Assembly (NCBI GenBank): GCA_000018565.1
Contig: CP000875.1
Coordinates: 1,813,199-1,877,198 of the forward strand
Reading direction: 5' to 3'
Source of the DNA: Herpetosiphon aurantiacus DSM 785
Lineage (GTDB): Bacteria > Chloroflexota > Chloroflexia > Chloroflexales > Herpetosiphonaceae
DNA: 64,000 nucleotides
Positions 1-64,000 of the stretch are shown here, piece by piece; position 1 is the first letter of the stretch, and every line of letters begins with the position of its first letter. The notes under the pieces were generated by a model. That model was not told the DNA's origin, searched no databases, and saw only the letters and a program-made list of their open reading frames with translations. Made by a program: the position numbers and the translations under genes.

Positions 1-581
1 TGGCCTGTGCCGATGCGGCGAGTGCCATAGATGTATAGCGAAAGCGGATATTCTTGGTAGCCGCCGCCAACATCGCGTGGTGTTTGGGCTTGCGAAACAT
101 AACTGAGAAACTGCCCATCAGGCGACCAACGCGGATAAAACGCCCAACGCAGGGTTTGAATATGATCTTCCGAGCGGGCAGCGATATTGGTTGGTTCGTT
201 ATTCGTGACCTGCTGTTTGTTGGAGCCATTGGCATTCATCACCCAAATATCGGCGAAACTCTCTTCGCGCTGAATATAGGCGATTTTGCTCCCATCGGGC
301 GACCAACTGGGCTGGTATTTTTTGTGCGATGTGGTGATGCGTCGAGCCTCAGTGCCTTCGTGAACCCAAATATCACCCGAGCCGTTTTCGACCCGCACGA
401 ACAGCAATTTGCCTGGCACATTGCTTTGATTTTCGACCACAATTTGGGTGGCTTGGGTTTCATCGACCGCTGGTTGGGCTTGATTCGTGGGGAGTGGCTG
501 CATGGTTGGCAGGGCTGAGCCTGCTTCGCTACAGGCGGCTAACAAACACAGTAGGATCAACAAATAGAACGAACGTCTCAC
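1..581 (-). CDS. TolB/PD40-repeat lipoprotein, 3' end beyond the window
   Basis: The minus strand is open from a GTG at 581 to the left edge (at least 193 codons). The N-terminus is a short charged start, a hydrophobic stretch and LLAACS, a typical lipobox, so the product is probably a membrane-anchored lipoprotein. Further on it has two copies of the beta-propeller signature W-S-P-D-G (PSWSPDGSKIAYI and PRWSPDGQFLSYV) and the phrase DIWVMNANGSNKQQVT, typical of TolB-like PD40 repeats. GAGG lies a few bases before the GTG. Such proteins bind partners or peptides outside the cytoplasm; no specific function can be given. The end is cut by the window. Confidence 0.8.
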   Translation of the reverse strand, partial: MRRSFYLLILLCLLAACSEAGSALPTMQPLPTNQAQPAVDETQATQIVVENQSNVPGKLLFVRVENGSGDIWVHEGTEARRITTSHKKYQPSWSPDGSKIAYIQREESFADIWVMNANGSNKQQVTNNEPTNIAARSEDHIQTLRWAFYPRWSPDGQFLSYVSQAQTPRDVGGGYQEYPLSLYIYGTRRIGTG

Positions 582-606
582 ACAGAACCTCAATCTGGCT
601 ATAGGG

Positions 607-1500
607 TTAGTTGATTTCAGTGGTACGCGGTAAGAGTACGCGCAGCGTTTGCGGAACCACCCGAAAGGTCATGGGTGTTGTGCCAATCGCATCGCCATCG
701 ACTTGAATTGGCAAAGGCTTGGAGCAGGCAATCTCGATCTCACGAGCTTGCACATACTCTAAGCCTTGGATCACGCCATAGCCACGGAACAAAATTCCAG
801 CTAGCAATTTAGGGGCATCAAGGGCACTATCGCCCATCATGGTACAAACATCGAGCATACCATCGCGCATGGCTGCCCGATAGGCAATATTCAACACACC
901 ACCATACAGCCGTGAGTTGCTAATTAACACAAACAGGGCATTGCCCTTGAGCGGCTGGCCATCAAGGCTAATGCGGGTGCGCGTGCCTCGCAAGCGCCAA
1001 AGCACAGGCAAGCTTTTGATCACATAGGCCAAGCGGCCTAAGCGTTTTTTATCAGCCGAATGGACTTCGCGGGTAATTGCTGCATCTAAGCCAACGCCTG
1101 CCATCAGCAAAAAATAGCGCTCATTAGCTTGGCCAACATCAACCAACTCAACATGGCCATCAGCCAATTGGCGAGCTGCATGCAATGGATTGAGCGATTG
1201 TTGTAGTTCGCGAACCCACACATTGCCTGTGCCAACTGGCAAGGCTCCCAGCGCGGTATCAGTGCCAACGAGGCCATTCATGACCTCGTTGATCGTGCCA
1301 TCGCCGCCAGCCGCCACAATTAAATCGTTGCGTTTGGCTTCTTCGCGGGCAAAACTGGTAGCATCGCCAGCCTTGCGAGTTTCGCGTAACCGCACTTGCC
1401 AGCCTTGGTTGCTGCGCCATTCAGTGATGCCTTGGGCGATGGCGCGGCGTTGGTGGGCATTGCCGGCATTTGGATTAAGAATGACTGTTACACGTTTCAT
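607..1500 (-). CDS. Diacylglycerol kinase-family lipid kinase (YegS/DagK-like)
   Basis: A 297-residue cytoplasmic kinase of the DAGK catalytic family, which phosphorylates a lipid alcohol such as diacylglycerol or a related lipid with ATP. Visible signatures are the N-terminal ILNPNAG strand-turn, the nucleotide-binding GGDGTINEV near residue 65, and LPVGTGNVWVREL about 20 residues later. The C-terminal half (VDGDAIGTTPMTFRV) fits the beta-sandwich domain of YegS-like enzymes, and the length is normal. Its ATG overlaps the TGA of the upstream response regulator (ATGA at 1497-1500), indicating translational coupling. The exact lipid substrate cannot be read from sequence. Confidence 0.9.
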   Translation of the reverse strand: MKRVTVILNPNAGNAHQRRAIAQGITEWRSNQGWQVRLRETRKAGDATSFAREEAKRNDLIVAAGGDGTINEVMNGLVGTDTALGALPVGTGNVWVRELQQSLNPLHAARQLADGHVELVDVGQANERYFLLMAGVGLDAAITREVHSADKKRLGRLAYVIKSLPVLWRLRGTRTRISLDGQPLKGNALFVLISNSRLYGGVLNIAYRAAMRDGMLDVCTMMGDSALDAPKLLAGILFRGYGVIQGLEYVQAREIEIACSKPLPIQVDGDAIGTTPMTFRVVPQTLRVLLPRTTEIN

Positions 1501-2270
1501 TCGTCGTCGTTATCATCATCATTATTAAAATTCAGTGCTGCCTGTGCTCCGCGACGTTCGATACTTTCAAGCAAGGTTGCTGGCGTTTCGATCCAGCCAC
1601 GACGCAGGGCGTATAGCACCGCTTGGGTTCGATCATTCAGCGAAAGCTTGCGCAAAATCGATGAAATATGGTTTTTGACGGTTTGGGTGCTAATTTTGAG
1701 CGCATCGGCGATATCTTTGTTGGTTGCACCGCTGGCAATATGCTCTAGCACCTCAATTTCACGGTCGCTCAACGGCGAGAACAAACTAATATCGAGGTCT
1801 GGCTCGGCTACGATGCCAGTTTGCAAACCACGAAACTGGGTCAAAATCCGATCAGCGACCCGTGGATCTTCAAACATTACATCGTTGATCACATATTCGC
1901 CACGAGCGACGCGCCGCAAGACAGTTGCCAAGGTTTTGGGGCTAATTTCCTTGGAATAATAGGCGGCGGCTCCAGCGCGTAAGGCGTTGAAGGCATGCTC
2001 ATCGCTTTCGTAAACGCTCAACATCACCACGCCGATGTTGGGATATTGGCGGCGAATTGTGCGAGTAAACTCCAAGCCATCCATGTTGGGTAAATTCAAA
2101 TCGGTGAGGACTACATCTGGCTCATGCTCAGAAATTAAGACTAAGCCTTCTTCGGCACTAGAACCTTCTCCAATGATCTTGATATCGCGTTCGCTCGAAA
2201 GCGCCCAACGAACCCCTTGCCGAAACAATGGGTGATCATCGACCATCAGCACTTTGACTGTTGCATACAT
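1497..2270 (-). CDS. NarL/LuxR-family response regulator
   Basis: A 257-residue DNA-binding response regulator. Residues 1-125 form a receiver domain (VLMVDDHPLFRQG at the start, phospho-acceptor Asp in VVLTDLNLPNMDG). The C-terminal 65 residues are a LuxR-type helix-turn-helix (LSDREIEVLEHIASG, then TNKDIADALKISTQTVKNHI). The tail is strikingly acidic (NNDDDNDDE). I place the start at the ATG at 2270 because AAAGGA precedes it and the receiver begins at once; an ATG at 2309 is in frame but would overlap Maf further. The gene overlaps maf upstream and the lipid kinase downstream, so the three are probably one transcript. No sensor kinase is adjacent. Confidence 0.9.
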   Translation of the reverse strand: MYATVKVLMVDDHPLFRQGVRWALSSERDIKIIGEGSSAEEGLVLISEHEPDVVLTDLNLPNMDGLEFTRTIRRQYPNIGVVMLSVYESDEHAFNALRAGAAAYYSKEISPKTLATVLRRVARGEYVINDVMFEDPRVADRILTQFRGLQTGIVAEPDLDISLFSPLSDREIEVLEHIASGATNKDIADALKISTQTVKNHISSILRKLSLNDRTQAVLYALRRGWIETPATLLESIERRGAQAALNFNNDDDNDDE

Positions 2271-2986
2271 AGTGGTTCCTTTGCTAATGTAGCACGCCAG
2301 CGCTGCCAAGCTTGCTCGACCGAGTAGGGAACATAGATTCCTGCTTGGGTCAATAAGCTAGCAGTCGTTGGAAGCGGTAGCCCAACAACGGTTGTAAAAC
2401 TGCCTTGAACCTCTTCGACCAAGCGTCCGCCGATGCCTTGTACGCCATAGGCTCCGGCTTTATCCATTGGCTCGCCAGTTGCAATGTAGTCCCAAATTTC
2501 AGCATCGCTGAGCGGACTTAAACGCACTTGGGCAGCAGCCAACTCGCATAACGGTTGGTCTGAGGCGGCGGGCAGCACCACAACTCCGGTATAAACAGTA
2601 TGCCAACGTCCGGCGAGGCGGCGCAGCAATTCATAGGCATGAGCCGGATCACGTGGCTTGCCCAAGATCAACGAATCAATCACCACAATCGTATCAGCGG
2701 CCAAAATCGCTGCTGAACTACCTGTTTCGCGGGCTGCTTGCGCTTTACGCCACGCTAATAAAGTTGGGTGATTGGCAAGGCCTAAATCGAAAGCTGGGAG
2801 CAACTCCACAATCGCTGAGGGTACTTGATCTTGGCGCTCTTCCCCATCATTAGCCTCAATTATAAACGACAGCCCCAAACTACTTAACAAATCATGCCGT
2901 CGGGGTGAGGCCGAGGCCAGAATTAAGCTATCCACGCTGCATGGTACTCCACAAGCCAAACTCAATTGTTGTTCATCATAACGCAA
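2246..2986 (-). CDS. maf: Maf-family nucleotide pyrophosphatase
   Basis: A Maf/HAM1-fold nucleoside triphosphate pyrophosphatase, a house-cleaning enzyme acting on dTTP/UTP or modified nucleotides and historically called a septum formation inhibitor. Family marks are LILASASPRRHDLL near the start, AADTIVV in the middle, KPRDPAHAYELLRRLAGRWHTVYTG, and MDKAGAYGVQGIGG. The protein is longer (246 residues) than the usual 190-210. A GTG at 2935 lies directly before the ASASPRR strand, so the true start may be there; the C-terminus also has an extra 25-residue tail overlapping the response regulator by 25 bases. Confidence 0.9.
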   Translation of the reverse strand: MRYDEQQLSLACGVPCSVDSLILASASPRRHDLLSSLGLSFIIEANDGEERQDQVPSAIVELLPAFDLGLANHPTLLAWRKAQAARETGSSAAILAADTIVVIDSLILGKPRDPAHAYELLRRLAGRWHTVYTGVVVLPAASDQPLCELAAAQVRLSPLSDAEIWDYIATGEPMDKAGAYGVQGIGGRLVEEVQGSFTTVVGLPLPTTASLLTQAGIYVPYSVEQAWQRWRATLAKEPLCMQQSKC

Positions 2987-3009
2987 ACAGGCAAAGCTGC
3001 AAGTAGCAA

Positions 3010-4140
3010 TTAGGCTTCGTCATCATCCTCAAGCAGCCGATCATCGCTGTGCAGCGTTACACCATCATTGGCAACCGCTTGTTGGGCAATGTAGCGATTG
3101 GGGGTGTTGAGGTTGGTCCAGCCGCCAGCATCGCGCAGGGCTTGCACCGGAATATTGGTTTGGGCAACGCGGGTGGCCCACGAATGGCGCAAATCATGCG
3201 GCGCAAGATTGTTGATGCCAATTAATTTGCCAAGCTGCACAATCCGTTTGTGAATTGCCCGCTCGGAAATACCAAAGCCAACATGATTGCCCTTGTGATC
3301 AAAGGCTGCCAACAACGGTGTTTTAAGCTCAAGCGGTTGGGCAATAACTTTTTGGTATTCACGCAAGGCCTTGGCTGTATCGCCAATCAAGCGATGTTTT
3401 TGCACTTTATCAACTTTTGGGCGATCTACTAGCAAAATTTTGCCTTGGATATGCTCCCACTTGAGCACCACCACCTCGCCACAACGCATGCCCAAATCAA
3501 CCAACAAACAGACGATCAGGTAATCGCGCCAACCAACCTCAGGTGTTCGGTTGATCGGATTATTGCGGGCGGCCCGTTTAAGCTCGCGAATTTGGCTTTG
3601 ATCCAAAATATGCGGTGCGGCTTTTTTGGTCGAGAGGCGGGTGGGCGTTTCGGTCGCTTCACGTTGGGCATCGATGCCATCGCCTTCGCGGCGGCGATAG
3701 CCTTCAACCGTGTGAATTCGGCTCCATGCCTCAAGGCTCAACACGCCAGCTTGATGTGCCAAGCGACAATACAAGCGCACCGTGCCAAGCCGAATATTAA
3801 TTGAGCCAAGCGCATAGCCTTCATTCAACATCCAAGTGCGAAACGTCGTGACGATGCCGACGCTCATCTCGGCCCAAGCATTTGGCTCAGTGGCCAGAAT
3901 TGGCACTTCTTGTTCATCAACCGGAATCACAATGCCAATTGAGGCCAAAAAATCGGCAAAAATTTTCAAATCGGTGTTATGGCGGCGAATCGTTTGGGGG
4001 CGTTGACGCAAGCGATATTCGATAAAGCTATGTTGGGCCGAAATCTGATCAGCCACGGCGCTGCGTTGCTTCATCACCGTCGTAAAATCGGGCGCAAGTG
4101 GATTGTTGCTCACATGTGGAATTAACTCTAACTCATCCAT
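3010..4140 (-). CDS. Tyrosine recombinase/integrase (XerC/D-like)
   Basis: A 376-residue site-specific recombinase of the lambda-integrase family. The N-terminal SAM-like DNA-binding domain (FIEYRLRQRPQTIRRHNTDL) is followed by the catalytic domain with Arg in LGMRCGEVVVLKW, the His-x-x-Arg box in HDLRHSWATRV, and the Tyr nucleophile in NTPNRYIAQQ. Length is greater than XerC/D (about 300) because of an insert after position 150 and an acidic tail (LLEDDDEA). It stands alone: no excisionase, no phage genes and no flanking att-like repeats were noticed, so it may be a domesticated recombinase or a solitary integrase. Its role is not established. Confidence 0.85.
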   Translation of the reverse strand: MDELELIPHVSNNPLAPDFTTVMKQRSAVADQISAQHSFIEYRLRQRPQTIRRHNTDLKIFADFLASIGIVIPVDEQEVPILATEPNAWAEMSVGIVTTFRTWMLNEGYALGSINIRLGTVRLYCRLAHQAGVLSLEAWSRIHTVEGYRRREGDGIDAQREATETPTRLSTKKAAPHILDQSQIRELKRAARNNPINRTPEVGWRDYLIVCLLVDLGMRCGEVVVLKWEHIQGKILLVDRPKVDKVQKHRLIGDTAKALREYQKVIAQPLELKTPLLAAFDHKGNHVGFGISERAIHKRIVQLGKLIGINNLAPHDLRHSWATRVAQTNIPVQALRDAGGWTNLNTPNRYIAQQAVANDGVTLHSDDRLLEDDDEA

Positions 4141-4248
4141 GATCTGCCTCGTTGTAGCTCGTTGGTGCAGTTTAGCCGATGGTTTAGGCTCTTGTCAAAG
4201 CACGCTTGTTCGAGTTTATCGAGGTGGTTTTAAGCGTTGGTTAAGAAT

Positions 4249-4938
4249 TTAGAAAAAATCAAACTCTTCAAGCGAATTGACTTCGCCATCGATAATCTGC
4301 TGAATTTTGTCGATGCGCCACAACACATCGCTAGCTGCGACCACGAATAAGTAAAGATCAAGCGGGTTGGTTGGATAGCGAGTTTGATAATCTGGGTCAT
4401 CGCGCAGGAATGGCAGGGCATAGCTTAGAGTTGCAGCTAACAATTCACGGGTAATTGGGCATTCGAGCGAATCGATGTACTTCCAAGCAGCTTGTTGGCC
4501 AATAAACAGCTTGCTGGAACGTAACTCGATAAGTTGGGTACGCTCAACTGGGCTGATAGTGGCTCCATACAGATAGCTGCGCAAACGATCAGGCTGCTGA
4601 AAAAAAGCGTACAACCCCCGCCCATAAATCAGCCAATCCATCGGAGATTCATACCAATGAGTGGTATAGGCAACATGTCGCAACATAAAGCTTGGGAAAA
4701 TCAGGCCTACACCTAACTGCATGAGCATATGTTGGCGCGGTTTGGGCAAGCTATTAATCCAGCGCCACGTTTCATCCCAACGAAAGCGATGATCAGTTGG
4801 CAAAACACCATTAGAAGTTACTGGCCATTTGCCGAGGACTGCTGGAGTTGGCGGCATCGGGATTGGAATTGGTTTGGGCAGAACAGGACTGCTTGGGTTA
4901 TTTTTCTTTCCAAGCAGCTTCAATATAAAACTTCTCAT
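4249..4938 (-). CDS. Hypothetical protein
   Basis: A 229-residue protein that I do not recognise. The start chosen is the ATG at 4938, preceded by GGGAG; a longer frame to 5061 lacks a ribosome site. After a basic N-terminal stretch (MRSFILKLLGKKNN) comes a proline-rich linker (PKPIPIPMPPTP), then a mostly helical aromatic-rich region. The C-terminus is acidic (SLEEFDFF). No catalytic motif or clear membrane helix was found. An extended -10 element (TGCTATCCT on the minus strand, 4975-4983) stands 37 bases upstream, suggesting its own promoter. Confidence 0.6.
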   Translation of the reverse strand: MRSFILKLLGKKNNPSSPVLPKPIPIPMPPTPAVLGKWPVTSNGVLPTDHRFRWDETWRWINSLPKPRQHMLMQLGVGLIFPSFMLRHVAYTTHWYESPMDWLIYGRGLYAFFQQPDRLRSYLYGATISPVERTQLIELRSSKLFIGQQAAWKYIDSLECPITRELLAATLSYALPFLRDDPDYQTRYPTNPLDLYLFVVAASDVLWRIDKIQQIIDGEVNSLEEFDFF

Positions 4939-4974
4939 TAATGCAACTCCCAACTTTAAACGACTTAGGGTTTG

Positions 4975-4983
4975 AGGATAGCA
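4975..4983 (-). promoter_or_regulatory. Extended -10 promoter for the 4249-4938 gene
   Basis: The minus strand reads TGCTATCCT, a TGn-extended -10 element without an obvious -35, 37 bases before the ATG at 4938. It matches similar elements before other genes in this window. Confidence 0.45.
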
Positions 4984-5707
4984 TAATGTAGGTTTTGGTG
5001 TGCTAGTCCAAAGGTGTAGCTTAAATAATGCAAGATCAATCGCTGTTATGTCCAATTTCACTTAACGAATGGTCGCTAACCTAGCTATACAACTTGCGTA
5101 GGATTTGGTTTGGTGCATTCGAGCGAATCGCTGCTAGTGGTGTTAGTTGGCTGTATTATATTGTCATCAATTAATACAAGTAAGCTGATTGTTCTGGCCC
5201 TGAAAAATCATTACACTTGAGGCTTAATCAACAATCGGTTTATTGATATGAAATCCAAGTTCATCGTCGAAAGTTGTCATTGGCTTTGTGTTGCTGGGGT
5301 TATTAATTATTGGCTGTTTGATATCTATAATACCGATAATTAAGCTTTACAGTGCGATAATTAGATGATTTTTCTGCCTAGCAATAAGTTGTTGTAATTA
5401 CCTCTTGCAAAAAGGATTGGCTTGTTGTATAGTCTGCCTTAATAGTATGATCGATGGACTGGAAATCTACATACCTCTATATCTACATCCCCTGATTTCC
5501 TAACTGGATTTAATATCTTAAGCCACTGCTAATTTGCTACTATGTATACCATTAATATGCATGGCAAGTGAATACTATTTGGTGTGTGCATAAAAGCAGG
5601 AGCTTGTTGGGCGTTTCATCTACCATGGCCTCATTGATCGTTGCGGCCACGAGAAAACACAAAGCGACTAGACAATATTTCCACATCAACTTGAGAGGAT
5701 TGTTCCA
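4984..5707. other. Long AT-rich intergenic region before the biosynthetic cluster
   Basis: No convincing gene is present in this stretch, which separates the minus-strand unknown gene from comA. It is visibly richer in A and T than its neighbours. It contains a good promoter at 5405-5433 pointing into the cluster, which leaves a leader of roughly 270 bases. No riboswitch or clear terminator-type hairpin was recognised there. Confidence 0.6.
5405..5433 (+). promoter_or_regulatory. Candidate promoter of the sulfonate/NRPS cluster
   Basis: TTGCAA (5405-5410), a 17-base spacer and TATAGT (5428-5433) form a near-consensus housekeeping promoter. It is the best plus-strand candidate before comA at 5708. 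The spacing is read directly; activity is inferred. Confidence 0.5.
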
Positions 5708-6484
5708 ATGCCGACAACATTTCCGCAGATTATTACCACACAGATTGGAGTAACCCATACGGGCAAGAACTATATTCTTGATAAAGGCATGCCGTTATTA
5801 ATGTTTGGGGCCTATATTAAAAGTTTTGCACCCTATATTGGCATGATTAAGTTAGGCTGGACTACCTGGGCGCTTTTCGATCAACACGAGCTTGATGCTA
5901 AAATTGCGCTAGCCAAACACTATCATATTCCCCTTTGTTTAGGCGGAACTCTCTTCGAAATCTGTGCGACTGAGGGCTATTACCAGCAACTGCTCGACTA
6001 TATTGTTGAAAAAGAATTGATCAATATTGAATTAGCTTCAGGCTTTGCGGTTGAATATCACGAGCTGCCTACGCTGATCAAGCAAGCGACTGATCGCGGC
6101 CTTCGGGTGCTTGTGGAGATTGGCTATAAAAATCAGGAAATGGATGATAGTTTGAGTGTCCCTGAGCGTATCGGGCATATTGATTCTGCATTTCGTGCAG
6201 GCGCAGATGCAGTTATTCTCGAAGCACGTGAGGCTGGCGAAGGCTATTCAGTTTTCAAAACAAATCAGGCAAAAAACGCCGATCTGGTAACCCAACTACT
6301 TAAATCCTATGATCTTGACAAACTTATTTTTGAAGCTCCCACCCGTAACAGCCAAATTCAAATGGTTCAGCTCCTTGGGCCAAATGTGCATATGGCGAAT
6401 ATTCCATTCGATGAAATTCCCCGAATTGAGACGATTCGGCGTGGGCTGCATGCAGATACCTTTTTGGCATCCAAGTATCGGTAA
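5708..6484 (+). CDS. comA: Phosphosulfolactate synthase (ComA-like)
   Basis: A 258-residue TIM-barrel enzyme of the ComA family, which adds sulfite to phosphoenolpyruvate to give (R)-2-phospho-3-sulfolactate, the first step of coenzyme M synthesis in methanogens and of sulfolactate formation in Bacillus spores. Family signatures are clear: LDKGMPL near residue 25, IKLGWTTWAL, LGGTLFEICA, INIELASGFAVEY, VLVEIGYKNQ, ADAVILEAREAG, LIFEAPTRNSQ and a C-terminal region ending IRRGLHADTF. GAGAGGA precedes the ATG. It is the first gene of a plus-strand run that includes comB and NRPS genes, so its sulfonate probably feeds a secondary metabolite rather than coenzyme M; no ComC or ComDE homologue was seen. 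Confidence 0.88.
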   Translation: MPTTFPQIITTQIGVTHTGKNYILDKGMPLLMFGAYIKSFAPYIGMIKLGWTTWALFDQHELDAKIALAKHYHIPLCLGGTLFEICATEGYYQQLLDYIVEKELINIELASGFAVEYHELPTLIKQATDRGLRVLVEIGYKNQEMDDSLSVPERIGHIDSAFRAGADAVILEAREAGEGYSVFKTNQAKNADLVTQLLKSYDLDKLIFEAPTRNSQIQMVQLLGPNVHMANIPFDEIPRIETIRRGLHADTFLASKYR

Positions 6485-6545
6485 TTGGTGAGCAGGCTAA
6501 TCGTGCAGTTTTCAAGAGTTCTAGGCTTGACTCCAAGGAGAAACG

Positions 6546-7668
6546 ATGAGCGATTTGGCTCCCACCCTATCTTGCCAAGTGTGCTATACCGCCGCCAATT
6601 GTTTAAGTTGGCGTTGTCAACAGTGTGGAGGCACTTTAGGGATCGATACTATGCCTAGTTTTGACCCTAGCCTGATTGATCAGACCACGTGGTCACTGTG
6701 GCGTTATAAATTTACCAGCCGTCTCAAGCATTATCTCATTAGGCGAAGGTTGTACTCCACTGACCAAGGTCAAGGTTGGTCGGCATAGCTTTCTTGCGAA
6801 ACTTGAATTTCTTAATCCAACTGGTTCGTATAAAGATCGTGGTGTGTCGGTAATGATGAGTCATATCTTGAGTCATCAGGTTCGGCAAGTGATTGACGAC
6901 TCTTCTGGCAATGCTGGTGCTTCTATCTCGGCCTATGCGGCTCATGCCGGTATCCAAGCACGGATTTTTGTGCCGGCCCATGCTAGTAGTTATAAAAAAC
7001 AGCAAATTCAACGGTTTAATGCCACTTTAGTTGAAGTTGAAGGGTTACGGAGCGCGACGACCACCGCCTGTTGGAAGGAAGCTCAGCATACAACCTATGC
7101 CAGCCATGCTTGGAGTCCTTTTTTTCTGGCGGGCCAAATGACCTGTGCTTGGGAGATGTGGGAACAACTTGGGAGGCGAGTACCCGCTGCCATTGTTTGT
7201 GTTGCCGGTCAAGGTGGCCTCTTAATTGGCTTATTGCAGGGATTTAAGGCCTTGCTAAAAGCCAAGCTGATTCCACACCTACCGCGATTATATGCAGTTC
7301 AGGCGCGTGCCTGTGACCCAATTGTGCGAGCTTGGGAGGAAAGAAAGGAGTTTCCCCAGGCTTGTGTTGAACAGACAACCTTGGCCGAAGGAATTCGGAT
7401 TGCCCAACCAGTTCGTGGCCGCGATATTCTCCGCGCGATCTACGAATCAGCAGGTGCGGCTATTCGGGTAGAGGAACACGAAATTCTCGCTGCTCAAGCG
7501 ATGTTGGCCCACCAAGGTTTATTAGTCGAGGCCACCAGTGCTGCTGCGGTCGCTGGATTATCCCAAATTTGCCAATTAACCGAGCTTGCGCCCGACGATA
7601 TTGTTATTCCGTTGACTGGCAGTGGCCTTAAACAAGCCGCTGTAGCCGAATTAAGCATGAGGAGTTAA
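6546..7668 (+). pseudogene. PLP-dependent threonine-synthase-fold enzyme (cysteate synthase-like), frameshifted
   Basis: Two overlapping frames make one protein of about 373 residues. The first 54 codons encode a zinc ribbon (CQVC and CQQC, residues 10-27) ending SLWRY; the second frame continues NLPAVSSIISLGEG and runs to 7668. Joining them requires skipping one base at AAATTT (6708-6713). Threonine synthases and the related archaeal cysteate synthase share this arrangement. The PLP lysine is in NPTGSYKDRG, phosphate-binding residues in SSGNAGAS, and the C-terminal loop in LTGSGLK. With comA and comB beside it, cysteate synthase (phosphoserine plus sulfite) is an attractive role, but threonine synthase-type chemistry is equally possible. 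The shift may be a sequencing error. Confidence 0.75.
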
Positions 7669-7676
7669 GCACAACG

Positions 7677-8483
7677 ATGGTAGCTAAAGATATGGATTGG
7701 ACGGAAAATTATACGACGATCAAGGCTTTGGATGCTCGCCATGATGTTTGGAAACACAATGCAGCGGTTGATGGCCCATTCGGCCCTGATCTGGTTCCAG
7801 CGCTCAAGCCCGATACATTGGTACTCGATGCTGGGTGTGGCACTGGTGTTCACCTCAGAACCTTGATTGATCGCTACCCGCAAGCGCGATTTGTGGCCAT
7901 GGATACCTCTGAAGCCATGGTTGCTGCTACCCGCGAACGCTGCCCTGAAGCCGAGGTCGTGGGTGGAACTATTACGCAGTTGGCGTGGGAGGATCACCAT
8001 TTTGCGGGAACGACATGTTTGCACGTTTTATATCATGTTCCTGATATTCATCAAGCGGTGAGTGAGTTGGCACGGGTAACGCAAAAGGGAGGCTGGGCGG
8101 TTATTAGTACCGTTGCTGACGATGCAGGCCAAGAATCACTGCGTTTGCATAATGCTGCATGTGCTGAAGCTCATGCCTCCGAATGGCAAATTGAAAAGCT
8201 GCCGTCGGCCCGCTTTAACACGGCAAATGGCGAACAATTTATTCGCCCCTACTTTTCTCAGGTGACGCTTTACCCACGCTATGCCGCCTTGTATTTCACC
8301 GAAGTTGCGGCAGTTTTGAAGTATTACACCAGCATGGATTACTATCAGCAGATTTATCGTGCCAATCAAGCGTTGGCTGAGCAGGTGGTGACCAAGGCTC
8401 GGCAATTGGTTGAGGCACAGTTGCATGCGAAGGGTGAGTTTCAGATCTCAAAAAATGTCGGTACTTGGCTTGCCTTCAAATAA
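7677..8483 (+). CDS. SAM-dependent methyltransferase of the cluster
   Basis: A 268-residue class I methyltransferase. Motif I is VLDAGCGTGVHL around residue 50, the acidic residue after strand 2 is in FVAMDTSEAM, and motif IV/post-I is seen in LHVLYHVPDI followed by QKGGWAVIS. The second half is longer and helical, as in small-molecule methyltransferases. GAGGAG stands before the ATG and the gene follows the PLP gene by 8 bases, so it is in the same transcript. It may methylate the sulfonate unit or the finished peptide; the substrate is not readable from sequence. Confidence 0.85.
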   Translation: MVAKDMDWTENYTTIKALDARHDVWKHNAAVDGPFGPDLVPALKPDTLVLDAGCGTGVHLRTLIDRYPQARFVAMDTSEAMVAATRERCPEAEVVGGTITQLAWEDHHFAGTTCLHVLYHVPDIHQAVSELARVTQKGGWAVISTVADDAGQESLRLHNAACAEAHASEWQIEKLPSARFNTANGEQFIRPYFSQVTLYPRYAALYFTEVAAVLKYYTSMDYYQQIYRANQALAEQVVTKARQLVEAQLHAKGEFQISKNVGTWLAFK

Positions 8484-8512
8484 ACAACGAGTTAGAGATA
8501 GGAGTTTTGCAT

Positions 8513-9235
8513 ATGGTCGTTATTGATTTTGATCCAAGCAGTGCTCAACGATATGTTAATCAAGGCTTTAATATTGTAACGGTTGATGTATTACGGGCTT
8601 CGTCAACGATTACTGTTGGCCTAGCCCGTGGGGCCGCCGAGATTATCCCCTGTGTGACTGTTGATGAAGCCTTTGCCCTCAAGCAACGGCATGATGCTAT
8701 TTTGGTTGGTGAAAGAAATGCCGTGATCGTAGCAGGGTTTGATTATACCAATTCGCCCTATGATCTTGAGCAAACTGATTTAACTGGGCGGATTATGGTG
8801 ATTACGACCTCTACCGGGACACGCTTGATTGCTGAATCTATGGGCGCAGCGCATATTCTGATTGGGACGACGATCAATGCCCGCGCAGTTGCCAACAAAA
8901 TGGCCCAACTTGGCAACCAATGGGCGATCATTGGCGCAGGGACACGCGGTGAGTTTCGTCCAGAGGATAAAGTTGGCTGTGCCGTGATTGCTCAATACTT
9001 TCTGCAAGTAACAGGTGAAACGACCGATTCTGCAACCCAAGCATTTATTGATGAGTTTGGTTCCAATAGCTATGAACATATTAGCCAATCACCGAGTACG
9101 ATTAAGCTATTAAGCCTCGGTCGAGCTTGTGATGTGGATTTTGTGCTTAATCACCCTGATGCCTTTGAAATAGTGCCACAGGTTATTTTAAAACAAGCTG
9201 CTGATGCAGCCTATTTGAGTATCGTTCAAGCTTAA
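8513..9235 (+). CDS. comB: 2-phosphosulfolactate phosphatase (ComB)
   Basis: A 240-residue ComB-family phosphatase that removes phosphate from 2-phospho-3-sulfolactate to give sulfolactate, the step after ComA. Family marks are VTVDVLRASSTI near the N-terminus, ILVGERNAV, FDYTNSPYDL, MVITTSTGTRL, and IGAGTRGEFRPEDKVGCAVIA. The start is the ATG at 8513, preceded by AGGAG; a longer frame from 8465 overlaps the methyltransferase. With comA 2 kb upstream, the pair gives a complete route from phosphoenolpyruvate and sulfite to sulfolactate inside a peptide-synthetase locus. Confidence 0.9.
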   Translation: MVVIDFDPSSAQRYVNQGFNIVTVDVLRASSTITVGLARGAAEIIPCVTVDEAFALKQRHDAILVGERNAVIVAGFDYTNSPYDLEQTDLTGRIMVITTSTGTRLIAESMGAAHILIGTTINARAVANKMAQLGNQWAIIGAGTRGEFRPEDKVGCAVIAQYFLQVTGETTDSATQAFIDEFGSNSYEHISQSPSTIKLLSLGRACDVDFVLNHPDAFEIVPQVILKQAADAAYLSIVQA

Positions 9236-9318
9236 CGGCTCGTGATACCAGACGATTTTGTGAATACGCTGGTAGCGCTAGCAATGCGCAACGTTTTGCA
9301 CACGAGGAGATTAAATCA

Positions 9319-9615
9319 ATGGATGCAACCCAGGCAATTATCTTATGCGCTGGACTTCAAAAATCATATGCTTACGAAGATAGCAAATTTATGTTTGATA
9401 TAGCGGGACGACCAGCGTTCTCCTATACCATGGAATCAATTCTTGAGGTTTTTCCTGAATCAGCAGTGACGATTATCACGTCACAACGCTTTCAAGATTT
9501 TAATGCGTTTATTAATCAAGCTTACCCTACGGCAACTGTGGCGTTTGATGATAATCCTGGCTCGGGTACTGCCCTTTCATTAAAAAAAGCTACTCCTTTC
9601 AAGAAGCTCAATTAG
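9319..9615 (+). pseudogene. Truncated NTP-transferase (N-terminal part only)
   Basis: About 90 codons resemble the start of a sugar/CDP-type nucleotidyltransferase: AIILCAGLQKS, a lysine in DSKFMFDIAGRPAFSYT, then DDNPGSGTALSLKKA. A normal enzyme would continue for at least 100 more residues; here the frame leaves the family at an A7 run (9582-9588) and stops at 9615. Directly after the run, in the -1 frame, condensation-domain sequence begins. The gene therefore looks like a remnant fused to the NRPS by a deletion. Eight A residues instead of seven, or -1 slippage, would join the two into one chain. A GAGGAGA ribosome site precedes the ATG. Confidence 0.65.
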
Positions 9616-11345
9616 CCTATTGGGCGAAGCAATTAGCTGGCCCATTACCAGTCCTCCAGCTTCCAATAGCACACGCCCGATCGACGGTACAGCAAACGTT
9701 TCAAGGCAAAACTGCATATTTTTCAATTAATGAGGAGCTAACCAAAGCCCTCAAAGCATTTGCTCATCAGGAGCAAGCTAGCCTTTTTATGATCTTAGCG
9801 ACAACGATTAAGCTGCTGCTATATCGGTATAGTAATCAAACCGATATGCTGATTGGTACGCCCGTAGCGGGGCGTTTAACCACAGCTTTAGAATCGATTG
9901 TAGGATTTTTGGCTAATACCCTTGTATTAAGAACCTCGCTTGCTGGCCAACCTTCTTTTCGTGTACTTCTGCAACGGGTTCGCGAGGTTGCACTTGCGGC
10001 ATATGCGCACCAAGCGCTGCCCTTCGAGCGCTTACTTCAGCAGCTCGGCCCGAATCGTAGCCAAAGCCATTTACCAGTGTTTCAAGTACTGGTTACCATC
10101 CAAAATAGCCCTGAGGCCACGCTCCAACTGGTTGATACCAAGATTGTGCCGATTGAATTTGAGCGTGGAACGGCTAAATTTGATTTAAGCTTTGTGTTTA
10201 CTGAGACCATGAATGGCTTGGCGGGAGGCATTGAATACAACACTGATCTGTTTGATGCTGCAACGATTGAGCGCATGATCGGGCATTTAAACAGCTTATT
10301 GCTTGCTGGTTTAAGTGCGCCAGATCTGTCAATTGCGCGTTTGCCGCTGTTGACCACTGCTGAGTATGCGCGATATATTGCACAATCTCGTGGCATCGCG
10401 AGCAACTTCCCAAGCGAAAGCTGTGTACTGACCTTATTTGAACAGCAGGTGGCGCGAACACCGCATGCGCTAGCTGTTGTTCAGGGTCACGCCAGCCTTA
10501 CCTATCAAGCTTTAGATCATCAAGCGAATCAGCTAGCCTATTATCTTGCGGCCCTCGGCGTGAAACCAGGGACAGGGGTGGGTTTGTGCATTGAGCGAAC
10601 TCTAATGATGGTGGTTGGGATGATGGGTATTCTGAGGCTTGGGGCAATCTATGTGCCGATTGATCCGAGCTATCCACCTGAACGTCAAGCTTATATGGTC
10701 GCGAATGCTGGTTTGGTTGCGCTTGTAACACAAGATCAATTGGCAAGTGCGCTGCAAGCCCAACAGCCTAAGCTCGCAATTGTTGCGCTTGATACCGATT
10801 GGACGGCAATTGCCTGTGCCCCACGCGTCAAACTGCCGCTCATCACGGCTGATATGGTTCTGTACAGTATCTATACATCGGGATCGACTGGAGTTCCGAA
10901 GGGCACAGAAGTAACCCATCGTAACTTTGTGAATCTGCTCAATTGGTATATTACGGAATTTAATTTAGGGTCTGACGATCGGTTTTTGTTAGTGACATCG
11001 TTGAGTTTTGATCTGACCCAAAAAAATGTTTTTGCGCCGTTGATCAGCGGGGGAACTCTCTATTTGTACGATGCGCCCCAGTATGATCCGCATACGATAA
11101 CATCACTGATTGATCAGCATGCAATAACCGTCATTAATTGTACGCCAAGCGCTTTTTATCCGCTGGTTGAAACAACGCCTGATCAGGCGATCGTGCAGCT
11201 AAAATCGCTCAGATGGCTCTTTTTAGGCGGTGAACCGATCAATCTGAGTCGATTCCATGGGTGGATGCAATCGAGCCATTATCAGGCAACCATTATTAAT
11301 ACCTATGGGCCAACTGAGTGTACTGATATTGCAGCGAGTTATTAG
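9588..11345 (+). CDS. NRPS1 fragment: half condensation domain plus adenylation domain, ends at in-frame TAG
   Basis: Starting with SYSFQEAQLAYWAKQL, this frame holds the C-terminal half of a condensation domain (FMILATTIKLLLYRYSNQTD, IVGFLANTLVLRT, PFERLLQQL) and the first three quarters of an adenylation domain (LTYQALDHQANQLA, YTSGSTGVPKGTEVTH, LYDAPQ, INTYGPTECTD). The catalytic HHxxxDG half of the condensation domain is missing. The binding-pocket residues, aligned by hand to GrsA, are D-L-K-N-F-G-T-D-I; the lysine at position 239 would suit an acidic side chain. The frame ends at TAG (11343-11345), after which the same frame continues the adenylation domain without a gap. There is no plausible translation start of its own; ATG at 9789 lies inside the domain. 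Confidence 0.8.
   Translation, partial: SYSFQEAQLAYWAKQLAGPLPVLQLPIAHARSTVQQTFQGKTAYFSINEELTKALKAFAHQEQASLFMILATTIKLLLYRYSNQTDMLIGTPVAGRLTTALESIVGFLANTLVLRTSLAGQPSFRVLLQRVREVALAAYAHQALPFERLLQQLGPNRSQSHLPVFQVLVTIQNSPEATLQLVDTKIVPIEFERGTAKFDLSFVFTETMNGLAGGIEYNTDLFDAATIERMIGHLNSLLLAGLSAPDLSIARLPLLTTAEYARYIAQSRGIASNFPSESCVLTLFEQQVARTPHALAVVQGHASLTYQALDHQANQLAYYLAALGVKPGTGVGLCIERTLMMVVGMMGILRLGAIYVPIDPSYPPERQAYMVANAGLVALVTQDQLASALQAQQPKLAIVALDTDWTAIACAPRVKLPLITADMVLYSIYTSGSTGVPKGTEVTHRNFVNLLNWYITEFNLGSDDRFLLVTSLSFDLTQKNVFAPLISGGTLYLYDAPQYDPHTITSLIDQHAITVINCTPSAFYPLVETTPDQAIVQLKSLRWLFLGGEPINLSRFHGWMQSSHYQATIINTYGPTECTDIAASY
11343..11345 (+). other. In-frame TAG interrupting the NRPS1 adenylation domain
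   Basis: The codon TAG separates TDIAASY from IDALAQLAEKPIPIG, which are adjacent in intact adenylation domains. A single substitution (from CAG or AAG, for example) would explain it. Nothing else around it is disturbed. Confidence 0.85.
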
Positions 11346-13076
11346 ATTGATGCGCTTGCACAACTGGCTGAAAAGCCAATACCAATTGGCATGCCGATTT
11401 ACAATAGCCAACTCTTAATTCTGAACGATGGTCTACAGCCAGTTCCCGATGGATGTATTGGCCAAATTTGGATTAGTGGGGCTGGAGTTGGCAATGGCTA
11501 TACTGGCCAGCCAGGGTTGACGGCTGAGCGTTTTCGGCCTAACCCCTTTGATTATATCCCTGGCTCGCGGATGTATTGCAGCGGTGATCTGGGTCGGCGT
11601 AACCAGAATGGGGCAATCGAATTTCTCGGGCGTACTGATCATCAGGTAAAAATTCGCGGCTTTCGGGTTGAATTAACCGAAATTGCACAGCGCTTACAGC
11701 AGCATCCGGCGGTTCGCGAGGCGCTTGTTATGCGGCACGAGCATCCGCTGCGGGGCGAATATCTTGTTGCATATGTTGTGCTGATCCAGCCGGCTCAAGC
11801 CGATGTTGGTGCGTTGCGGCGCTATCTTGCAAAGCATAGTCCACCCTATCTCGTTCCAGCTGAAATTGTGCTACTGGAGGCATTTCCGCTTAGCCCAAAT
11901 GGCAAGATCGATCGGCAGGCGTTGCCGCATCCCACGGCGAATGTTCATGCTGGTGAGGCTCGCCAACCCGCTGCTCGCTCATTTGACCCACTTGAGTTTC
12001 AAATACGCACAATCTGGGAAGAGACGCTTGGCATTGAACCGATTGGGGCACAAGCGAATTTTTTTGAGCTTGGTGGGCATTCGTTGCTTGCGATTGCATT
12101 GATGGCACGGATCGAAGAACGGCTTGGTAAACGCTTGCCAATTACCATCCTCTTTGATGCCCCCACGATCGAGCAAATGGTCGGCTTGCTTCGGCAGGAG
12201 GGCTATGCGCCGCGATGGTCGCCGATGGTTTTGATGCAAGCAGGGCGTAAGGGGTTTCCTGCACTATTTTGTGTCCATGCACTTAGTGGCAGCGCCTTTG
12301 CCTACACAGTATTGCCCAAACATATCTCACCCGACCAACCATTTTATGGGATTGAATCGCGCGGTCGCGATATTAACCAAGCCCCTGATCGCTCGATTGA
12401 GGCCATGGCGGCCTATTATATTGAGCATATGCGGCTGATTCAACCTAGTGGACCATATTGTATTGCTGGATGGTCATTAGGTGGGCCAGTTGCCTTTGAA
12501 ATGGCTCAGCAATTATATCGTGCTGGTGAAACAGTGGCGTTGCTGGCGATTGTTGATACGGGAGCGCCCTTGGCTGGGCGATTACCAATTGAACCAGCTG
12601 CCATTGATGATCTTTCTTTATTGGTGCCACGCTTACGCCATTTTGGAATTAATCTCGATTTGGACTTCATTCAAGCACTTCCGGCAGATCAGCAGCTTCC
12701 TTATATTATGCAACAAGCAGTGAGTGGTGGTTTTTGGTCGGCAAACATTACGCTTGCCGAAATTAAGCGTAAAGGTGAGCTGATTCGCACAAATTTAGCC
12801 GCACGACGCAACTATAGCGCCCAGCCCTACCCTGGGACAATCAACCTCTTCCGCACCAAACAACATCCAGGTTATAGCGACGACGAAGTTACGCTTGGTT
12901 GGGATCAATTGGCTTTAACGGGAGTTAAGGTGTGGGAAATCCCTGGTGATCACCTCTCAATTTTTCATAGTCCTTATGTTGAGGTGTTGGGGCACGCATT
13001 ATGGGAGTGTCTTCAGGGTTGTACGGATCAGCTAGACGAACTCGATTACGCGCATGAACGATATCGAGCGCAATGA
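11346..13076 (+). CDS. NRPS1 continuation: rest of adenylation domain, carrier protein, thioesterase
   Basis: This frame is continuous with the preceding fragment except for the TAG. It supplies adenylation motifs A6-A10 (GYTGQPGLTAERF, MYCSGDLGRR, DHQVKIRGFRVEL, PNGKIDRQALP), a carrier domain with the phosphopantetheine serine in FFELGGHSLLA, and a type I thioesterase with nucleophile in IAGWSLGGPVA near 12469 and the histidine in IPGDHLSIF. A thioesterase at the end makes this the terminating module. The first ATG (11391) has no ribosome site, so translation probably depends on reading through or on the TAG being an artefact. Its TGA overlaps the in-frame ATG at 13073. Confidence 0.82.
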   Translation: MDALAQLAEKPIPIGMPIYNSQLLILNDGLQPVPDGCIGQIWISGAGVGNGYTGQPGLTAERFRPNPFDYIPGSRMYCSGDLGRRNQNGAIEFLGRTDHQVKIRGFRVELTEIAQRLQQHPAVREALVMRHEHPLRGEYLVAYVVLIQPAQADVGALRRYLAKHSPPYLVPAEIVLLEAFPLSPNGKIDRQALPHPTANVHAGEARQPAARSFDPLEFQIRTIWEETLGIEPIGAQANFFELGGHSLLAIALMARIEERLGKRLPITILFDAPTIEQMVGLLRQEGYAPRWSPMVLMQAGRKGFPALFCVHALSGSAFAYTVLPKHISPDQPFYGIESRGRDINQAPDRSIEAMAAYYIEHMRLIQPSGPYCIAGWSLGGPVAFEMAQQLYRAGETVALLAIVDTGAPLAGRLPIEPAAIDDLSLLVPRLRHFGINLDLDFIQALPADQQLPYIMQQAVSGGFWSANITLAEIKRKGELIRTNLAARRNYSAQPYPGTINLFRTKQHPGYSDDEVTLGWDQLALTGVKVWEIPGDHLSIFHSPYVEVLGHALWECLQGCTDQLDELDYAHERYRAQ

Positions 13077-13105
13077 ATGCAAATGAATGCATGGGAGGTT
13101 GTGAG

Positions 13106-16100
13106 ATGCGTATTCAAGGAGCGACCCAGAGCAATCCAACCGATACAAGCCCGGATGACGATCAACCCTGGTGCATCCATGAGCTGGTTGCCCAACAATC
13201 ACGCTATTGGGCTGATGCTGTGGCGGTTATCCACGCTGACACGCAATTAACCTATGCCCAATTAGACCAGCGGGCTAACCAAGTTGCCCACGCCCTGCTT
13301 GAGCAGGGGATTAAGCCCGATCACCTCGTTGCTCTCTGCCTTGAGCGCTCAATCGACATGCTGATTATCGTGTTTGGCATTCTAAAAGCCGGTGCAGCCT
13401 ATTTACCGATAGACCCTCACTACCCGTATGAGCGTCAACGCTTTATGATCGAACACTCACAAGCACCGCTCGTAATCACCACAGCTCCATTGGAAGGAGC
13501 GCTTGCTTCAAGGCCTGTGGAAATCCAGCTTGAATTATTAATGGCAATTGCTGCTCAAAAACCAACGAGTGCCCCTAATCAACGAGTTGATCCTGATCAA
13601 TTGGCGTATGTTATCTATACCTCAGGCTCAAGCGGTCAGCCTAAAGGAGTGATGATCACGCATCGAGCGTTGGTCAATCATATGCAATGGATGCAAACAA
13701 CCTTTGGCTTTAATCGCCATGATCGGTTCTTGCAAAAGACTCCATTGAGTTTCGATGCGTCGGTTTGGGAATGTTATGCCCCATTATTGTGTGGCGGTCA
13801 GTTGATTCTAGCCAAGCCTGATGGTCATCACGATGCCCACTATCTGGTGGAAATGATTCAGCGCTATCAGATTTCGGTGCTTCAGGTGGTTCCTTCGTTG
13901 TTGCGCATGCTCCAAACTGAACCACAGCTGGCCAATTGTCGGAGCTTACGCTACTTGTTTATTGGTGGTGAACCACTGCATAGTGAGCTTGTGGCCCAAG
14001 TACGTCGCGTTTTGCCAGCTAGGATGATTAATTTGTATGGGCCAACCGAAGCCACCATTGATGCAACATGGGCTGAATGCAACCAAACGACCGAATATCC
14101 AACCATCCCAATTGGCTACCCGATTGATAATCTTACGACATGGGTGCTCGATGCCCAGATGCAGCCAGTTGCAGTTGGTAGATCTGGCGAACTCTATATT
14201 GGTGGAATGGGCTTAGCCCGAGGCTATCAACGGCAACCAGATCGCTCGGCTGAGCGCTTTGTGCCCGATCCATTTAGTACACAACCTGGGACGCGGCTTT
14301 ATAAAACTGGCGATCGCGTTCGCTTGCTTGCCAATGGTGCGCTGCTTTTTCTCGATCGGATTGATCAGCAAATTAAGCTCCGTGGGTATCGGATTGAGTT
14401 GGGCGAGATTCAGGCCGGTCTCGAACGCCACCCTCAGATTCGCCAATCGGTTGTTGTAGGCCAGCTCGATCAGACTAAGACGCTTCAATTGGTGGCCTAT
14501 GTGGTACCAATGCCCGAGGCTAGAATTCCAATTGAGCAATTAAGAGCGCTTTTGAAAGCCCAACTGCCGCGTTATATGCTGCCAAGCGCATTTGTGATCT
14601 TGGAACGGTTGCCACTGCTTGCCAATGGCAAACTTGATCGGGCTAGCTTGCCGCTTCCAGCACCATCAGCCTACCAATCGTCAGTCATTGTGCCGCCACG
14701 CACGCCCCAGGAAATGCACTTGTTGCAACAATGGCAGGAGCTTCTTGGTTTCGATCAGATTAGTATTGATGATGATTTTTTCGATTTAGGCGGGCACTCG
14801 TTGTTGGCAACGCAGCTTGTGGCCCGAATGCGTGATCAGTTCCAGCGCGATTGGTCGGTCGCAACAATTTTCAACTATCCAACAATCGAGCAGTTGGCGG
14901 CGCAACTGCGGTCAACCCCTGATCATCAGCACGTCGCAACGATTCCCGTGGCTGATCGTCAGCAACGGATTCCCTTGAGCACGATGCAGGAACGCGTTTG
15001 GTTTCTTACCCAACTTAATCCTGAAAGCCGTGCCTATCATTTTCAGATGACAATTCATTTTACTGGGCAATTGCATGTGCCAATCCTTGAGCAAGCGTGT
15101 AGTGAGATTGTACGGCGGCATGAAATTCTGCGAACGACCTTTCCGACTGAAGCTGGTCAGCCATATCAGCAGATTCATGCGCCGTGGGCTGTAACAATTC
15201 CTAGCATCGATTTGCGACAGTATCCGTTGGAGCAAGCAAGTCATTTGGCTGAGCAAGCAATTGCTGTTGCAATGTGTGAGGCCTTTGATCTTACCCAACT
15301 GCCCTTGGTGCGCTGGAGTGTTTTTCGGTTAGCCGACGATCAATGGATGTTATTGCAGATTGAGCATCATTTTATCCACGATGGTTGGTCGATTGCGCGA
15401 CTGTTGGCTGAAATAAAGACACTCTATACTGATTATCTTGCTGGATTAGCCCCATCGTTGCCTGCGTTGCCAATTCAATATGCTGATTTTGCAGTTTGGC
15501 AGCGTCAGCAATTAAACGCTGGCTTGCTCGAACGTGATTTGCGCTATTGGGAGGCGCAATTGGCGCATCGTCCAGTTGTGCTTGAACTTCCGACCGATTA
15601 TCAACGACCACCTGTGCAAAGTATGCGTGGTTCAGCTGAGCGGATTGCAATTCCGGCTGAGTTGGCAAATGCTGCCCGTGAATTAAGCCGTCGGGTCGGG
15701 ACAACCTTATTTATGACCTTGCTCACAACATTTAGCACGTTGCTCTACCGTTATACCGAGCAAACCGATATTCTGCTTGGATCAGGAATTGCCAATCGGC
15801 GGCAACGTGAGCTTGAGCCATTGTTGGGGATGTTTGTTAATACGGTCGTACTCCGCACTGATCTCCAGGGGAATCCTAGCTTCCGAGAACTTTTGCTTCG
15901 CACGCGTTCGTTAATGCTGGAGCAGTATGAACACCTTGATGTTTTGATTGAAAAGGTGGTTGAACGGTTACGTTTACCGCGCGATTTGAGCCGCAATCCA
16001 CTGTTTCAAGTGATGTTTAGCTTTCACGATTCGCCAGTACCAACGCTTGATCTGCCAATGCTTCATGGCGAGATTCTCGAACGCAATAACGGTTCGGCGA

Positions 16101-18250
16101 AGGCCGACCTGAACGTGATTGTGATTCCATATGCTGAACAACATGGGGCGGCGGGCCATAGTGCTGAGCAAAAAGCGATTACGATGATCTGGGAATATAG
16201 CACTGATCTGTTTACCCAAGCGACGATTCAAACCATGATTGGGCATTTTCAAGCACTGTTGCGGTCTGTTACCCAGAATCCTGATCAGCGGATTAATCAG
16301 CTAGCCATGCTCAGTCGTGCTGAAACTGCCCAATGCCTTGAGCAGGCCCGTGGTCCGCTTGTTCCAACTCCAACAACGACCCTGCATGGTTTGTTTGCCA
16401 ATTATGTTCGCGAGCAACCAAATGCCCTTGCAATTGTCACAGACCATGAATCTATCAGCTATAGCCGCTTGAATCAGCGGGCTGACATGCTAGCGGGTGC
16501 GCTTCGCCAAGCTGGGGTTGGGCCAGGGATGGAGGTGGGGATTGTGAGTGAGCCCTCAATTGCAACAATTGCTGGAATTCTGGCAGTGCTGAAATTGGGC
16601 GCAGCCTATGTTCCACTTGATCCGAGCCATCCTCAACAACGCCTCAACTTGATCATCAACGAAGCTCAACTCCAAGCAATCTTGGTTGAATCGCAGCTTG
16701 AACAGTTGCTGCCGAACACATCGGCGGCAATTATTCGGCTTGATAGCGACCATGGAGCAGTAACAGATTACCCGATTGTAGCTGCTCAGGCGTGTGCCTA
16801 TGGCTTATTTACCTCGGGTTCTACTGGGCAACCAAAAGGAGTAGCCTGTAGTCATGAGGCAGTGATCAATCTTTTGGATGCCATGCAGCAGATGCGTCCA
16901 CTTCCGCAGGGATGTCGCCATAGTTTATGGACAAGCCTCAGCTTTGATGTTTCAGTCTATGAGATATTTAGTGCGCTTACCCAAGGCGGCACGCTATACT
17001 TAATCGATCAGACTATGCGGCTTGATGCCGACCAGTTTTTTGCTTGGTTGGCCAAATATGCCATTGAAAGTGCCTATATTCCACCATTTATGCTCCATGA
17101 TTTAGCGCTTTGGCTGATGGCGAATCGGAATCGACTCCAGCTCAAACGACTTTTAGTTGGGGTTGAACCAATTCCTGAGCAGAATTTAGCGATAATTGGG
17201 CAGCTGATCCCTGGATTAACGATCATTAATGGGTATGGTCCAACGGAAACAACAATCTGTGCGACGTTCTATAGCGTGCCACCGTTCAACGATTCAGCTC
17301 GGGTAACGCCAATCGGTCGGGCAATTCAGCAGATGGCAGTCTATGTGCTTGATCGGGAGTTGCAGCCGATGCCAACCGGAGTTATTGGCGATATCTATAT
17401 TGCTGGAATTGGGTTGGCGCTAGGCTATATTGCCAAGCCAGATCTGACGGCTGAGGTATTTTTGCCTAACCCATTAAGTGCTGAGCCAGGGATGCGTATG
17501 TATCGGAGTGGTGATCGTGGACGGTACTTGGCTGATGGTTCATTAATGTTTGTCGGTCGGAGTGATCGCCAAGTCAAAATTCGAGGAATGCGGATTGAGC
17601 TTAATGAGATTCGTACATGCGTGCTGCAGCATGCTCAGGTGCATGAGGCGGTCGTTAATATTTATAATGATCAGCCTGATAATCCTCAAATCGTTGCGTA
17701 TGTTGTTCCAACCAAGGGTCAGTTGCTGACTGAGGCTTCGCTACGAACATATATTGGTCAGAAATTGCCGCTCGCGATGCAGCCACAAGCGTTTGTGCTG
17801 CTTGATCGATTGCCGCTTACGGCCAATGATAAACTTGATTGGGCTGCTTTGCCTGCGCCATTTCCTGCAACCCGATTAAGCCCCATGGAAGCTCCATCGA
17901 CCCCGCTTGAGCAGATCCTTGCTGGTATTTGGAGTGAGCTATTTGCCCAACCAGCAATCAGCATTGATGCTAACTTTTTTGAGTTAGGCGGCCATTCATT
18001 ATTGGCAACCCGAGTTGCCTCGCGGCTCCAAGAAACATTGCATAAAACAATTCCAGTCAGCCTCTTTTTTCAATATCCCACGATCAAGCAACTGGCCCAT
18101 GTTCTCGATGGCTACACTGCTTATGAATCAGACCATCATCGCGCCATGCTGCCGGAAAGCGATAGATCACTGCTGAGTCGCGTTCATGAGCTTTCTGAGC
18201 AGGAGGTTGATCAATTACTGGCTCAATTCCTTGATGAATCTGTTGAATAA
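13106..18250 (+). CDS. NRPS2: A-PCP-C-A-PCP peptide synthetase
   Basis: A 1714-residue nonribosomal peptide synthetase with an intact frame. Order of domains: adenylation A1 (YTSGSSGQPKG near 13616), carrier (DLGGHSLLATQL near 14786), condensation (HHFIHDGWS near 15365, the catalytic His motif present), adenylation A2 (TSGSTGQPKG near 16812), carrier (ELGGHSLLATRV near 17983), and a short helical tail. By hand alignment to GrsA, A1 pocket residues are D-A-W-Q-F-G-L-I-D, a signature widely linked to glutamine or glutamate; A2 reads D-V-Y-Y-L-G-G-I-C, not assigned. A2 has N-D-K instead of N-G-K at motif A10. It begins with adenylation, so it should initiate the peptide. The start at 13106 is preceded by GGGAGG; ATG at 13073 is in frame. 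Confidence 0.9.
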   Translation: MRIQGATQSNPTDTSPDDDQPWCIHELVAQQSRYWADAVAVIHADTQLTYAQLDQRANQVAHALLEQGIKPDHLVALCLERSIDMLIIVFGILKAGAAYLPIDPHYPYERQRFMIEHSQAPLVITTAPLEGALASRPVEIQLELLMAIAAQKPTSAPNQRVDPDQLAYVIYTSGSSGQPKGVMITHRALVNHMQWMQTTFGFNRHDRFLQKTPLSFDASVWECYAPLLCGGQLILAKPDGHHDAHYLVEMIQRYQISVLQVVPSLLRMLQTEPQLANCRSLRYLFIGGEPLHSELVAQVRRVLPARMINLYGPTEATIDATWAECNQTTEYPTIPIGYPIDNLTTWVLDAQMQPVAVGRSGELYIGGMGLARGYQRQPDRSAERFVPDPFSTQPGTRLYKTGDRVRLLANGALLFLDRIDQQIKLRGYRIELGEIQAGLERHPQIRQSVVVGQLDQTKTLQLVAYVVPMPEARIPIEQLRALLKAQLPRYMLPSAFVILERLPLLANGKLDRASLPLPAPSAYQSSVIVPPRTPQEMHLLQQWQELLGFDQISIDDDFFDLGGHSLLATQLVARMRDQFQRDWSVATIFNYPTIEQLAAQLRSTPDHQHVATIPVADRQQRIPLSTMQERVWFLTQLNPESRAYHFQMTIHFTGQLHVPILEQACSEIVRRHEILRTTFPTEAGQPYQQIHAPWAVTIPSIDLRQYPLEQASHLAEQAIAVAMCEAFDLTQLPLVRWSVFRLADDQWMLLQIEHHFIHDGWSIARLLAEIKTLYTDYLAGLAPSLPALPIQYADFAVWQRQQLNAGLLERDLRYWEAQLAHRPVVLELPTDYQRPPVQSMRGSAERIAIPAELANAARELSRRVGTTLFMTLLTTFSTLLYRYTEQTDILLGSGIANRRQRELEPLLGMFVNTVVLRTDLQGNPSFRELLLRTRSLMLEQYEHLDVLIEKVVERLRLPRDLSRNPLFQVMFSFHDSPVPTLDLPMLHGEILERNNGSAKADLNVIVIPYAEQHGAAGHSAEQKAITMIWEYSTDLFTQATIQTMIGHFQALLRSVTQNPDQRINQLAMLSRAETAQCLEQARGPLVPTPTTTLHGLFANYVREQPNALAIVTDHESISYSRLNQRADMLAGALRQAGVGPGMEVGIVSEPSIATIAGILAVLKLGAAYVPLDPSHPQQRLNLIINEAQLQAILVESQLEQLLPNTSAAIIRLDSDHGAVTDYPIVAAQACAYGLFTSGSTGQPKGVACSHEAVINLLDAMQQMRPLPQGCRHSLWTSLSFDVSVYEIFSALTQGGTLYLIDQTMRLDADQFFAWLAKYAIESAYIPPFMLHDLALWLMANRNRLQLKRLLVGVEPIPEQNLAIIGQLIPGLTIINGYGPTETTICATFYSVPPFNDSARVTPIGRAIQQMAVYVLDRELQPMPTGVIGDIYIAGIGLALGYIAKPDLTAEVFLPNPLSAEPGMRMYRSGDRGRYLADGSLMFVGRSDRQVKIRGMRIELNEIRTCVLQHAQVHEAVVNIYNDQPDNPQIVAYVVPTKGQLLTEASLRTYIGQKLPLAMQPQAFVLLDRLPLTANDKLDWAALPAPFPATRLSPMEAPSTPLEQILAGIWSELFAQPAISIDANFFELGGHSLLATRVASRLQETLHKTIPVSLFFQYPTIKQLAHVLDGYTAYESDHHRAMLPESDRSLLSRVHELSEQEVDQLLAQFLDESVE

Positions 18251-18356
18251 GTTCGTTGCTGGTAGGATTTTTTGCTCTCGATATTGTGATTGAATTTGCA
18301 GCATCAATTGCCTTGACAAAAGCGAATATGCCGATGTTTAGGGGATTGGTTGTTGT

Positions 18357-19775
18357 ATGGAGGCGCGTTGCATTTTGGAACACCCTAAAAAAGGCATTCG
18401 TACATTTCTGATTGTTTGGTTTACCCAATCAATCTCTGTGATGGGGAGTTCGCTAACCTTTTTTACGATTATTATTTGGCTGACCAAGCATCAATATCCC
18501 GATGAATCGCAAAAACAACTGTTAGCTTTTGCCTTATCAACCTTGGGCTTGGCGCGTGCCCTAACGACAATCGTGCTAGCTCCGATTGCTGGAGCTTGGG
18601 TTGATCGCCATGATCGGAAGCAGACCATGATTATTGCGAATATAATCAATAGTTTGTTAGCATTTGGCCTGATGGCGCTTATGCTGGTTAATTCACTCGA
18701 ATTATGGTCATTGATGCTGCTTCAAGTTGGGCTTGCCGCATCAGGGTCGTTTCATGCTGCGGCCTTTGATACCGCCTATTCGACCCTGGTTCCGAAGCGT
18801 TTTCTGCCGCGGGCTAATGGCATGATGCAAACAATGTGGTCGCTTTCGACCATTTTAGCCCCGACCGTGGCTGCTGCCTTGATTGCCCTACCGGATATGC
18901 TCCGGAAAAGTGGTGGATCAGCTGGTTGGACTAGCGTTATTACTAACTTAGCAGATGGCACAGCCTTGACGATTGGGGTTGATGCACTGAGTTTTTTAAT
19001 TGTTGCAATCATTCTCAGTTTTCTAACCATTCCATCACCGCAACGAGCTGATTTAAATACCACACAAGGCAAAAAGAAAAGTCTCTGGCTCGATATTAAG
19101 GAAGGGTTTGCCTATATTTGGCAGCGACCAGCGTTCTTATGGTTATTAAGTGCCTTTACGATTGCCAATTTTGTCGTTTCAACCCGCAGTATTTTTCAGC
19201 CGCTGATTCTCAAATTTAATTTGGTTGCCGATTGGACGCTGCATGGTTTTTCGTATGATACCGCATTGGCGTTGCTGAGTACATCGGCAAGTGTTGGTGG
19301 AATTATTGGGGGCATTTTTATTAGTTCTTGGGGTGGCTTGAAAACGAAACGGGTTTATGGGGTGTTGTTGCCAATGGTGGTTTTTAGTCTCGGACAGATT
19401 TTGTTTGGATTGGCTTCCTCGATTTACCTAACTGCGATTGCGGCCCTGATCTCCTCAGGCGCGATTCCTATTCTCAATGCCCATTCGCAGTCGATTTGGC
19501 AAGCCCAAACCCCATCGGAAATTCAGGGTCGCGTGTTTGCAGTCCGACGGTTGATTGCCCAATGTACGTTGCCACTTGGCACGATGTTAGCCGGAATTTT
19601 AGGTGGCTTGTTTAATCCAGGCATGATGATGGCACTCTTAGGGGTTGGAATGGGCGTGTATTGTTTCTTCCAATTTATGAACCCTACGCTGTTGCAGATC
19701 GAGCATGATCCAAATAATCCACCCGAGCCTGATCCAAATAATCCGCAACATGGGATACCGCAAACAGCCAAGTAA
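18357..19775 (+). CDS. MFS-type exporter of the cluster
   Basis: A 472-residue major facilitator with about 12 hydrophobic segments, starting FLIVWFTQSISVMGSSL. The loop between segments 2 and 3 has the family motif in GAWVDRHDRKQTMI. It resembles the MFS group of siderophore and macrolide exporters (EntS-like). The C-terminus is hydrophilic with the repeat DPNNPPEPDPNNPQ. It follows NRPS2 by about 100 bases on the same strand, so it is the likely exporter of the peptide product; substrate is inferred from position only. Confidence 0.85.
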   Translation: MEARCILEHPKKGIRTFLIVWFTQSISVMGSSLTFFTIIIWLTKHQYPDESQKQLLAFALSTLGLARALTTIVLAPIAGAWVDRHDRKQTMIIANIINSLLAFGLMALMLVNSLELWSLMLLQVGLAASGSFHAAAFDTAYSTLVPKRFLPRANGMMQTMWSLSTILAPTVAAALIALPDMLRKSGGSAGWTSVITNLADGTALTIGVDALSFLIVAIILSFLTIPSPQRADLNTTQGKKKSLWLDIKEGFAYIWQRPAFLWLLSAFTIANFVVSTRSIFQPLILKFNLVADWTLHGFSYDTALALLSTSASVGGIIGGIFISSWGGLKTKRVYGVLLPMVVFSLGQILFGLASSIYLTAIAALISSGAIPILNAHSQSIWQAQTPSEIQGRVFAVRRLIAQCTLPLGTMLAGILGGLFNPGMMMALLGVGMGVYCFFQFMNPTLLQIEHDPNNPPEPDPNNPQHGIPQTAK

Positions 19776-19816
19776 GGCGATGTGGCTAAAACAGTCAGGA
19801 GCAAGGGCATAAATGT

Positions 19817-20668
19817 ATGAGTGAAGAACTTATTTTTACCCATAGTGAAGATGGGGTTGGCTTGGCCGGAGTGATCTTTCAACTGCGCTCACGATCACAC
19901 GAGGGTCTGGTTTGTATTTGGATTCACGGAAACTTTGGGCGTTTTTATAATATTGCTAGTGTTACGATTGGGCGTAATCTCGGCCTTGCTAATTATCCCA
20001 TGATTAGTGCCAATACCCGTGGTCATGATATTACCAATTTAATCTGGAAAGCCGGCAAAGCTGTTGCTGGTGGTAGTTCGCGTGAATTGCTAACCGAATC
20101 GCCATATGATATCGGCGGCTGGATTAATTTTGCCAGCGCAAACGGTTTTCAGCGTGTGGTTTTGATTGGACATAGTTTGGGTGCGGCCAAGCTGATCTAC
20201 TATCAAGCCCAACGCCATGATCCACGGGTTGTTGGGCTTGTATTGGCCTCGCCAGGCGTGCGTTCTCAGGTTTCAAGCGAACAGCTTGAGCTAGCCCAAG
20301 CAATGGTCGATCGTGGTCAGGGCGACGATTTACTTCCTCCAGCACATGGTGCTGCGATCTGGAATCGTTTAAGTGCGGCAAGTCTATTAAACAGACATGC
20401 GACATTGCCATTGATCTACAGCGATGCGCATGAACAGTCGTATCTTAGCCAACTTGCTTGCCCAATTTTGGCTTTTTATGGTGCACGCGAAGCCCAAGCT
20501 GGCACTGGCTCAGACACTGAATTAGCCTTGCTTAAACAATGGTGTCGTGCAAGCCCGCGCGTCGATACACAGATTATTGCGCATGCTGATCATGGGTATG
20601 CTGGCTGCGAACCAGCGATTGCTCAGGTTATCGCTCAGTGGATCAGCTCGATCCAAGGTGAACGATAA
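19817..20668 (+). CDS. Alpha/beta-hydrolase of the cluster
   Basis: A 283-residue serine hydrolase. Visible elements are an oxyanion-type start CIWIHGNFGRFYN, the nucleophile elbow IGHSLGAAKLIYYQ near residue 118, an acid region in LAFYGAREAQ, and the histidine in IAHADHGYAG near the C-terminus. It lacks a signal peptide. It may release, cleave or tailor the peptide, or act as a type II editing thioesterase. It follows the exporter by about 40 bases and is the last gene of the plus-strand cluster before an independent promoter at 20788. Confidence 0.78.
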   Translation: MSEELIFTHSEDGVGLAGVIFQLRSRSHEGLVCIWIHGNFGRFYNIASVTIGRNLGLANYPMISANTRGHDITNLIWKAGKAVAGGSSRELLTESPYDIGGWINFASANGFQRVVLIGHSLGAAKLIYYQAQRHDPRVVGLVLASPGVRSQVSSEQLELAQAMVDRGQGDDLLPPAHGAAIWNRLSAASLLNRHATLPLIYSDAHEQSYLSQLACPILAFYGAREAQAGTGSDTELALLKQWCRASPRVDTQIIAHADHGYAGCEPAIAQVIAQWISSIQGER

Positions 20669-20787
20669 GCAGTTTCCGGGGGCTTTCGGATTATGAGGAT
20701 TTGGCTATATCGAGCATTAACCAACCTGCTGCGTGATCAATCTGAATAGCAAGCTAAATCAATAGCTAGCCAATTTGCTGCTAGCTC

Positions 20788-20816
20788 TTGACGGGCCAGT
20801 TTAATCCTTCTATGAT
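20788..20816 (+). promoter_or_regulatory. Promoter of the Roadblock-like gene
   Basis: TTGACG (20788-20793), a 17-base spacer and TATGAT (20811-20816) form a near-consensus promoter 40 bases before the ATG at 20856. It marks the end of the biosynthetic cluster. Confidence 0.65.
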
Positions 20817-20855
20817 AGCTATGTGTGTCTGGAGTGTAGAACAAAAGGACGTTGT

Positions 20856-21221
20856 ATGAATAACATTAAACAGTCACTCGAAGCGGCTATGAACATCGAT
20901 GGTGCGTTGGGCGTTGCGTTGGTCGATTACACCAGCGGTATGACCCTTGGCACTGCTGGCGGGAATAGCGCCTTGAACTTAGAGTTGGCTGCGGCGGGCA
21001 ACACTGAAGTAGTACGTGCTAAAATGAAAGTTATGAGTCGGCTTGGTTTGAAGGATCAGATTGAAGATATGCTGATTACCTTGGGTACTCAGTATCACCT
21101 GATTCGGATTTTGCAAAAGAAACCCAGTATTTTCTTGTACTTAGCGCTCAACAAACCTACTGCCAATTTGGCGCTTGCCCGAATTATGCTCAGCGAGATC
21201 GAAGAAAAAATCGAGTTCTAG
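20856..21221 (+). CDS. Roadblock/LC7-like small protein
   Basis: A 121-residue cytoplasmic protein starting MNNIKQSLEAAMNIDG, with GALGVALVDYTSGMTLG and a second beta-strand region HLIRILQKKPSIFLYLAL. This layout (helix, two-strand sheet, long helix) is that of Roadblock/LC7 proteins, which partner small GTPases and cytoskeletal or motility switches in bacteria. No GTPase (MglA-like) gene is next to it in this window. The start at 20856 follows AAAGGA and stands 40 bases after a strong promoter; a hairpin terminator follows. The gene is thus a single-gene unit. Confidence 0.7.
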   Translation: MNNIKQSLEAAMNIDGALGVALVDYTSGMTLGTAGGNSALNLELAAAGNTEVVRAKMKVMSRLGLKDQIEDMLITLGTQYHLIRILQKKPSIFLYLALNKPTANLALARIMLSEIEEKIEF

Positions 21222-21248
21222 ATTTGCCTGATTTCAGCTAGATGCACA

Positions 21249-21278
21249 GCAACTGTCAATCGTGGCAGTTGCTTTTTT
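21249..21278 (+). terminator. Intrinsic terminator after the Roadblock-like gene
   Basis: GCAACTGTCA (21249-21258) and TGGCAGTTGC (21263-21272) form a 10-bp stem with one G-U pair and a 4-base loop, followed by TTTTTT. Confidence 0.85.
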
Positions 21279-21369
21279 GTTGGCGAAGAACGTGAACTTT
21301 TTAGCCACGAATTGCCCGAATGACACGAACCCCCTGATCCCGCATTCGGCTAATCGGGCTGATAGTGTA

Positions 21370-21398
21370 TTGACAGCTACAAAACACAGTGCTATCGT
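21370..21398 (+). promoter_or_regulatory. Promoter of the FMN-riboswitch transcript
   Basis: TTGACA (21370-21375), 17 bases and TATCGT (21393-21398). The start site would fall near 21405, just before the riboswitch. Confidence 0.65.
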
Positions 21399-21414
21399 AG
21401 AGATAACTAAATAC

Positions 21415-21548
21415 TTTGGTCTTCAGGGTTAGGTGAAATTCCTTATCGGCGGTGATGGTGGTTCAGCCACATAAGCCCGCGAGCCGCAAGGTAGGATGCT
21501 GGTGCGAATCCAGAGCCGACGGTTAAAGTCCGGATGGAAGAAGATCGA
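21415..21548 (+). promoter_or_regulatory. FMN riboswitch (RFN element)
   Basis: Conserved RFN segments are read in order: GTCTTCAGGGTTAGGTGAAA opening, the ATTCC and CGGCGGTGATGG segments, AGCCCGCGAGC, GGTGCGAATCCAGAGCCGAC and the closing GTCCGGATGGAAGAAGAT. The ends GTCTTC (21419-21424) and GAAGAT pair as helix P1. The 150 bases between the aptamer and the ATG at 21701 end in a U-rich tract (21677-21688) after a weak hairpin, which fits transcription attenuation, but the expression platform is not certain. It controls a RibXY-type importer, so FMN sufficiency should switch uptake off. Confidence 0.95.
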
Positions 21549-21649
21549 TCAACGTATGTGTACCTACAATGCTGTGGGTTATTTGCGTAATTCAGGCGTG
21601 CTGTTTGGTTTCAACGGCGCTTGGGTTGCTTGCAGCTACGTCGTGATTG

Positions 21650-21683
21650 ACCCTGAGATGATTGATTCTTTTGGGGTTTTTTG
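21650..21683 (+). terminator. Possible riboswitch-controlled terminator
   Basis: ACCCTGAGA (21650-21658) can pair with TTTTGGGGT (21669-21677) including three G-U pairs, followed by a T-rich run. The stem is weak, so this is tentative. Confidence 0.35.
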
Positions 21684-21700
21684 TTTTTAGGTACACACTT

Positions 21701-22525
21701 ATGCTTCAAGATTATGGCCGCATGGCCTATGTTGCTGAATATCCTCAAACCACAGTGCGCCGCAAGCAACGCCGTGCTTGGTTGGGTTCGAGTCGGTTGT
21801 GGGTTGGGCTTTCGTTGCTGGGCTTGCTGTTGGCATGGCGCGGTTTAGTCGCTTGGCAACAATACCCAGCTTTTGTTTTGCCAACGCCTGAAGCGGTTGC
21901 TAGCCGCTGGTGGCAGGAATTAACCCAAGGTGCGTTGCTGCAACACACCTCTCGCACCTTAATCGAAGCGCTGGGCGGTTTTGGCTTGGCCTTCAGTGCA
22001 AGTTTGGTTTTGGGCTATATCTTGGCCCATTGGCATTGGCTCGATCGAATTGTCTCGCCGCAACTGGCGATTGTGCAGGCGATTCCAATCGTCGCGGTTG
22101 CACCGTTGATTCTGATTTGGGTCGGCGCTGATTTGCGGGCTAAATTGTTGGTTGCCGCCTTGGTTACCTTCTTTCCGATGCTCAGCAGTGTGATTGTGGC
22201 TTTGCGCAGCGTGCCCCGCGATATTCGCGAAATGGCGGCGATCAGTGGAGCCAATCGCTGGCAAAGTTTGTGGCAGATTGAATTGCCTTTGGCCTTACCG
22301 GGGATTTTCGGCGGGATCAAAACAGGCCTTGCCTTGGCTACGACTGGCGCGGTTGTCGCTGAGTTTATTGGTGGTCGCGAAGGGCTGGGAGCGTTGATTA
22401 ATATTGCTCGTGGTTTATTTGATACGCCGCTGATTTTTGCGGCTTTGTTGACCCTCGGTTTGCTGACATTTGGGTTTTATCAGCTAGCAATGTGGCTAGA
22501 ACGACGTTTGGTCACTTGGGAATAA
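21701..22525 (+). CDS. ribX: Riboflavin/precursor ABC transporter permease (RibX-like)
   Basis: A 274-residue ABC permease of the SsuC/ThiX type with about six membrane segments. The cytoplasmic EAA-like loop appears as EMAAISGANRWQSLWQ then LPLALPGIFGG. The FMN riboswitch upstream and the binding protein directly downstream identify it with RibXY, the riboflavin uptake system described in Chloroflexota. No ATPase gene is adjacent, which is also true of known RibXY loci, so a shared ATPase is assumed. The start is uncertain: ATG at 21701 is used; 21722 is an alternative. Confidence 0.85.
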   Translation: MLQDYGRMAYVAEYPQTTVRRKQRRAWLGSSRLWVGLSLLGLLLAWRGLVAWQQYPAFVLPTPEAVASRWWQELTQGALLQHTSRTLIEALGGFGLAFSASLVLGYILAHWHWLDRIVSPQLAIVQAIPIVAVAPLILIWVGADLRAKLLVAALVTFFPMLSSVIVALRSVPRDIREMAAISGANRWQSLWQIELPLALPGIFGGIKTGLALATTGAVVAEFIGGREGLGALINIARGLFDTPLIFAALLTLGLLTFGFYQLAMWLERRLVTWE

Positions 22526-22546
22526 TTTTTTTGGATGGAGTTTTCA

Positions 22547-23575
22547 ATGCGTTATCGTCGTATCTTAGCCGTGGTTGGGTTATTCTTTTTGGCGGCTTGT
22601 GGTGGGCAAACTGCTACGCCAACCGCCGTTACGGGCAATGATCAAGCGAAACCGCTAACCAAAGTAACGATTGCCATGCCCTATGTGCCGAATATTCAAT
22701 TTGCCCCGTTTTATTTGGCCAAAACCCAAGGCTACTACGAAGCTGAAGGCTTAGATGTAACCTTCGATTATCAATATGAAACTGATTCGGTGCAGCGTGT
22801 AGCTAATGGTTCTGTTCAATTTGGCATGGCTGGCGGCGATTCGGTGCTGCTAGCACGAGCGCAAGGCTTGCCTATTATGACTGTTGCAACGATCAGTCAA
22901 CGCTCGCCGATTGTTTTTTATAGCAAAGCTGAGCTGAATATCAAAACTCCAGCCGATCTCAAAGGCAAAAGTGTTGGGATTCCAGGCCGCTTTGGGGCTT
23001 CGTATATTGGTTTGTTGGCGTTGATGTATTCAAATTCCTTGCAAGAGAGCGATTTGAACATTCAAGAAATTGGCTTTGCCCAAGTTCAAGCGCTGAGCGA
23101 AGATAAAGTGCAGGTTGCCAGTGGCTATGGCAATAACGAGCCAATTCAGTTGGCCGAGGCTGGGGTTAAATTAAATGTTATTCGGGTGTCGGATTCGTTT
23201 GCCTTGACCTCTGATGGCCTTATTGTCAGTGAAAGCTTGATTAAAGAGCAACCCACGGTGGTTATGGGCTTTGTCAAAGCCACATTAAAAGGCATGAGCG
23301 CTACGATTGCTGATCCGACGCAGGCCTTTAATAGTAGTTTGCGTGAAATTCCCGAGCTGCAAGCGGCTGATGATGCGACCAAAGCCTTGCAACAAAAAGT
23401 TTTAGCTGAAACAATTGGCTATTGGCAAAGCGATTCGACTGCTAAATATGGCCTTGGGTTTACTGATCAGGCCACTTGGCAAGCGACTCACGATTTCTTG
23501 CGCCAACAAAATATTCTCAAACAAGATGTTGCAGTGGGCGAGTCGTTTGTGAATGGGTTTATTGCTACACCCTAA
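22547..23575 (+). CDS. ribY: Riboflavin/precursor-binding lipoprotein (RibY-like, NMT1/THI5 fold)
   Basis: A 342-residue substrate-binding lipoprotein. The signal region ends FFLAACGGQ, a lipobox. The mature part has the NMT1/THI5-like beginning MPYVPNIQFAPFYLAKTQGY and the hinge segments FGMAGGDSVLLARAQGLP and DLKGKSVGIPG. The start is the ATG at 22547 with GGAG 8 bases before it. It lies about 20 bases after the permease in the riboswitch transcript and ends before a strong terminator. Ligand is inferred to be riboflavin or a flavin precursor from the riboswitch, not from binding residues. Confidence 0.85.
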   Translation: MRYRRILAVVGLFFLAACGGQTATPTAVTGNDQAKPLTKVTIAMPYVPNIQFAPFYLAKTQGYYEAEGLDVTFDYQYETDSVQRVANGSVQFGMAGGDSVLLARAQGLPIMTVATISQRSPIVFYSKAELNIKTPADLKGKSVGIPGRFGASYIGLLALMYSNSLQESDLNIQEIGFAQVQALSEDKVQVASGYGNNEPIQLAEAGVKLNVIRVSDSFALTSDGLIVSESLIKEQPTVVMGFVKATLKGMSATIADPTQAFNSSLREIPELQAADDATKALQQKVLAETIGYWQSDSTAKYGLGFTDQATWQATHDFLRQQNILKQDVAVGESFVNGFIATP

Positions 23576-23594
23576 ATTTAATAGTATCTTGGGT

Positions 23595-23640
23595 GGCGTG
23601 TTCATGGTTTTGGGGATTCCATGAACACGTCAGTTTTTTT
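23595..23640 (+). terminator. Intrinsic terminator of ribXY
   Basis: A stem of 13 pairs between 23595-23607 and 23619-23631 (core GTGTTCATGG / CCATGAACAC), with an 11-base loop, is followed two bases later by TTTTTTT. Confidence 0.88.
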
Positions 23641-23653
23641 AACGGAGTGTGTG

Positions 23654-24235
23654 ATGAGCGAACAACCAAAAGCCGAATTACCAACGCTTAGTTTTGTTGA
23701 TCAAGCGGCATGGCGCGAATGGCTCGATGCTGAACATGCCACCAGCAAGGGCATTTGGCTTAAAATGGCCAAAAAAGCCACGGGCATTGCTTCAATTAAT
23801 TATGCCGAAGCGCTCGATGTGGCCTTGTGCTATGGCTGGATCGACGGCCAAAAAAAGAGTTTTGATGAGCAAGCTTGGTTGCAAAAATTTACGCCGCGTG
23901 GCAAAAAAAGCATTTGGTCAAACGTTAATCGCGGCCATATCGAACGTTTAACTGCTGCTGGCTTGATGCAATCCGCTGGCGAGGCCGAAGTTGCACGCGC
24001 CAAAGCCGATGGTCGTTGGGATGCTGCCTATGATTCACAGAAGAATGCGACGATTCCCGAGGATTTTCAAGCTGCCCTCGATGCTAGCCCAACCGCTGCT
24101 AGTTTTTTTGCCACGCTCAAGCAAGCCCAACGCTACTCATTTTTGTTCCGCATCCAAACTGCCAAAAAGCCTGAAACTCGCAGCAAACGCATTCAAGAAT
24201 TTGTATCCTTGCTCGAACGCGGTGAAACCTTATAA
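23654..24235 (+). CDS. YdeI/OmpD-associated-family protein
   Basis: A 193-residue protein of the YdeI family (bacteriocin-protection/OmpD-associated). Typical segments are WREWLDAEHATSKGIWLKMAKK, then YAEALDVALCYGWIDGQKKS and the phrase FTPRGKKSIWSNVNRGHIERL, with the ending region FLFRIQTAKKPETRSKRI. The ATG at 23654 is preceded by CGGAG. The family lacks a defined biochemical activity, though some members affect peptide-antibiotic resistance. It stands as a single gene after the ribXY terminator. Confidence 0.85.
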   Translation: MSEQPKAELPTLSFVDQAAWREWLDAEHATSKGIWLKMAKKATGIASINYAEALDVALCYGWIDGQKKSFDEQAWLQKFTPRGKKSIWSNVNRGHIERLTAAGLMQSAGEAEVARAKADGRWDAAYDSQKNATIPEDFQAALDASPTAASFFATLKQAQRYSFLFRIQTAKKPETRSKRIQEFVSLLERGETL

Positions 24236-24257
24236 TGCCAGCTTCGGTTAAATTTGC

Positions 24258-24266
24258 TGCTATACT
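24258..24266 (+). promoter_or_regulatory. Extended -10 promoter
   Basis: TGCTATACT stands 35 bases before the ATG at 24301, with no clear -35 element. Confidence 0.45.
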
Positions 24267-24300
24267 GCCCGCAGAAATGATTAGCGCATGAGGCAGACCA

Positions 24301-24708
24301 ATGGCAGAGCACCCAGCCCCAATCGATGTTGGCGCGATTTTGGCCGAAATCCGTGATGGAATTCGCCAACGTCGCGCAAATGGTTTAATCGACCAAGCTA
24401 ACGAACCCCAATTAAGCGATGTTGATCTCAAGCGCTTGTTAGCCGAGGTCGAGGCTACTCGCGTGGTCAGCGTGCATTGGCCGTTGCATGGCGAAACCTT
24501 GCCCCAAAAAGTCATTGCGACATTGAATAAAGTTGTGCGGCGCTATCTGCGTTGGTACATCAACCCGATTGCCGAGCAACAAAATGCCGCCAACGATGCA
24601 ATTGTGCGCACTTTGCATGGCTTAGTTACCACAATCGATGAGCAACGGGCCGAGATTGCGTTGCTACGGGCACGAGTGGTTGAACTTGAACGTGAGCGCC
24701 AAGCATGA
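24301..24708 (+). CDS. Hypothetical coiled-coil protein paired with a glycosyltransferase
   Basis: A 135-residue protein I do not recognise by name. The N-terminal part (VGAILAEIRDGIRQRRANG) is helical; a middle segment carries many Arg/Tyr/Trp (VVRRYLRWYINP); the last 40 residues have heptad-like Leu/Ile/Val spacing (IALLRARVVELERER) and should form a coiled coil. It overlaps the glycosyltransferase gene by ATGA. Similar short coiled-coil proteins sit beside glycosyltransferases in envelope polysaccharide loci, so a partner or scaffold role is inferred. Confidence 0.65.
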   Translation: MAEHPAPIDVGAILAEIRDGIRQRRANGLIDQANEPQLSDVDLKRLLAEVEATRVVSVHWPLHGETLPQKVIATLNKVVRRYLRWYINPIAEQQNAANDAIVRTLHGLVTTIDEQRAEIALLRARVVELERERQA

Positions 24709-25889
24709 GATCGCAACGTCCTGTAGCGCTGGTAACGCCATGGTTTGGCCCCGATACTCGTGGTGGAGCCGAAGATCAAGCCCGCGATTTGGCCCATGCC
24801 ATCCATGCTCAAGGCGCGGATGTTGAAGTTTGGACGACGACAGGCCGCGATTCATTTACTGAACGCACGGCTGAGCACTATCCCGCTGGCTTGAGCGATT
24901 GGAAGGGTTTGCCAATTCGGCGTTGGCCGATGGCCGCGCCAGCCATGGGTATTCCGCCAGTGGTGCGGCGTTTGGCGGCGCGTTCAGGGCGGCGCTTGCC
25001 CGAGCATCCCGCTCATGAAATTAATTTATTGGGCAGCTTACCGAATAGCGATGGTTTATATGAACATTTGTTATCACATCCCGAGCGGCGCTGCATTTTT
25101 ATGCCCTACCCGATGGGCTTATCGTATTGGGGCAGTTTTTTGGCCCAAGGTCGAGCTTATCATATTCCCTGCTTGCATGATGAGCCATATGCCTACTATT
25201 CGACCTATCGTGAAATGTTGCGGCGTGCGCAAGCCACGATTTTCAATAGCCGGCCTGAGCGCGATTTAGCCTTGCGGTTGTATGAGCTTGATCCGGCTAA
25301 AACCAGCGTCGCGGGCGAGGGCATCGATCTGAATCGAGTTGGTGATGCGGCGCGGTTTCGCCAACAATATGGGCTTGGCGCTGAGCCAATCTTGCTCTAT
25401 GTTGGGCGGGCCGATTGGGGTAAGCATGTGCCCCAGCTGCTAGCCTATTTTCGCGAATGGAAGGCTGAAACTGGTCGCCCGTTGCGCTTTGTACGAATCG
25501 GCGCTGGCGAATTGAATGCCCCAAGTATTTTAGCGCCGTGGGTGCTCGATTTGGGCTTTGTCGAGCCACAAACCAAGTATGATGCCTACGCAGCGGCCAA
25601 TGTTTTTTGCCAACTTTCGACGATTGAAAGCTTTTCGATTGTGTTGATGGAAAGCTGGTTGCAAGGCCGCCCAGCCTTGGTTAATGCCGATTGTCCGGTG
25701 ACGACTGATTTTGTGCTGCGCAGCGGCGGTGGCATCCCATGCCAAGGCTATCGCGAGTGGGCCAGTAGTTTGAGCTATTTGCTTGATCGGCCTGAGCTGA
25801 GTGCCGCCATGGGTGCTGCTGGCCGCGAGTTTGTGCTCCGCGAGTGCCGTTGGAATGAAGTTGCCCAGCGTACCTTGGCGGCACTTTAA
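24705..25889 (+). CDS. Glycosyltransferase, GT4-like
   Basis: A 394-residue GT-B fold enzyme. The N-terminal domain begins ALVTPWFGPDTRGGAEDQARDL, where the GGAE loop is typical of GT4; the linker has the donor domain start ILLYVGRADWGKHVPQLL, and the nucleotide-sugar region contains the acidic-Ser segment TIESFSIVLMESWLQGRP (E-x7-E). It would transfer an activated sugar to a cell-envelope or exported acceptor. It overlaps the coiled-coil gene by 4 bases. The sugar and acceptor are not known. Confidence 0.85.
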   Translation: MRSQRPVALVTPWFGPDTRGGAEDQARDLAHAIHAQGADVEVWTTTGRDSFTERTAEHYPAGLSDWKGLPIRRWPMAAPAMGIPPVVRRLAARSGRRLPEHPAHEINLLGSLPNSDGLYEHLLSHPERRCIFMPYPMGLSYWGSFLAQGRAYHIPCLHDEPYAYYSTYREMLRRAQATIFNSRPERDLALRLYELDPAKTSVAGEGIDLNRVGDAARFRQQYGLGAEPILLYVGRADWGKHVPQLLAYFREWKAETGRPLRFVRIGAGELNAPSILAPWVLDLGFVEPQTKYDAYAAANVFCQLSTIESFSIVLMESWLQGRPALVNADCPVTTDFVLRSGGGIPCQGYREWASSLSYLLDRPELSAAMGAAGREFVLRECRWNEVAQRTLAAL

Positions 25890-25902
25890 TTGCGGAGATT
25901 AA

Positions 25903-26286
25903 ATGATGAGCAATGCCCATGCACTTGTGACCCAATTTTGGCAATTGATGCAAACCAATGATTTTGTGGCGGTTGGCAGCGTATTGCACGATGAGTATAT
26001 TTTAGATTGGCCACAATCAAATGAGCGGATTCGAGGTAGAGCGGCCTTTGCCCAAATGAATCAGGAATATCCTGCTGCTGGCGCTTGGCAATTTACGATC
26101 AATCGTTTAATTGCCAGCGAGACTCAAGCGTGTAGTGATGTGTCGGTTACTGATGGTCAGGTTGAGGCGCGGGTGATTAGCTTTTTTACGATTCGTGATG
26201 GGCTAATTATTAATCAAGTTGAATATTGGCCAGAACCCTACCCAGCCCCAGCCAATCGCCAGCATTTGGTTGAGCCGATTAACTAA
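25903..26286 (+). CDS. SnoaL-like/NTF2-fold protein
   Basis: A 127-residue single-domain protein of the SnoaL-like NTF2 superfamily. It begins HALVTQFWQLMQTNDFVAVG, then VLHDEYILDWPQSNERIRGR, and later FFTIRDGLIINQVEYWPEP, the usual order of cone-fold strands. Members are small isomerases, hydrolases or binding proteins, so no reaction is claimed. GGAG precedes the ATG at 25903 (25906 is an alternative). It follows the glycosyltransferase by 13 bases and may be cotranscribed with it. Confidence 0.8.
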   Translation: MMSNAHALVTQFWQLMQTNDFVAVGSVLHDEYILDWPQSNERIRGRAAFAQMNQEYPAAGAWQFTINRLIASETQACSDVSVTDGQVEARVISFFTIRDGLIINQVEYWPEPYPAPANRQHLVEPIN

Positions 26287-26313
26287 GCGCCAATACTGTG
26301 CGTCATGGGGCCA

Positions 26314-26322
26314 TGGTATAAT
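26314..26322 (+). promoter_or_regulatory. Extended -10 promoter of nrdR
   Basis: TGGTATAAT stands 31 bases before the ATG at 26353. The -10 hexamer is perfect; the -35 is poor. Confidence 0.6.
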
Positions 26323-26352
26323 GAATCTACTAAGCTAGGCCGAAGAGGAACT

Positions 26353-26805
26353 ATGCGCTGCCCGTATTGCACTGGCGAAAGTGCAGTGATTGATACTCGC
26401 GAACTTGATAATGGTGAAACCATCCGTCGTCGCCGTCGCTGCAAACACTGTGATCGCCGCTTCACAACCTATGAACGGGTTGAATCTGTTAATGTCATGG
26501 TCGTTAAGAAAAATGGCGATCGTGAGCCATATGACCGCGAGAAATTATTGCGCGGTTTACGGGTTGCGGCCTATAAACGGCCTATCTCAGCCGATGTAAT
26601 TGACACGTTGGTCACTGAAGTCGAGGCTGCTCTGATCGCCTACGATGCCTTGGAAGTTCCTAGCTCGGTGATTGGCGAACAGGTGATGGAACGCTTACGC
26701 TCACTCGATGAGGTAGCCTACATCCGCTTTGCCTCGGTTTATCGTTCATTTAGCGATCTTGGCAAGCTGCGTGAAGCTGTCGAAGAACTTATGGAAAAGG
26801 AATAA
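26353..26805 (+). CDS. nrdR: Transcriptional repressor NrdR
   Basis: A 150-residue NrdR, the ATP/dATP-binding repressor of ribonucleotide reductase genes. The N-terminal zinc ribbon is MRCPYC plus [14 protein letters not shown] with four cysteines; the ATP-cone follows ([20 protein letters not shown]). Length matches the family. The ATG at 26353 follows GAGGA and begins the MRCPYC motif exactly. No ribonucleotide reductase gene is in the window. Confidence 0.96.
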
Positions 26806-26814
26806 GTAGCTGCA

Positions 26815-27681
26815 ATGGCAACTCCCGTATCTCAAGAAACCAAAACTGATTTGAAAGACGTGAAGCCTCAAGCTCCGGCAGTTCCGTTGCTCTGGCGGCA
26901 GTTGTGGATCGCTGGCTTGCTAACTGGCTTGGTCTGGTGTTTGGTAATTTTCGCCCCATTCTCCTACATGATTTATTTGGCTGGGGTGATTCCAATTGGC
27001 GGTGGGATTTATTTGGGTCGTAAGATTCAGGGCCGTGCGTTGGTGCATGGGGTGATTTTTTCGCTGATTGCTAGTGCTACAGCCTTGCTAATTGGCTCGA
27101 TTTTAGTCTTTACTCTAAGCGCCAAACCAGCTTTGAATGACCCTAACCAGCCTGTACCAACCGCTCAAGGCAACTTTTTGACCTTGGCCATGATGGTTGG
27201 TATGACTTTGCTGCCCTTCCCAGCCTATGGCACGGTGATGGCGCGGCGTGGCCAAGAACGTACCCAAGCCATGCGCGATGAAATGAGTGCTCGCGGTGGT
27301 CAACTCGAACGCCCAGGCCGCGTTGTTAGTATCGAAGACCTTGAATCGTTGCCATTGCCAAAATTTGGCTCATGGGTCGCCCAATTGTTTCGCAACAATA
27401 ACTTCAAACTCAAAAACTATAAATTCAATAAAGATGTGATTGATCTCTATCTTGAACGCAACGAAACCGCTGAGCTTTGGTTGGTGCGCTGTACCATCAG
27501 CGAATCGCTTAAACCTGGCCAAGTTCAAGAGTTGTATCAAGATTTGCGTGATAACCCAGAGTGGCACAAAGGCGTAATCGTTACCTCGTTGAAGGTGCAA
27601 GATGGCGCTCGCAAATCGGCTAAATCGCGACCAAACGTCGAGGTGCTCGATGGCGAAACCCTGCTGGAGATCAACGGCTAA
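26815..27681 (+). CDS. Membrane protein with a degenerate Mrr-like nuclease-fold domain
   Basis: A 288-residue protein. Residues 30-150 have about four hydrophobic segments (LWIAGLLTGLVWCLVIF; MIYLAGVIPIGGGIYLG; VIFSLIASATALLIGSIL; FLTLAMMVGMTLLPF). The C-terminal 110 residues (FGSWVAQLFRNNNFKL, then DVIDLYLERNETAELWLVRC, then KGVIVTSLKVQDGARKS) follow the pattern of Mrr/restriction endonuclease-like domains. The catalytic Asp is present (VIDLYL), but the expected Q-x-K is R-C-T, so nuclease activity is doubtful. It follows nrdR by 9 bases. A membrane-tethered sensor or scaffold is one guess. Confidence 0.65.
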   Translation: MATPVSQETKTDLKDVKPQAPAVPLLWRQLWIAGLLTGLVWCLVIFAPFSYMIYLAGVIPIGGGIYLGRKIQGRALVHGVIFSLIASATALLIGSILVFTLSAKPALNDPNQPVPTAQGNFLTLAMMVGMTLLPFPAYGTVMARRGQERTQAMRDEMSARGGQLERPGRVVSIEDLESLPLPKFGSWVAQLFRNNNFKLKNYKFNKDVIDLYLERNETAELWLVRCTISESLKPGQVQELYQDLRDNPEWHKGVIVTSLKVQDGARKSAKSRPNVEVLDGETLLEING

Positions 27682-27701
27682 TTTGGTTTTGAGGAATGGG
27701 C

Positions 27702-28163
27702 ATGAATGTGATTGAAGGAAATTTGATCGGCACAGGCCTACGAGTGGCAATTGTGATTGCCCGCTGGAATGATTTTATCGGCGGAAATTTGCTCGAAGGC
27801 GCGGTCAATACACTCAAACGCCATGGGGTTAACGACGATGATATTAGCGTGGCATGGTGTCCTGGCTCGTATGAGATTCCGCTGGTGGTCAAGAAAATTG
27901 CTGAACGTGGCCAACACGATGCAATTATCACGCTTGGCGCAGTTATTCGTGGCGCAACCTCGCATTATGAAGTTGTGGTCAATGCCGTTTCCAGTGGCGT
28001 GACCAAAGTTATGCACGATACCGGAATTCCAGTATTGTTGGGCGTGCTGACCACTGATACGATTGAACAAGCGATTGAGCGAGCTGGCACGAAAGCTGGT
28101 AACAAAGGCTCAGAGTGTGCAGTTGCGGCGATTGAAATGGCCAATTTGCTCAAACAACTCTAG
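27702..28163 (+). CDS. ribH: 6,7-dimethyl-8-ribityllumazine synthase
   Basis: A 153-residue lumazine synthase, which condenses 5-amino-6-ribitylaminouracil with 3,4-dihydroxybutanone phosphate in riboflavin synthesis. Signature segments: [20 protein letters not shown], the substrate loop [25 protein letters not shown] with the catalytic His, and [23 protein letters not shown]. The chosen ATG (27702) has GAGG 7 bases upstream; the ATG at 27696 is too close to that site. No other rib biosynthetic gene is adjacent, and it has no riboswitch of its own although a ribXY riboswitch lies 6 kb upstream. Confidence 0.95.
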
Positions 28164-28190
28164 TTTGAACATGGGGTTTTGAAACTGACG

Positions 28191-28225
28191 CGAGAGGTCA
28201 ACCAAATTTGCTGGTTGGCCTCTCG
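28191..28225 (+). terminator. Hairpin after ribH, probable terminator
   Basis: CGAGAGGTCAACCA (28191-28204) pairs with TGGTTGGCCTCTCG (28212-28225), 14 pairs with one G-U, 7-base loop. The tail is not U-rich (GTATGTTTA), so termination may be weak. Confidence 0.6.
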
Positions 28226-28243
28226 GTATGTTTAGGTAGTTGC

Positions 28244-28252
28244 TGCTATAAT
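28244..28252 (+). promoter_or_regulatory. Extended -10 promoter of fabF
   Basis: TGCTATAAT, 37 bases before the ATG at 28289, immediately downstream of the ribH hairpin. No good -35. Confidence 0.65.
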
Positions 28253-28288
28253 GGTGCGGCACTTTGCTATGCACTAGGAGGTTTTGCT

Positions 28289-29530
28289 ATGAATCGACGT
28301 GTCGTCGTCACAGGATTGGGCGCGATTAGCCCATTGGGCCTCGACGTGCCATCTTTGTGGGAGGGCATTGTCCAAGCACGTTCGGCGGTTGGACGAATTA
28401 CCCAATTCGATCCAACGAAGTTTAGTGCTCAGATTGCCGCAGAAGTCCATGGCTTTGATGCTGCCAACTATATGGATAAAAAAGAGGCACGGCGCAACTC
28501 GCGGTTTGTGCATTTTGCGGTAGCAGCAGCCAAAGAAGCCTTACGCAGCGCCGATTTTACGATTACCGACGAAAATGCTGATGATGTAGGGGTCATTATT
28601 GGCTGTGGCGTTGGTGGTCTCGATAATTTTACAACCTATCTGCGGGTGATGGATGCCAAGGGTCCTGACCGAATCACACCATTTTTGATTCCAATGATGA
28701 TTGTGGATATGGCAGGCGGGGTTGTGGCGATTGAAATTGGCGCACGCGGCCCGAATTTTTGTCCAGTTTCAGCCTGTGCAACTTCGGGCAATGCTATCGG
28801 CGAAGCTTGGCATGTGATTCGACGTGGCGAGGCCAAAGTTATTTTAGCGGGTGGTACAGAAGCATCAATTACCGAAATTGGGATTGGTGCCTTTGCGAGT
28901 GCCCGAGCGCTCTCGACCCGCAACGATGACCCAGCCACCGCCTCACGTCCCTTCGATAAAGATCGTGATGGCTTTGTGATGGGCGAAGGTTCAGGGGTTT
29001 TAGTGCTTGAAGACTATGAGCATGCGGTCAGCCGTGGCGCAACCATTTTGGCTGAATTGGTTGGCTATGGAGTTAGCACCGATGCCTATCACATTACCAT
29101 GCCTGCCGAAGATGGTTCGGGCGCGGTCAAGGCTATGCGTATGGCCTTGCGCCAAGCAGGCTTAGAGCCACACGAATTGGGCTATTTGAATGCCCATGGC
29201 ACTTCAACGCCAGTCAATGATCGAACTGAAACCTTGGCGGTTAAAAAAGTGTTCGGCGATTACACTGCCAAATTGCCAATTAGTTCGAACAAATCGCAAA
29301 TTGGCCATACCCTCGGGGCTGGCGGCGCAATCGAAGCCGTGATCGGCATTTGCGCGATGCGCGAAGGCCTGCTCCCTGCCACGATCAACTATCATACTCC
29401 CGACCCTGAGTGTGAGATCGATTGTGTGCCGAATACACCACGGCCAGCCCAATTCTCCAGCTTTATGAGCAATTCATTTGGCTTTGGTGGCCATAACGTT
29501 AGTCTGTTGTTCAAGGCTTTTGAAGCCTAA
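28289..29530 (+). CDS. fabF: 3-oxoacyl-ACP synthase II
   Basis: A 413-residue beta-ketoacyl-ACP synthase that elongates fatty acids by condensing malonyl-ACP with acyl-ACP. The active-site cysteine is in VSACATSGNAIG, the two histidines in NAHGTSTPVND and IGHTLGAGGAIEAV, and the lysine between them in SNKSQ. The glycine-rich N-terminal VVVTGLGAISPLG and C-terminal NSFGFGGHN complete the family pattern. Length is typical. GGAGG precedes the ATG at 28289. It is followed by rnc; acpP, usually between them in other bacteria, is absent here. Confidence 0.95.
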   Translation: MNRRVVVTGLGAISPLGLDVPSLWEGIVQARSAVGRITQFDPTKFSAQIAAEVHGFDAANYMDKKEARRNSRFVHFAVAAAKEALRSADFTITDENADDVGVIIGCGVGGLDNFTTYLRVMDAKGPDRITPFLIPMMIVDMAGGVVAIEIGARGPNFCPVSACATSGNAIGEAWHVIRRGEAKVILAGGTEASITEIGIGAFASARALSTRNDDPATASRPFDKDRDGFVMGEGSGVLVLEDYEHAVSRGATILAELVGYGVSTDAYHITMPAEDGSGAVKAMRMALRQAGLEPHELGYLNAHGTSTPVNDRTETLAVKKVFGDYTAKLPISSNKSQIGHTLGAGGAIEAVIGICAMREGLLPATINYHTPDPECEIDCVPNTPRPAQFSSFMSNSFGFGGHNVSLLFKAFEA

Positions 29531-29538
29531 AAAACCGC

Positions 29539-29575
29539 GCAAGCTAGGTAGATTCTTGGGATCTGCCTAGCTTGC
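29539..29575. terminator. Hairpin between fabF and rnc
   Basis: GCAAGCTAGGTAGAT (29539-29553) pairs with ATCTGCCTAGCTTGC (29561-29575), 15 pairs with one G-U, 7-base loop. An A-run precedes it, so on the minus strand the stem is followed by T residues; on the plus strand there is no U-tract. It may attenuate rather than stop rnc transcription. Confidence 0.5.
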
Positions 29576-29594
29576 TTAGCTTAACATTGCTGCT

Positions 29595-30299
29595 ATGGAT
29601 CTAAACAAACTACAAGCTGAACTTGGTTACACATTCAACGACTTGAATTTTTTGCGGGCGGCAATGCTGCATCGCTCGTATGTGCACGAACACCCTGAAG
29701 CTGGCTCAGAATCGAACGAACGCCTAGAATTTTTGGGCGATGCACTTTTAAATTTTATTTGTGGTTCTTTCTTATTTCACGAGTTTCCTGAGCTTGGTGA
29801 AGGCGATTTGACTAAAACTCGCGCGATGTTGGTGCAAACCCGAACCTTGGCAGGTTTGGCACGCCGTTTCAATTTGGGCAGTTATGTGCAAATTAGTCGT
29901 GGCGAGGAACGTGCCAAAGCTCGCGAACGCGACAATTTGCTGGCCGATGCCTTTGAGGCCTTGTTGGCGGCAATCGCGCTTGATGGTGGTTGGGAAGCTG
30001 CCCGTAATTTTGTCTTGCCGTTGCTGAAGTCGGTCAAGGCCAGCGGCGTGCAAAACCAAGATTACAAGACCGATTTACAACAATATGTCCAAGGCCGAAT
30101 CAACCTAACTCCTAGTTACCGCGAAGTTAATGTGACTGGCCCCGACCATGAACGAACGTGGACGATTGAGGTTTGGGCGGGTGATGCACTGTTGGGAGTT
30201 GGGGTCGGAACTTCAAAAACTATGGCTTCACAGGCGGCGGCGCGGGCAGCACTGGAAGCGCTCCAAAGCGAACAAACTACCTTACCTGAACAACGCTAA
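29595..30299 (+). CDS. rnc: Ribonuclease III
   Basis: A 234-residue RNase III that cleaves double-stranded RNA in rRNA processing and RNA decay. The catalytic signature NERLEFLGDALLNF appears at residue 40, with downstream acidic residues in ERDNLLADAFEALLAAI supplying metal ligands. The C-terminal 70 residues (YKTDLQQYVQGR, then SKTMASQAAARAALEAL) are a double-stranded RNA-binding domain. The order fabF-rnc resembles that of many bacteria. The start is the ATG at 29595; the 15-pair hairpin stands just upstream. Confidence 0.96.
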   Translation: MDLNKLQAELGYTFNDLNFLRAAMLHRSYVHEHPEAGSESNERLEFLGDALLNFICGSFLFHEFPELGEGDLTKTRAMLVQTRTLAGLARRFNLGSYVQISRGEERAKARERDNLLADAFEALLAAIALDGGWEAARNFVLPLLKSVKASGVQNQDYKTDLQQYVQGRINLTPSYREVNVTGPDHERTWTIEVWAGDALLGVGVGTSKTMASQAAARAALEALQSEQTTLPEQR

Positions 30300-30301
30300 T
30301 C

Positions 30302-30325
30302 TGAGGCTGGTGCTGGCCAGCCTCA
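30302..30325. terminator. Hairpin between convergent genes
   Basis: TGAGGCTGG (30302-30310) pairs with CCAGCCTCA (30317-30325), 9 perfect pairs and a 6-base loop, between rnc and the minus-strand gene at 30338. There is no long U-tract, so this is a modest candidate. Confidence 0.4.
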
Positions 30326-30337
30326 AACTTCTGCCAT

Positions 30338-30826
30338 TTAGCGATTAATCCGTTTGATCAATAAACCCATGCCAAAAGCAACGCTCAAGCCACCCGCAGC
30401 CACGCCCATATACCACCAATTGTTGGTAGGCGGTGGAGTAGGTTGGACGGTGATGCGATAGATTTCGCCCTCGATTGTGCCAAATGGCATTGGCTTAATT
30501 GAAATTTCCCACTCGCCTGCACTTGGTAATTGCAAGGTGGCTTGAAAATGACCAACATCGCCAACTTGTTGACCCCAAACCTGCTGAAACTCTTTGCTTG
30601 TTGCATGCTCTGCGGTCAGCAAGGGCTGAATCGGCTGGTCGCCGATGCCATTGGTTGGTTTGTTGCCATGTTGTAACACGCTAAATTCGAGTTGAAATGG
30701 CTGGCCTGCAATAATTGTATCGGGTAGTTTGGTGATTGGGGTGGTGGCCCAACCGCCAGCTTTGCTGATGCTCATCAACCCAAATTGCAACCCGATCAGA
30801 CATACGAACATTAATAAACGGCGCAT
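30338..30826 (-). CDS. Small exported membrane protein of the sigma-factor locus
   Basis: A 162-residue protein with an N-terminal signal (MRRLLMFVCLIGLQFGLMS), an extracytoplasmic beta-rich domain (PDTIIAGQPFQLEFSVLQHG, then GHFQATLQLPSAGEWEIS) and a C-terminal membrane helix (GVAAGGLSVAFGMGLLIKR). The domain resembles FixH/YtkA-like immunoglobulin folds, but I cannot name it firmly. It lies 2 bases after the putative anti-sigma gene, so it probably belongs to the same operon, and could be a target or a co-regulator of the envelope response. Confidence 0.65.
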   Translation of the reverse strand: MRRLLMFVCLIGLQFGLMSISKAGGWATTPITKLPDTIIAGQPFQLEFSVLQHGNKPTNGIGDQPIQPLLTAEHATSKEFQQVWGQQVGDVGHFQATLQLPSAGEWEISIKPMPFGTIEGEIYRITVQPTPPPTNNWWYMGVAAGGLSVAFGMGLLIKRINR

Positions 30827-30828
30827 GG

Positions 30829-31512
30829 TTATTCTCCTTGGCTAAACGATTCGGCTAAATCGCGCATTGTGGCTAAGTCGCTGGCGGTTTCGAGGCGATA
30901 AGTACGATTGTGATCGGCCCAAATTAGGCTAGCGGTGTTGCTCAAGTTGCTGGTTTTGTAGCTTTGGCCTGTGCTTGGGTTGAAGAAGGTTAATTCGCGC
31001 TGGCCTTGCAGCCAAATCGCTGCCTGCTCATGGACTTGGGTATGCCTGACGTTAGCCAGCGCAAGAATCGTTTTGCTGGCCCATGCCTGTGAATCCAATA
31101 GATCAAGCGTGATCGTTTGGCCTTGGCTGAACCAAATTAAGCGCTGAACATGCGGATATGGCTCCAATTGCAGGATTTGATCGGGCGGGCCGAGCAATGA
31201 ACTGCTTGGTAATGTGCTTGGCTTGATTGGCGGGCTGGCAGTTTGGGCTGGCGTTGGCAAAGGCACGTTGGTGCTTGGCGAATCTACGCCGATCAAGATT
31301 GTGCCAACTTGCAGCCAACGCCCAACCTGTGCCCGCACCGCCGGAATACTGAGACTTAACATAATGCCTAGGGCTAGTGCCCAGCCCAGCTGTTTGGACC
31401 AAACCGTTCGCCGCACCTGCTTGATTTGCAAATTGGGCGTTGGCGGATAGGGAAAGGCCTGAGCTTGTTCGCGCAAGGTTTCTGCTGGATATGGCTCTGG
31501 TGGCTGGTTCAT
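30829..31512 (-). CDS. Putative anti-sigma factor / membrane protein
   Basis: A 227-residue protein with a cytoplasmic N-terminal part of about 45 residues, one membrane helix (LGWALALGIMLSLSIPAVRA) and an extracytoplasmic domain with a Thr/Pro/Ser-rich linker. Its ATG at 31512 overlaps the stop of the ECF sigma gene (ATGA) with GGAG upstream; a TTG at 31518 is in frame. Sigma followed by an overlapping one-helix gene is the classic ECF/anti-sigma layout, so the role is inferred from position and topology. No zinc-binding anti-sigma motif (H-x3-C-x2-C) is present. Confidence 0.65.
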   Translation of the reverse strand: MNQPPEPYPAETLREQAQAFPYPPTPNLQIKQVRRTVWSKQLGWALALGIMLSLSIPAVRAQVGRWLQVGTILIGVDSPSTNVPLPTPAQTASPPIKPSTLPSSSLLGPPDQILQLEPYPHVQRLIWFSQGQTITLDLLDSQAWASKTILALANVRHTQVHEQAAIWLQGQRELTFFNPSTGQSYKTSNLSNTASLIWADHNRTYRLETASDLATMRDLAESFSQGE

Positions 31513-32120
31513 GCGCAACGCTCCGTCCGCAACTCAGGAAATTCGCCATCAATAACACCGCGTAGCCGCACCAATGCTCGGTGCAATCGCGATTTGACTG
31601 TGCCTTGGGCAATACCAAGCGCTTGGGCGGTTTCTTGCTCGCTTAATTCCAAAAAATAGCGTAAGTAAATCACCTCTTGTTCGCGTTGGGCTAGCCGACT
31701 GATCGCCTGCCAAAGTTGGGTTGCTTCCCAGGCTGGGCCGCTGGTTTCGCTGAATTCGCTGAATTCTGGCTGCTGGGTGGCGAACCGTTGCAAAGCTCGC
31801 AGATAGCGGCGCAGCGAACGCCGATAATTGCGGGCCAAATTGGCGGTAATTTGTAACAGCCATGGCTTCAACGGTCGCGCTTGATCAAATCGATGCTGCA
31901 TGCGGAGTGCTCGCATAAGCGTTTCCTGCGCTAAATCTTCGGCAATCATCGCATCGCCGACCATAAGATAGGCCAAGCGAAAGATCGCCGTTTGATGGGC
32001 GAGAATGTGGGTTGCCCATGCTTGGGCGAGATCAGCGTGCGGCGCTTGCTCCACGGCAGCTCCTGATTGAGTGGCTTCACTAGGTTCTACACCGCTCCGA
32101 TCAAATTGGTTCCATGTCAT
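31509..32120 (-). CDS. ECF-type RNA polymerase sigma factor
   Basis: A 203-residue sigma-70 family protein of the ECF group. Region 2 is FRLAYLMVGDAMIAEDLAQETLMRAL, shown here by IAEDLAQETLMRAL, followed by KPWLLQITANLARNYRR. Region 4 is REQEVIYLRYFLELSEQETA with the recognition helix in ALGIAQGTVKSRLHRAL. It has an extra N-terminal 35 residues and a FSEFSE repeat in the linker. It starts an operon with the putative anti-sigma factor and a small envelope protein. Confidence 0.92.
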   Translation of the reverse strand: MTWNQFDRSGVEPSEATQSGAAVEQAPHADLAQAWATHILAHQTAIFRLAYLMVGDAMIAEDLAQETLMRALRMQHRFDQARPLKPWLLQITANLARNYRRSLRRYLRALQRFATQQPEFSEFSETSGPAWEATQLWQAISRLAQREQEVIYLRYFLELSEQETAQALGIAQGTVKSRLHRALVRLRGVIDGEFPELRTERCA

Positions 32121-32170
32121 ATTTCATAATCTTTAGATCGCAGTATGAACGTGTTGGCAATCCGTGGCAG

Positions 32171-32179
32171 TGGTACAAT
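32171..32179 (+). promoter_or_regulatory. Extended -10 promoter
   Basis: TGGTACAAT, 35 bases before the ATG at 32214. Confidence 0.45.
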
Positions 32180-32213
32180 CGGGAGAAGTTGTTTTTTATG
32201 GGGATTTTTCGGC

Positions 32214-33014
32214 ATGCTCAATCTCAAGCAGCTCAAGCTTGTTTTGCTCGATATGGATGGGGTGCTGCATCGCGGCGGGGAGATTTTACCAGGTGCGGCA
32301 GAGTTGACGACTGTGCTTGATCGCTTAGGCTTAGGCTATGCCTGTTTGACCAATAATTCATCGCAATTGCCTGCCACCTTCGCCCGTCATCTGCAAGATT
32401 TAGGGGTTGCGATTGCGCCTGAGCATGTGATTACCTCGTCAACTGCTACGGCTACGCTGTTGCGCACGCGCTACCCGCAAGGCACGCGCTTGCTGGCAAT
32501 CGGCATGGATGGGATTCAGTCGTCGTTATTTGCTGATCGCTATTTTGTATCAGCCGAAACCGATGTAGCAGCAGTGGTGGTTGGGGTTGATTTTAACCTG
32601 ACCTATGCCCGCTTGAAAACTGCAACCTTGGCGTTACGCGCAGGCGCAGCGTTTATTGCTACCAACAGCGACCGTACATTTCCTGCACCTGAAGGCTTGA
32701 TTCCTGGGGCTGGCTCGATTGTAGCAGCCTTGGCAGCCGCTAGCGATTGCACGCCCGAAGTGATTGGCAAACCTGAACCAGCCATGTTCGAAGCGGCCTT
32801 GCAGTTGTTTGGAGTAACCGCCGAACAAACCTTGATGGTCGGCGATCGGTTGGATACCGATATTGCAGGAGCGCAGCGGGTTGGCATTGCCACGGCCTTT
32901 GTGGGCAGCGGCGTACATAGCATGCAACAAGCCCAAGCCTGGCAACCAGCAATCGATTTGGTGGCTGATGATTTGGCAGGCATTTTGGCCTTGCTCAGGG
33001 CTGGGCGGGAGTAG
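32214..33014 (+). CDS. HAD superfamily phosphatase (NagD-like, class IIA)
   Basis: A 266-residue HAD phosphatase. Motif I is LLDMDGVLHRG (two Asp), motif II is in ACLTNNSSQLP, the class IIA cap follows, and motifs III/IV are IGKPEPAMFE and MVGDRLDTDIAGAQ. NagD-like enzymes dephosphorylate sugar phosphates, nucleotides or phosphoglycolate; the substrate is open. I chose the ATG at 32214, preceded by GGGGA; an earlier in-frame ATG at 32145 overlaps the promoter. It is followed 3 bases later by a glycosyltransferase, so they are probably cotranscribed. Confidence 0.9.
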   Translation: MLNLKQLKLVLLDMDGVLHRGGEILPGAAELTTVLDRLGLGYACLTNNSSQLPATFARHLQDLGVAIAPEHVITSSTATATLLRTRYPQGTRLLAIGMDGIQSSLFADRYFVSAETDVAAVVVGVDFNLTYARLKTATLALRAGAAFIATNSDRTFPAPEGLIPGAGSIVAALAAASDCTPEVIGKPEPAMFEAALQLFGVTAEQTLMVGDRLDTDIAGAQRVGIATAFVGSGVHSMQQAQAWQPAIDLVADDLAGILALLRAGRE

Positions 33015-33017
33015 GCC

Positions 33018-33971
33018 ATGCATTCAATTCCAGTCATTATTGTTTCTTACAATACCCGCGATTTGTTGCGCGAATGTTTGGCAAGCTTGGCCTTGAGTAG
33101 CCTGCCAACCCAAGCGATTGTGGTTGATAACGCTTCGCATGATGGCAGCGTTGCCATGATTCAAACCGAGTTTCCTCAAGCCCATGTGATCGAGGCTGGG
33201 GCCAATTTGGGCTTTGCTAAGGCCAATAATCTTGGTATTCGCCAGGCCTTGCTTGAGCAACCACGCTATTTGTTGTTGCTCAACCCCGATGCCCAACTCA
33301 CCAGTGGAGCCTTGGAAATACTTGTCGCCTTCTTGGAGCAACATTCGCGAGTGGGCATGGTTGCGCCACGCTTGTTGTACCCCGATGGCTCGTTTCAAGC
33401 GGCGGCCTTTCGCTTCCCAACCTTGCTGATGAATCTGTTTGATCTGTATCCGCCGCGTGGGCGGGGTTTTGGGCGGCTCTATAATCACCCGCTCAACGGG
33501 CGTTATCCACAAGATGGCGGCCACGAAGCGTTTGCAATTGACCATCCCTTGGGGGCGGCAATGTTGCTGCGAGTCGAAACCTTGGCCGAAGTTGGACTTT
33601 TGAATGAGGATTTTTGGCTGTATGCCGAAGAAGTTGAGCTATGTTGGCGCATTCGCCAAGCAGGCTGGGCGATTTGGCAAGAACCACAGGCAACCGTCAT
33701 TCATCATGGTGGGGCTAGTTCCAGCCAATTTCGAGTACGCTCGTTTTTGGCTTTGCAACAAGCCCGATCACAATTTTTTGGCTTGGCCTATAGTCAGCGT
33801 TTCAATCGTTGGCATCGACGCTTAATGGTTTTTGCGGGCCTGCAACGCAGCTTGGCAGCAGTTTGGCAATGGCAAAAACAGACGATCGATCAAACTGAAT
33901 TACGTCGGCGCACTTGGGCTTGGGCTAAAGTTCGCCAACTCATCCAATCTTCCAATCAACCAAAGGATTAA
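33018..33971 (+). CDS. Family 2 glycosyltransferase (rhamnosyltransferase-like)
   Basis: A 317-residue GT-A fold enzyme of family GT2. The start PVIIVSYNTRDLLRECL and the nucleotide-binding VDNASHDGS are followed by NLGFAKANNLG, the DxD equivalent LLLNPDAQLT, and the acceptor-side DFWLYAEEVELCWRIRQAGW, all as in bacterial rhamnosyl- or related transferases. It should build a cell-surface or exported glycan. No membrane helices at the C-terminus. It follows the HAD gene by 3 bases and precedes the esterase lipoprotein by 4. Confidence 0.9.
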   Translation: MHSIPVIIVSYNTRDLLRECLASLALSSLPTQAIVVDNASHDGSVAMIQTEFPQAHVIEAGANLGFAKANNLGIRQALLEQPRYLLLLNPDAQLTSGALEILVAFLEQHSRVGMVAPRLLYPDGSFQAAAFRFPTLLMNLFDLYPPRGRGFGRLYNHPLNGRYPQDGGHEAFAIDHPLGAAMLLRVETLAEVGLLNEDFWLYAEEVELCWRIRQAGWAIWQEPQATVIHHGGASSSQFRVRSFLALQQARSQFFGLAYSQRFNRWHRRLMVFAGLQRSLAAVWQWQKQTIDQTELRRRTWAWAKVRQLIQSSNQPKD

Positions 33972-33975
33972 ATGT

Positions 33976-35205
33976 ATGCAGCGATTTATGAGTTTATTCT
34001 TGATTTGTGCGCTTTTGGCAAGTTGCGGTGGGGCGGCGGTCAGCTATGATCCAACCCAGCCGATCACTAGTTTTAATTTGTTGCGCGAGCAATTGGCGAA
34101 AACCAATGATCAAGCCGAGCAACTCAAATTAATCAACGATTTTAATGCGGTGTTTCCAACCAGCCCCTTGACCCAAGGCGATCAGGCCTTGTTTATGGTC
34201 GAAAAAGATGCTCCACGTATGGAATTATCCAGTGATCTGACTAATTGGTTTCAGACGACTTCGATGCAACGACTTGGCTCAACCAACTGGTGGGGCTTGG
34301 TACAAACGATCAGCTCAACCGCACGAATCGATTATCGCTTTGGGGTTGGCGGTGGTGGCGGTCTGATGAATGACCCGCGTAATCCAACCTTGGTGCCAAG
34401 CAGCATGGGCATGAATTCAGAGTTGCGCATGCCCGAATATCTCACGCCAACCGAAATTATTTCGCGTAGCGACGTGCCCAAGGGTACGCTAGAAGATTTG
34501 GGTGATTACTACACTGACATTAGCAAAACCACCCACCGCTTGCATGTCTATCTGCCGGCCAATTACGATCCAGCAAAGCAATATCCGAGTGTTTATTTTC
34601 AAGATGGCGATGATTACCAAAACTATGCTTTTACGCCAACAATTTTAGATAATGCGATTGCTGATCAGATTTTGCCGCCGTTGATTGCGATTTTCGTCAA
34701 GCCCAGCCGTGAGCAAGGCCGCCAACGCGATTATGATCTCAACGATGCCTATAGCGAATTTTTCGCCACCGAATTGGTCAGCCTGATCGACAGCAAATAC
34801 AGCACGATCAACGATCCTAAGCAACGGGTGGTGGTTGGCGATTCATATGGTGGCTTGATTTCGCTCTATTTGGCCTTACAATATCCTGAGGTATTTGGCG
34901 GTGTGGTCAATCAATCGGGCTTTGTTTCACGCCAAAATGGCCGTCTGCTGACGCTCATGTCAATTCAGCCGCCAGTTAATGCGCGGATTGTGACCGTGGT
35001 CGGCACATATGAGACATGTATTGGCGGGCCAGTGACTGGCGATGAATGCAATTTCCTTGAGGGCAATCGAACTTTGCGCGATATTCTGGTTGGGGCTGGA
35101 GTGCAACTCAACTATGCTGAATATCCGCAAGGCCATGCTTGGGCCTTTTGGCGCGACCACATTGATCGAGAGGTTGCATGGGCTTTAGATTGGCAAAAAC
35201 CCTAA
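33976..35205 (+). CDS. Esterase-like lipoprotein (enterochelin esterase/Fes fold)
   Basis: A 409-residue exported alpha/beta-hydrolase. The ATG at 33976 begins a lipoprotein signal (MSLFLICALLASCGGA, Cys at the lipobox). The nucleophile is the Ser of VVVGDSYGGLISLYLAL, and the catalytic His is probably in YPQGHAWAFWRDH; the acidic residue is not certain. The beta-strand order (VYFQDGDDYQNYAF) fits putative esterases of the Fes/EstD group. An inserted N-terminal domain of 110 residues precedes the hydrolase. It overlaps the deacetylase gene by 28 bases. Confidence 0.85.
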   Translation: MQRFMSLFLICALLASCGGAAVSYDPTQPITSFNLLREQLAKTNDQAEQLKLINDFNAVFPTSPLTQGDQALFMVEKDAPRMELSSDLTNWFQTTSMQRLGSTNWWGLVQTISSTARIDYRFGVGGGGGLMNDPRNPTLVPSSMGMNSELRMPEYLTPTEIISRSDVPKGTLEDLGDYYTDISKTTHRLHVYLPANYDPAKQYPSVYFQDGDDYQNYAFTPTILDNAIADQILPPLIAIFVKPSREQGRQRDYDLNDAYSEFFATELVSLIDSKYSTINDPKQRVVVGDSYGGLISLYLALQYPEVFGGVVNQSGFVSRQNGRLLTLMSIQPPVNARIVTVVGTYETCIGGPVTGDECNFLEGNRTLRDILVGAGVQLNYAEYPQGHAWAFWRDHIDREVAWALDWQKP

Positions 35206-36758
35206 GAGTTTTGTTGGGTTTGTTGATGGTTTTTGTGCCGTTGTTGCTGCCTCAAAGCACAGCGGCACGGATTATTTTAGCCGAAGATCGGGCCTTTGAT
35301 CAGCTTTGGCAAAATACCGATGGTCAGCGTGGCGATGAGCAATCGTGGCTGTGGGGGCCGCAGCGTTTGTGGCAAACCCAAGAGCGCTATGCGGAAAGCC
35401 CGCGTGAATTGCGTTGGGTGCGCTACTATGCCAAAGCTCGCATGGAAATTAGTGATCCCAAGCTTTCAGCCAAATCGCCGTGGTACATTACCAATGGTTT
35501 GTTGGTGGTTGAGTTGGTGACTGGTCGCTTGCAAATTGGCAATGCGGCTTGGCGTGAGCAATGCACAGATGGCATTTGCGGCTCGGAGCAAGCAGTGGCA
35601 GGCGATGCAGTGGCGGCTAATCGTGCGCCACGCTACCGCGATTGGGCTGAATTTTTGACCTTGAATGGCCAAACTGGAGCCGATTTGCGTGGTCAGCCCG
35701 TAACCAATTGGCTAACTCACGAAGCTGAAGGCCTGCAAGTTTGGTCTGATCCAAGTTTGGCTGAGCGCTACCCCGAAACCAGTGGCAATCATCGCGATGA
35801 AGTGACTGGTCAAACTGTGCCAGCCGTGTTGTGGGAGTATGTGCAAGCCCAAGCCCGCGAAGCGTTATATGTCTTTGGGCGGCCTATCAGCCCAGCGTTT
35901 TGGACCCAAACCTTGGTTGATGGGATTGAGCGCGAAGTGCTGGTGCAATTGTTTGAGCGTCGCACCTTGACCTACACGCCGAGTAATCCGCTTGGCTGGC
36001 AAGTTGAGATGGGTAATGTTGGCCAACATGCCTTGGAATGGCGCTATGACTTGCGACCATGGGATTATCAACCATTGCATGTGACCATGTTGACCTACCA
36101 CTACATTTCGGCAAATCCCAATCCGGCTGATCGCTTGCGCGAAAGTTTATCGGTAGCACCAGCCGAATTTAAACGCCAGCTCGAATATCTACAAAACCAT
36201 AATTTTCATGTGGTAAGTTTGGATCAGGTGTTGGCGGCGCAACGCGGTGAGTTGAGTTTGCCCGAACATCCAGTTGTCATAACGCTTGATGATGGCTATC
36301 GCGATTTGTACGAGCAGGCTTTTCCGATTGCCCAAAGCCTGAATCTACCGATCACTGCTTATATTCCGTCGGCCTTGGTGGGTGAGCCAGCCTATGTTAG
36401 TTGGCAGCAATTGCAAGAGCTAAGCCAATCGCCGTTAGTCACAATTGGCTCGCATACCCGCATACACGCCGATTTGGGCACGCTTGATCGTGAGTCGCAG
36501 TGGATTGAAATTGCTGATAGTAAACGTGAGTTGGAAGCACATTTGGGGATTGCGATTGAGCATTTTTGCTACCCCTATGGCCGCTACAATGCCCTGACCA
36601 TGGAGCTAGTGCGCGAGGCGGGCTATCGTAGTGCTACGACTACCCGCCAAACTACCGATACTGCCAACGATGATCCCTTGATTTGGAATCGGATCACGAT
36701 TTCTGGCCGCGATTCGTTTGAGGATTTTGTGGCCAAACTCGAACGCAGCCAAGATTAA
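35178..36758 (+). CDS. Secreted polysaccharide deacetylase with an N-terminal repeat-type domain
   Basis: A 526-residue exported protein with a signal anchor (VLLGLLMVFVPLLLP). Residues 225-315 contain a module (YVFGRPISPAFW, then VLVQLFERRTLTYTP and EMGNVGQHALEWR) shared with the sortase protein at 60282. The C-terminal 200 residues are a NodB deacetylase: VVITLDDGYRDLYEQA (Asp-Asp), GSHTRIHADLG (metal-binding His pair), CYPYGRYN and the final strands. It should remove acetyl groups from a cell-surface polysaccharide. It overlaps the esterase gene and meets the STAS-like gene tail to tail with 4 shared bases. Confidence 0.9.
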   Translation: MGFRLAKTLRVLLGLLMVFVPLLLPQSTAARIILAEDRAFDQLWQNTDGQRGDEQSWLWGPQRLWQTQERYAESPRELRWVRYYAKARMEISDPKLSAKSPWYITNGLLVVELVTGRLQIGNAAWREQCTDGICGSEQAVAGDAVAANRAPRYRDWAEFLTLNGQTGADLRGQPVTNWLTHEAEGLQVWSDPSLAERYPETSGNHRDEVTGQTVPAVLWEYVQAQAREALYVFGRPISPAFWTQTLVDGIEREVLVQLFERRTLTYTPSNPLGWQVEMGNVGQHALEWRYDLRPWDYQPLHVTMLTYHYISANPNPADRLRESLSVAPAEFKRQLEYLQNHNFHVVSLDQVLAAQRGELSLPEHPVVITLDDGYRDLYEQAFPIAQSLNLPITAYIPSALVGEPAYVSWQQLQELSQSPLVTIGSHTRIHADLGTLDRESQWIEIADSKRELEAHLGIAIEHFCYPYGRYNALTMELVREAGYRSATTTRQTTDTANDDPLIWNRITISGRDSFEDFVAKLERSQD

Positions 36759-37171
36759 TTAGCATTGGCTTGGCGCAGCCATTGACGAGCGGCTTGCTCA
36801 TCGCTGAAGACTTGGACTGCTTGGCTATTCCCAGTTAAGCCAATAATCAAATTGGCAATCACTCGACTTAAGGTTGAATCGACCAACAGCGCTACAATTG
36901 TGGCGCTGTTGCGCGTGGCTGGTTGCATATAAAAGCGCCGCACCTCACGCGAGATTGGCAAGGCTTCGCGTAAATCGAGCAAGCGGGGCCGCCGAATGCC
37001 GTTCGCCAACATATCGACTGCCGCTAGATTCTCCTCGGCATCTTCAACTGTTTCTTGAATGCCAGGCCGAATTTTGATCACAATGATCCCATCACCCTCA
37101 AGGGTGATAATTGAACTGCGGGTTGTGTATGAATGTGGTATAAGTACCATGGTCTTTGTTATCACTGACAT
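36755..37171 (-). CDS. STAS/SpoIIAA-like small protein
   Basis: A 138-residue protein with alternating strands and helices: an N-terminal strand pair (SSIITLEGDGIIVIKIRPG), a helix (TVEDAEENLAAVDML), PRLLDLREALPISREVR, and a C-terminal SDEQAARQWLRQ helix. The pattern and the phrase LLDLREA suggest a STAS/SEC14-like module that measures or binds a partner; no function can be fixed. It is convergent with the deacetylase and shares its stop region. Confidence 0.6.
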   Translation of the reverse strand: MSVITKTMVLIPHSYTTRSSIITLEGDGIIVIKIRPGIQETVEDAEENLAAVDMLANGIRRPRLLDLREALPISREVRRFYMQPATRNSATIVALLVDSTLSRVIANLIIGLTGNSQAVQVFSDEQAARQWLRQANAN

Positions 37172-37325
37172 AGGCTAACCTATTTTACCCTATCCCACCC
37201 TAGCATAGCATATTTGCTGCTCCATTTGGGGGAATTTCATGGGTGATTTGGCAAAGCACACCATTTAAAAAATAGCCCGATTGAGGGACATGAATCAACC
37301 TTGCTAACACGCGAATGAATCATTA

Positions 37326-37341
37326 CAGTAAAGCTTTACTG
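37326..37341. promoter_or_regulatory. Perfect 16-base palindrome before a STAND gene
   Basis: CAGTAAAGCTTTACTG, 27 bases before the ATG at 37369. The position, between any promoter and the start codon, suits a dimeric repressor site. No regulator has been assigned. Confidence 0.5.
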
Positions 37342-37368
37342 CACTTTTCGCGGTGATGAGGTTTTGTT

Positions 37369-39762
37369 ATGCCATTATTACCATCACAACTCCCCCAATA
37401 TGCCACGCGCCTGATTGGTCGCACCCGTGCCCGCACGTTGGTAATCGACCTGTTGCTTGATGCTCAAGCGCGGTTGGTAACATTATATGGCCAAAGTGGT
37501 GCTGGCAAAACGCGCCTAAGTTTGGAAGTTGCCGAGCAGGTGGGCGAAATTTTTCGTGATGGCCGCTATTTTGTAGCGCTCGCTCCTGTTTCGCAAGCCC
37601 AGTTTGTGCTGCCAACAATTGCCGCAACGTTAGGCGTTGAAGAATCTCAGCACGAAGCAATTTTAGATTCGTTAATATTGGCCTTGGCCGATAAGCAAAT
37701 TTTATTAATTCTTGATAATTTTGAGCAAGTTGCTGGAGCCGCCAGCGAACTATTGGAGTTAATCCGACGTGCACCGAACCTAACATGTTTAATCACGAGT
37801 CGTCAAGCGCTCGAAGTTGCTGGCGAAACCGCGATTATGGTTCCAGCCTTGCAATATCCTGAGCTTGGTGAAGACTATCAGCTTGAAGATTTAGAGCAAC
37901 ATAGCGCAATTGGCTTATTTGTTGATCGCATGCGCACACGTCAGCCACGGTTTCGCTTGAGCGCTGATAATGCTGGAGCTTTGGTCGATATTTGTCGTTT
38001 GGTGCAGGGCTTGCCCTTGGCGATTGAGTTAATCGCGGCCCATAGTGCTTCGTTGACCCCCCAAGATTTGCTGTTTTTCGTGCGTAATCATCTTTCCATG
38101 GCGGCTTTGAATCCGAAACAATCGGCGCGGCAAGCGATTATCAAGCCAGTGCTGGCTTGGAGTGTGAGCATGCTGCCAGCTGATGCCAAAGATATTTTTG
38201 CTCAATTAGGTGTTTTTGCTGGTGGTGCAACCGTCGAAACAATTAAACAGGTTGGTTTGGTTGAAACCATGCCCTTTGAATCCAGCCTAAATGCCTTGAT
38301 TGATCGCCATTTATTGCAAACTGAACAATTGCCAGGCCAAAAAGCCCGTTTTATTATGATTGATGCGGTGCATGAATATGCTTTAGAGCAATTGCAAAAA
38401 ACGGGCCGCCTATATTATTTGCAAGAACGTCATGCCATCTATTATCAAATATTGAGCGAAACAGTGCATCAGAATATCCGGGGGGCTGATGGTGCTAAAT
38501 GGATCGAACAATTGCGTGGTGAGATTCATAATATTCGCCAAGCGATGATTTGGTCGCTTGATAGTAGCGATGGTTTGGTCGCTCAGCGAATTGCTGGCAA
38601 TCTCTATTTTTATTGGTATCGCACGAGTGCTTATCGCGAGGCTGTGGCATGGCTCGAACAAACCTATCAACATTCCAATCGCAGCGATTTAAGTGCAATT
38701 GCCCGAATTGCAACAGGATTAGGTGGTTTATTAATTAGTTTGCTCCGTTTTGCCGAAGCTGAACGCTATTTAATTGAAGCTCGTCGTTTGTGGCAAGAGC
38801 TTGGCTTACCGCACGATGAAATTAGCGCAATTGGTAATTTAGCAGTATTGTATGGCACGCTTGGCCGTTTGCATGATTCGCAATTGGCGTTTGAAGCAGC
38901 CTTGGCTTTAGCCCGCAAGGTAGGTAATCAACAGCGCGAAATTTTGATGCTGCATAATCTTGGCACAGTAGCCCAAGAACGGAATCAATTAGCGACCGCC
39001 CAAGCCTATTTTGAGCAAGCTTTAGCGCTCAAACAACAGGTTAATCAAACCTGGGATATGTTTCTAACCCAAATTAATCTCGGCTTAGTAGCGGTTGATC
39101 AAGGGCGTTATGCTGAAGCTGAGCAATGGTTTGAGCAAGCGTTTATCAATGCCTATGCAATCGGTGATCACGATAGTTTGGCCTATATTCGTTATGCACG
39201 CGGGATATCCGCAGCTGAGCAAGCTGATTATGTCCAAGCTGAGTTGCATTTTCGCGAGTCAGAGCGAGGGTGGCATACCGTTGGCAATCTGGAAGGAGTT
39301 CAGCGTAGTTGGCTTGAGCAAGCAGCACTTTTAATTGCCACTGCCAATTATGCCCAAGCTGCTGAATATTTGCATAAGGTTGAGCCAATTGAGGCACTAA
39401 GCCAAGAATTACAATTACGCCATATCATTTTGGCAACTCGTTTAGCAATCGCAATCGATGATCAGGCTGCGATGCAACACCAAGCTCAACGAATGCTCGC
39501 AACTGCTTTGGCCAGCGAGCTACGCCGGTTTGATCTGACGATGTTGCAGCATAGTGCGGCAGTCCTAGTCGCAACCCAACCAACACTGGCGGCTCAACTT
39601 TTAGCAACCGCCGAGCAGCTTCGGGTTGAACGTAACTTGCACCAAAGTGTTGCTGAGCAACAATGGCTGGCCCAAACCAATGTAGCTCGGCTTGTACCAA
39701 CCATAGCTTTGGATTTAACCGCTGCTTTGCAAGCGGCTCAGGCTAGCTTAGCTGCGCAATAA
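37369..39762 (+). CDS. STAND ATPase with TPR domain
   Basis: A 797-residue signal-transduction ATPase with numerous domains. It begins with a P-loop domain close to NB-ARC: RLVTLYGQSGAGKTRLSLEV (Walker A) near residue 40, LLILDNFEQV (Walker B) near 105, and LTCLITSRQAL. The winged-helix and arginine-finger region follows with GLPLAIELIAA. The C-terminal half consists of TPR-like helical repeats (GNQQREILMLHNLG, QAYFEQALALKQQVN). Unlike the related protein at 53589, it has no N-terminal DNA-binding domain, so its output is not evident. It probably senses a ligand and oligomerises; the trigger is unknown. Confidence 0.82.
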   Translation: MPLLPSQLPQYATRLIGRTRARTLVIDLLLDAQARLVTLYGQSGAGKTRLSLEVAEQVGEIFRDGRYFVALAPVSQAQFVLPTIAATLGVEESQHEAILDSLILALADKQILLILDNFEQVAGAASELLELIRRAPNLTCLITSRQALEVAGETAIMVPALQYPELGEDYQLEDLEQHSAIGLFVDRMRTRQPRFRLSADNAGALVDICRLVQGLPLAIELIAAHSASLTPQDLLFFVRNHLSMAALNPKQSARQAIIKPVLAWSVSMLPADAKDIFAQLGVFAGGATVETIKQVGLVETMPFESSLNALIDRHLLQTEQLPGQKARFIMIDAVHEYALEQLQKTGRLYYLQERHAIYYQILSETVHQNIRGADGAKWIEQLRGEIHNIRQAMIWSLDSSDGLVAQRIAGNLYFYWYRTSAYREAVAWLEQTYQHSNRSDLSAIARIATGLGGLLISLLRFAEAERYLIEARRLWQELGLPHDEISAIGNLAVLYGTLGRLHDSQLAFEAALALARKVGNQQREILMLHNLGTVAQERNQLATAQAYFEQALALKQQVNQTWDMFLTQINLGLVAVDQGRYAEAEQWFEQAFINAYAIGDHDSLAYIRYARGISAAEQADYVQAELHFRESERGWHTVGNLEGVQRSWLEQAALLIATANYAQAAEYLHKVEPIEALSQELQLRHIILATRLAIAIDDQAAMQHQAQRMLATALASELRRFDLTMLQHSAAVLVATQPTLAAQLLATAEQLRVERNLHQSVAEQQWLAQTNVARLVPTIALDLTAALQAAQASLAAQ

Positions 39763-39782
39763 CTCCCACGGCCAACCATTCC

Positions 39783-39810
39783 AAACCCGCCAATGGCGGG
39801 TTTTTCTTTT
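39783..39810 (+). terminator. Intrinsic terminator after the STAND gene
   Basis: AAACCCGCC (39783-39791) pairs with GGCGGGTTT (39795-39803) around a 3-base loop, with TTTTTCTTTT overlapping the end of the stem. Confidence 0.88.
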
Positions 39811-40086
39811 GTCAATGGAAAAAGAAACTGCTAGTTGACGTAAAATAATGTCTATTTTAATAAATATTTAGATTACTGTGATCTGTAGGATCTAAAATTT
39901 TAATGAATTACTGCATGACAGCATAAAAATAGCCTGAACTGAAAGTCCTAGTACCACACTAAAAAAGATGTTGCGATATTCACACATAATAAAAACAAAT
40001 CTCCACCTTGATTAACGATACGGCTATATTATGATACATAGGTCATTGTTTTTGTAGTACTTGTATCTATTATTGAGGATGCTTTT
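39811..40086. other. AT-rich intergenic region
   Basis: This stretch between the terminator and the secreted-protein gene has no gene that I can support. It is AT-rich with homopolymer runs. A candidate promoter for the next gene is TTGATT (40008-40013), 16 bases, TATGAT (40030-40035). Confidence 0.6.
40008..40035 (+). promoter_or_regulatory. Candidate promoter of the choice-of-anchor A gene
   Basis: TTGATT, 16-base spacer, TATGAT. Moderate match to the housekeeping consensus, 52 bases before the ATG at 40087. Confidence 0.4.
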
Positions 40087-42114
40087 ATGAAGCAACGTGT
40101 TGTTTGGTTCGCTGTGTTGCTGGTGGCCGTGCTTGGCGTGCCTTTTAGCGTTTGGGCTGCAACCCCGCGTCAAACTCCGACCAAAGCACCGCTGGCCGTT
40201 CAAGCTACTGTGCGAGTTGTGGAATCGGTTCCCGTGGTGGCTCCGGCGGTGGCAGTAACGGCAACTGCGGTTACCTGCGATCCGCTGACCACCCGCTCGT
40301 TATATGGCTGGTTCACCTCGAACACGACTGGCTCGGTTTACAATAGCTCATACACATGTGCATTTGAGGTAGGGATTGCCGCATACAGCATGTTTGATGA
40401 TCGAATTGGCAACCAACAATTGTTTGACTACACCATGTATACCGTGGCTCCCCGTCAAACCATTAACTTGAATGTAAAAATTCCTGATTGCAAAGCCCAA
40501 CTGGATATCTTCCGTGGGCCAGTCTTGCACTCGTTGGTTGGTCAGCGCTATGGCGAACGCTTGCTTTCAACGCGCTTCCCCAACACAACCCTTTGTGCTC
40601 CACCAGTTGAAGAAGTGTGTAGCCAAGGCCAAATCAGCCGCTTGAGTGGCGTGAGCAACAATCAATTGGTAACTGGAGTTTTGAATATTCAAGCTGAAGT
40701 TACTGGCGCTTTGCCCCAAAAAGTTGAATTTGCTTTGACTGGTGCCCAAACCACCAACTATACCGATGTCAACTCGCCCTACTATTTCATGGGCAACAAT
40801 GGTAGTCAGCCCAATGGTTGGGATTCAAGCACCAAGCCCGAAGGCGATTATCGCTTGAGCGCAACCTATGTTGGTTTGTTTGGTGAATCATTAGCGATTC
40901 GCTGTGAGCCTGTGGCAGTCAATTTCAGCATTCGCCGCAGCACGCCAACCACCGAGCCAACCGCAACCAGCACACCGTTGCCAACGGCAACCAACACTCC
41001 AGTGCCAACCGCGACGAGTACGCCAACGGCCACTGCAACCAACACGCCAGTGCCAACGGCAACCAACACTCCAGTGCCAACCGCGACGAGTACGCCAACG
41101 GCCACTGCAACCAACACGCCAGTGCCAACGGCAACCAACACTCCAGTGCCAACCGCGACGAGTACGCCAACGGCTACTGCAACTAGCACACCGTTGCCAA
41201 CGGCAACCAGCACACCGTTGCCAACGGCAACCAGCACACCGTTGCCAACCGCGACTAACACGCCAGTGCCAACAGCAACTAGTACTCCAGTACCAACCAG
41301 TACTCCTGTGCCTGGTAACCAATGTGTACCACAAGGGTTAGGCACTGCTGGCGATTTCAATGTCTTTACCTTTGGCAACATCACCCAAAGCAACACCGAT
41401 ATTGAAGGTCGGGTCGCTGCTGGTGGCAATATCAACTTCCAAAACTTTGGGGTTGGCGTGCGCTTGACCAATTCAAATGGTACGCGCGACGACTTAGTTG
41501 CCGGCGGTTCGTTGACCTACACCAACGGTTCGGTTTACAACGGCAATGTGGTTTATGGCACGACTAAATCATTGAATGGCGTTAGCGTCTTGAATGGTAC
41601 CGTTCGCCAAGGCCAACCAATCAACTTTGCCAACGAGCAAACTTCATTGCGCAACCGTTCGCAAGCTTGGGGTGGCTTGAGTGCTAATGGCACGACGGTC
41701 TATGAATATGGTGCAGTCAAGTTGAGCGGAACCAATACAACCCTGAATATCTTCACGGTTGATGGTGCTCAATTGAATAATGCTAATGGCTTGAACATCA
41801 ACGTTCCAGCAAGTTCATCAGTCTTGATTAATATCACTGGCACGAACAATCGAATGCAAAATTTCGAAACCTTCTTGACAAATGTTGATCAAACCAAGAT
41901 TGTCTACAACTTCTACCAAGCCACTAGCTTTAGCCTCTCAGGGATTGGCATCAAAGGTACAATCTTGGCTCCATTTGCTGATGTAAGCTTTAGCAATGGC
42001 CAAATCAACGGGACATTGATTGGTAACTCATTGATTGGTGGTGGCGAATCACACCATTATCCATTCAATGGTTGTTTGCCAGCAATTCCAGCTAACAAGT
42101 CAGTTGAACGCTAA
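40087..42114 (+). CDS. Secreted choice-of-anchor A protein with Thr/Pro repeat linker
   Basis: A 675-residue exported protein. The signal ([20 protein letters not shown]) is followed by a 250-residue N-terminal domain with several Cys, then a Thr/Pro-rich linker of [15 protein letters not shown]-type repeats (residues about 290-405), then a domain typical of the choice-of-anchor A family: [42 protein letters not shown] and the ending [12 protein letters not shown] with [19 protein letters not shown]. Such proteins are extracellular, sometimes adhesive. No LPxTG-like sorting signal ends it. A strong terminator follows. Confidence 0.85.
40981..41196 (+). repeat. Three 72-base tandem repeats encoding the Thr/Pro linker
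   Basis: Three units of 72 bases begin at 40981, 41053 and 41125 and are nearly identical at the DNA level, including silent positions. They are followed by about three 24-base units (CCGTTGCCAACGGCAACC type) to about 41250. Identity beyond amino-acid need indicates recent expansion. Such a tract can vary in copy number between strains. Confidence 0.85.
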
Positions 42115-42131
42115 TTTCTAAAACCAAAAGC

Positions 42132-42160
42132 AAAGGCCTTGGGAATTTCCCAAGGCCTTT
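42132..42160. terminator. Bidirectional intrinsic terminator
   Basis: AAAGGCCTTGGGA (42132-42144) pairs with TCCCAAGGCCTTT (42148-42160), 13 perfect pairs and a 3-base loop. T-rich on the plus side (TTTTGTTCTTT) and A-rich before it, it serves the two convergent genes. Confidence 0.88.
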
Positions 42161-42166
42161 TGTTCT

Positions 42167-42478
42167 TTAATCGTTCACATCACTGGCAATCGAGCGCATC
42201 AGCCGCCAATATTGCTTGATCGCCACCTTGCCATCCGAGGTTAGGCGATAGCTGGTGCGCGGGCGACGTGCCACAAATTCTTTGGTAACTGAGATATAGC
42301 CTTCGGCCTCAAGTTTGCTCATGTGCGAGCCAAGATTGCCTTGGGTTAGCTCAAGTTCGTTCATTAGATACAGAAAATCTGCTTCATCAACGGTAGCAAG
42401 ATAGCTCATCACTTGTAAGCGAACTGGTTCATGTACAAGCCGATTAAGTTGGGCGATGGTTTTGATGTGCTTATCCAT
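42167..42478 (-). CDS. Winged-helix transcriptional regulator
   Basis: A 103-residue protein formed by one winged helix-turn-helix domain. It begins VHEPVRLQVMSYLATVDEAD, with the recognition region in LNELELTQGNLGSHMSKLEAEG and the wing in RRPRTSYRLTSDGK. This is like the small MarR/ArsR-type HTH_34 proteins, which bind DNA as dimers. A consensus promoter with an inverted repeat lies directly upstream, suggesting autoregulation. The effector is unknown. Confidence 0.85.
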   Translation of the reverse strand: MDKHIKTIAQLNRLVHEPVRLQVMSYLATVDEADFLYLMNELELTQGNLGSHMSKLEAEGYISVTKEFVARRPRTSYRLTSDGKVAIKQYWRLMRSIASDVND

Positions 42479-42522
42479 CGGTTCCTCACTGTTTGCTGTA
42501 ATTATTAGTTTTACAAGGATAT

Positions 42523-42541
42523 AATTCTGCTACACAGAATT
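42523..42541. promoter_or_regulatory. Inverted repeat upstream of the winged-helix gene
   Basis: AATTCTG (42523-42529) and CAGAATT (42535-42541) with a 5-base centre. It sits just downstream of the predicted start site of the minus-strand promoter, a good place for an autoregulatory operator. Confidence 0.45.
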
Positions 42542-42548
42542 TTGGGCT

Positions 42549-42577
42549 AGGATAGCACTGGCTTTAACCTATGTCAA
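42549..42577 (-). promoter_or_regulatory. Promoter of the winged-helix gene
   Basis: On the minus strand TTGACA (42577-42572), 17 bases, TATCCT (42554-42549). A perfect -35 and good -10. Confidence 0.7.
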
Positions 42578-42628
42578 GTCGCAACGCTTGGTGATTGGTT
42601 GATGATGCTCGGGAGCTTTATGTTAACC

Positions 42629-42725
42629 GCGAAGAACACGAAGGCCACGAAGGTGGATGAGGTTTTAACGCAGAGGCGCAGAGAATATATGGCTATAGTT
42701 TAATTAGAACTCTCTGCGCCTCTGC
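42629..42725. repeat. Dispersed-repeat-like element with 15-base inverted arms
   Basis: The segment starts with the direct motif CGAAGAACACGAAGGCCACG and ends with GCAGAGGCGCAGAGA (42670-42684) paired perfectly to TCTCTGCGCCTCTGC (42711-42725). Sequences like these recur in many bacterial genomes as noncoding repeats; here it lies between genes and codes nothing. Confidence 0.6.
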
Positions 42726-42754
42726 TTAAGTTCGGTTTCCATAGCCTAACTAAA

Positions 42755-43378
42755 CTACTTTACAAGGCCTCGTTGCAAGGCAACCGCCACGGCCTCAGCC
42801 CTGCTGCGCACATCGAGCTTACTAAAAATATGGCTGACATGCGATTTGATCGTGTTTTCGGAGATGTTGAGGCTGAGGGCAATGGCTTTGTTGCTTTCGC
42901 CCCGTACCAGTAATTGCAACACATCAAGCTCACGCTGCGAAAGCTCATCTTCGGCTGGCTCGGTGGCTAGTCGTTTGAGCACTCGCGCCGCAATACCCGA
43001 TTGCAAGGCGGCACCACCCTCATAAATTGAGCGAATCGCCCGAAAAACTTCCTCAGGACTCGCATCTTTGAGTAAATATCCAGCGGCTCCAGCGTTCAAG
43101 GCTGGCCCAATGTATTCGTCGGTATCATAGGTTGTGAGCACCAGAAAACGGGTATTGGGGGCGCTGGCACGGGTATGGCGCATCACTTCGATGCCACTCA
43201 GTTGCGGCAAACGCAAATCAAGTAACACCACATCAGGTTGTTGTTGCTCGATCAAGTTAACTGCTTGTTGACCATCAGCAGCATCACCAACTGGCTCGAA
43301 ATCCTGCTCCCAGCCGAGCATCGCCATCAAGCCGTGGCGCACAACTGGATGATCATCAACGACTAAAACACGAATCAT
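42755..43378 (-). CDS. NarL/LuxR-family response regulator
   Basis: A 207-residue regulator with a receiver (IRVLVVDDHPVVRHG at the start, phospho-Asp in DVVLLDLRLPQLSG) and a LuxR-type HTH (LSQRELDVLQLLVRGESN, ENTIKSHVSHIFSKL). Its ATG at 43378 follows the stop of the kinase gene by 4 bases; the longer frame to 43450 would lie inside the kinase. It forms a classic two-component pair and stands divergent from the efflux operon at 45314, which it may regulate. Confidence 0.93.
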   Translation of the reverse strand: MIRVLVVDDHPVVRHGLMAMLGWEQDFEPVGDAADGQQAVNLIEQQQPDVVLLDLRLPQLSGIEVMRHTRASAPNTRFLVLTTYDTDEYIGPALNAGAAGYLLKDASPEEVFRAIRSIYEGGAALQSGIAARVLKRLATEPAEDELSQRELDVLQLLVRGESNKAIALSLNISENTIKSHVSHIFSKLDVRSRAEAVAVALQRGLVK

Positions 43379-43382
43379 TAGG

Positions 43383-45128
43383 TTACTCCATTTCAACCAA
43401 GGCTGTTTGGGGCAGATTGTAGGGAATTTGCACATGAACCAACGCGCCATGCTGATTGCTTAATTGTAGGCTACCACCGATTTGGGCGACCCGTTCGCGG
43501 ATGCCAATCAGGCCAAAATGGTTGGTCATCTGCATTTGGTTGGTTAAAATCGCCTGATCGAAGCCTGTGCCATTGTCGTGAATTAATAGCTCCACGCTGC
43601 TATTCCCATAGATCAATTGAATGCTGACATGTTCAGCTTTGGAATGTTTGACCACATTCGCCAAAGCTTCTTGAGTGATCCGTAACAGGGCGGTTTCGTC
43701 GTGCAAATCAAGTCTTAGCACTTGGCCATGAATCTGCACATCAACCTGTAAATCAGAGCGCATGGGATGGGCCGCGAGTTCCTGAATGGCCTTGGTCAAG
43801 CTATTGGCATCCAGCAAGGGTGCACGTAAATTCCAAACCGAGGCGCGAGCTTCGGCCAAGGCTTCGCGGGCCATACGGCTAGCTAAGGCCAAGTGGGTGC
43901 TACTCTCGCTGGGGCTATAAACTAAGGCCCGTTGAGTTGCCCCAAGCTGAATCACAATACCAGTTAAGCCTTGAGCCAAAGTATCGTGAATATCGCGGGC
44001 TAACCGGGTGCGTTCTTCGAGCATGGCTTTATCACGCACTTGGGCTAATAAACGTTGGTTGTTCAAGGCCAACACTGCTTGATCGCGCAAACCCTCGGCG
44101 AGGGCACGATCATCGGTATTGGTTTGGGCGATTGCTGCACCAGCTAAAATTAATTGCACTTGGTCGTTTTCAAGTTGAAATGGCAGCACCAAGGCGGTAT
44201 GCTCGCCAAATTTGCTGGATATTGACATAACTGATGTGTTTTGGGTTGGCTCAAATTGCAAGTGTGGTTCGTGAACAGCCGCTTCGGGATAGGCCGCAAG
44301 ACACTGATGGTTGAGCATAATCCACGAGTAATCGACATGCAGCAATTGATGGGCTTGCTCGGCAATCAACGGTAATATTTGGGTAATATCTGCTGGTAGG
44401 GCTAGGGCACTACTGATGTTATACAATGCTTCTGCGCGATGGGTGCGTTGAGCAAGCTCAGCAGTTTGGGCTTGCACCCGCTGCTCCAATTGGCTGCGCA
44501 ACTGCTCCAAATCTTGGGCATGAGCACGACTTTGCTGCAAGGCTCGTTGTAAATTCCCCGCTAAGAGCCAGGTCATGCTTGCGACCATCCAAAAGAGCGT
44601 AATCCAAAATACGGTTGAAACCAGCCAAGGATAGCGAGTGAAGACTGAGGGCGGCGCTTGGCGAGCTAAATCGTAGCCCTGAAGTTTGGCCCAAGCGAGG
44701 CTGATTACCAACAAACTGGCTAAGACCGCTAAACCAATGCTGGCACTCCGATCAATCAACAAGCCTGCGGCGCAAATTGGCAAGACCAACAGCGCCGGAA
44801 AAAAGCTGGTGATCCCGCTGCGTACTGCCAAACTGGTGGTGATCAGTGTCCAAAAGCCCACTAAGGCAAAGGCTGAGATGGTTGGTCGGCCTAAACGTAC
44901 AAAGATAATTAAGGCCGACACAAACATAATGATCACCACAATTGCGGTAATTGGTGTGCCATCACGTTGCGGTTGTTGATTGAATTGCTCGGCGGGAAGC
45001 TTCATTCGTAGCCAGAGCAGGCTAATAATTGCCACCGCAATTGGAATTAACATAATTGGCAGCGAGCGCAAAATTGTGCTGCTGCGCCATTGGGTTTGTT
45101 CGCGGTCGATTTTGAGTTTATTGCTCAT
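43383..45128 (-). CDS. Sensor histidine kinase with GAF domain (NarX-type)
   Basis: A 581-residue membrane sensor kinase. The first 190 residues have about six hydrophobic segments. A coiled coil with the QLRSQLEQRVQAQTAELAQR helix leads into a GAF-like domain (residues 225-355), then the HisKA_3 dimerisation helix with the phospho-His in RLARDIHDTLAQGLTG, and a HATPase domain with N-box ITQEALANVVKHSKA and G-box LIHDNGTGFD. It is translated first in the operon, with its regulator next. No signal is identifiable from sequence. Confidence 0.92.
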   Translation of the reverse strand: MSNKLKIDREQTQWRSSTILRSLPIMLIPIAVAIISLLWLRMKLPAEQFNQQPQRDGTPITAIVVIIMFVSALIIFVRLGRPTISAFALVGFWTLITTSLAVRSGITSFFPALLVLPICAAGLLIDRSASIGLAVLASLLVISLAWAKLQGYDLARQAPPSVFTRYPWLVSTVFWITLFWMVASMTWLLAGNLQRALQQSRAHAQDLEQLRSQLEQRVQAQTAELAQRTHRAEALYNISSALALPADITQILPLIAEQAHQLLHVDYSWIMLNHQCLAAYPEAAVHEPHLQFEPTQNTSVMSISSKFGEHTALVLPFQLENDQVQLILAGAAIAQTNTDDRALAEGLRDQAVLALNNQRLLAQVRDKAMLEERTRLARDIHDTLAQGLTGIVIQLGATQRALVYSPSESSTHLALASRMAREALAEARASVWNLRAPLLDANSLTKAIQELAAHPMRSDLQVDVQIHGQVLRLDLHDETALLRITQEALANVVKHSKAEHVSIQLIYGNSSVELLIHDNGTGFDQAILTNQMQMTNHFGLIGIRERVAQIGGSLQLSNQHGALVHVQIPYNLPQTALVEME

Positions 45129-45313
45129 CGCTAGCGCCTTTGATCACAAGCCAGTACTTAACTATTGACCAAGCTTGGGCCGTCGGCATCACCCAAATGG
45201 ATGATCGCCGCTTCACCAAAACGTGCGAATGAATGATCGAAATAAAGATCGATGCTGATCGCGCCGGAATTCACTACAGTATAGCTAGAAATTGTCGCAT
45301 AAGGAGATTTCCG

Positions 45314-47239
45314 ATGGCTGAAAGCTCAGCACAGCCCAAAAAACGTGGCTATAAATGGTTTGTTATTGGCGGCGCGGTCTTATTAGCGCTGGTGTTAATG
45401 CCGTTTGTCTTTGGTGGCGATGATCCATCGACCGTCTCGGCCAGCACTACCACGACGATTCAGCGCGGTCGTTTGGTTTCATCGGTGCTTGGCAGCGGAA
45501 CGATTAACCCCAAGCAAAGCCTTGATCTTACCTTTCAAACGACTGGAATTGTCAGCACCGTCTTGGTCAGCGAAGGCCAACAGGTGGTAGCAGGCCAGAT
45601 GCTGGCTGAGCTTGATGATCGTAATTTGGCATTAAGCGTGCTTTCCGCTGAAGCCAATTTGCAAAGTGCCCAAGCCCGTTTGCGCCAAACCCAAGAGGGC
45701 AATGCTCGCCCAGAGGATTTGGCCGCTTCGCAAGCCAGCGTTGATAATGCGAAGGCCAATTTGCAAAAGACCGTAACTGGCAATGCTACCGCTGCTGATA
45801 TTGCCTCGGCCCAAGCCAGTGTTGCTAACGCCGAAGCCCAATTACGCAAAGCCAAAAATGGCACCGCTACGCCAGCTGATTTGGCCAATGCCGAAGCCTC
45901 AGTCCGTTCAGCCCAAGCCAAGCTTGATGATCTGCGGGCTGGCCCCAAACCAGAAAAGGTTTCCAGCGCCCAAGCCACGCTTGATCAGGCTAAATCAAGC
46001 TTAGAGCAAGTGAAATCTGATGCTTCGAAGGCCAAAAATCAAGCCTCACTTGATCGTGATACCGCCGCCAATGCGGTGCGTAACGCCCAAACCAGCCTCA
46101 GCCAAGTGTATTGGGAAACCCACGATGCTGATGGGAATTGGAAGAAAAAGCCCGATGATTTTGGCTATCAAACCGATGTGGATCGCTATAACAATGCCGT
46201 GCGCGATGAACAAGATGCCCAAACCAAGCTCGACGCGGCCCAATTGGCCTATGACAATGCCGTAACCCAAGAAGGTTTGGATATTGCTAATGCTGAGGCC
46301 AAAGTGCGTGATGCTGAAGTGCAATTGCAAACTGTGCTCAAAGGTGCAACCGCGCTCGAAATTACCCAAGCTGAGGCCGCGCTCGACCAAGCCAAAGCTA
46401 ACCTCGATAAACTCAAACAAGGCGGAACCGCTGATGATGTCGCGGCAGCCCAAGCCAACCTCGACCAAGCTAAAGCCAATTTGCGCAAATTGACCCAAGG
46501 TGGCACGGCGGCTGATGTTGCGGCAGCCCGAGCCAATGTTGATCAAGCCGAAGCCAACCTTGATAAATTAACAGCCCCACCAACTGATACTGATTTGGCG
46601 ATTCAAGAAGCAGCAGTTTCACAAAGCGAGCAATCGTTAAAACAAGCGCAATTACAACGTGATAATGCGACCTTGCGTGCTCCTTTTGCTGGCGTGATTA
46701 CCTCGGTTTCGATTGTGCCTGGTGGCCCTTCGAGCGGTGCGGTGATGCATATTCTTGATCGTAGTGGCTTGTATGTAGAGCTGAATTTGAGCGAAACTGA
46801 TGTGGCATTAGTTACGCTGAATCAAAAAGTTGAGTTAACGATTGATGCGCTCGATGCCTGGAGCGCCGAGGGTACGGTCAGTTATATCTCGCCGGTGGCC
46901 GAAGTATCGAACGGCGTGGTGATTTATCGGGTCAAAATTAGCGTGCCTAGCAACGACCCAATGGTTAAAGTTGGCATGACCGTCAACACCAACATTATTC
47001 TCAGCGAAAAAAGTGATGTATTGCTGGTGCCAAATTCAGCCTTGTTGCCCAAAGGTAGCGGACGGGTGGTGCAAGTGCCCGATGGCGCTGGTGTACGTGA
47101 GGTCGATGTGGTGACTGGCATCAGCGATGGCTCATTTACCGAAGTGTTGAGTGGCTTGAATGAAGGCGATACGATCATCGCCGTGCCAACTGCCGCCTCG
47201 GATAGTGGCAATGGTGGGTTATTCGGCGGAGGCCGCTGA
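45314..47239 (+). CDS. MacA-like periplasmic adaptor (HlyD family) with long coiled coil
   Basis: A 641-residue membrane-fusion protein of a tripartite or MacAB-type efflux system. One N-terminal membrane helix (WFVIGGAVLLALVLMPFVFG) is followed by the first half of a lipoyl domain (GSGTINPKQSLDLTF), a very long helical hairpin made of repeated segments such as AQANLDQAKANLRKL, the rest of the lipoyl domain (TLRAPFAGVITSVSI) and the beta-barrel and membrane-proximal parts. The chosen ATG has AAGGAG. It overlaps the ATPase gene (TGATG), so the three genes are one operon. The coiled coil is far longer than in Escherichia coli MacA. Confidence 0.9.
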   Translation: MAESSAQPKKRGYKWFVIGGAVLLALVLMPFVFGGDDPSTVSASTTTTIQRGRLVSSVLGSGTINPKQSLDLTFQTTGIVSTVLVSEGQQVVAGQMLAELDDRNLALSVLSAEANLQSAQARLRQTQEGNARPEDLAASQASVDNAKANLQKTVTGNATAADIASAQASVANAEAQLRKAKNGTATPADLANAEASVRSAQAKLDDLRAGPKPEKVSSAQATLDQAKSSLEQVKSDASKAKNQASLDRDTAANAVRNAQTSLSQVYWETHDADGNWKKKPDDFGYQTDVDRYNNAVRDEQDAQTKLDAAQLAYDNAVTQEGLDIANAEAKVRDAEVQLQTVLKGATALEITQAEAALDQAKANLDKLKQGGTADDVAAAQANLDQAKANLRKLTQGGTAADVAAARANVDQAEANLDKLTAPPTDTDLAIQEAAVSQSEQSLKQAQLQRDNATLRAPFAGVITSVSIVPGGPSSGAVMHILDRSGLYVELNLSETDVALVTLNQKVELTIDALDAWSAEGTVSYISPVAEVSNGVVIYRVKISVPSNDPMVKVGMTVNTNIILSEKSDVLLVPNSALLPKGSGRVVQVPDGAGVREVDVVTGISDGSFTEVLSGLNEGDTIIAVPTAASDSGNGGLFGGGR

Positions 47240-47916
47240 TGATTAGTTTGAGCGATATTCACAAAACCTACCAAATGGGTGATGTGCTGGTGGCAGCGCT
47301 GCAAGGCGTGAGTTTCAGCATCGACAAGGGCGATTTTGTAGCGATTATGGGGCCAAGCGGGAGCGGCAAAAGCACAGTGATGAACTTGATCGGCTGTTTG
47401 GATACGCCAACTTCAGGAACCTATGTGCTTGATGGCGTGGCAGTTGATCAGCTTTCGAGCAACGATTTGGCGCTGGTGCGTGGGCAAAAATTGGGTTTTA
47501 TTTTTCAACAATACAACTTGTTGCCACGCCAATCGGCTTTGCGCAACGTCGAAATGCCGATGATTTATCGTGGGGTTGCGGGCACTGAACGCCAACGCCG
47601 CGCTATGGCCGCCCTGAATTTGGTAGGCATGGGCCAGCGGGTCGATCACCGCCCCAACGAATTGAGCGGCGGTCAACAACAACGGGTGGCGATTGCCCGT
47701 GCTTTGGCTGGCAGCCCCTCGGTAATTTTGGCCGACGAGCCAACTGGCGCATTGGATAGCAAAACCAGCATCGAAATTATGGAATTGCTGCGGCGCTTGA
47801 ATCGTGAGCAAGGCATTACGGTGGTGCTGGTGACCCACGAACATGACGTGGCGGCCTATGCGGCGCGAGTGCTGACCATGCGCGATGGGCAGTTGATTGG
47901 CGATCAGCGTAATTAA
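47239..47916 (+). CDS. MacB-type ABC transporter ATPase
   Basis: A 225-residue ATP-binding cassette of the LolD/MacB group. Walker A is GPSGSGKSTVMNLIG, the Q-loop IFQQYNLLP, the ABC signature LSGGQQQRVAIARAL and Walker B VILADEPTGALDS followed by the H-loop in VTHEHD. It energises the FtsX-like permease encoded 8 bases downstream and works with the adaptor encoded upstream. The likely job is export of a peptide, lipid or toxic compound. Confidence 0.95.
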   Translation: MISLSDIHKTYQMGDVLVAALQGVSFSIDKGDFVAIMGPSGSGKSTVMNLIGCLDTPTSGTYVLDGVAVDQLSSNDLALVRGQKLGFIFQQYNLLPRQSALRNVEMPMIYRGVAGTERQRRAMAALNLVGMGQRVDHRPNELSGGQQQRVAIARALAGSPSVILADEPTGALDSKTSIEIMELLRRLNREQGITVVLVTHEHDVAAYAARVLTMRDGQLIGDQRN

Positions 47917-47924
47917 AGGATGCA

Positions 47925-49256
47925 ATGATGACAACGCTTGATGTGCAAACTGTTCCCACGCCCGCTCCCGCCGCCAGCGACGACATCCTATTTCAGCCGA
48001 TTGAAGCTAGCTCAAGTGGCTTTGGCAGCCTATGGGAAGTGGTGCGCATTTCGTTTGGCAGCCTGTTGGCTAATAAAGTGCGCTCGTTGCTGACGATGTT
48101 GGGGGTGATTATTGGGGTGGCCTCGGTGGTTTCGTTGCTGGCGCTTGGCAACGGGGCAAGTGCTTCGATTACTGGCGAAATTGAGGCAATTGGCACGAAC
48201 GTCCTGACAATTTCGGCTGGCTCACAAAATCGTGGGCCTGGCAATGCGACTGCTGCCCAAAACTTGACGATGGACGATGCGCGGGCGATTGAAGCCTTGC
48301 AACTGCCAGTGATTGGCGTGGCTCCCCAACTTAACTCAAATGCCCAAATTGTCGCCAAATCGGCGGATAAAAGCGCCCAAATTGTTGGCATAACTCCGTC
48401 GTTTCAAGTGGTGAACAACTTGGCCATGCAACAGGGCAGTTTTATCACTGAGGAGCATTTACAAGGCGCAAATACCGTGATCGTCTTGGGTTCGACCTTG
48501 GCCAAAGATTTATTTGGCAATGGTCAAGCGGTTGGCCAAACCGTGCGGATCAACAACCAAAGTTTGCGCGTGGTGGGGGTGCTTACGCCGCAGGGTGGCA
48601 GTGCCTTTGGCTCGGAAGATGATCGGGCTTATATTCCGATTACCACGGCCCAAAAACGCCTGTTTAACGCCCGCACTCCTGATGGCAATGGCTATCGAGT
48701 TGGCTCGATTACGCTTTCGGCGATTAATGCTAGCGATCTTGATGCGCTGCAATCGCGGGTAAGCATGTTGCTGCGTGAGCGCCATCATCTCAAACTTGAT
48801 GGTAGCGCCGATGATTTTAATGTAATCAACCAAGCCGAAATTTTGGGCACGCTGACCACGATCACCTCAATGATGACCCTCTTTCTGGCGGCGGTAGCGG
48901 GGATTTCGCTGCTGGTTGGCGGAATTGGGATTATGAATATTATGCTGGTGAGTGTGACCGAGCGTACTCGAGAAATTGGTTTGCGCAAGGCTGTCGGCGC
49001 ACGTAGCCATCATATTTTGATGCAATTTGTGGTTGAGGCGGCGGTGCTGAGTATGACCGGCGGTATGATTGGCCTGATGCTTGGCAGCATTATTCCAATT
49101 GTCGTAACCCAAATGGGCTTGCTCGATGCGCCGATTGATCTGCAAACTGTCGGAGTCGCGATCGGCTTCTCGCTGGGGGTTGGCTTGTTCTTTGGAATTT
49201 ACCCTGCTCAACGGGCCGCCAAATTGAACCCAATTGATGCCTTGCGCCACGAATAA
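47925..49256 (+). CDS. MacB-type FtsX-like permease
   Basis: A 443-residue permease with the N-terminal helix (FGSLLANKVRSLLTMLGVIIG), a MacB_PCD-type extracytoplasmic domain, and three C-terminal helices including IMLVSVTERTREIGLRKAVG, the usual FtsX core. The ABC ATPase lies 8 bases upstream. AAGGA precedes the first ATG; 47928 is a near alternative. A good terminator follows, ending the operon. Together with the adaptor this is a MacAB-type system without a nearby outer-membrane channel gene, as expected for Chloroflexota. Confidence 0.93.
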   Translation: MMTTLDVQTVPTPAPAASDDILFQPIEASSSGFGSLWEVVRISFGSLLANKVRSLLTMLGVIIGVASVVSLLALGNGASASITGEIEAIGTNVLTISAGSQNRGPGNATAAQNLTMDDARAIEALQLPVIGVAPQLNSNAQIVAKSADKSAQIVGITPSFQVVNNLAMQQGSFITEEHLQGANTVIVLGSTLAKDLFGNGQAVGQTVRINNQSLRVVGVLTPQGGSAFGSEDDRAYIPITTAQKRLFNARTPDGNGYRVGSITLSAINASDLDALQSRVSMLLRERHHLKLDGSADDFNVINQAEILGTLTTITSMMTLFLAAVAGISLLVGGIGIMNIMLVSVTERTREIGLRKAVGARSHHILMQFVVEAAVLSMTGGMIGLMLGSIIPIVVTQMGLLDAPIDLQTVGVAIGFSLGVGLFFGIYPAQRAAKLNPIDALRHE

Positions 49257-49279
49257 TGAGCGCCAAGCAATCCTCGCAC

Positions 49280-49316
49280 AAATCCCTGTTTCATGTGGTT
49301 GAGACAGGGATTTTCG
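49280..49316 (+). terminator. Intrinsic terminator of the macAB-like operon
   Basis: AAATCCCTGTTTC (49280-49292) pairs with GAGACAGGGATTT (49301-49313) with one G-U, then TTTT (from 49311). Confidence 0.8.
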
Positions 49317-49381
49317 TTGGTTAACGGCTTAATAATCAGTACAATCAGCACCTAGCTTTGGCTCAATTAAGTTAACGAGAT

Positions 49382-49410
49382 TTTACCTCACATGAATTTT
49401 GCCCTATAAT
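49382..49410 (+). promoter_or_regulatory. Promoter of the peptide ABC transporter
   Basis: TTTACC (49382-49387), 17 bases and a perfect TATAAT (49405-49410). A leader of about 75 bases ends with an ideal TAAGGAGGT ribosome site directly before the ATG at 49490. Confidence 0.6.
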
Positions 49411-49489
49411 ACGATAACCGCACCGCTCTGTATCAGTGGAGATGACGAGAGTAAGACTATCTTAGGAACGCATAGCTTAAGGAGGTCTC

Positions 49490-51277
49490 ATGTCTTTCCG
49501 TAAACCAGGTAAGCGTTCGATTGGCTGGCTATTGCTCTTGGTATTGATGATACCGTTGATAGCTGCCTGTGGCGAAACCGCCGCTCCAACCGCAACTGTT
49601 GGCTCAACTCCCGCTACTGGTGGCGAACCCACTGCTGCCCCAACTACCGCTCCTACAGATGACACCGCTGCAGCCACACCAACCGACGCCGCTGCTGCAA
49701 CCGAAGAACCAACCATGGGCGATGCTGATAAGTATCTGGTATTTGGTGGTTCGGGCGAACCCGATTCACTCGATTCGATGGATACGACCACGGGTACTGC
49801 CTTGATTGTAACCCGCCAAATCCAAGAATCGTTGTTGGGTTTCAAGGCTGGTACGTTGGAAGTTGTGCCCGAATTGGCGACCAAGTGGGAGCCAAACGCC
49901 GATGCAACCGAGTGGACGTTTACCCTGCGCGAAGGGGTTAAATTCTCTGATGGCACCGACTTCAACGCTGATGCAGTAGTTTTCAACTTCCAGCGCTTGT
50001 TTGTGCCTGATTTTGAGTTTGGCTTCCGTGCCGAAGGCAAGCAATACAACATCGTGCCCGATATTTTTGGTGGCTATGCTGGCGACCCCAACAGTGCCTT
50101 CAAAGAAATTATGGCAGTTGATCCAACCACGGTTAAGTTTGTTTTGACGCGGCCTGTGCCGTTGTTGCCAAGCTATTTGGCCGCTTCCTACTTCGGAATT
50201 TCATCGCCCGAAGCAGTCAAGGCTGCCAAAGAAAAATATGGCTCACCAGAAGTTGGTGGCGTTGGGACTGGCCCCTTCAAGTTTGAGCGCTGGGATGCTG
50301 GTCAAAGCATCACCTTGGTGCGCAACGAAGATTATTGGGGCGACAAGGCCAAAATGCCAGGTGTGGTTGTGCGCTTTATCGCCGAAGCACCCCAACGTTT
50401 GGCCGAGCTTGAAGCTGGCACAATTGATTTCACAATCAACTTGAGCGCTGATAGCCGCGATAAAATTGCTTCAAGCGCCGATTTGCAAGTGGTTGATTTG
50501 ACTCCATTCAACATTGCCTACTTGTCGTTGAACATGAACAACAAGCCTTTTGACGATGTGCGGGTTCGTCAGGCGGTTGCCTATGCCATCAACAAGCAAG
50601 AAATTCTTGATGCCTCGTATGGCGGCGTTGGCTCAATTGCCGACGACTTCTTGCCCGATGGATTGGCTGAATATCGGGCGACTGACCTCGAACCATATGC
50701 TTATGATCCAGAAAAAGCCAAAGCCTTGTTGGCCGAAGCTGGCTATGCCGATGGCTTTAGCACCATGGTCTTGACCGATGGAACTGAATTGCCCTTGGAA
50801 TTGTGGTATATGCCGGTTTCACGGCCTTACTACCCCGATGCTAAGTCAGTGGCTGAACTCTACGCCGCCCAACTTTCCGACGTTGGGATCAAGGTTGAAC
50901 TCAAGACCGAAGATTGGGGCGTGTATCTCGATAACTGGGATGCTGGCCTGAAAAACGGGATGGTGATGTTGGGTTGGACGGGCGACTATGGCGACCCTAA
51001 CAACTTCTTGTTCACTCACTTTGGCCCAGGCAACGCCGACGAAGCTGGTTATACTAACGAGAAAGTTTGGCAATTGCTGGCCGATGCTGGTGGCGCTTCC
51101 TCGCCCGCCGAGTCAATTCGGCTGTTCCAAGAAGCTGGCAAGTTGATTAACACCGATTTGCCACGGATTCCGATCGTGCATGCTCCACCCGTATTGGCTG
51201 CTAAAAAAGCCTTGCAAGGCTGGGTGCCAAATCCAACTGGTGGCGAATCATTCGCACCGATCTCAATCACGAAATAA
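49490..51277 (+). CDS. Peptide ABC transporter substrate-binding lipoprotein
   Basis: A 595-residue lipoprotein of the DppA/OppA family. The signal LVLMIPLIAACGETA has the lipobox Cys. A low-complexity Thr/Ala/Pro-rich linker of about 60 residues follows, then the SBP_bac_5 fold: GEPDSLDSMDTTTGTAL, FTLREGVKFSDGTDFNADAV, and VRQAVAYAINKQEIL. It captures oligopeptides or related ligands outside the cell for the two permeases downstream. The ribosome site is near perfect. Ligand type is not resolved. Confidence 0.92.
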   Translation: MSFRKPGKRSIGWLLLLVLMIPLIAACGETAAPTATVGSTPATGGEPTAAPTTAPTDDTAAATPTDAAAATEEPTMGDADKYLVFGGSGEPDSLDSMDTTTGTALIVTRQIQESLLGFKAGTLEVVPELATKWEPNADATEWTFTLREGVKFSDGTDFNADAVVFNFQRLFVPDFEFGFRAEGKQYNIVPDIFGGYAGDPNSAFKEIMAVDPTTVKFVLTRPVPLLPSYLAASYFGISSPEAVKAAKEKYGSPEVGGVGTGPFKFERWDAGQSITLVRNEDYWGDKAKMPGVVVRFIAEAPQRLAELEAGTIDFTINLSADSRDKIASSADLQVVDLTPFNIAYLSLNMNNKPFDDVRVRQAVAYAINKQEILDASYGGVGSIADDFLPDGLAEYRATDLEPYAYDPEKAKALLAEAGYADGFSTMVLTDGTELPLELWYMPVSRPYYPDAKSVAELYAAQLSDVGIKVELKTEDWGVYLDNWDAGLKNGMVMLGWTGDYGDPNNFLFTHFGPGNADEAGYTNEKVWQLLADAGGASSPAESIRLFQEAGKLINTDLPRIPIVHAPPVLAAKKALQGWVPNPTGGESFAPISITK

Positions 51278-51291
51278 CCAATAGCCGAGCC

Positions 51292-51330
51292 TACGCCGCT
51301 TGTTAGCACTTAATTCTAACAAGCGGCGTA
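51292..51330 (+). promoter_or_regulatory. Strong hairpin between binding-protein and permease genes
   Basis: TACGCCGCTTGTTAG (51292-51306) pairs perfectly with CTAACAAGCGGCGTA (51316-51330), 15 pairs and a 9-base loop. No U-tract follows, so it is probably an mRNA-stabilising or attenuating hairpin that lets the binding protein be made in excess of the permeases. Confidence 0.6.
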
Positions 51331-51346
51331 TAGTAAGGAAGAATGC

Positions 51347-52387
51347 ATGGTTGGGTATATTTTTCGTCGGCTGCTTGGCATTATTCCCGTCCTGCTTGGC
51401 ATTTCGCTCCTGGTTTTTACCCTGCTCCGAACCATCCCCGGTGATCCGGCGATTATCATTCTCGGTGAACGCTCAACCCCCGAACAACGCGCCGCCCTGC
51501 GCACCAAACTCAAACTTGATCGCCCCTTGTTTCTCAATTTTGAGGGCGGCAATATCTTCGAAAGCCAATATGTGACCTATATCACCAATTTTGCTACTGG
51601 CGATTTTGGTGATTCGATCAAAACCCGCCAAGCGATTTCCAAAGAATTAAAGCAGCGTTTCCCTGCGACGATCGAGTTAGCACTCAGTGCTTTGTTGATT
51701 GCAGTGGTGGTTGGCGTGACCACAGGTGTGGTCTCGGCTACCAAACGTGGCTCTTGGCTCGATGCCAGCAGTATGATTGTAGCCTTGCTCGGTGTTTCAA
51801 TCCCGATCTTCTGGTTGGGTTTGATGATGCAATACCTCTTTTCAGTCAAACTCAAATGGCTTGACCCAAGTTTGCGGCTTGATACTAGCTTGCAAGGCTC
51901 GTTCGAGCCAATTACGGGCCTGTATTTGCTTGATGGCCTGTTGCTTGGGCGATTTGACATTACCATGAACGCCTTTAAACATTTAATTATGCCCAGCCTG
52001 GCTTTGGCGACTGTACCGCTTGCTAGCATCGCCCGCATGACGCGTTCGGCCATGCTCGAAGTGCTGTATCAAGATTACATTCGCACTGCTCGTGCCAAAG
52101 GCTTATCGGCGCGGATTACGATTTTGCGCCACGGCTTGCGCAATGCCTTAATTCCAGTGATTACGGTAATCGGGCTGCAATTGGGCTTTTTGCTGGGCGG
52201 CGCTGTGTTGACGGAAACGGTATTTTCATGGCCAGGAATTGGGCGCTGGCTGCTTGATGGCATTTTAGCCCGCGATTATCCGGTGGTGCAAAGCGGCGTG
52301 ATGTTTGTCTCATTGGTATTTGTGTTGATCAATACCTTGGTCGATATTTCCTACCGCTTCTTTGATCCCCGAATTCAATATAAGTAA
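51347..52387 (+). CDS. Peptide ABC transporter permease (DppB-like)
   Basis: A 346-residue inner-membrane permease with about six helices and the DppB family start YIFRRLLGIIPVLLGISLLV, and TIPGDPAI after it. The cytoplasmic loop contains YIRTARAKGLSARITILRHG and, at the end, LVDISYRFFDPRIQYK, typical of DppB/OppB. It pairs with the DppC-like gene 45 bases downstream. AAGGAAG lies upstream of the ATG. Confidence 0.93.
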   Translation: MVGYIFRRLLGIIPVLLGISLLVFTLLRTIPGDPAIIILGERSTPEQRAALRTKLKLDRPLFLNFEGGNIFESQYVTYITNFATGDFGDSIKTRQAISKELKQRFPATIELALSALLIAVVVGVTTGVVSATKRGSWLDASSMIVALLGVSIPIFWLGLMMQYLFSVKLKWLDPSLRLDTSLQGSFEPITGLYLLDGLLLGRFDITMNAFKHLIMPSLALATVPLASIARMTRSAMLEVLYQDYIRTARAKGLSARITILRHGLRNALIPVITVIGLQLGFLLGGAVLTETVFSWPGIGRWLLDGILARDYPVVQSGVMFVSLVFVLINTLVDISYRFFDPRIQYK

Positions 52388-52432
52388 CGCTGCTCGGCGT
52401 TTGTGGATGCAACTTGTTTGTAAAGGTTGATT

Positions 52433-53500
52433 ATGGCGACAACAGAACCAACTATCACCAAGAAACCAACGAGCGATCAAGCGTTACTTTCGCGCAAGCC
52501 GCGTTCGCTCTGGAGTGATGCTCGGCGGCGGCTGTTTAGTAGCACGGTTGGCCGTTTGGGAATGCTGATTTGTGCTTTTCTGTTTGCAGTTGCAATTATC
52601 ACGCCCTTGGTACAACCGCTTGATCAGACGCTCAACCGTGATACCGCCAACAAACTCCAACCGCCATCATGGTTGATGACCGCCGAAGAACGGGCCGATG
52701 CTGCTAGCAAAAGCATCGACAAAGCCCGCAAAGATATTCCGTGGGGCAGATTTGAACGGCCATTCGGCACCGATCAATTAGGTCGCGATATCTTTATTCG
52801 GGTGTTGCATGGTGCGCCGATTTCGCTAACGGTGGGCACATTTGCGGTGATATTGGCGGTAATTTTTGGCTCGTTGCTAGGCTTAATTTCGGGCTTTTTC
52901 GGCGGCATTATTGACACCATTGCCACCTGGCTGATGGACATTTTGCTGGCGTTTCCCTCAATTCTCCTCGCGATTGCTTTGACCGCGATTAGCAATAACC
53001 GTGAATCGTTTTCGTATAAATTTAGCCAACAAATTACCGAACTGCCAATTTTGCAAACGATTTTTGACCCACCGTTGTTCAATGCAATGTTGGCGGTAGC
53101 AGTCGTCGAAATTCCAATTTTTGGGCGGATTGCCCGTGCAGCGGTGTTGAGTGTGCGCAATCAAGAGTATATTCATGCTGCCGAGGCGGTTGGGGTGAGC
53201 CGAATGCGTATGTTGATGCGGCATATTTTGCCCAATAGCTTAACCCCAATTTTGGTGCAAATGACCTTGAGTGTGGCCTCATCGATTACTAGTGTAGCAG
53301 CCTTGGGATTTTTGGGGCTGGGCGCACAACCACCACGGCCTGAATGGGGTTCGATGCTTTCGACCGCCCGTGAATATGTGGGCACTGGCCAATGGTGGTA
53401 TGCCTTGTTTCCCGGGATTGCGATTATGCTGACTGTGTTGGGTTTTAATTTGCTTGGCGATGGTTTGCGCGATGCCCTCGATCCGCGGCTGAAGCATTAA
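52433..53500 (+). CDS. Peptide ABC transporter permease (DppC-like)
   Basis: A 355-residue permease of the DppC/OppC group. The N-terminal helix LGMLICAFLFAVAIITPLV is preceded by a charged region; then FGTDQLGRDIFIRVLHGAPI, LISGFFGGIIDTI and the cytoplasmic loop YIHAAEAVGVSRMRMLMRHI are the family landmarks. The end reads LGDGLRDALDPRLKH. The ATG at 52433 is preceded by AAAGG; TTG at 52427 is also in frame. No DppD/DppF ATPase genes follow; the next gene is convergent. Confidence 0.93.
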   Translation: MATTEPTITKKPTSDQALLSRKPRSLWSDARRRLFSSTVGRLGMLICAFLFAVAIITPLVQPLDQTLNRDTANKLQPPSWLMTAEERADAASKSIDKARKDIPWGRFERPFGTDQLGRDIFIRVLHGAPISLTVGTFAVILAVIFGSLLGLISGFFGGIIDTIATWLMDILLAFPSILLAIALTAISNNRESFSYKFSQQITELPILQTIFDPPLFNAMLAVAVVEIPIFGRIARAAVLSVRNQEYIHAAEAVGVSRMRMLMRHILPNSLTPILVQMTLSVASSITSVAALGFLGLGAQPPRPEWGSMLSTAREYVGTGQWWYALFPGIAIMLTVLGFNLLGDGLRDALDPRLKH

Positions 53501-53588
53501 TGAGCAAATCGACTAACGATTGGTTCATATCCTTGCATCTACGCAGGCATCCTAAACTATCAGACCGCACCTAACCCTATAAGCGGTA

Positions 53589-55997
53589 TTAAGTGATTAA
53601 GAGGGTTTGAATTAGCTGCGCTAACGCTACCTTGTGGCCGCTCAACCAAAGCTGTTGCACTTGAGCGGAGGTTAATTGTTGCTTAGTTTGCCTAATGTAG
53701 ATTTGCAAACGTTTTTGTTCGGCCTCAAACAAGGGCAAGGCTAGTTCATCGCGGAGTTGCTTGGCTTTGCTCCAACATTGCATCGCCAATTCAGCTTGAT
53801 GCACTTTGCTCAAAATTTCACCAAACCGCTCTAAATTCCAAGCGAGGCCATCGTAATCGTGCAGGCTCCAGCGAATTTGCAAGCTTTGCTTGATTGCTGC
53901 CAGTGCAGCAGCGGTTTGGTTTTGGTGCAACAAGACTGGAGCCAAAGCATTCAAGGCTGAGGCAATCCCGCGTTGATCATCGAGGGTTTGCCAAATTGCC
54001 AAGGCTTGCTCATGCGCCTGTTGGGCTTTGCTCAAGCGCATTTGATAAAAGGCAATCATCCCAAGGTAATTCAGGCTAAATGCAAGGCTGGGCAAAATCT
54101 GTTGTTGCTGCCAATAATCTAAGCTTTGTTGTAACAGCTGTTGGGCATGGCCAAATTGACCTTGACGCAGCAAGACCATAGCTTGGCAATCGTGCATGGC
54201 AAACACTGAAGCTTGATCGCCAAGTTGTTCATGCATGCTACAAGCGTGGCGATAGCGTTCAAGCGCTTGGGCATAATGGCCTTGCTCCATCGCAACTTCG
54301 CCCAATTTGGCGAGATTGTCGGCGATGGCCGCCGCTTGTTGCAGGGCTTGGCGTTGCGCCAACGCTTGTTGATACCACGCCTGACCAGCGCGATATTGGC
54401 TTTGCAAAAAGGCTGCAATATAGCCCTGCATTTCGTTGCAACGGGCTTGAGTTGCTAAATCAATTGGTTGGCTGCGGAGCCAAGCCAGCCACGTTTGTAA
54501 CTCTTCAGCGGCTCCATAACGATACCAAAATTCGGCCAAGGGCAAAATGCAACTGCTGGCTGCAACCCAATTCTGAGTACTGATTGCCCAGTTAATTGCA
54601 GCCCGAATATTCTCGCGCTCCGATAAAAGCGCTTGGCGTGCCGTGAAAACTTGTTGGCTGAGCGATTCGCAGTACATGACATAATAATTGAGATGCTGTT
54701 GGGCGAGTTCGGGAAATTCGGCTTGTTCGGCCAATTGCTGCGCGGCAAATTCGTGGATCAAACTGAGCATGCTAAAACGTTGCGGCTGTTCAGCTTCAGC
54801 CTGCATGTTCAGCAAACTATGGTCAATTAAGCCTGCCAATTGTTCAAGCAGATCAAGCTGATTATTGTTTGGCACGATAGCCTGAATTGCATCCAAAGTA
54901 CATCCAGCCTGAAAAATTGCTAGTTGGCGCAAAAGCTGTTGCTGCTTGGGCGAAATTTGCTGATAGCTCCAATTAATGGCGTTGTACATACTTTGGTGGC
55001 GAGCTGGAGCCGTTGGATCATTGGTGCTGAGCAAGGCCAAGGGCGGTTGCAAATAAGCCAACAAGGCTTCAGGCGTGAGCAAACGGGTGCGAGCCGCCGC
55101 CAATTCCAAGGCCAAAGGCAAGCCATCAACTTGCCAACAAAGCTGTTTGATTGCTTCGGCGTTGTGGTTGGTCAGGGCAAACTGTGGGTTGAGCGTTTGC
55201 GCTCGTTGGACAAAAAGCTGAACGGCGGGATTGGTTTTAAGCTCGTTAAGGCTGGCCTCGGCAGTTGGCAAGCGCAGCGGTGTCAGCGGAATCGCATATT
55301 CACCAGCGCAATGCAACAGCGTGCGACTGGTCAAGAGCAATTTGAGCTGGCTGGTATGGTCAAGCAAACCACGGAAATGCTCGGCAGCGCTGACCAATTG
55401 CTCAACATTATCGAGAATCAACAAGATGCGGGCTTGTTGATAGTGCAATTGAATGTGGCGTTGCCAAGCGTATTTGCTACTGGGCAGATTGAGCGTTTGA
55501 CTGAGGGCTAAACCAATATCCGCCAAGCTGCTTGCTTGAGCTAAATCGACAAAATACACCCCATCGGGGAAATGCTTGTGACTATGCTGGGCAATTTGCA
55601 GCGCAAGGCGGGTTTTGCCTACGCCACCTGGGCCAGTCAGCGTAATCATCCGAATATGCTCAGCGTTGAGATAGTTTTGTAGCGTTGCCAGCTCAGTTTG
55701 GCGATTGATCAGCTTGGTCGCCGTTAATGGCAAGCCACTTGGTTTTGGCGCTGAATTGGCGCTATCAGTGCCAACCGTTCGGGCTTGGTCGCAAAAAATC
55801 TGGCTTTGCTCGGCTGATAACTGCAAAATTCTGGCTAAACGAGCCGCCAAACTGCGTGATGGTCGCTGGCGATTAGCCTCCATTTTGCGAATACTCTCGA
55901 TGGCGCAGCCAACTTCCTCGGCCAAAGCCGCTTGAGTGAGTTGGCGTTGATGGCGATAGTCGCGCAATTGTTGACCAAATGATCGTGCTTCTGGCAT
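53589..55997 (-). CDS. XRE-HTH STAND ATPase with TPR domain
   Basis: An 802-residue regulator. Residues 5-65 form an XRE-type helix-turn-helix (FGQQLRDYRHQRQLTQAALA, then CAIESIRKMEANRQRPS). The following NB-ARC-type ATPase has Walker A in LTGPGGVGKTRLALQIAQHS, Walker B in ILLILDNVEQL, and DGLPLALELAAARTRLL. The second half is TPR-like (AKLGEVAMEQGHYAQAL, YLGMIAFYQMRLSKAQ). The start at 55997 is set by the HTH; earlier codons back to 56180 have no family sequence. It resembles transcriptional regulators of the AfsR/SARP-STAND type and may control a secondary-metabolite or stress gene. Confidence 0.85.
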   Translation of the reverse strand: MPEARSFGQQLRDYRHQRQLTQAALAEEVGCAIESIRKMEANRQRPSRSLAARLARILQLSAEQSQIFCDQARTVGTDSANSAPKPSGLPLTATKLINRQTELATLQNYLNAEHIRMITLTGPGGVGKTRLALQIAQHSHKHFPDGVYFVDLAQASSLADIGLALSQTLNLPSSKYAWQRHIQLHYQQARILLILDNVEQLVSAAEHFRGLLDHTSQLKLLLTSRTLLHCAGEYAIPLTPLRLPTAEASLNELKTNPAVQLFVQRAQTLNPQFALTNHNAEAIKQLCWQVDGLPLALELAAARTRLLTPEALLAYLQPPLALLSTNDPTAPARHQSMYNAINWSYQQISPKQQQLLRQLAIFQAGCTLDAIQAIVPNNNQLDLLEQLAGLIDHSLLNMQAEAEQPQRFSMLSLIHEFAAQQLAEQAEFPELAQQHLNYYVMYCESLSQQVFTARQALLSERENIRAAINWAISTQNWVAASSCILPLAEFWYRYGAAEELQTWLAWLRSQPIDLATQARCNEMQGYIAAFLQSQYRAGQAWYQQALAQRQALQQAAAIADNLAKLGEVAMEQGHYAQALERYRHACSMHEQLGDQASVFAMHDCQAMVLLRQGQFGHAQQLLQQSLDYWQQQQILPSLAFSLNYLGMIAFYQMRLSKAQQAHEQALAIWQTLDDQRGIASALNALAPVLLHQNQTAAALAAIKQSLQIRWSLHDYDGLAWNLERFGEILSKVHQAELAMQCWSKAKQLRDELALPLFEAEQKRLQIYIRQTKQQLTSAQVQQLWLSGHKVALAQLIQTLLIT

Positions 55998-56439
55998 AAA
56001 CGCGAGCGACTCCTTGGGTTGGTTGTACCTGTTTGGTTGCGAAATCAGGTTAACAGTGGATGGGCGACATCCTGTGCTATACGGTACACTAGCAACACAA
56101 ATCAGGCAATTGTGTTGCTGCAACGCTGGCTCATAATCCCAATGGGGAAGCAGCCGCAGAGCCAGCACCACTGCCAGCATAACCTGCCGTTTGCTCTGCT
56201 ACAAGCACTCGTTTTGGATGAGCATACGCTCATTTGTTGGCGCAATTTCTTAACCAAAACTTGATATTTGAGCCTTGAAATTCAAGTACAATACAACAGT
56301 TCTTTGGGTACTAGCTCGATGACCCAAAAGGACTAGCCTCTAGGATGACTGTTATCGAGCAATGTCACGAGCGATAACCAACCGTGCATCGACGGCTGCT
56401 GCGTAGTAAGGGTTATTGTGTTCGTTTTGGAGAAAGTCC
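55998..56439. other. Divergent intergenic region
   Basis: A 440-base region between the minus-strand STAND regulator and the plus-strand receiver. No gene was supported. Notable is an inverted repeat GTTATCG (56351-56357) ... CGATAAC (56372-56378) 61 bases before the receiver's ATG, and TACAAT (56287-56292) with a poorly spaced TTGATA. Divergent promoters are expected here but not clearly resolved. Confidence 0.5.
56351..56378. promoter_or_regulatory. Inverted repeat upstream of the receiver gene
   Basis: GTTATCG and CGATAAC with a 14-base centre. It could bind a dimeric regulator, perhaps the divergent XRE-STAND protein; this is inference. Confidence 0.4.
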
Positions 56440-56907
56440 ATGTATCCGGTTGTTCGACCGAGCGCTTCGCCTATCGTCGTCGCAAGCCGTGCAAAAGTGA
56501 TGGTAATCGAAGATAACGTTGACAGCATGAATTTGACGTTACGGATTCTGCGCGAGCAGATCGGTGTTGCCTACTGCAACGCGCGTCCGTCAGGAGATGC
56601 CTTCTTCAGTTGGTTAAACTCGCCGCAAGTACGTCAAAACCCTACATTGAGCTTTCTCGACCTCATTCTGCTGGATATTCGCATCCCACGGGAAAATGGC
56701 CATATTGTGTTTCAAAAGTTGCGGGCCTTGCCTGAGCTTAAACGCACCAAAATTGTGGCTATGACCGCCAATGGTTCGCGTGATGAAGCTGAACGCGCTC
56801 GCGTTTCGGGCTTCGATGGCTTTATTGCCAAGCCCATTTCGGTCAAAAATTTCCCCGAACAAATTGCCCGTGTCTTGCGTGGCGAAATTGTCTGGGATGT
56901 CAACTAA
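56440..56907 (+). CDS. Stand-alone receiver-domain response regulator
   Basis: A 155-residue single-domain receiver. Acidic pocket in VMVIEDNVDSMNL, phospho-Asp in LILLDIRIPRENGH, the Thr in IVAMTANGSRDEA, and the conserved Lys in GFIAKPISV. There is no output domain, as in CheY or Spo0F-type proteins, so it acts by protein contact. A 10-residue extra N-terminus precedes the receiver. GGAG stands before the ATG at 56440. A terminator separates it from the cyclase gene, although a functional link is possible. Confidence 0.9.
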   Translation: MYPVVRPSASPIVVASRAKVMVIEDNVDSMNLTLRILREQIGVAYCNARPSGDAFFSWLNSPQVRQNPTLSFLDLILLDIRIPRENGHIVFQKLRALPELKRTKIVAMTANGSRDEAERARVSGFDGFIAKPISVKNFPEQIARVLRGEIVWDVN

Positions 56908-56929
56908 AACTGCATAGGTATTGGGCTTC

Positions 56930-56963
56930 AAGGGGTGACAGTGTGGTGCTGTCGCCCTTTTTT
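56930..56963 (+). terminator. Intrinsic terminator after the receiver gene
   Basis: AAGGGGTGACAG (56930-56941) pairs with CTGTCGCCCTTT (56949-56960), 12 pairs with two G-U, 7-base loop, ending in TTTTTT. Confidence 0.85.
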
Positions 56964-56988
56964 GTGCTATTCCGGCGCTGGCAGTTCA

Positions 56989-56997
56989 TGCTATACT
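56989..56997 (+). promoter_or_regulatory. Extended -10 promoter of the cyclase gene
   Basis: TGCTATACT, 47 bases before the ATG at 57044. Confidence 0.5.
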
Positions 56998-57043
56998 GGC
57001 GTTGTTAATCCACGTTTTGCTGGCTCAAGGAGGTGCTGCGCGT

Positions 57044-58630
57044 ATGCCCGAACAACTACACCATGAACTCTCGTTATGCCATCGAGAGCTACGGGCGATC
57101 TACGACCTCGATGCGCTCCGCGATACAACCGACTCGACCGAAACCTTTTTAACTGGCTGTGCCGCAATTATTCGTGGGGTGTTGCAGCCCGATTTGCTGC
57201 AATTAATTACCCTTGATTTGGAAGATTGCCCCGCCCAAAATATTACAATTGAACGCTGGCGGCCACAGGATGCTGCTAGTTTGATGCTGGCCCTGACTAA
57301 TGCGTTGGCTGGCGGCGAAACCTCAACCTTGCAAGAGGGCGATTCAGAAATTATTGTGCGTTCGCTCTCGGTTAAGGGTGAGCGGCTGGGTGTGTTGGTG
57401 CTTGGCTCGGCTGATCACCATTGGTCGGCTGATAATCGGCGTTTGATGGATGCTATGTGTTCGCAAATCGATTCGGCCATGGCTGGCTTGCGCCTATTCC
57501 AACAAGTGCAATCGCGCAACCGCGAACTCGAAACGATCTATCGTTTGGATCGCTTGATCGATGCCACGCCCGATTTCGATCAAGGTTTGGGAGCAGCATT
57601 GGGCTTGCTCTCCGAGACGATTGGCGCTGCTTGGAGCTTTATTATGCTCTACACCGCCGAGGAGCATGAGCTTGAATTTCGTGCCGCTTCGCACGCTGAT
57701 GTGGCCGACCCGTGCACTGAAGTGTCGCAAGTCTTGCGCGATTTGGCCCGCCAAACCGTTGATCAAGGCAAATTGGTGCGCCGCGAACAGATCGATCAAA
57801 CAATTGGAGCCTATATCGGCGTGCCCTTGATTTTGAAAAATCAAATTATTGGGGTTTTTGGTGGGGCGAATCCGCCAGGCACACGTGGTTTTAGCATTCA
57901 CGAAGTTAAAATGCTGAACGCAATTGCTTCGCAAATGGATACGGCGCTGTTTGAAGATCGCCAACAACGCCATATTCGCGAAACGTTTGCCCGCTATGTC
58001 AGCCCCGATGTAGTCGATTTGATGTTGCGCACGCCTGGCAATGATTATCTGAATGTGCATCGTCAACAATTATCGATGCTTTTTTCCGATATGCGCGGCT
58101 TTACCACGGTTTCCGAACAATTGCCTGCCGATGTGGTTGCTCGCATGCTCAACGAACATCTCTCGGCCATGACCACGATTATTCGCAATGCAGGTGGCAC
58201 GGTCGATAAATTTGTGGGCGATGAAATTGTGGCCTTTTTTGGTGCGCCCTTGCCCTATGAGCAACACCCTTTGTTGGCGGTGCAAACTGGCTTGTTGATG
58301 CAGGCCCGTCATAACGAATTGATGACCGAATGGCAGAAGCAAGGCTTGCCAGCAGTGGCAATTGGCATTGGGATTGCCTCAGGCGAGGTGGTCGTGGGCA
58401 ATATCGGCTCGTCGCAAATGATGAATTACACCGCGATTGGCTCGGATATGAATTTAGCAGCCCGCTTGTGTAGTGCCGCGTTGCCCAACCAAATTTTGGT
58501 CAGCCAAGCCACCTATGATGCGGTGCGTGAGCAAGTTCAGGCTGTGCCAGTGGCCCCATTGAGCTTGCGGCATATTTCGCAATTAGTGCAAGCCTACAGT
58601 ATTGAAGCAGTGCTGAGTACTCAAGCCTAA
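57044..58630 (+). CDS. GAF-domain class III adenylate/guanylate cyclase
   Basis: A 528-residue cytoplasmic cyclase. Two GAF-like domains occupy roughly residues 15-150 and 165-310. The catalytic domain begins after RETFARYVSPDVVDLML and shows the metal Asp in LSMLFSDMRGFTTVSEQ, the second metal/ligand region TVDKFVGDEIVAFFGAP, and NIGSSQMMNYTAIGSDMNLA with the transition-state Asn/Arg region (MNLAARL). It should convert ATP or GTP into cAMP or cGMP in answer to a small ligand sensed by GAF. The ATG follows AAGGAGG by 11 bases. A stand-alone receiver is encoded upstream. Confidence 0.9.
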   Translation: MPEQLHHELSLCHRELRAIYDLDALRDTTDSTETFLTGCAAIIRGVLQPDLLQLITLDLEDCPAQNITIERWRPQDAASLMLALTNALAGGETSTLQEGDSEIIVRSLSVKGERLGVLVLGSADHHWSADNRRLMDAMCSQIDSAMAGLRLFQQVQSRNRELETIYRLDRLIDATPDFDQGLGAALGLLSETIGAAWSFIMLYTAEEHELEFRAASHADVADPCTEVSQVLRDLARQTVDQGKLVRREQIDQTIGAYIGVPLILKNQIIGVFGGANPPGTRGFSIHEVKMLNAIASQMDTALFEDRQQRHIRETFARYVSPDVVDLMLRTPGNDYLNVHRQQLSMLFSDMRGFTTVSEQLPADVVARMLNEHLSAMTTIIRNAGGTVDKFVGDEIVAFFGAPLPYEQHPLLAVQTGLLMQARHNELMTEWQKQGLPAVAIGIGIASGEVVVGNIGSSQMMNYTAIGSDMNLAARLCSAALPNQILVSQATYDAVREQVQAVPVAPLSLRHISQLVQAYSIEAVLSTQA

Positions 58631-58685
58631 GCGCAGCTTGGGACTGCTGTAACTTTGGATGTAGTGACGATCACGAGATCTATAT

Positions 58686-58750
58686 TTAGGGGGTGCAGGG
58701 GGATTAAAGCCCCCTGCGTTTCCCTCCGGCGGAGGGACGGAAGGGTGGCG
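58686..58750. repeat. GC-rich tandem hairpins after the cyclase gene
   Basis: Two adjacent stems are read: GCAGGGGG (58695-58702) with CCCCCTGC (58710-58717), and CCCTCC (58722-58727) with GGAGGG (58731-58736). The strong G/C skew and lack of a gene suggest a dispersed repeat or a transcript-ending structure. Confidence 0.5.
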
Positions 58751-58814
58751 AATAAGTTTTATTCCATCCAGCAAATTCAACAAATATCAACCCTACATTT
58801 AGTTGAGGACAATG

Positions 58815-59204
58815 ATGTCTGAGCTTTTTGAAGTGAGCGAAGTTCACAATTATGGTGGTTTTTTTGGTGGCGATACCGTAACCCTCGATGTTATGGCGAT
58901 TGCTGATCACAACGATTGGCGACCATTGGTGATCGATGCCAAAGCCTTGGAGAACATTCCTGAGCGCCATAATTTATTGGCTGGAATGGTATTGACCCTC
59001 GAATTTAGTGGTGAGCGGGTTGATCGGGCGGTTTTAGTAGCGACGCGTGAGTATGAAGAATTACGCACTGCCTTAGGCTTGACCCAATTGCCAACGACCA
59101 GCACTGAGCCAATTAAATTAAGTGGTTGTTGCGAGCAATGCCAGCGCTGGCTGCCAGCCCAACACCTGACAAAGCAAGGCTGTGTGGTCTGTACACCAGC
59201 CTAA
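58815..59204 (+). CDS. Hypothetical protein with C-terminal zinc ribbon
   Basis: A 129-residue protein I do not recognise. The first 90 residues are a mixed alpha/beta domain (FFGGDTVTLDVMAIADH, LTLEFSGERVDRAVLVA). The last 30 have two Cys pairs, CCEQC and CVVC, that look like a zinc ribbon. The start at 58815 follows GAGGA by 5 bases; the ATG at 58812 is too close to it. It stands between the cyclase and the mevalonate decarboxylase without clear operon linkage. Confidence 0.65.
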   Translation: MSELFEVSEVHNYGGFFGGDTVTLDVMAIADHNDWRPLVIDAKALENIPERHNLLAGMVLTLEFSGERVDRAVLVATREYEELRTALGLTQLPTTSTEPIKLSGCCEQCQRWLPAQHLTKQGCVVCTPA

Positions 59205-59219
59205 ATTGGCCTAGGGATC

Positions 59220-59228
59220 TGCTACAAT
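59220..59228 (+). promoter_or_regulatory. Extended -10 promoter of the decarboxylase gene
   Basis: TGCTACAAT, 40 bases before the ATG at 59268. Confidence 0.5.
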
Positions 59229-59267
59229 ACGACTACTGAATTTGTTTATTTGTACGTGAGGAATGGT

Positions 59268-60272
59268 ATGAAACAGCTTTCGCATGCGGCAACGGCAGTG
59301 GCTTGCGCCAACATTGCGTTTATCAAGTATTGGGGCCAGCACGACTCGCAACTGACGCTTCCAACCAATGGCTCGATCTCCATGAATCTTGATGGCTGTC
59401 TAACCGAGACAACCGTACAATGTTTGCCCGAAGCCGTGGACGATAGCGTGTGGCTAGCCTTAAGCGGTGGCGAAGAAGTTCAGGCCAAAGGTCGTCAATT
59501 TGAGCGGGTGATTCAGCAGATTGAGCGGTTGCGTCAATTGGCTGGGGTCACCGAGCGGGTTGAAGTGCGTTCGCGCAATAATTTTCCTTCTGATGCTGGC
59601 ATCGCTTCGTCGGCGGCAGCGTTTGCGGCGTTGACTCGGGCGGCGGCCTCAGCTTTTCGTTTGGAGCTTGATGAAGCCGAACTATCACGCTTGACCCGAC
59701 TTTCTGGCTCAGGCTCGGCCTGCCGCTCGATTCCGGCTGGTTTTGTTGAATGGTACAACGATGGCACGCATGCTGGCTCATATGCAGCCCAAATTGCCCC
59801 ACCTGAGCACTGGAATTTGGTCGATATTGTGGCAGTGATTAGCACTGAGGCCAAGCATGTGGCTTCAACCAGCGGCCATAGTGTTGCCACGACCAGCCCT
59901 TATTTTTCGGTACGCTTGGAAGGCATTGAGCAACGTTTGGCCGATGTACGCCAAGGTATTCTTGAACGTGATATTGAGCGCTTGGGGCGAGCCTCGGAAG
60001 CTGATGCCATGTCGATGCATGTGATCGCTATGACTGCCCAACCGTCAACGATGTATTGGTTGCCTGGTACCTTAGCGGTGATGCAAGCGGTGCAACGTTG
60101 GCGTGCCCAAGACAATCTACAAAGCTATTGGACGATTGATGCTGGCCCGAATGTGCATGTGATTTGCGAAGCCAAGGATGCTCCCGAAGTTGAGGCACGG
60201 CTCTGCGAGTTGGATGCAGTCCAGTGGACGATCGTTAATGGTGCTGGCCCCGAAGCGCGTTTAGTAGGATAA
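59268..60272 (+). CDS. mvaD: Mevalonate (di)phosphate decarboxylase
   Basis: A 334-residue GHMP-family decarboxylase that makes isopentenyl (di)phosphate from a phosphorylated mevalonate. Motifs are ANIAFIKYWGQHDSQL, the ATP loop SDAGIASSAAAFAAL, SGSGSACRSIPAGFVEW, and the catalytic Asp region WTIDAGPNVHVICE. In classical diphosphomevalonate decarboxylases the first motif reads KYWGK; here the second Lys is Gln. Because Roseiflexus, also in Chloroflexota, uses a phosphomevalonate decarboxylase with isopentenyl phosphate kinase, this gene may be that variant. GAGGA precedes the ATG at 59268. Confidence 0.9.
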   Translation: MKQLSHAATAVACANIAFIKYWGQHDSQLTLPTNGSISMNLDGCLTETTVQCLPEAVDDSVWLALSGGEEVQAKGRQFERVIQQIERLRQLAGVTERVEVRSRNNFPSDAGIASSAAAFAALTRAAASAFRLELDEAELSRLTRLSGSGSACRSIPAGFVEWYNDGTHAGSYAAQIAPPEHWNLVDIVAVISTEAKHVASTSGHSVATTSPYFSVRLEGIEQRLADVRQGILERDIERLGRASEADAMSMHVIAMTAQPSTMYWLPGTLAVMQAVQRWRAQDNLQSYWTIDAGPNVHVICEAKDAPEVEARLCELDAVQWTIVNGAGPEARLVG

Positions 60273-60281
60273 GGTGCGCCG

Positions 60282-61346
60282 ATGCTGCGACGACTACGAG
60301 CCTATTTGGTGATTGTTGGCCTGTTGGTAGCTACCGTAAGTGCTGGCTCAGCCGAAACTGCGGCGGGACAGCCGCGCTACTTTGCCGAAACTGGCCATAG
60401 TTTGGCCTATAATTTTCGGCTATTTTGGGAGCGCAATGGTGGCTTGCCAATTTTTGGCTATCCAATTACTGAAGTGTTCGTTGAAAATGGTCGTCCAGTA
60501 CAATATTTTGAGCGAGCGCGGCTGGAGTGGCATGCAACCATTGGCTGGACGCTAGCCGGCCATCTGGGGCATTGGGCAGCCGAAGGCTCAGCTAAACATC
60601 CAGCCTTCACGCCGCGCAGCGAAGCCGCCTATCCTGGTCAAATCTTCTTCCCTGAATCGGGGCATACCCTAGGTGGGCTGTTTCGCCAGTATTGGGAGCG
60701 CAACGGTGGGTTGCAAGCGTTTGGCTATCCGTTATCGGAAGAATTTCTCGAGCGCAATCAACAAGATGGCCAAATTTATACGGTGCAATATTTTGAGCGC
60801 ACACGCTTTGAATATCACCCTGAATTGCCAGCAGCTTTTCAAGTCTCGTTGGGCCATTTAGGTCGCCAATATTTGAATGCTACTAAGGCTGCGCCGGAAT
60901 GGGCTACCCGCAAAGTCAATAATGCTGATGCAGCGTGGCAAGCATTACGGCCAACTCGTATCAGCATTCCACGAATTGGGCTTGATAGTACGATTGTTGA
61001 AGCAGGTTTTTCGTTGGGAACATGGGACGTACCAACCGATGCTGCGGCCCATTATTGGCCAGTGGCAAGTTTTCCAACAACGGCTGGGAATATAGTACTA
61101 GCAGGTCATGTCGGCTATCATGGTATTATCTTCAGTCAGTTACCGAATGCAGTCGTCGGCGATCGCTTGATCCTGACTGTTGATGGGGTAGAACACCGCT
61201 ACCAAGTAACTGACATAAGTACTGTGACCCCCGACCAAACATGGGTAATGGAGCCAACCGCTGAAGAAACGGTGACGCTAATTACCTGTGTGCCGATCGG
61301 TGTGTATTCGCATCGCCTAATTGTGCGTGCGAAGCCCCAACCGTAG
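60282..61346 (+). CDS. Sortase with two N-terminal WERNGG-type modules
   Basis: A 354-residue exported protein. After a signal (YLVIVGLLVATVSAGSAE) there are two copies of a roughly 60-residue module: SLAYNFRLFWERNGGLPIFG and LGGLFRQYWERNGGLQAFG, each followed by VQYFERARLEWH-like text. The C-terminal domain is a sortase: the catalytic His in IVLAGHVGYHG, the Cys in TLITCVPIGVYSHRL, with Arg after it. Sortases covalently link surface proteins; here the modules may bind wall polymers. No LPxTG substrate was seen nearby. It follows mvaD by 9 bases. Confidence 0.87.
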   Translation: MLRRLRAYLVIVGLLVATVSAGSAETAAGQPRYFAETGHSLAYNFRLFWERNGGLPIFGYPITEVFVENGRPVQYFERARLEWHATIGWTLAGHLGHWAAEGSAKHPAFTPRSEAAYPGQIFFPESGHTLGGLFRQYWERNGGLQAFGYPLSEEFLERNQQDGQIYTVQYFERTRFEYHPELPAAFQVSLGHLGRQYLNATKAAPEWATRKVNNADAAWQALRPTRISIPRIGLDSTIVEAGFSLGTWDVPTDAAAHYWPVASFPTTAGNIVLAGHVGYHGIIFSQLPNAVVGDRLILTVDGVEHRYQVTDISTVTPDQTWVMEPTAEETVTLITCVPIGVYSHRLIVRAKPQP

Positions 61347-61353
61347 GAGTTGT

Positions 61354-62523
61354 ATGTCATCAACTGTTCAACAATTAATTCAACAAGGCGTGCAGGCGGC
61401 TCGTGCTGGCAACCATGCCGAGGCACGACTGGTGCTGCGTCAGGCCATTACTGCTGACCCTCAAAATGAGCAAGCGTGGCTCTGGCTGAGCGCGGTTGAA
61501 GCCACCAATGGCGAGAAAATTGCCGCCTTACAGCAAGTTTTAGCAATTAATCCAGCCAATGCTGCTGCCAAACGCGGGCTTGATCTGCTTAAGCCAACTC
61601 AGATAGACTTTGCGAATTTGGGTCAGACGAGTACGGCGGCTCCGGCTAAAGCTAGTTTTTCGCCGCCGCCAGCCCGCGCAGCAGGCAATGCTAGTTTGTT
61701 GCAACCACGCCCAAATTTTGAAGTAAACTCACCTGCTTCGCCGATCAGCCAAGAATTTGGCACGCTGGCTAGTGCAACCCCTGCGCCGATCCCTGCCCAA
61801 ACGCTCGAAACTCCAGCAGTGCAGGCAACAGTTGCCGAAACCAAGCCAACGCCTGAGCCAACAAACGCCGTTAACTATAATAATGATCTGGTTGGTTCGT
61901 TGCGGCCAGCCATTGCTAAAGGCCCCAAAAAGCGCTCAGTGTTGCCCACCAGAAGCGAATTGATAATTTCTGCTATTCTTTTAGTATTGCTGATCGGTGG
62001 GTTTAATCTGGTGCGTTCGGCTTTAGCTGGGCGGCTTGGTGGCTTGCGTGGTAGCGATGAAATTAGTGCTAGCGAGCGAGCAACGAGTCAGGCCTTAATT
62101 GGTTGGAATGCCAATGTGCCCACGCCAGTGGTTGAAGTAATTACTGATTCTGGCCAAGCGCCGCAGCCGCAACCAACCCAGCCTGTGGCAAGTGGTAGCA
62201 TTCATGAATCGCGTAGCTATTTCTTGACGATCGGTGAAACGGTGATTGCCAGTGATGGTAAGCAGGTGACGATCAATCTCGTATTGCAAAATCCTTCCAA
62301 TCAACCGTTAACCTTTCGGGCTGCCGATTTTACAATTCAGACTAACCTTGGATCGTTTCCGATTGCTTCAAATTCGCCTTTGATGAATACCCTGACAATT
62401 CCGGCGAATGCTAGCCACGCGGGCACGGTGCTTGCACGAACCAATACTGGTGAGTTTCAGTCGATCAAGTTGGTCTGGCGACCAACCAGCGGCGGGATTT
62501 CTAAAACAATTACATTACGCTAA
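61354..62523 (+). CDS. TPR protein with a membrane helix and extracytoplasmic domain
   Basis: A 389-residue protein: N-terminal TPR-like repeats (QQGVQAARAGNHAEARLVLR, NEQAWLWLSAVEATNGE) in the cytoplasm, a Pro/Ala-rich linker, one membrane helix (ELIISAILLVLLIGGFNL), and a C-terminal beta-rich domain (FLTIGETVIASDGKQVTINL) similar to DUF4352-type immunoglobulin folds. The ATG at 61354 follows AGGAG. It comes 8 bases after the sortase gene and is probably cotranscribed. Function is unknown; position suggests envelope assembly. Confidence 0.75.
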   Translation: MSSTVQQLIQQGVQAARAGNHAEARLVLRQAITADPQNEQAWLWLSAVEATNGEKIAALQQVLAINPANAAAKRGLDLLKPTQIDFANLGQTSTAAPAKASFSPPPARAAGNASLLQPRPNFEVNSPASPISQEFGTLASATPAPIPAQTLETPAVQATVAETKPTPEPTNAVNYNNDLVGSLRPAIAKGPKKRSVLPTRSELIISAILLVLLIGGFNLVRSALAGRLGGLRGSDEISASERATSQALIGWNANVPTPVVEVITDSGQAPQPQPTQPVASGSIHESRSYFLTIGETVIASDGKQVTINLVLQNPSNQPLTFRAADFTIQTNLGSFPIASNSPLMNTLTIPANASHAGTVLARTNTGEFQSIKLVWRPTSGGISKTITLR

Positions 62524-62595
62524 ATCTACTCGGTAATGCCATGGTTCGCTGCGCGGTGTTTGCACAACCATGGCGTTGCTATGTAAGGAACTTGG

Positions 62596-63354
62596 ATGTT
62601 TGATCAGTTTGTACCTTATTATGATGCCGATTATGGCGATTTTCAGGATGATCTGTTGTTTTACCGTGAGCATGCTCGGATGGCTGGTGGCAGCATTTTA
62701 GAAGTGATGTGTGGCACAGGTCGGGCGGCAATTCCGCTGGCGCAGGCTAAACTAAAGTTGGTCGGCATCGATATTGCGCCAGCCATGATCGAACGCGCTC
62801 AAGCTGCTGCATTAGCGGCAAACGTCGCGGATCAGCTTGAATTTGTGGTTGCCGATGCAACCAATTTTCAGCTTGAGCAGCAGTTTGGTATGGCATTTGT
62901 GGCGATTAATTCGTTTATGCATTTGGAAACCACCCAAGCCCAAATCGCTGCTTTGCGCTGTATCCATCGTCATCTCAAACCTAATGGCCTGTTGCTGCTT
63001 GATTTGTTTAATCCTGAGCCAAGCCAACTCAGCGCGGTTGATGGTTTGATGGTGCTCGATAAAAGCTTTCATGTGAGCAACGGCAATTTGGTGCAAAAAT
63101 TTGTCTATCGCAGCGTTGATTTAGCGGCACAGCATCAACATGTCCAGTTCTGCTACGATGAAATCCAGCCCGATGGCCAGGTGCGCCGCTGTGTGTTGCC
63201 CTTTGGCATGCGCTGGCTTTATCGCTACGAGGCCGAACATCTGCTGGCCCGTTGCGGCTTTGAGTTGCAGGCGGTCTATGGTTCGTATGAGCTTGACCCA
63301 TATACCAGTGAATCGGAACGAATGTTGATTGTGGCACGAGGAATTTCCCAATGA
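62596..63354 (+). CDS. SAM-dependent methyltransferase
   Basis: A 252-residue class I methyltransferase. Motif I is ILEVMCGTGRAAIPLAQ near residue 35, followed by LVGIDIAPAMIERA, the acidic FVVADATNFQ and post-motif FVAINSFMHLE. The end FELQAVYGSYELDPYTSESE fits small-molecule or tRNA-type methyltransferases with a helical tail. The substrate is not evident. It overlaps the next gene by 4 bases (ATGA). Confidence 0.88.
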   Translation: MFDQFVPYYDADYGDFQDDLLFYREHARMAGGSILEVMCGTGRAAIPLAQAKLKLVGIDIAPAMIERAQAAALAANVADQLEFVVADATNFQLEQQFGMAFVAINSFMHLETTQAQIAALRCIHRHLKPNGLLLLDLFNPEPSQLSAVDGLMVLDKSFHVSNGNLVQKFVYRSVDLAAQHQHVQFCYDEIQPDGQVRRCVLPFGMRWLYRYEAEHLLARCGFELQAVYGSYELDPYTSESERMLIVARGISQ

Positions 63355-63860
63355 GCATGCTTGATCCTTATGAAATTGAGCGAATTGAGCGTTCGCGCAA
63401 ACGGGCGACCCGCTTGTTGATGGTAGTAATGAGCTTGGCAACCCTGTTTTGTGGGGCATTATTTATCTATATCATTAGCCCGCCGCCACGTGAATATAGT
63501 ATTGGTCCAGTTAGCCAATTTCCAATTGGTCAAACGATTCAGGTTTCGGTTAAGCAACTGGTCGCCTCGAAAACCATCGTTAGTCGTCCTGAAGTTAGCG
63601 ATGACCCCTTGTTGGTTACGCGCTTGAGCACCGATCAATGGCGCGTTTTCTTGGCTTGGGATAGTTTGAGCGGTTGTATTGTGCTCTATCAACAATCCGA
63701 CCAAACATATCGTGATCAATGCTCAGATCGGGTGTATGATGAACGAGGATTATTAATTAGCGAGAGTCGGCGGTTGCGCCTTGGTGAGTTGCCGGTCACC
63801 ATTGTTGGCGATCAGGTCCAAATTCGTGATGAACTTTTACCTGACCCCCGCCAAGAATAG
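63351..63860 (+). CDS. Single-pass membrane protein, unknown
   Basis: A 169-residue protein with a basic cytoplasmic N-terminus (ERIERSRKRATRLLM), one membrane helix (VVMSLATLFCGALFIYII) and an extracytoplasmic beta-rich domain with two Cys in SGCIVLYQQSDQTYRDQC that could form a disulphide. No family recognised. It overlaps the methyltransferase gene and is likely made from the same transcript. Confidence 0.65.
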   Translation: MSMLDPYEIERIERSRKRATRLLMVVMSLATLFCGALFIYIISPPPREYSIGPVSQFPIGQTIQVSVKQLVASKTIVSRPEVSDDPLLVTRLSTDQWRVFLAWDSLSGCIVLYQQSDQTYRDQCSDRVYDERGLLISESRRLRLGELPVTIVGDQVQIRDELLPDPRQE

Positions 63861-63937
63861 CCTGACAATGGGCCTCATTGATTGTGGGGAAAAGGTTGAA
63901 GGTGTCCAGCTAGGTTTTATTGAGTAAAGGAGGGCAT

Positions 63938-64000
63938 GTGTATCGCTTTGCGCGATCAGCCCCATTAGTGGTGGAAGAATTTGCTGATCCTGGGATCGAT
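63938..64000 (+). CDS. Partial gene, 3' end beyond the window
   Basis: A GTG at 63938 opens a frame (MYRFARSAPLVVEEFADPG when translated) to the right edge, preceded by a strong AAAGGAGGG ribosome site. ATG at 63936 in another frame stops after 10 codons. About 21 residues are visible, too few for a family. Confidence 0.55.
   Translation, partial: MYRFARSAPLVVEEFADPGID

Follow-up and report, generated by a model that had tools for sequence, protein, structure and literature searches.

A probable deletion scar in a decaying nonribosomal peptide synthetase cluster of Herpetosiphon aurantiacus

Herpetosiphon aurantiacus is a predatory soil bacterium. In its genome, the first part of a nucleotidyltransferase gene runs, at a run of seven adenines, into the second half of a condensation (C) domain of a nonribosomal peptide synthetase (NRPS). 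The best explanation for this arrangement, to which we give a probability of about 0.88, is that it is the scar of a deletion in an NRPS cluster undergoing decay. One deletion event, removing about 1 kb or more, would have joined the nucleotidyltransferase and NRPS1 genes at 9588-9602, out of frame. Positions are those of the window, that is, the whole stretch of 64,000 nucleotides analysed here. The genes of the cluster follow each other in the order ComA-like protein, PLP enzyme, methyltransferase, ComB-like protein, nucleotidyltransferase (cut), NRPS1 (cut C-A-T-TE), NRPS2 (A-T-C-A-T), MFS transporter, and hydrolase. The features are as follows.

About 4986-20737, no strand assigned: species-specific island of about 15.7 kb with the entire cluster inside it; five other Herpetosiphon genomes lack it.
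5708-6484, + strand: open frame, ComA-like phosphosulfolactate synthase homologue (Pfam PF02679, E=1.6e-53; NCBIfam, 186 of 280 bits).
6546-7668, + strand: PLP enzyme, threonine-synthase-like, frame broken at about 6708-6720 (aligned to an intact homologue).
7677-8483, + strand: open frame, methyltransferase (Pfam Methyltransf_11, E=2e-19).
8516-9235, + strand: open frame, ComB-like 2-phosphosulfolactate phosphatase homologue (Pfam PF04029, E=2.1e-48; below the NCBIfam cut-off).
9319-9588, + strand: nucleotidyltransferase fragment, N-terminal 90 residues or so, GlmU/MobA-like (NCBIfam profile match, alignment with relatives).
9582-9588, + strand: A7 run, with the deletion joint in it or just after it (joint 9588-9602; sequence and C-domain alignment).
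9588-10375, + strand: C-terminal half of a condensation domain, HHxxxDG half missing (Pfam Condensation, positions 192-453 of 456, E=1.1e-53).
10437-13073, + strand: remainder of NRPS1, with A domain, PCP, and thioesterase, interrupted in frame by a TAG (profile matches).
11343-11345, + strand: TAG nonsense codon within the adenylation domain of NRPS1 (Pfam AMP-binding, positions 1-327 of 384 before it and 340-383 of 384 after it, in the same frame).
13073-18250, + strand: NRPS2, A-PCP-C-A-PCP, its 1725-aa frame open and HHFIHDG present (Pfam and C-domain alignment).
18357-19775, + strand: MFS transporter.
19817-20668, + strand: alpha/beta-hydrolase-like protein, last gene of the island (weak NCBIfam matches only).

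On the left side of the joint, the open reading frame 9319-9615 (+ strand) reads MDATQAIILCAGLQKSY...GSGTALSLKKATPFKKLN* and stops in its own frame at TAG 9613-9615. The first-pass annotation had recognised in it the N-terminal 90 residues of an NTP-transferase, and this assignment stands on a weak match: residues 3-87 of the product align with positions 6-90 of the NCBIfam profile PRK14352 (E=1.7e-5), and the likeness to GlmU-type enzymes spans residues 3-91. A Pfam search of the product gave no match. When LCAGLQKSYAYEDSK is compared with the signature LxAGxGxRxxxxxxK, the AG and the K are kept and the arginine of the relatives is absent; the motif AIILCAG...SK..FDIAGRP aligns with these relatives, again minus their arginine. 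The predicted structure of the fragment has a pLDDT of 43, too low to be of use. A PDB profile search started from the fragment aligned with four relatives returned a strong match to GlmU, which is not independent evidence since it leans on these relatives.

On the right side, the −1 frame is open from 9588 to 11345 and encodes the half C domain, followed by the first part of the adenylation domain. As the first-pass annotation had proposed, the catalytic half of the C domain is missing. When the fragment is set against three complete C domains, its alignment starts at E(9603)AQLAYW. The HHxxxDG motif, which lies upstream of this point in all three, belongs to the region that the fragment lacks. 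Because homology to C domains resumes only at 9603, after the A7 run, the joint can be placed within about 9588-9602. No ATG, GTG, or TTG start codon for the C fragment occurs in its own frame before 9789. A census of C domains was made over the whole genome (6,785,430 bp in three contigs, contig 1 being 6,346,587 bp). Of the 52 domains found, 51 have a profile match that begins at position 13 or before it, and the match of the domain at 9588 begins at position 192. No orphan first half of a C domain was found anywhere in the genome, so that the missing half is gone rather than moved. The census excludes chance as the source of the half domain and also disposes of two other candidates, a naturally split C domain (0 of the 51 other domains is split) and a first half displaced elsewhere in the genome.

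Both partners are thus seen directly to be truncated, within about 15 bp of each other, and out of register. From the truncation of both we infer that one deletion event would account for the joint. Nucleotidyltransferase domains are about 230 residues long. Compared with GlmU-type domains about 140 nucleotidyltransferase residues would be gone, together with about 190 residues of the C domain, hence the lower bound of about 1 kb; as an intact orthologous cluster was not found, this size is a lower bound only, and perhaps whole further modules were lost as well. The earlier suggestion of a deletion that took the end of one gene and the start of the next is borne out by the two cut ends, by the absence of the missing half from the genome, and by the presence of two other lesions. 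The functional consequence foreseen there also appears sound as judged from the protein sequence: HHxxxDG, the mark of a functional C domain, is lacking, and condensation by NRPS1 would be disabled. Without this catalytic half, NRPS1 would be unable to take over the dipeptide that NRPS2 (A-T-C-A-T) is expected to supply.

The two other lesions are equally apparent on direct reading. The first is the TAG at 11343, beyond which the rest of the A domain, the PCP, and the thioesterase follow in an unchanged frame. The second lies in the PLP gene, where the zinc-ribbon N-terminus, MSDLAPTLSCQVC...WSLWRY, is in one frame and the PALP catalytic domain, LPAVSSIISLGEGCTPL..., is in another. An intact homologue of 380 aa from the order-mate G016 (L067:1229-2371) aligns to both frames in turn. 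Each of these lesions would independently disable the pathway. Three lesions are therefore found between about 6708 and 11345, in under 5 kb, two of them within 3 kb of the joint. The frames are truncated or interrupted relative to their homologues and the pathway carries more than one independent lesion, both of them marks of a decayed biosynthetic cluster. The decay looks recent, because most other frames of the cluster are still open. The order of the lesions, like the loss of the product, is something that we infer.

The window also shows where the cluster sits. The DNA on either side of the island (to about 4985 on the left, from about 20735 on the right) is conserved, with about 75-97% identity, in the genomes of five other Herpetosiphon. 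In these sister genomes the flanks are only 0.7-3.0 kb apart and, as direct comparison makes plain, the cluster is absent; no remnants of it were found in the five gaps. A 33-residue methyltransferase match (E=0.003) in the gap of one sister genome, G004, was not taken as a trace of the cluster. In all five, the same gene of 212 aa stands between the flanks; it is absent from the window and was not detected in the H. aurantiacus genome. The H. aurantiacus lineage probably acquired the cluster at the place where the sisters keep this small gene, and function would have been lost afterwards. Gain of the cluster with replacement of the 212-aa gene is the simplest reading. A cluster ancestral in Herpetosiphon and lost from the five sisters appears unlikely: synteny by itself leaves room for repeated loss, but a single acquisition makes a simpler history than a series of clean losses, and the sisters share the 212-aa gene without remnants whereas H. 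aurantiacus has no detectable copy of it. When the two edges of the island were compared, they shared neither a direct nor an inverted repeat of at least 11 bases. Just to the right of the island, at about 21284-21330, a sequence of 30-45 bp has dozens of matches in the sister genomes and looks like a small repeat dispersed in this genus.

A comparison with intact orthologous clusters had been proposed in the first-pass annotation. It revealed the empty site in the sister species, but the intact cluster itself was not found. None was detected with the cluster DNA in 40 relatives or in a search of plasmids, and searches of GTDB genome contigs with the nucleotidyltransferase fragment and with ComA each gave none. 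In 400 Chloroflexota genomes, the ComA-like protein had matches only about 30% identical; in 300 genomes, the nucleotidyltransferase fragment had only weak matches to general nucleotidyltransferases. Among 158 genomes of the class, the PLP enzyme was matched in G016 at 59% and in G265 at 43% identity.

Instead of a simple deletion, a translocation or an exchange by recombination with another NRPS module could have made the joint, the half C domain then coming from another module or another place. In favour of this, NRPS genes recombine often. However, neither an orphan first half nor a displaced copy is present in the genome, and gene order and strand around the joint fit a biosynthetic operon; such an origin is thus rather improbable. 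An assembly or cloning artefact, where the missing DNA would be present in the strain and lost or collapsed in the published assembly, deserves still less credit. According to the parts of the genome report that describe the sequencing (PMC3368417), the draft consisted of 160 contigs, and PCR and editing served to close the gaps; about 1 kb could drop out in unstable clones. Against this, the same parts describe, for strain 114-95T, Sanger libraries of 3 kb, 8 kb, and fosmid size, 11x coverage, and finishing to an error rate below 1e-5 (less than 1 in 100,000); moreover, the joint region is single-copy, a second copy being absent from the genome, and the two further lesions lie close by. With 11x Sanger coverage and this finished quality, three sequencing errors here are unlikely, and ordinary pseudogenisation is the more natural account.

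The idea that a programmed −1 frameshift, or slippage in the transcript, at A-AAA-AAA yields a functional nucleotidyltransferase-NRPS fusion retains hardly any probability. What stood of this earlier proposal is the register, A_AAA_AAA (9582-9588) being placed as in a canonical X_XXY_YYZ slip site; the meaningful chimera found no support, since the fusion would consist of 90 residues of one enzyme and a half C domain without an active site, ending at TAG 11343 within the A domain. RNA folding after the A7 run does not stand out clearly from that of shuffled sequences (z of −1.7; 10 of 200 shuffles as good), other A7/T7 runs inside cluster genes (7119, 11020, and 12059) are without frame change, and no relatives were found in which a slippage arrangement is conserved. 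Frameshifting at the A7 run could not rescue a working enzyme, because the frame break in the PLP gene and the TAG at 11343-11345 would remain. Nor is slippage needed to explain the arrangement, since two out of three random deletions would leave the joined frames out of register. A functional frameshift fusion was accordingly rejected, with no complete nucleotidyltransferase, no C active site, and a stop at 11343.

A deletion scar in a decaying cluster being the preferred reading, it remains to relate the cluster to known systems. The genome paper lists, in its Table 6, an 'NRPS 1' locus, Haur_01684-Haur_01687, with three modules, a tripeptide product, and a size of 10.0 kb (Kiss et al., 2011, PMC3368417). 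The broken cluster is probably this locus, as judged from order, position, and size rather than from locus tags. The stretch from 9.6 to 19.8 kb in the window agrees with it in module count and in size (about 10 kb) and, by position, no other NRPS locus precedes the later clusters on the chromosome. The published entry differs in that, in the portion of the paper considered here, it is a tripeptide locus with no mention of lesions. With degraded NRPS clusters, the present one shares an internal deletion, a nonsense codon, and a frame break in one operon while other frames stay open. There is no difference in kind, the unusual trait being the set of ComA/ComB-like and NRPS genes. A related and apparently intact gene neighbourhood is found in the order-mate G016 (contig G016:C12, loci L066/L067), where an MFS transporter and the intact threonine-synthase-like enzyme (59% identical) adjoin NRPSs of C-A-T and C-A-T-TE organisation. 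In contrast, ComA, ComB, the methyltransferase, and the nucleotidyltransferase were not found in G016:C12. It is not an ortholog of the whole cluster, since the NRPS modules are only about 37% identical.

In an intact pathway, as deduced from domain order, a dipeptide would be assembled on NRPS2, then extended by a third residue and released by NRPS1. This scheme matches the published entry with its three modules and tripeptide. As both the C half and the A domain of NRPS1 are broken, a tripeptide is not expected, and the one once credited to the cluster is probably no longer made. The homologues of ComA and ComB hint at a building block that carries a sulfonate. They share Pfam families and invariant residues with the coenzyme M enzymes ComA and ComB (the invariant columns of the ComA alignment are present in the 5708-6484 product), but the cluster ComA is about 30% identical to its relatives, both proteins are below the NCBIfam equivalog cut-offs, and they lie in an NRPS operon. 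Because of these sub-cut-off scores, the sulfonate building block is a lead only. It may be imagined, though with considerable doubt, that the product before decay was a peptide containing such a block: from PEP and sulfite, the ComA/ComB-like enzymes would produce sulfolactate, which the nucleotidyltransferase, the threonine-synthase-like enzyme, and the methyltransferase would then modify for use by an NRPS of three modules. No published NRPS pathway with a ComA/ComB-like sulfonate block was found in the literature searched.

These observations correct the published reading of the 'tripeptide' locus, which should be regarded as decayed. Since the cluster very likely cannot work, hunting for the tripeptide in extracts of this strain of antibiotic interest would be wasted effort. 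The locus is a clear example of a cluster that a single species of the genus possesses and that is already in decay there. Its unusual combination of ComA/ComB and NRPS genes may exist intact elsewhere.
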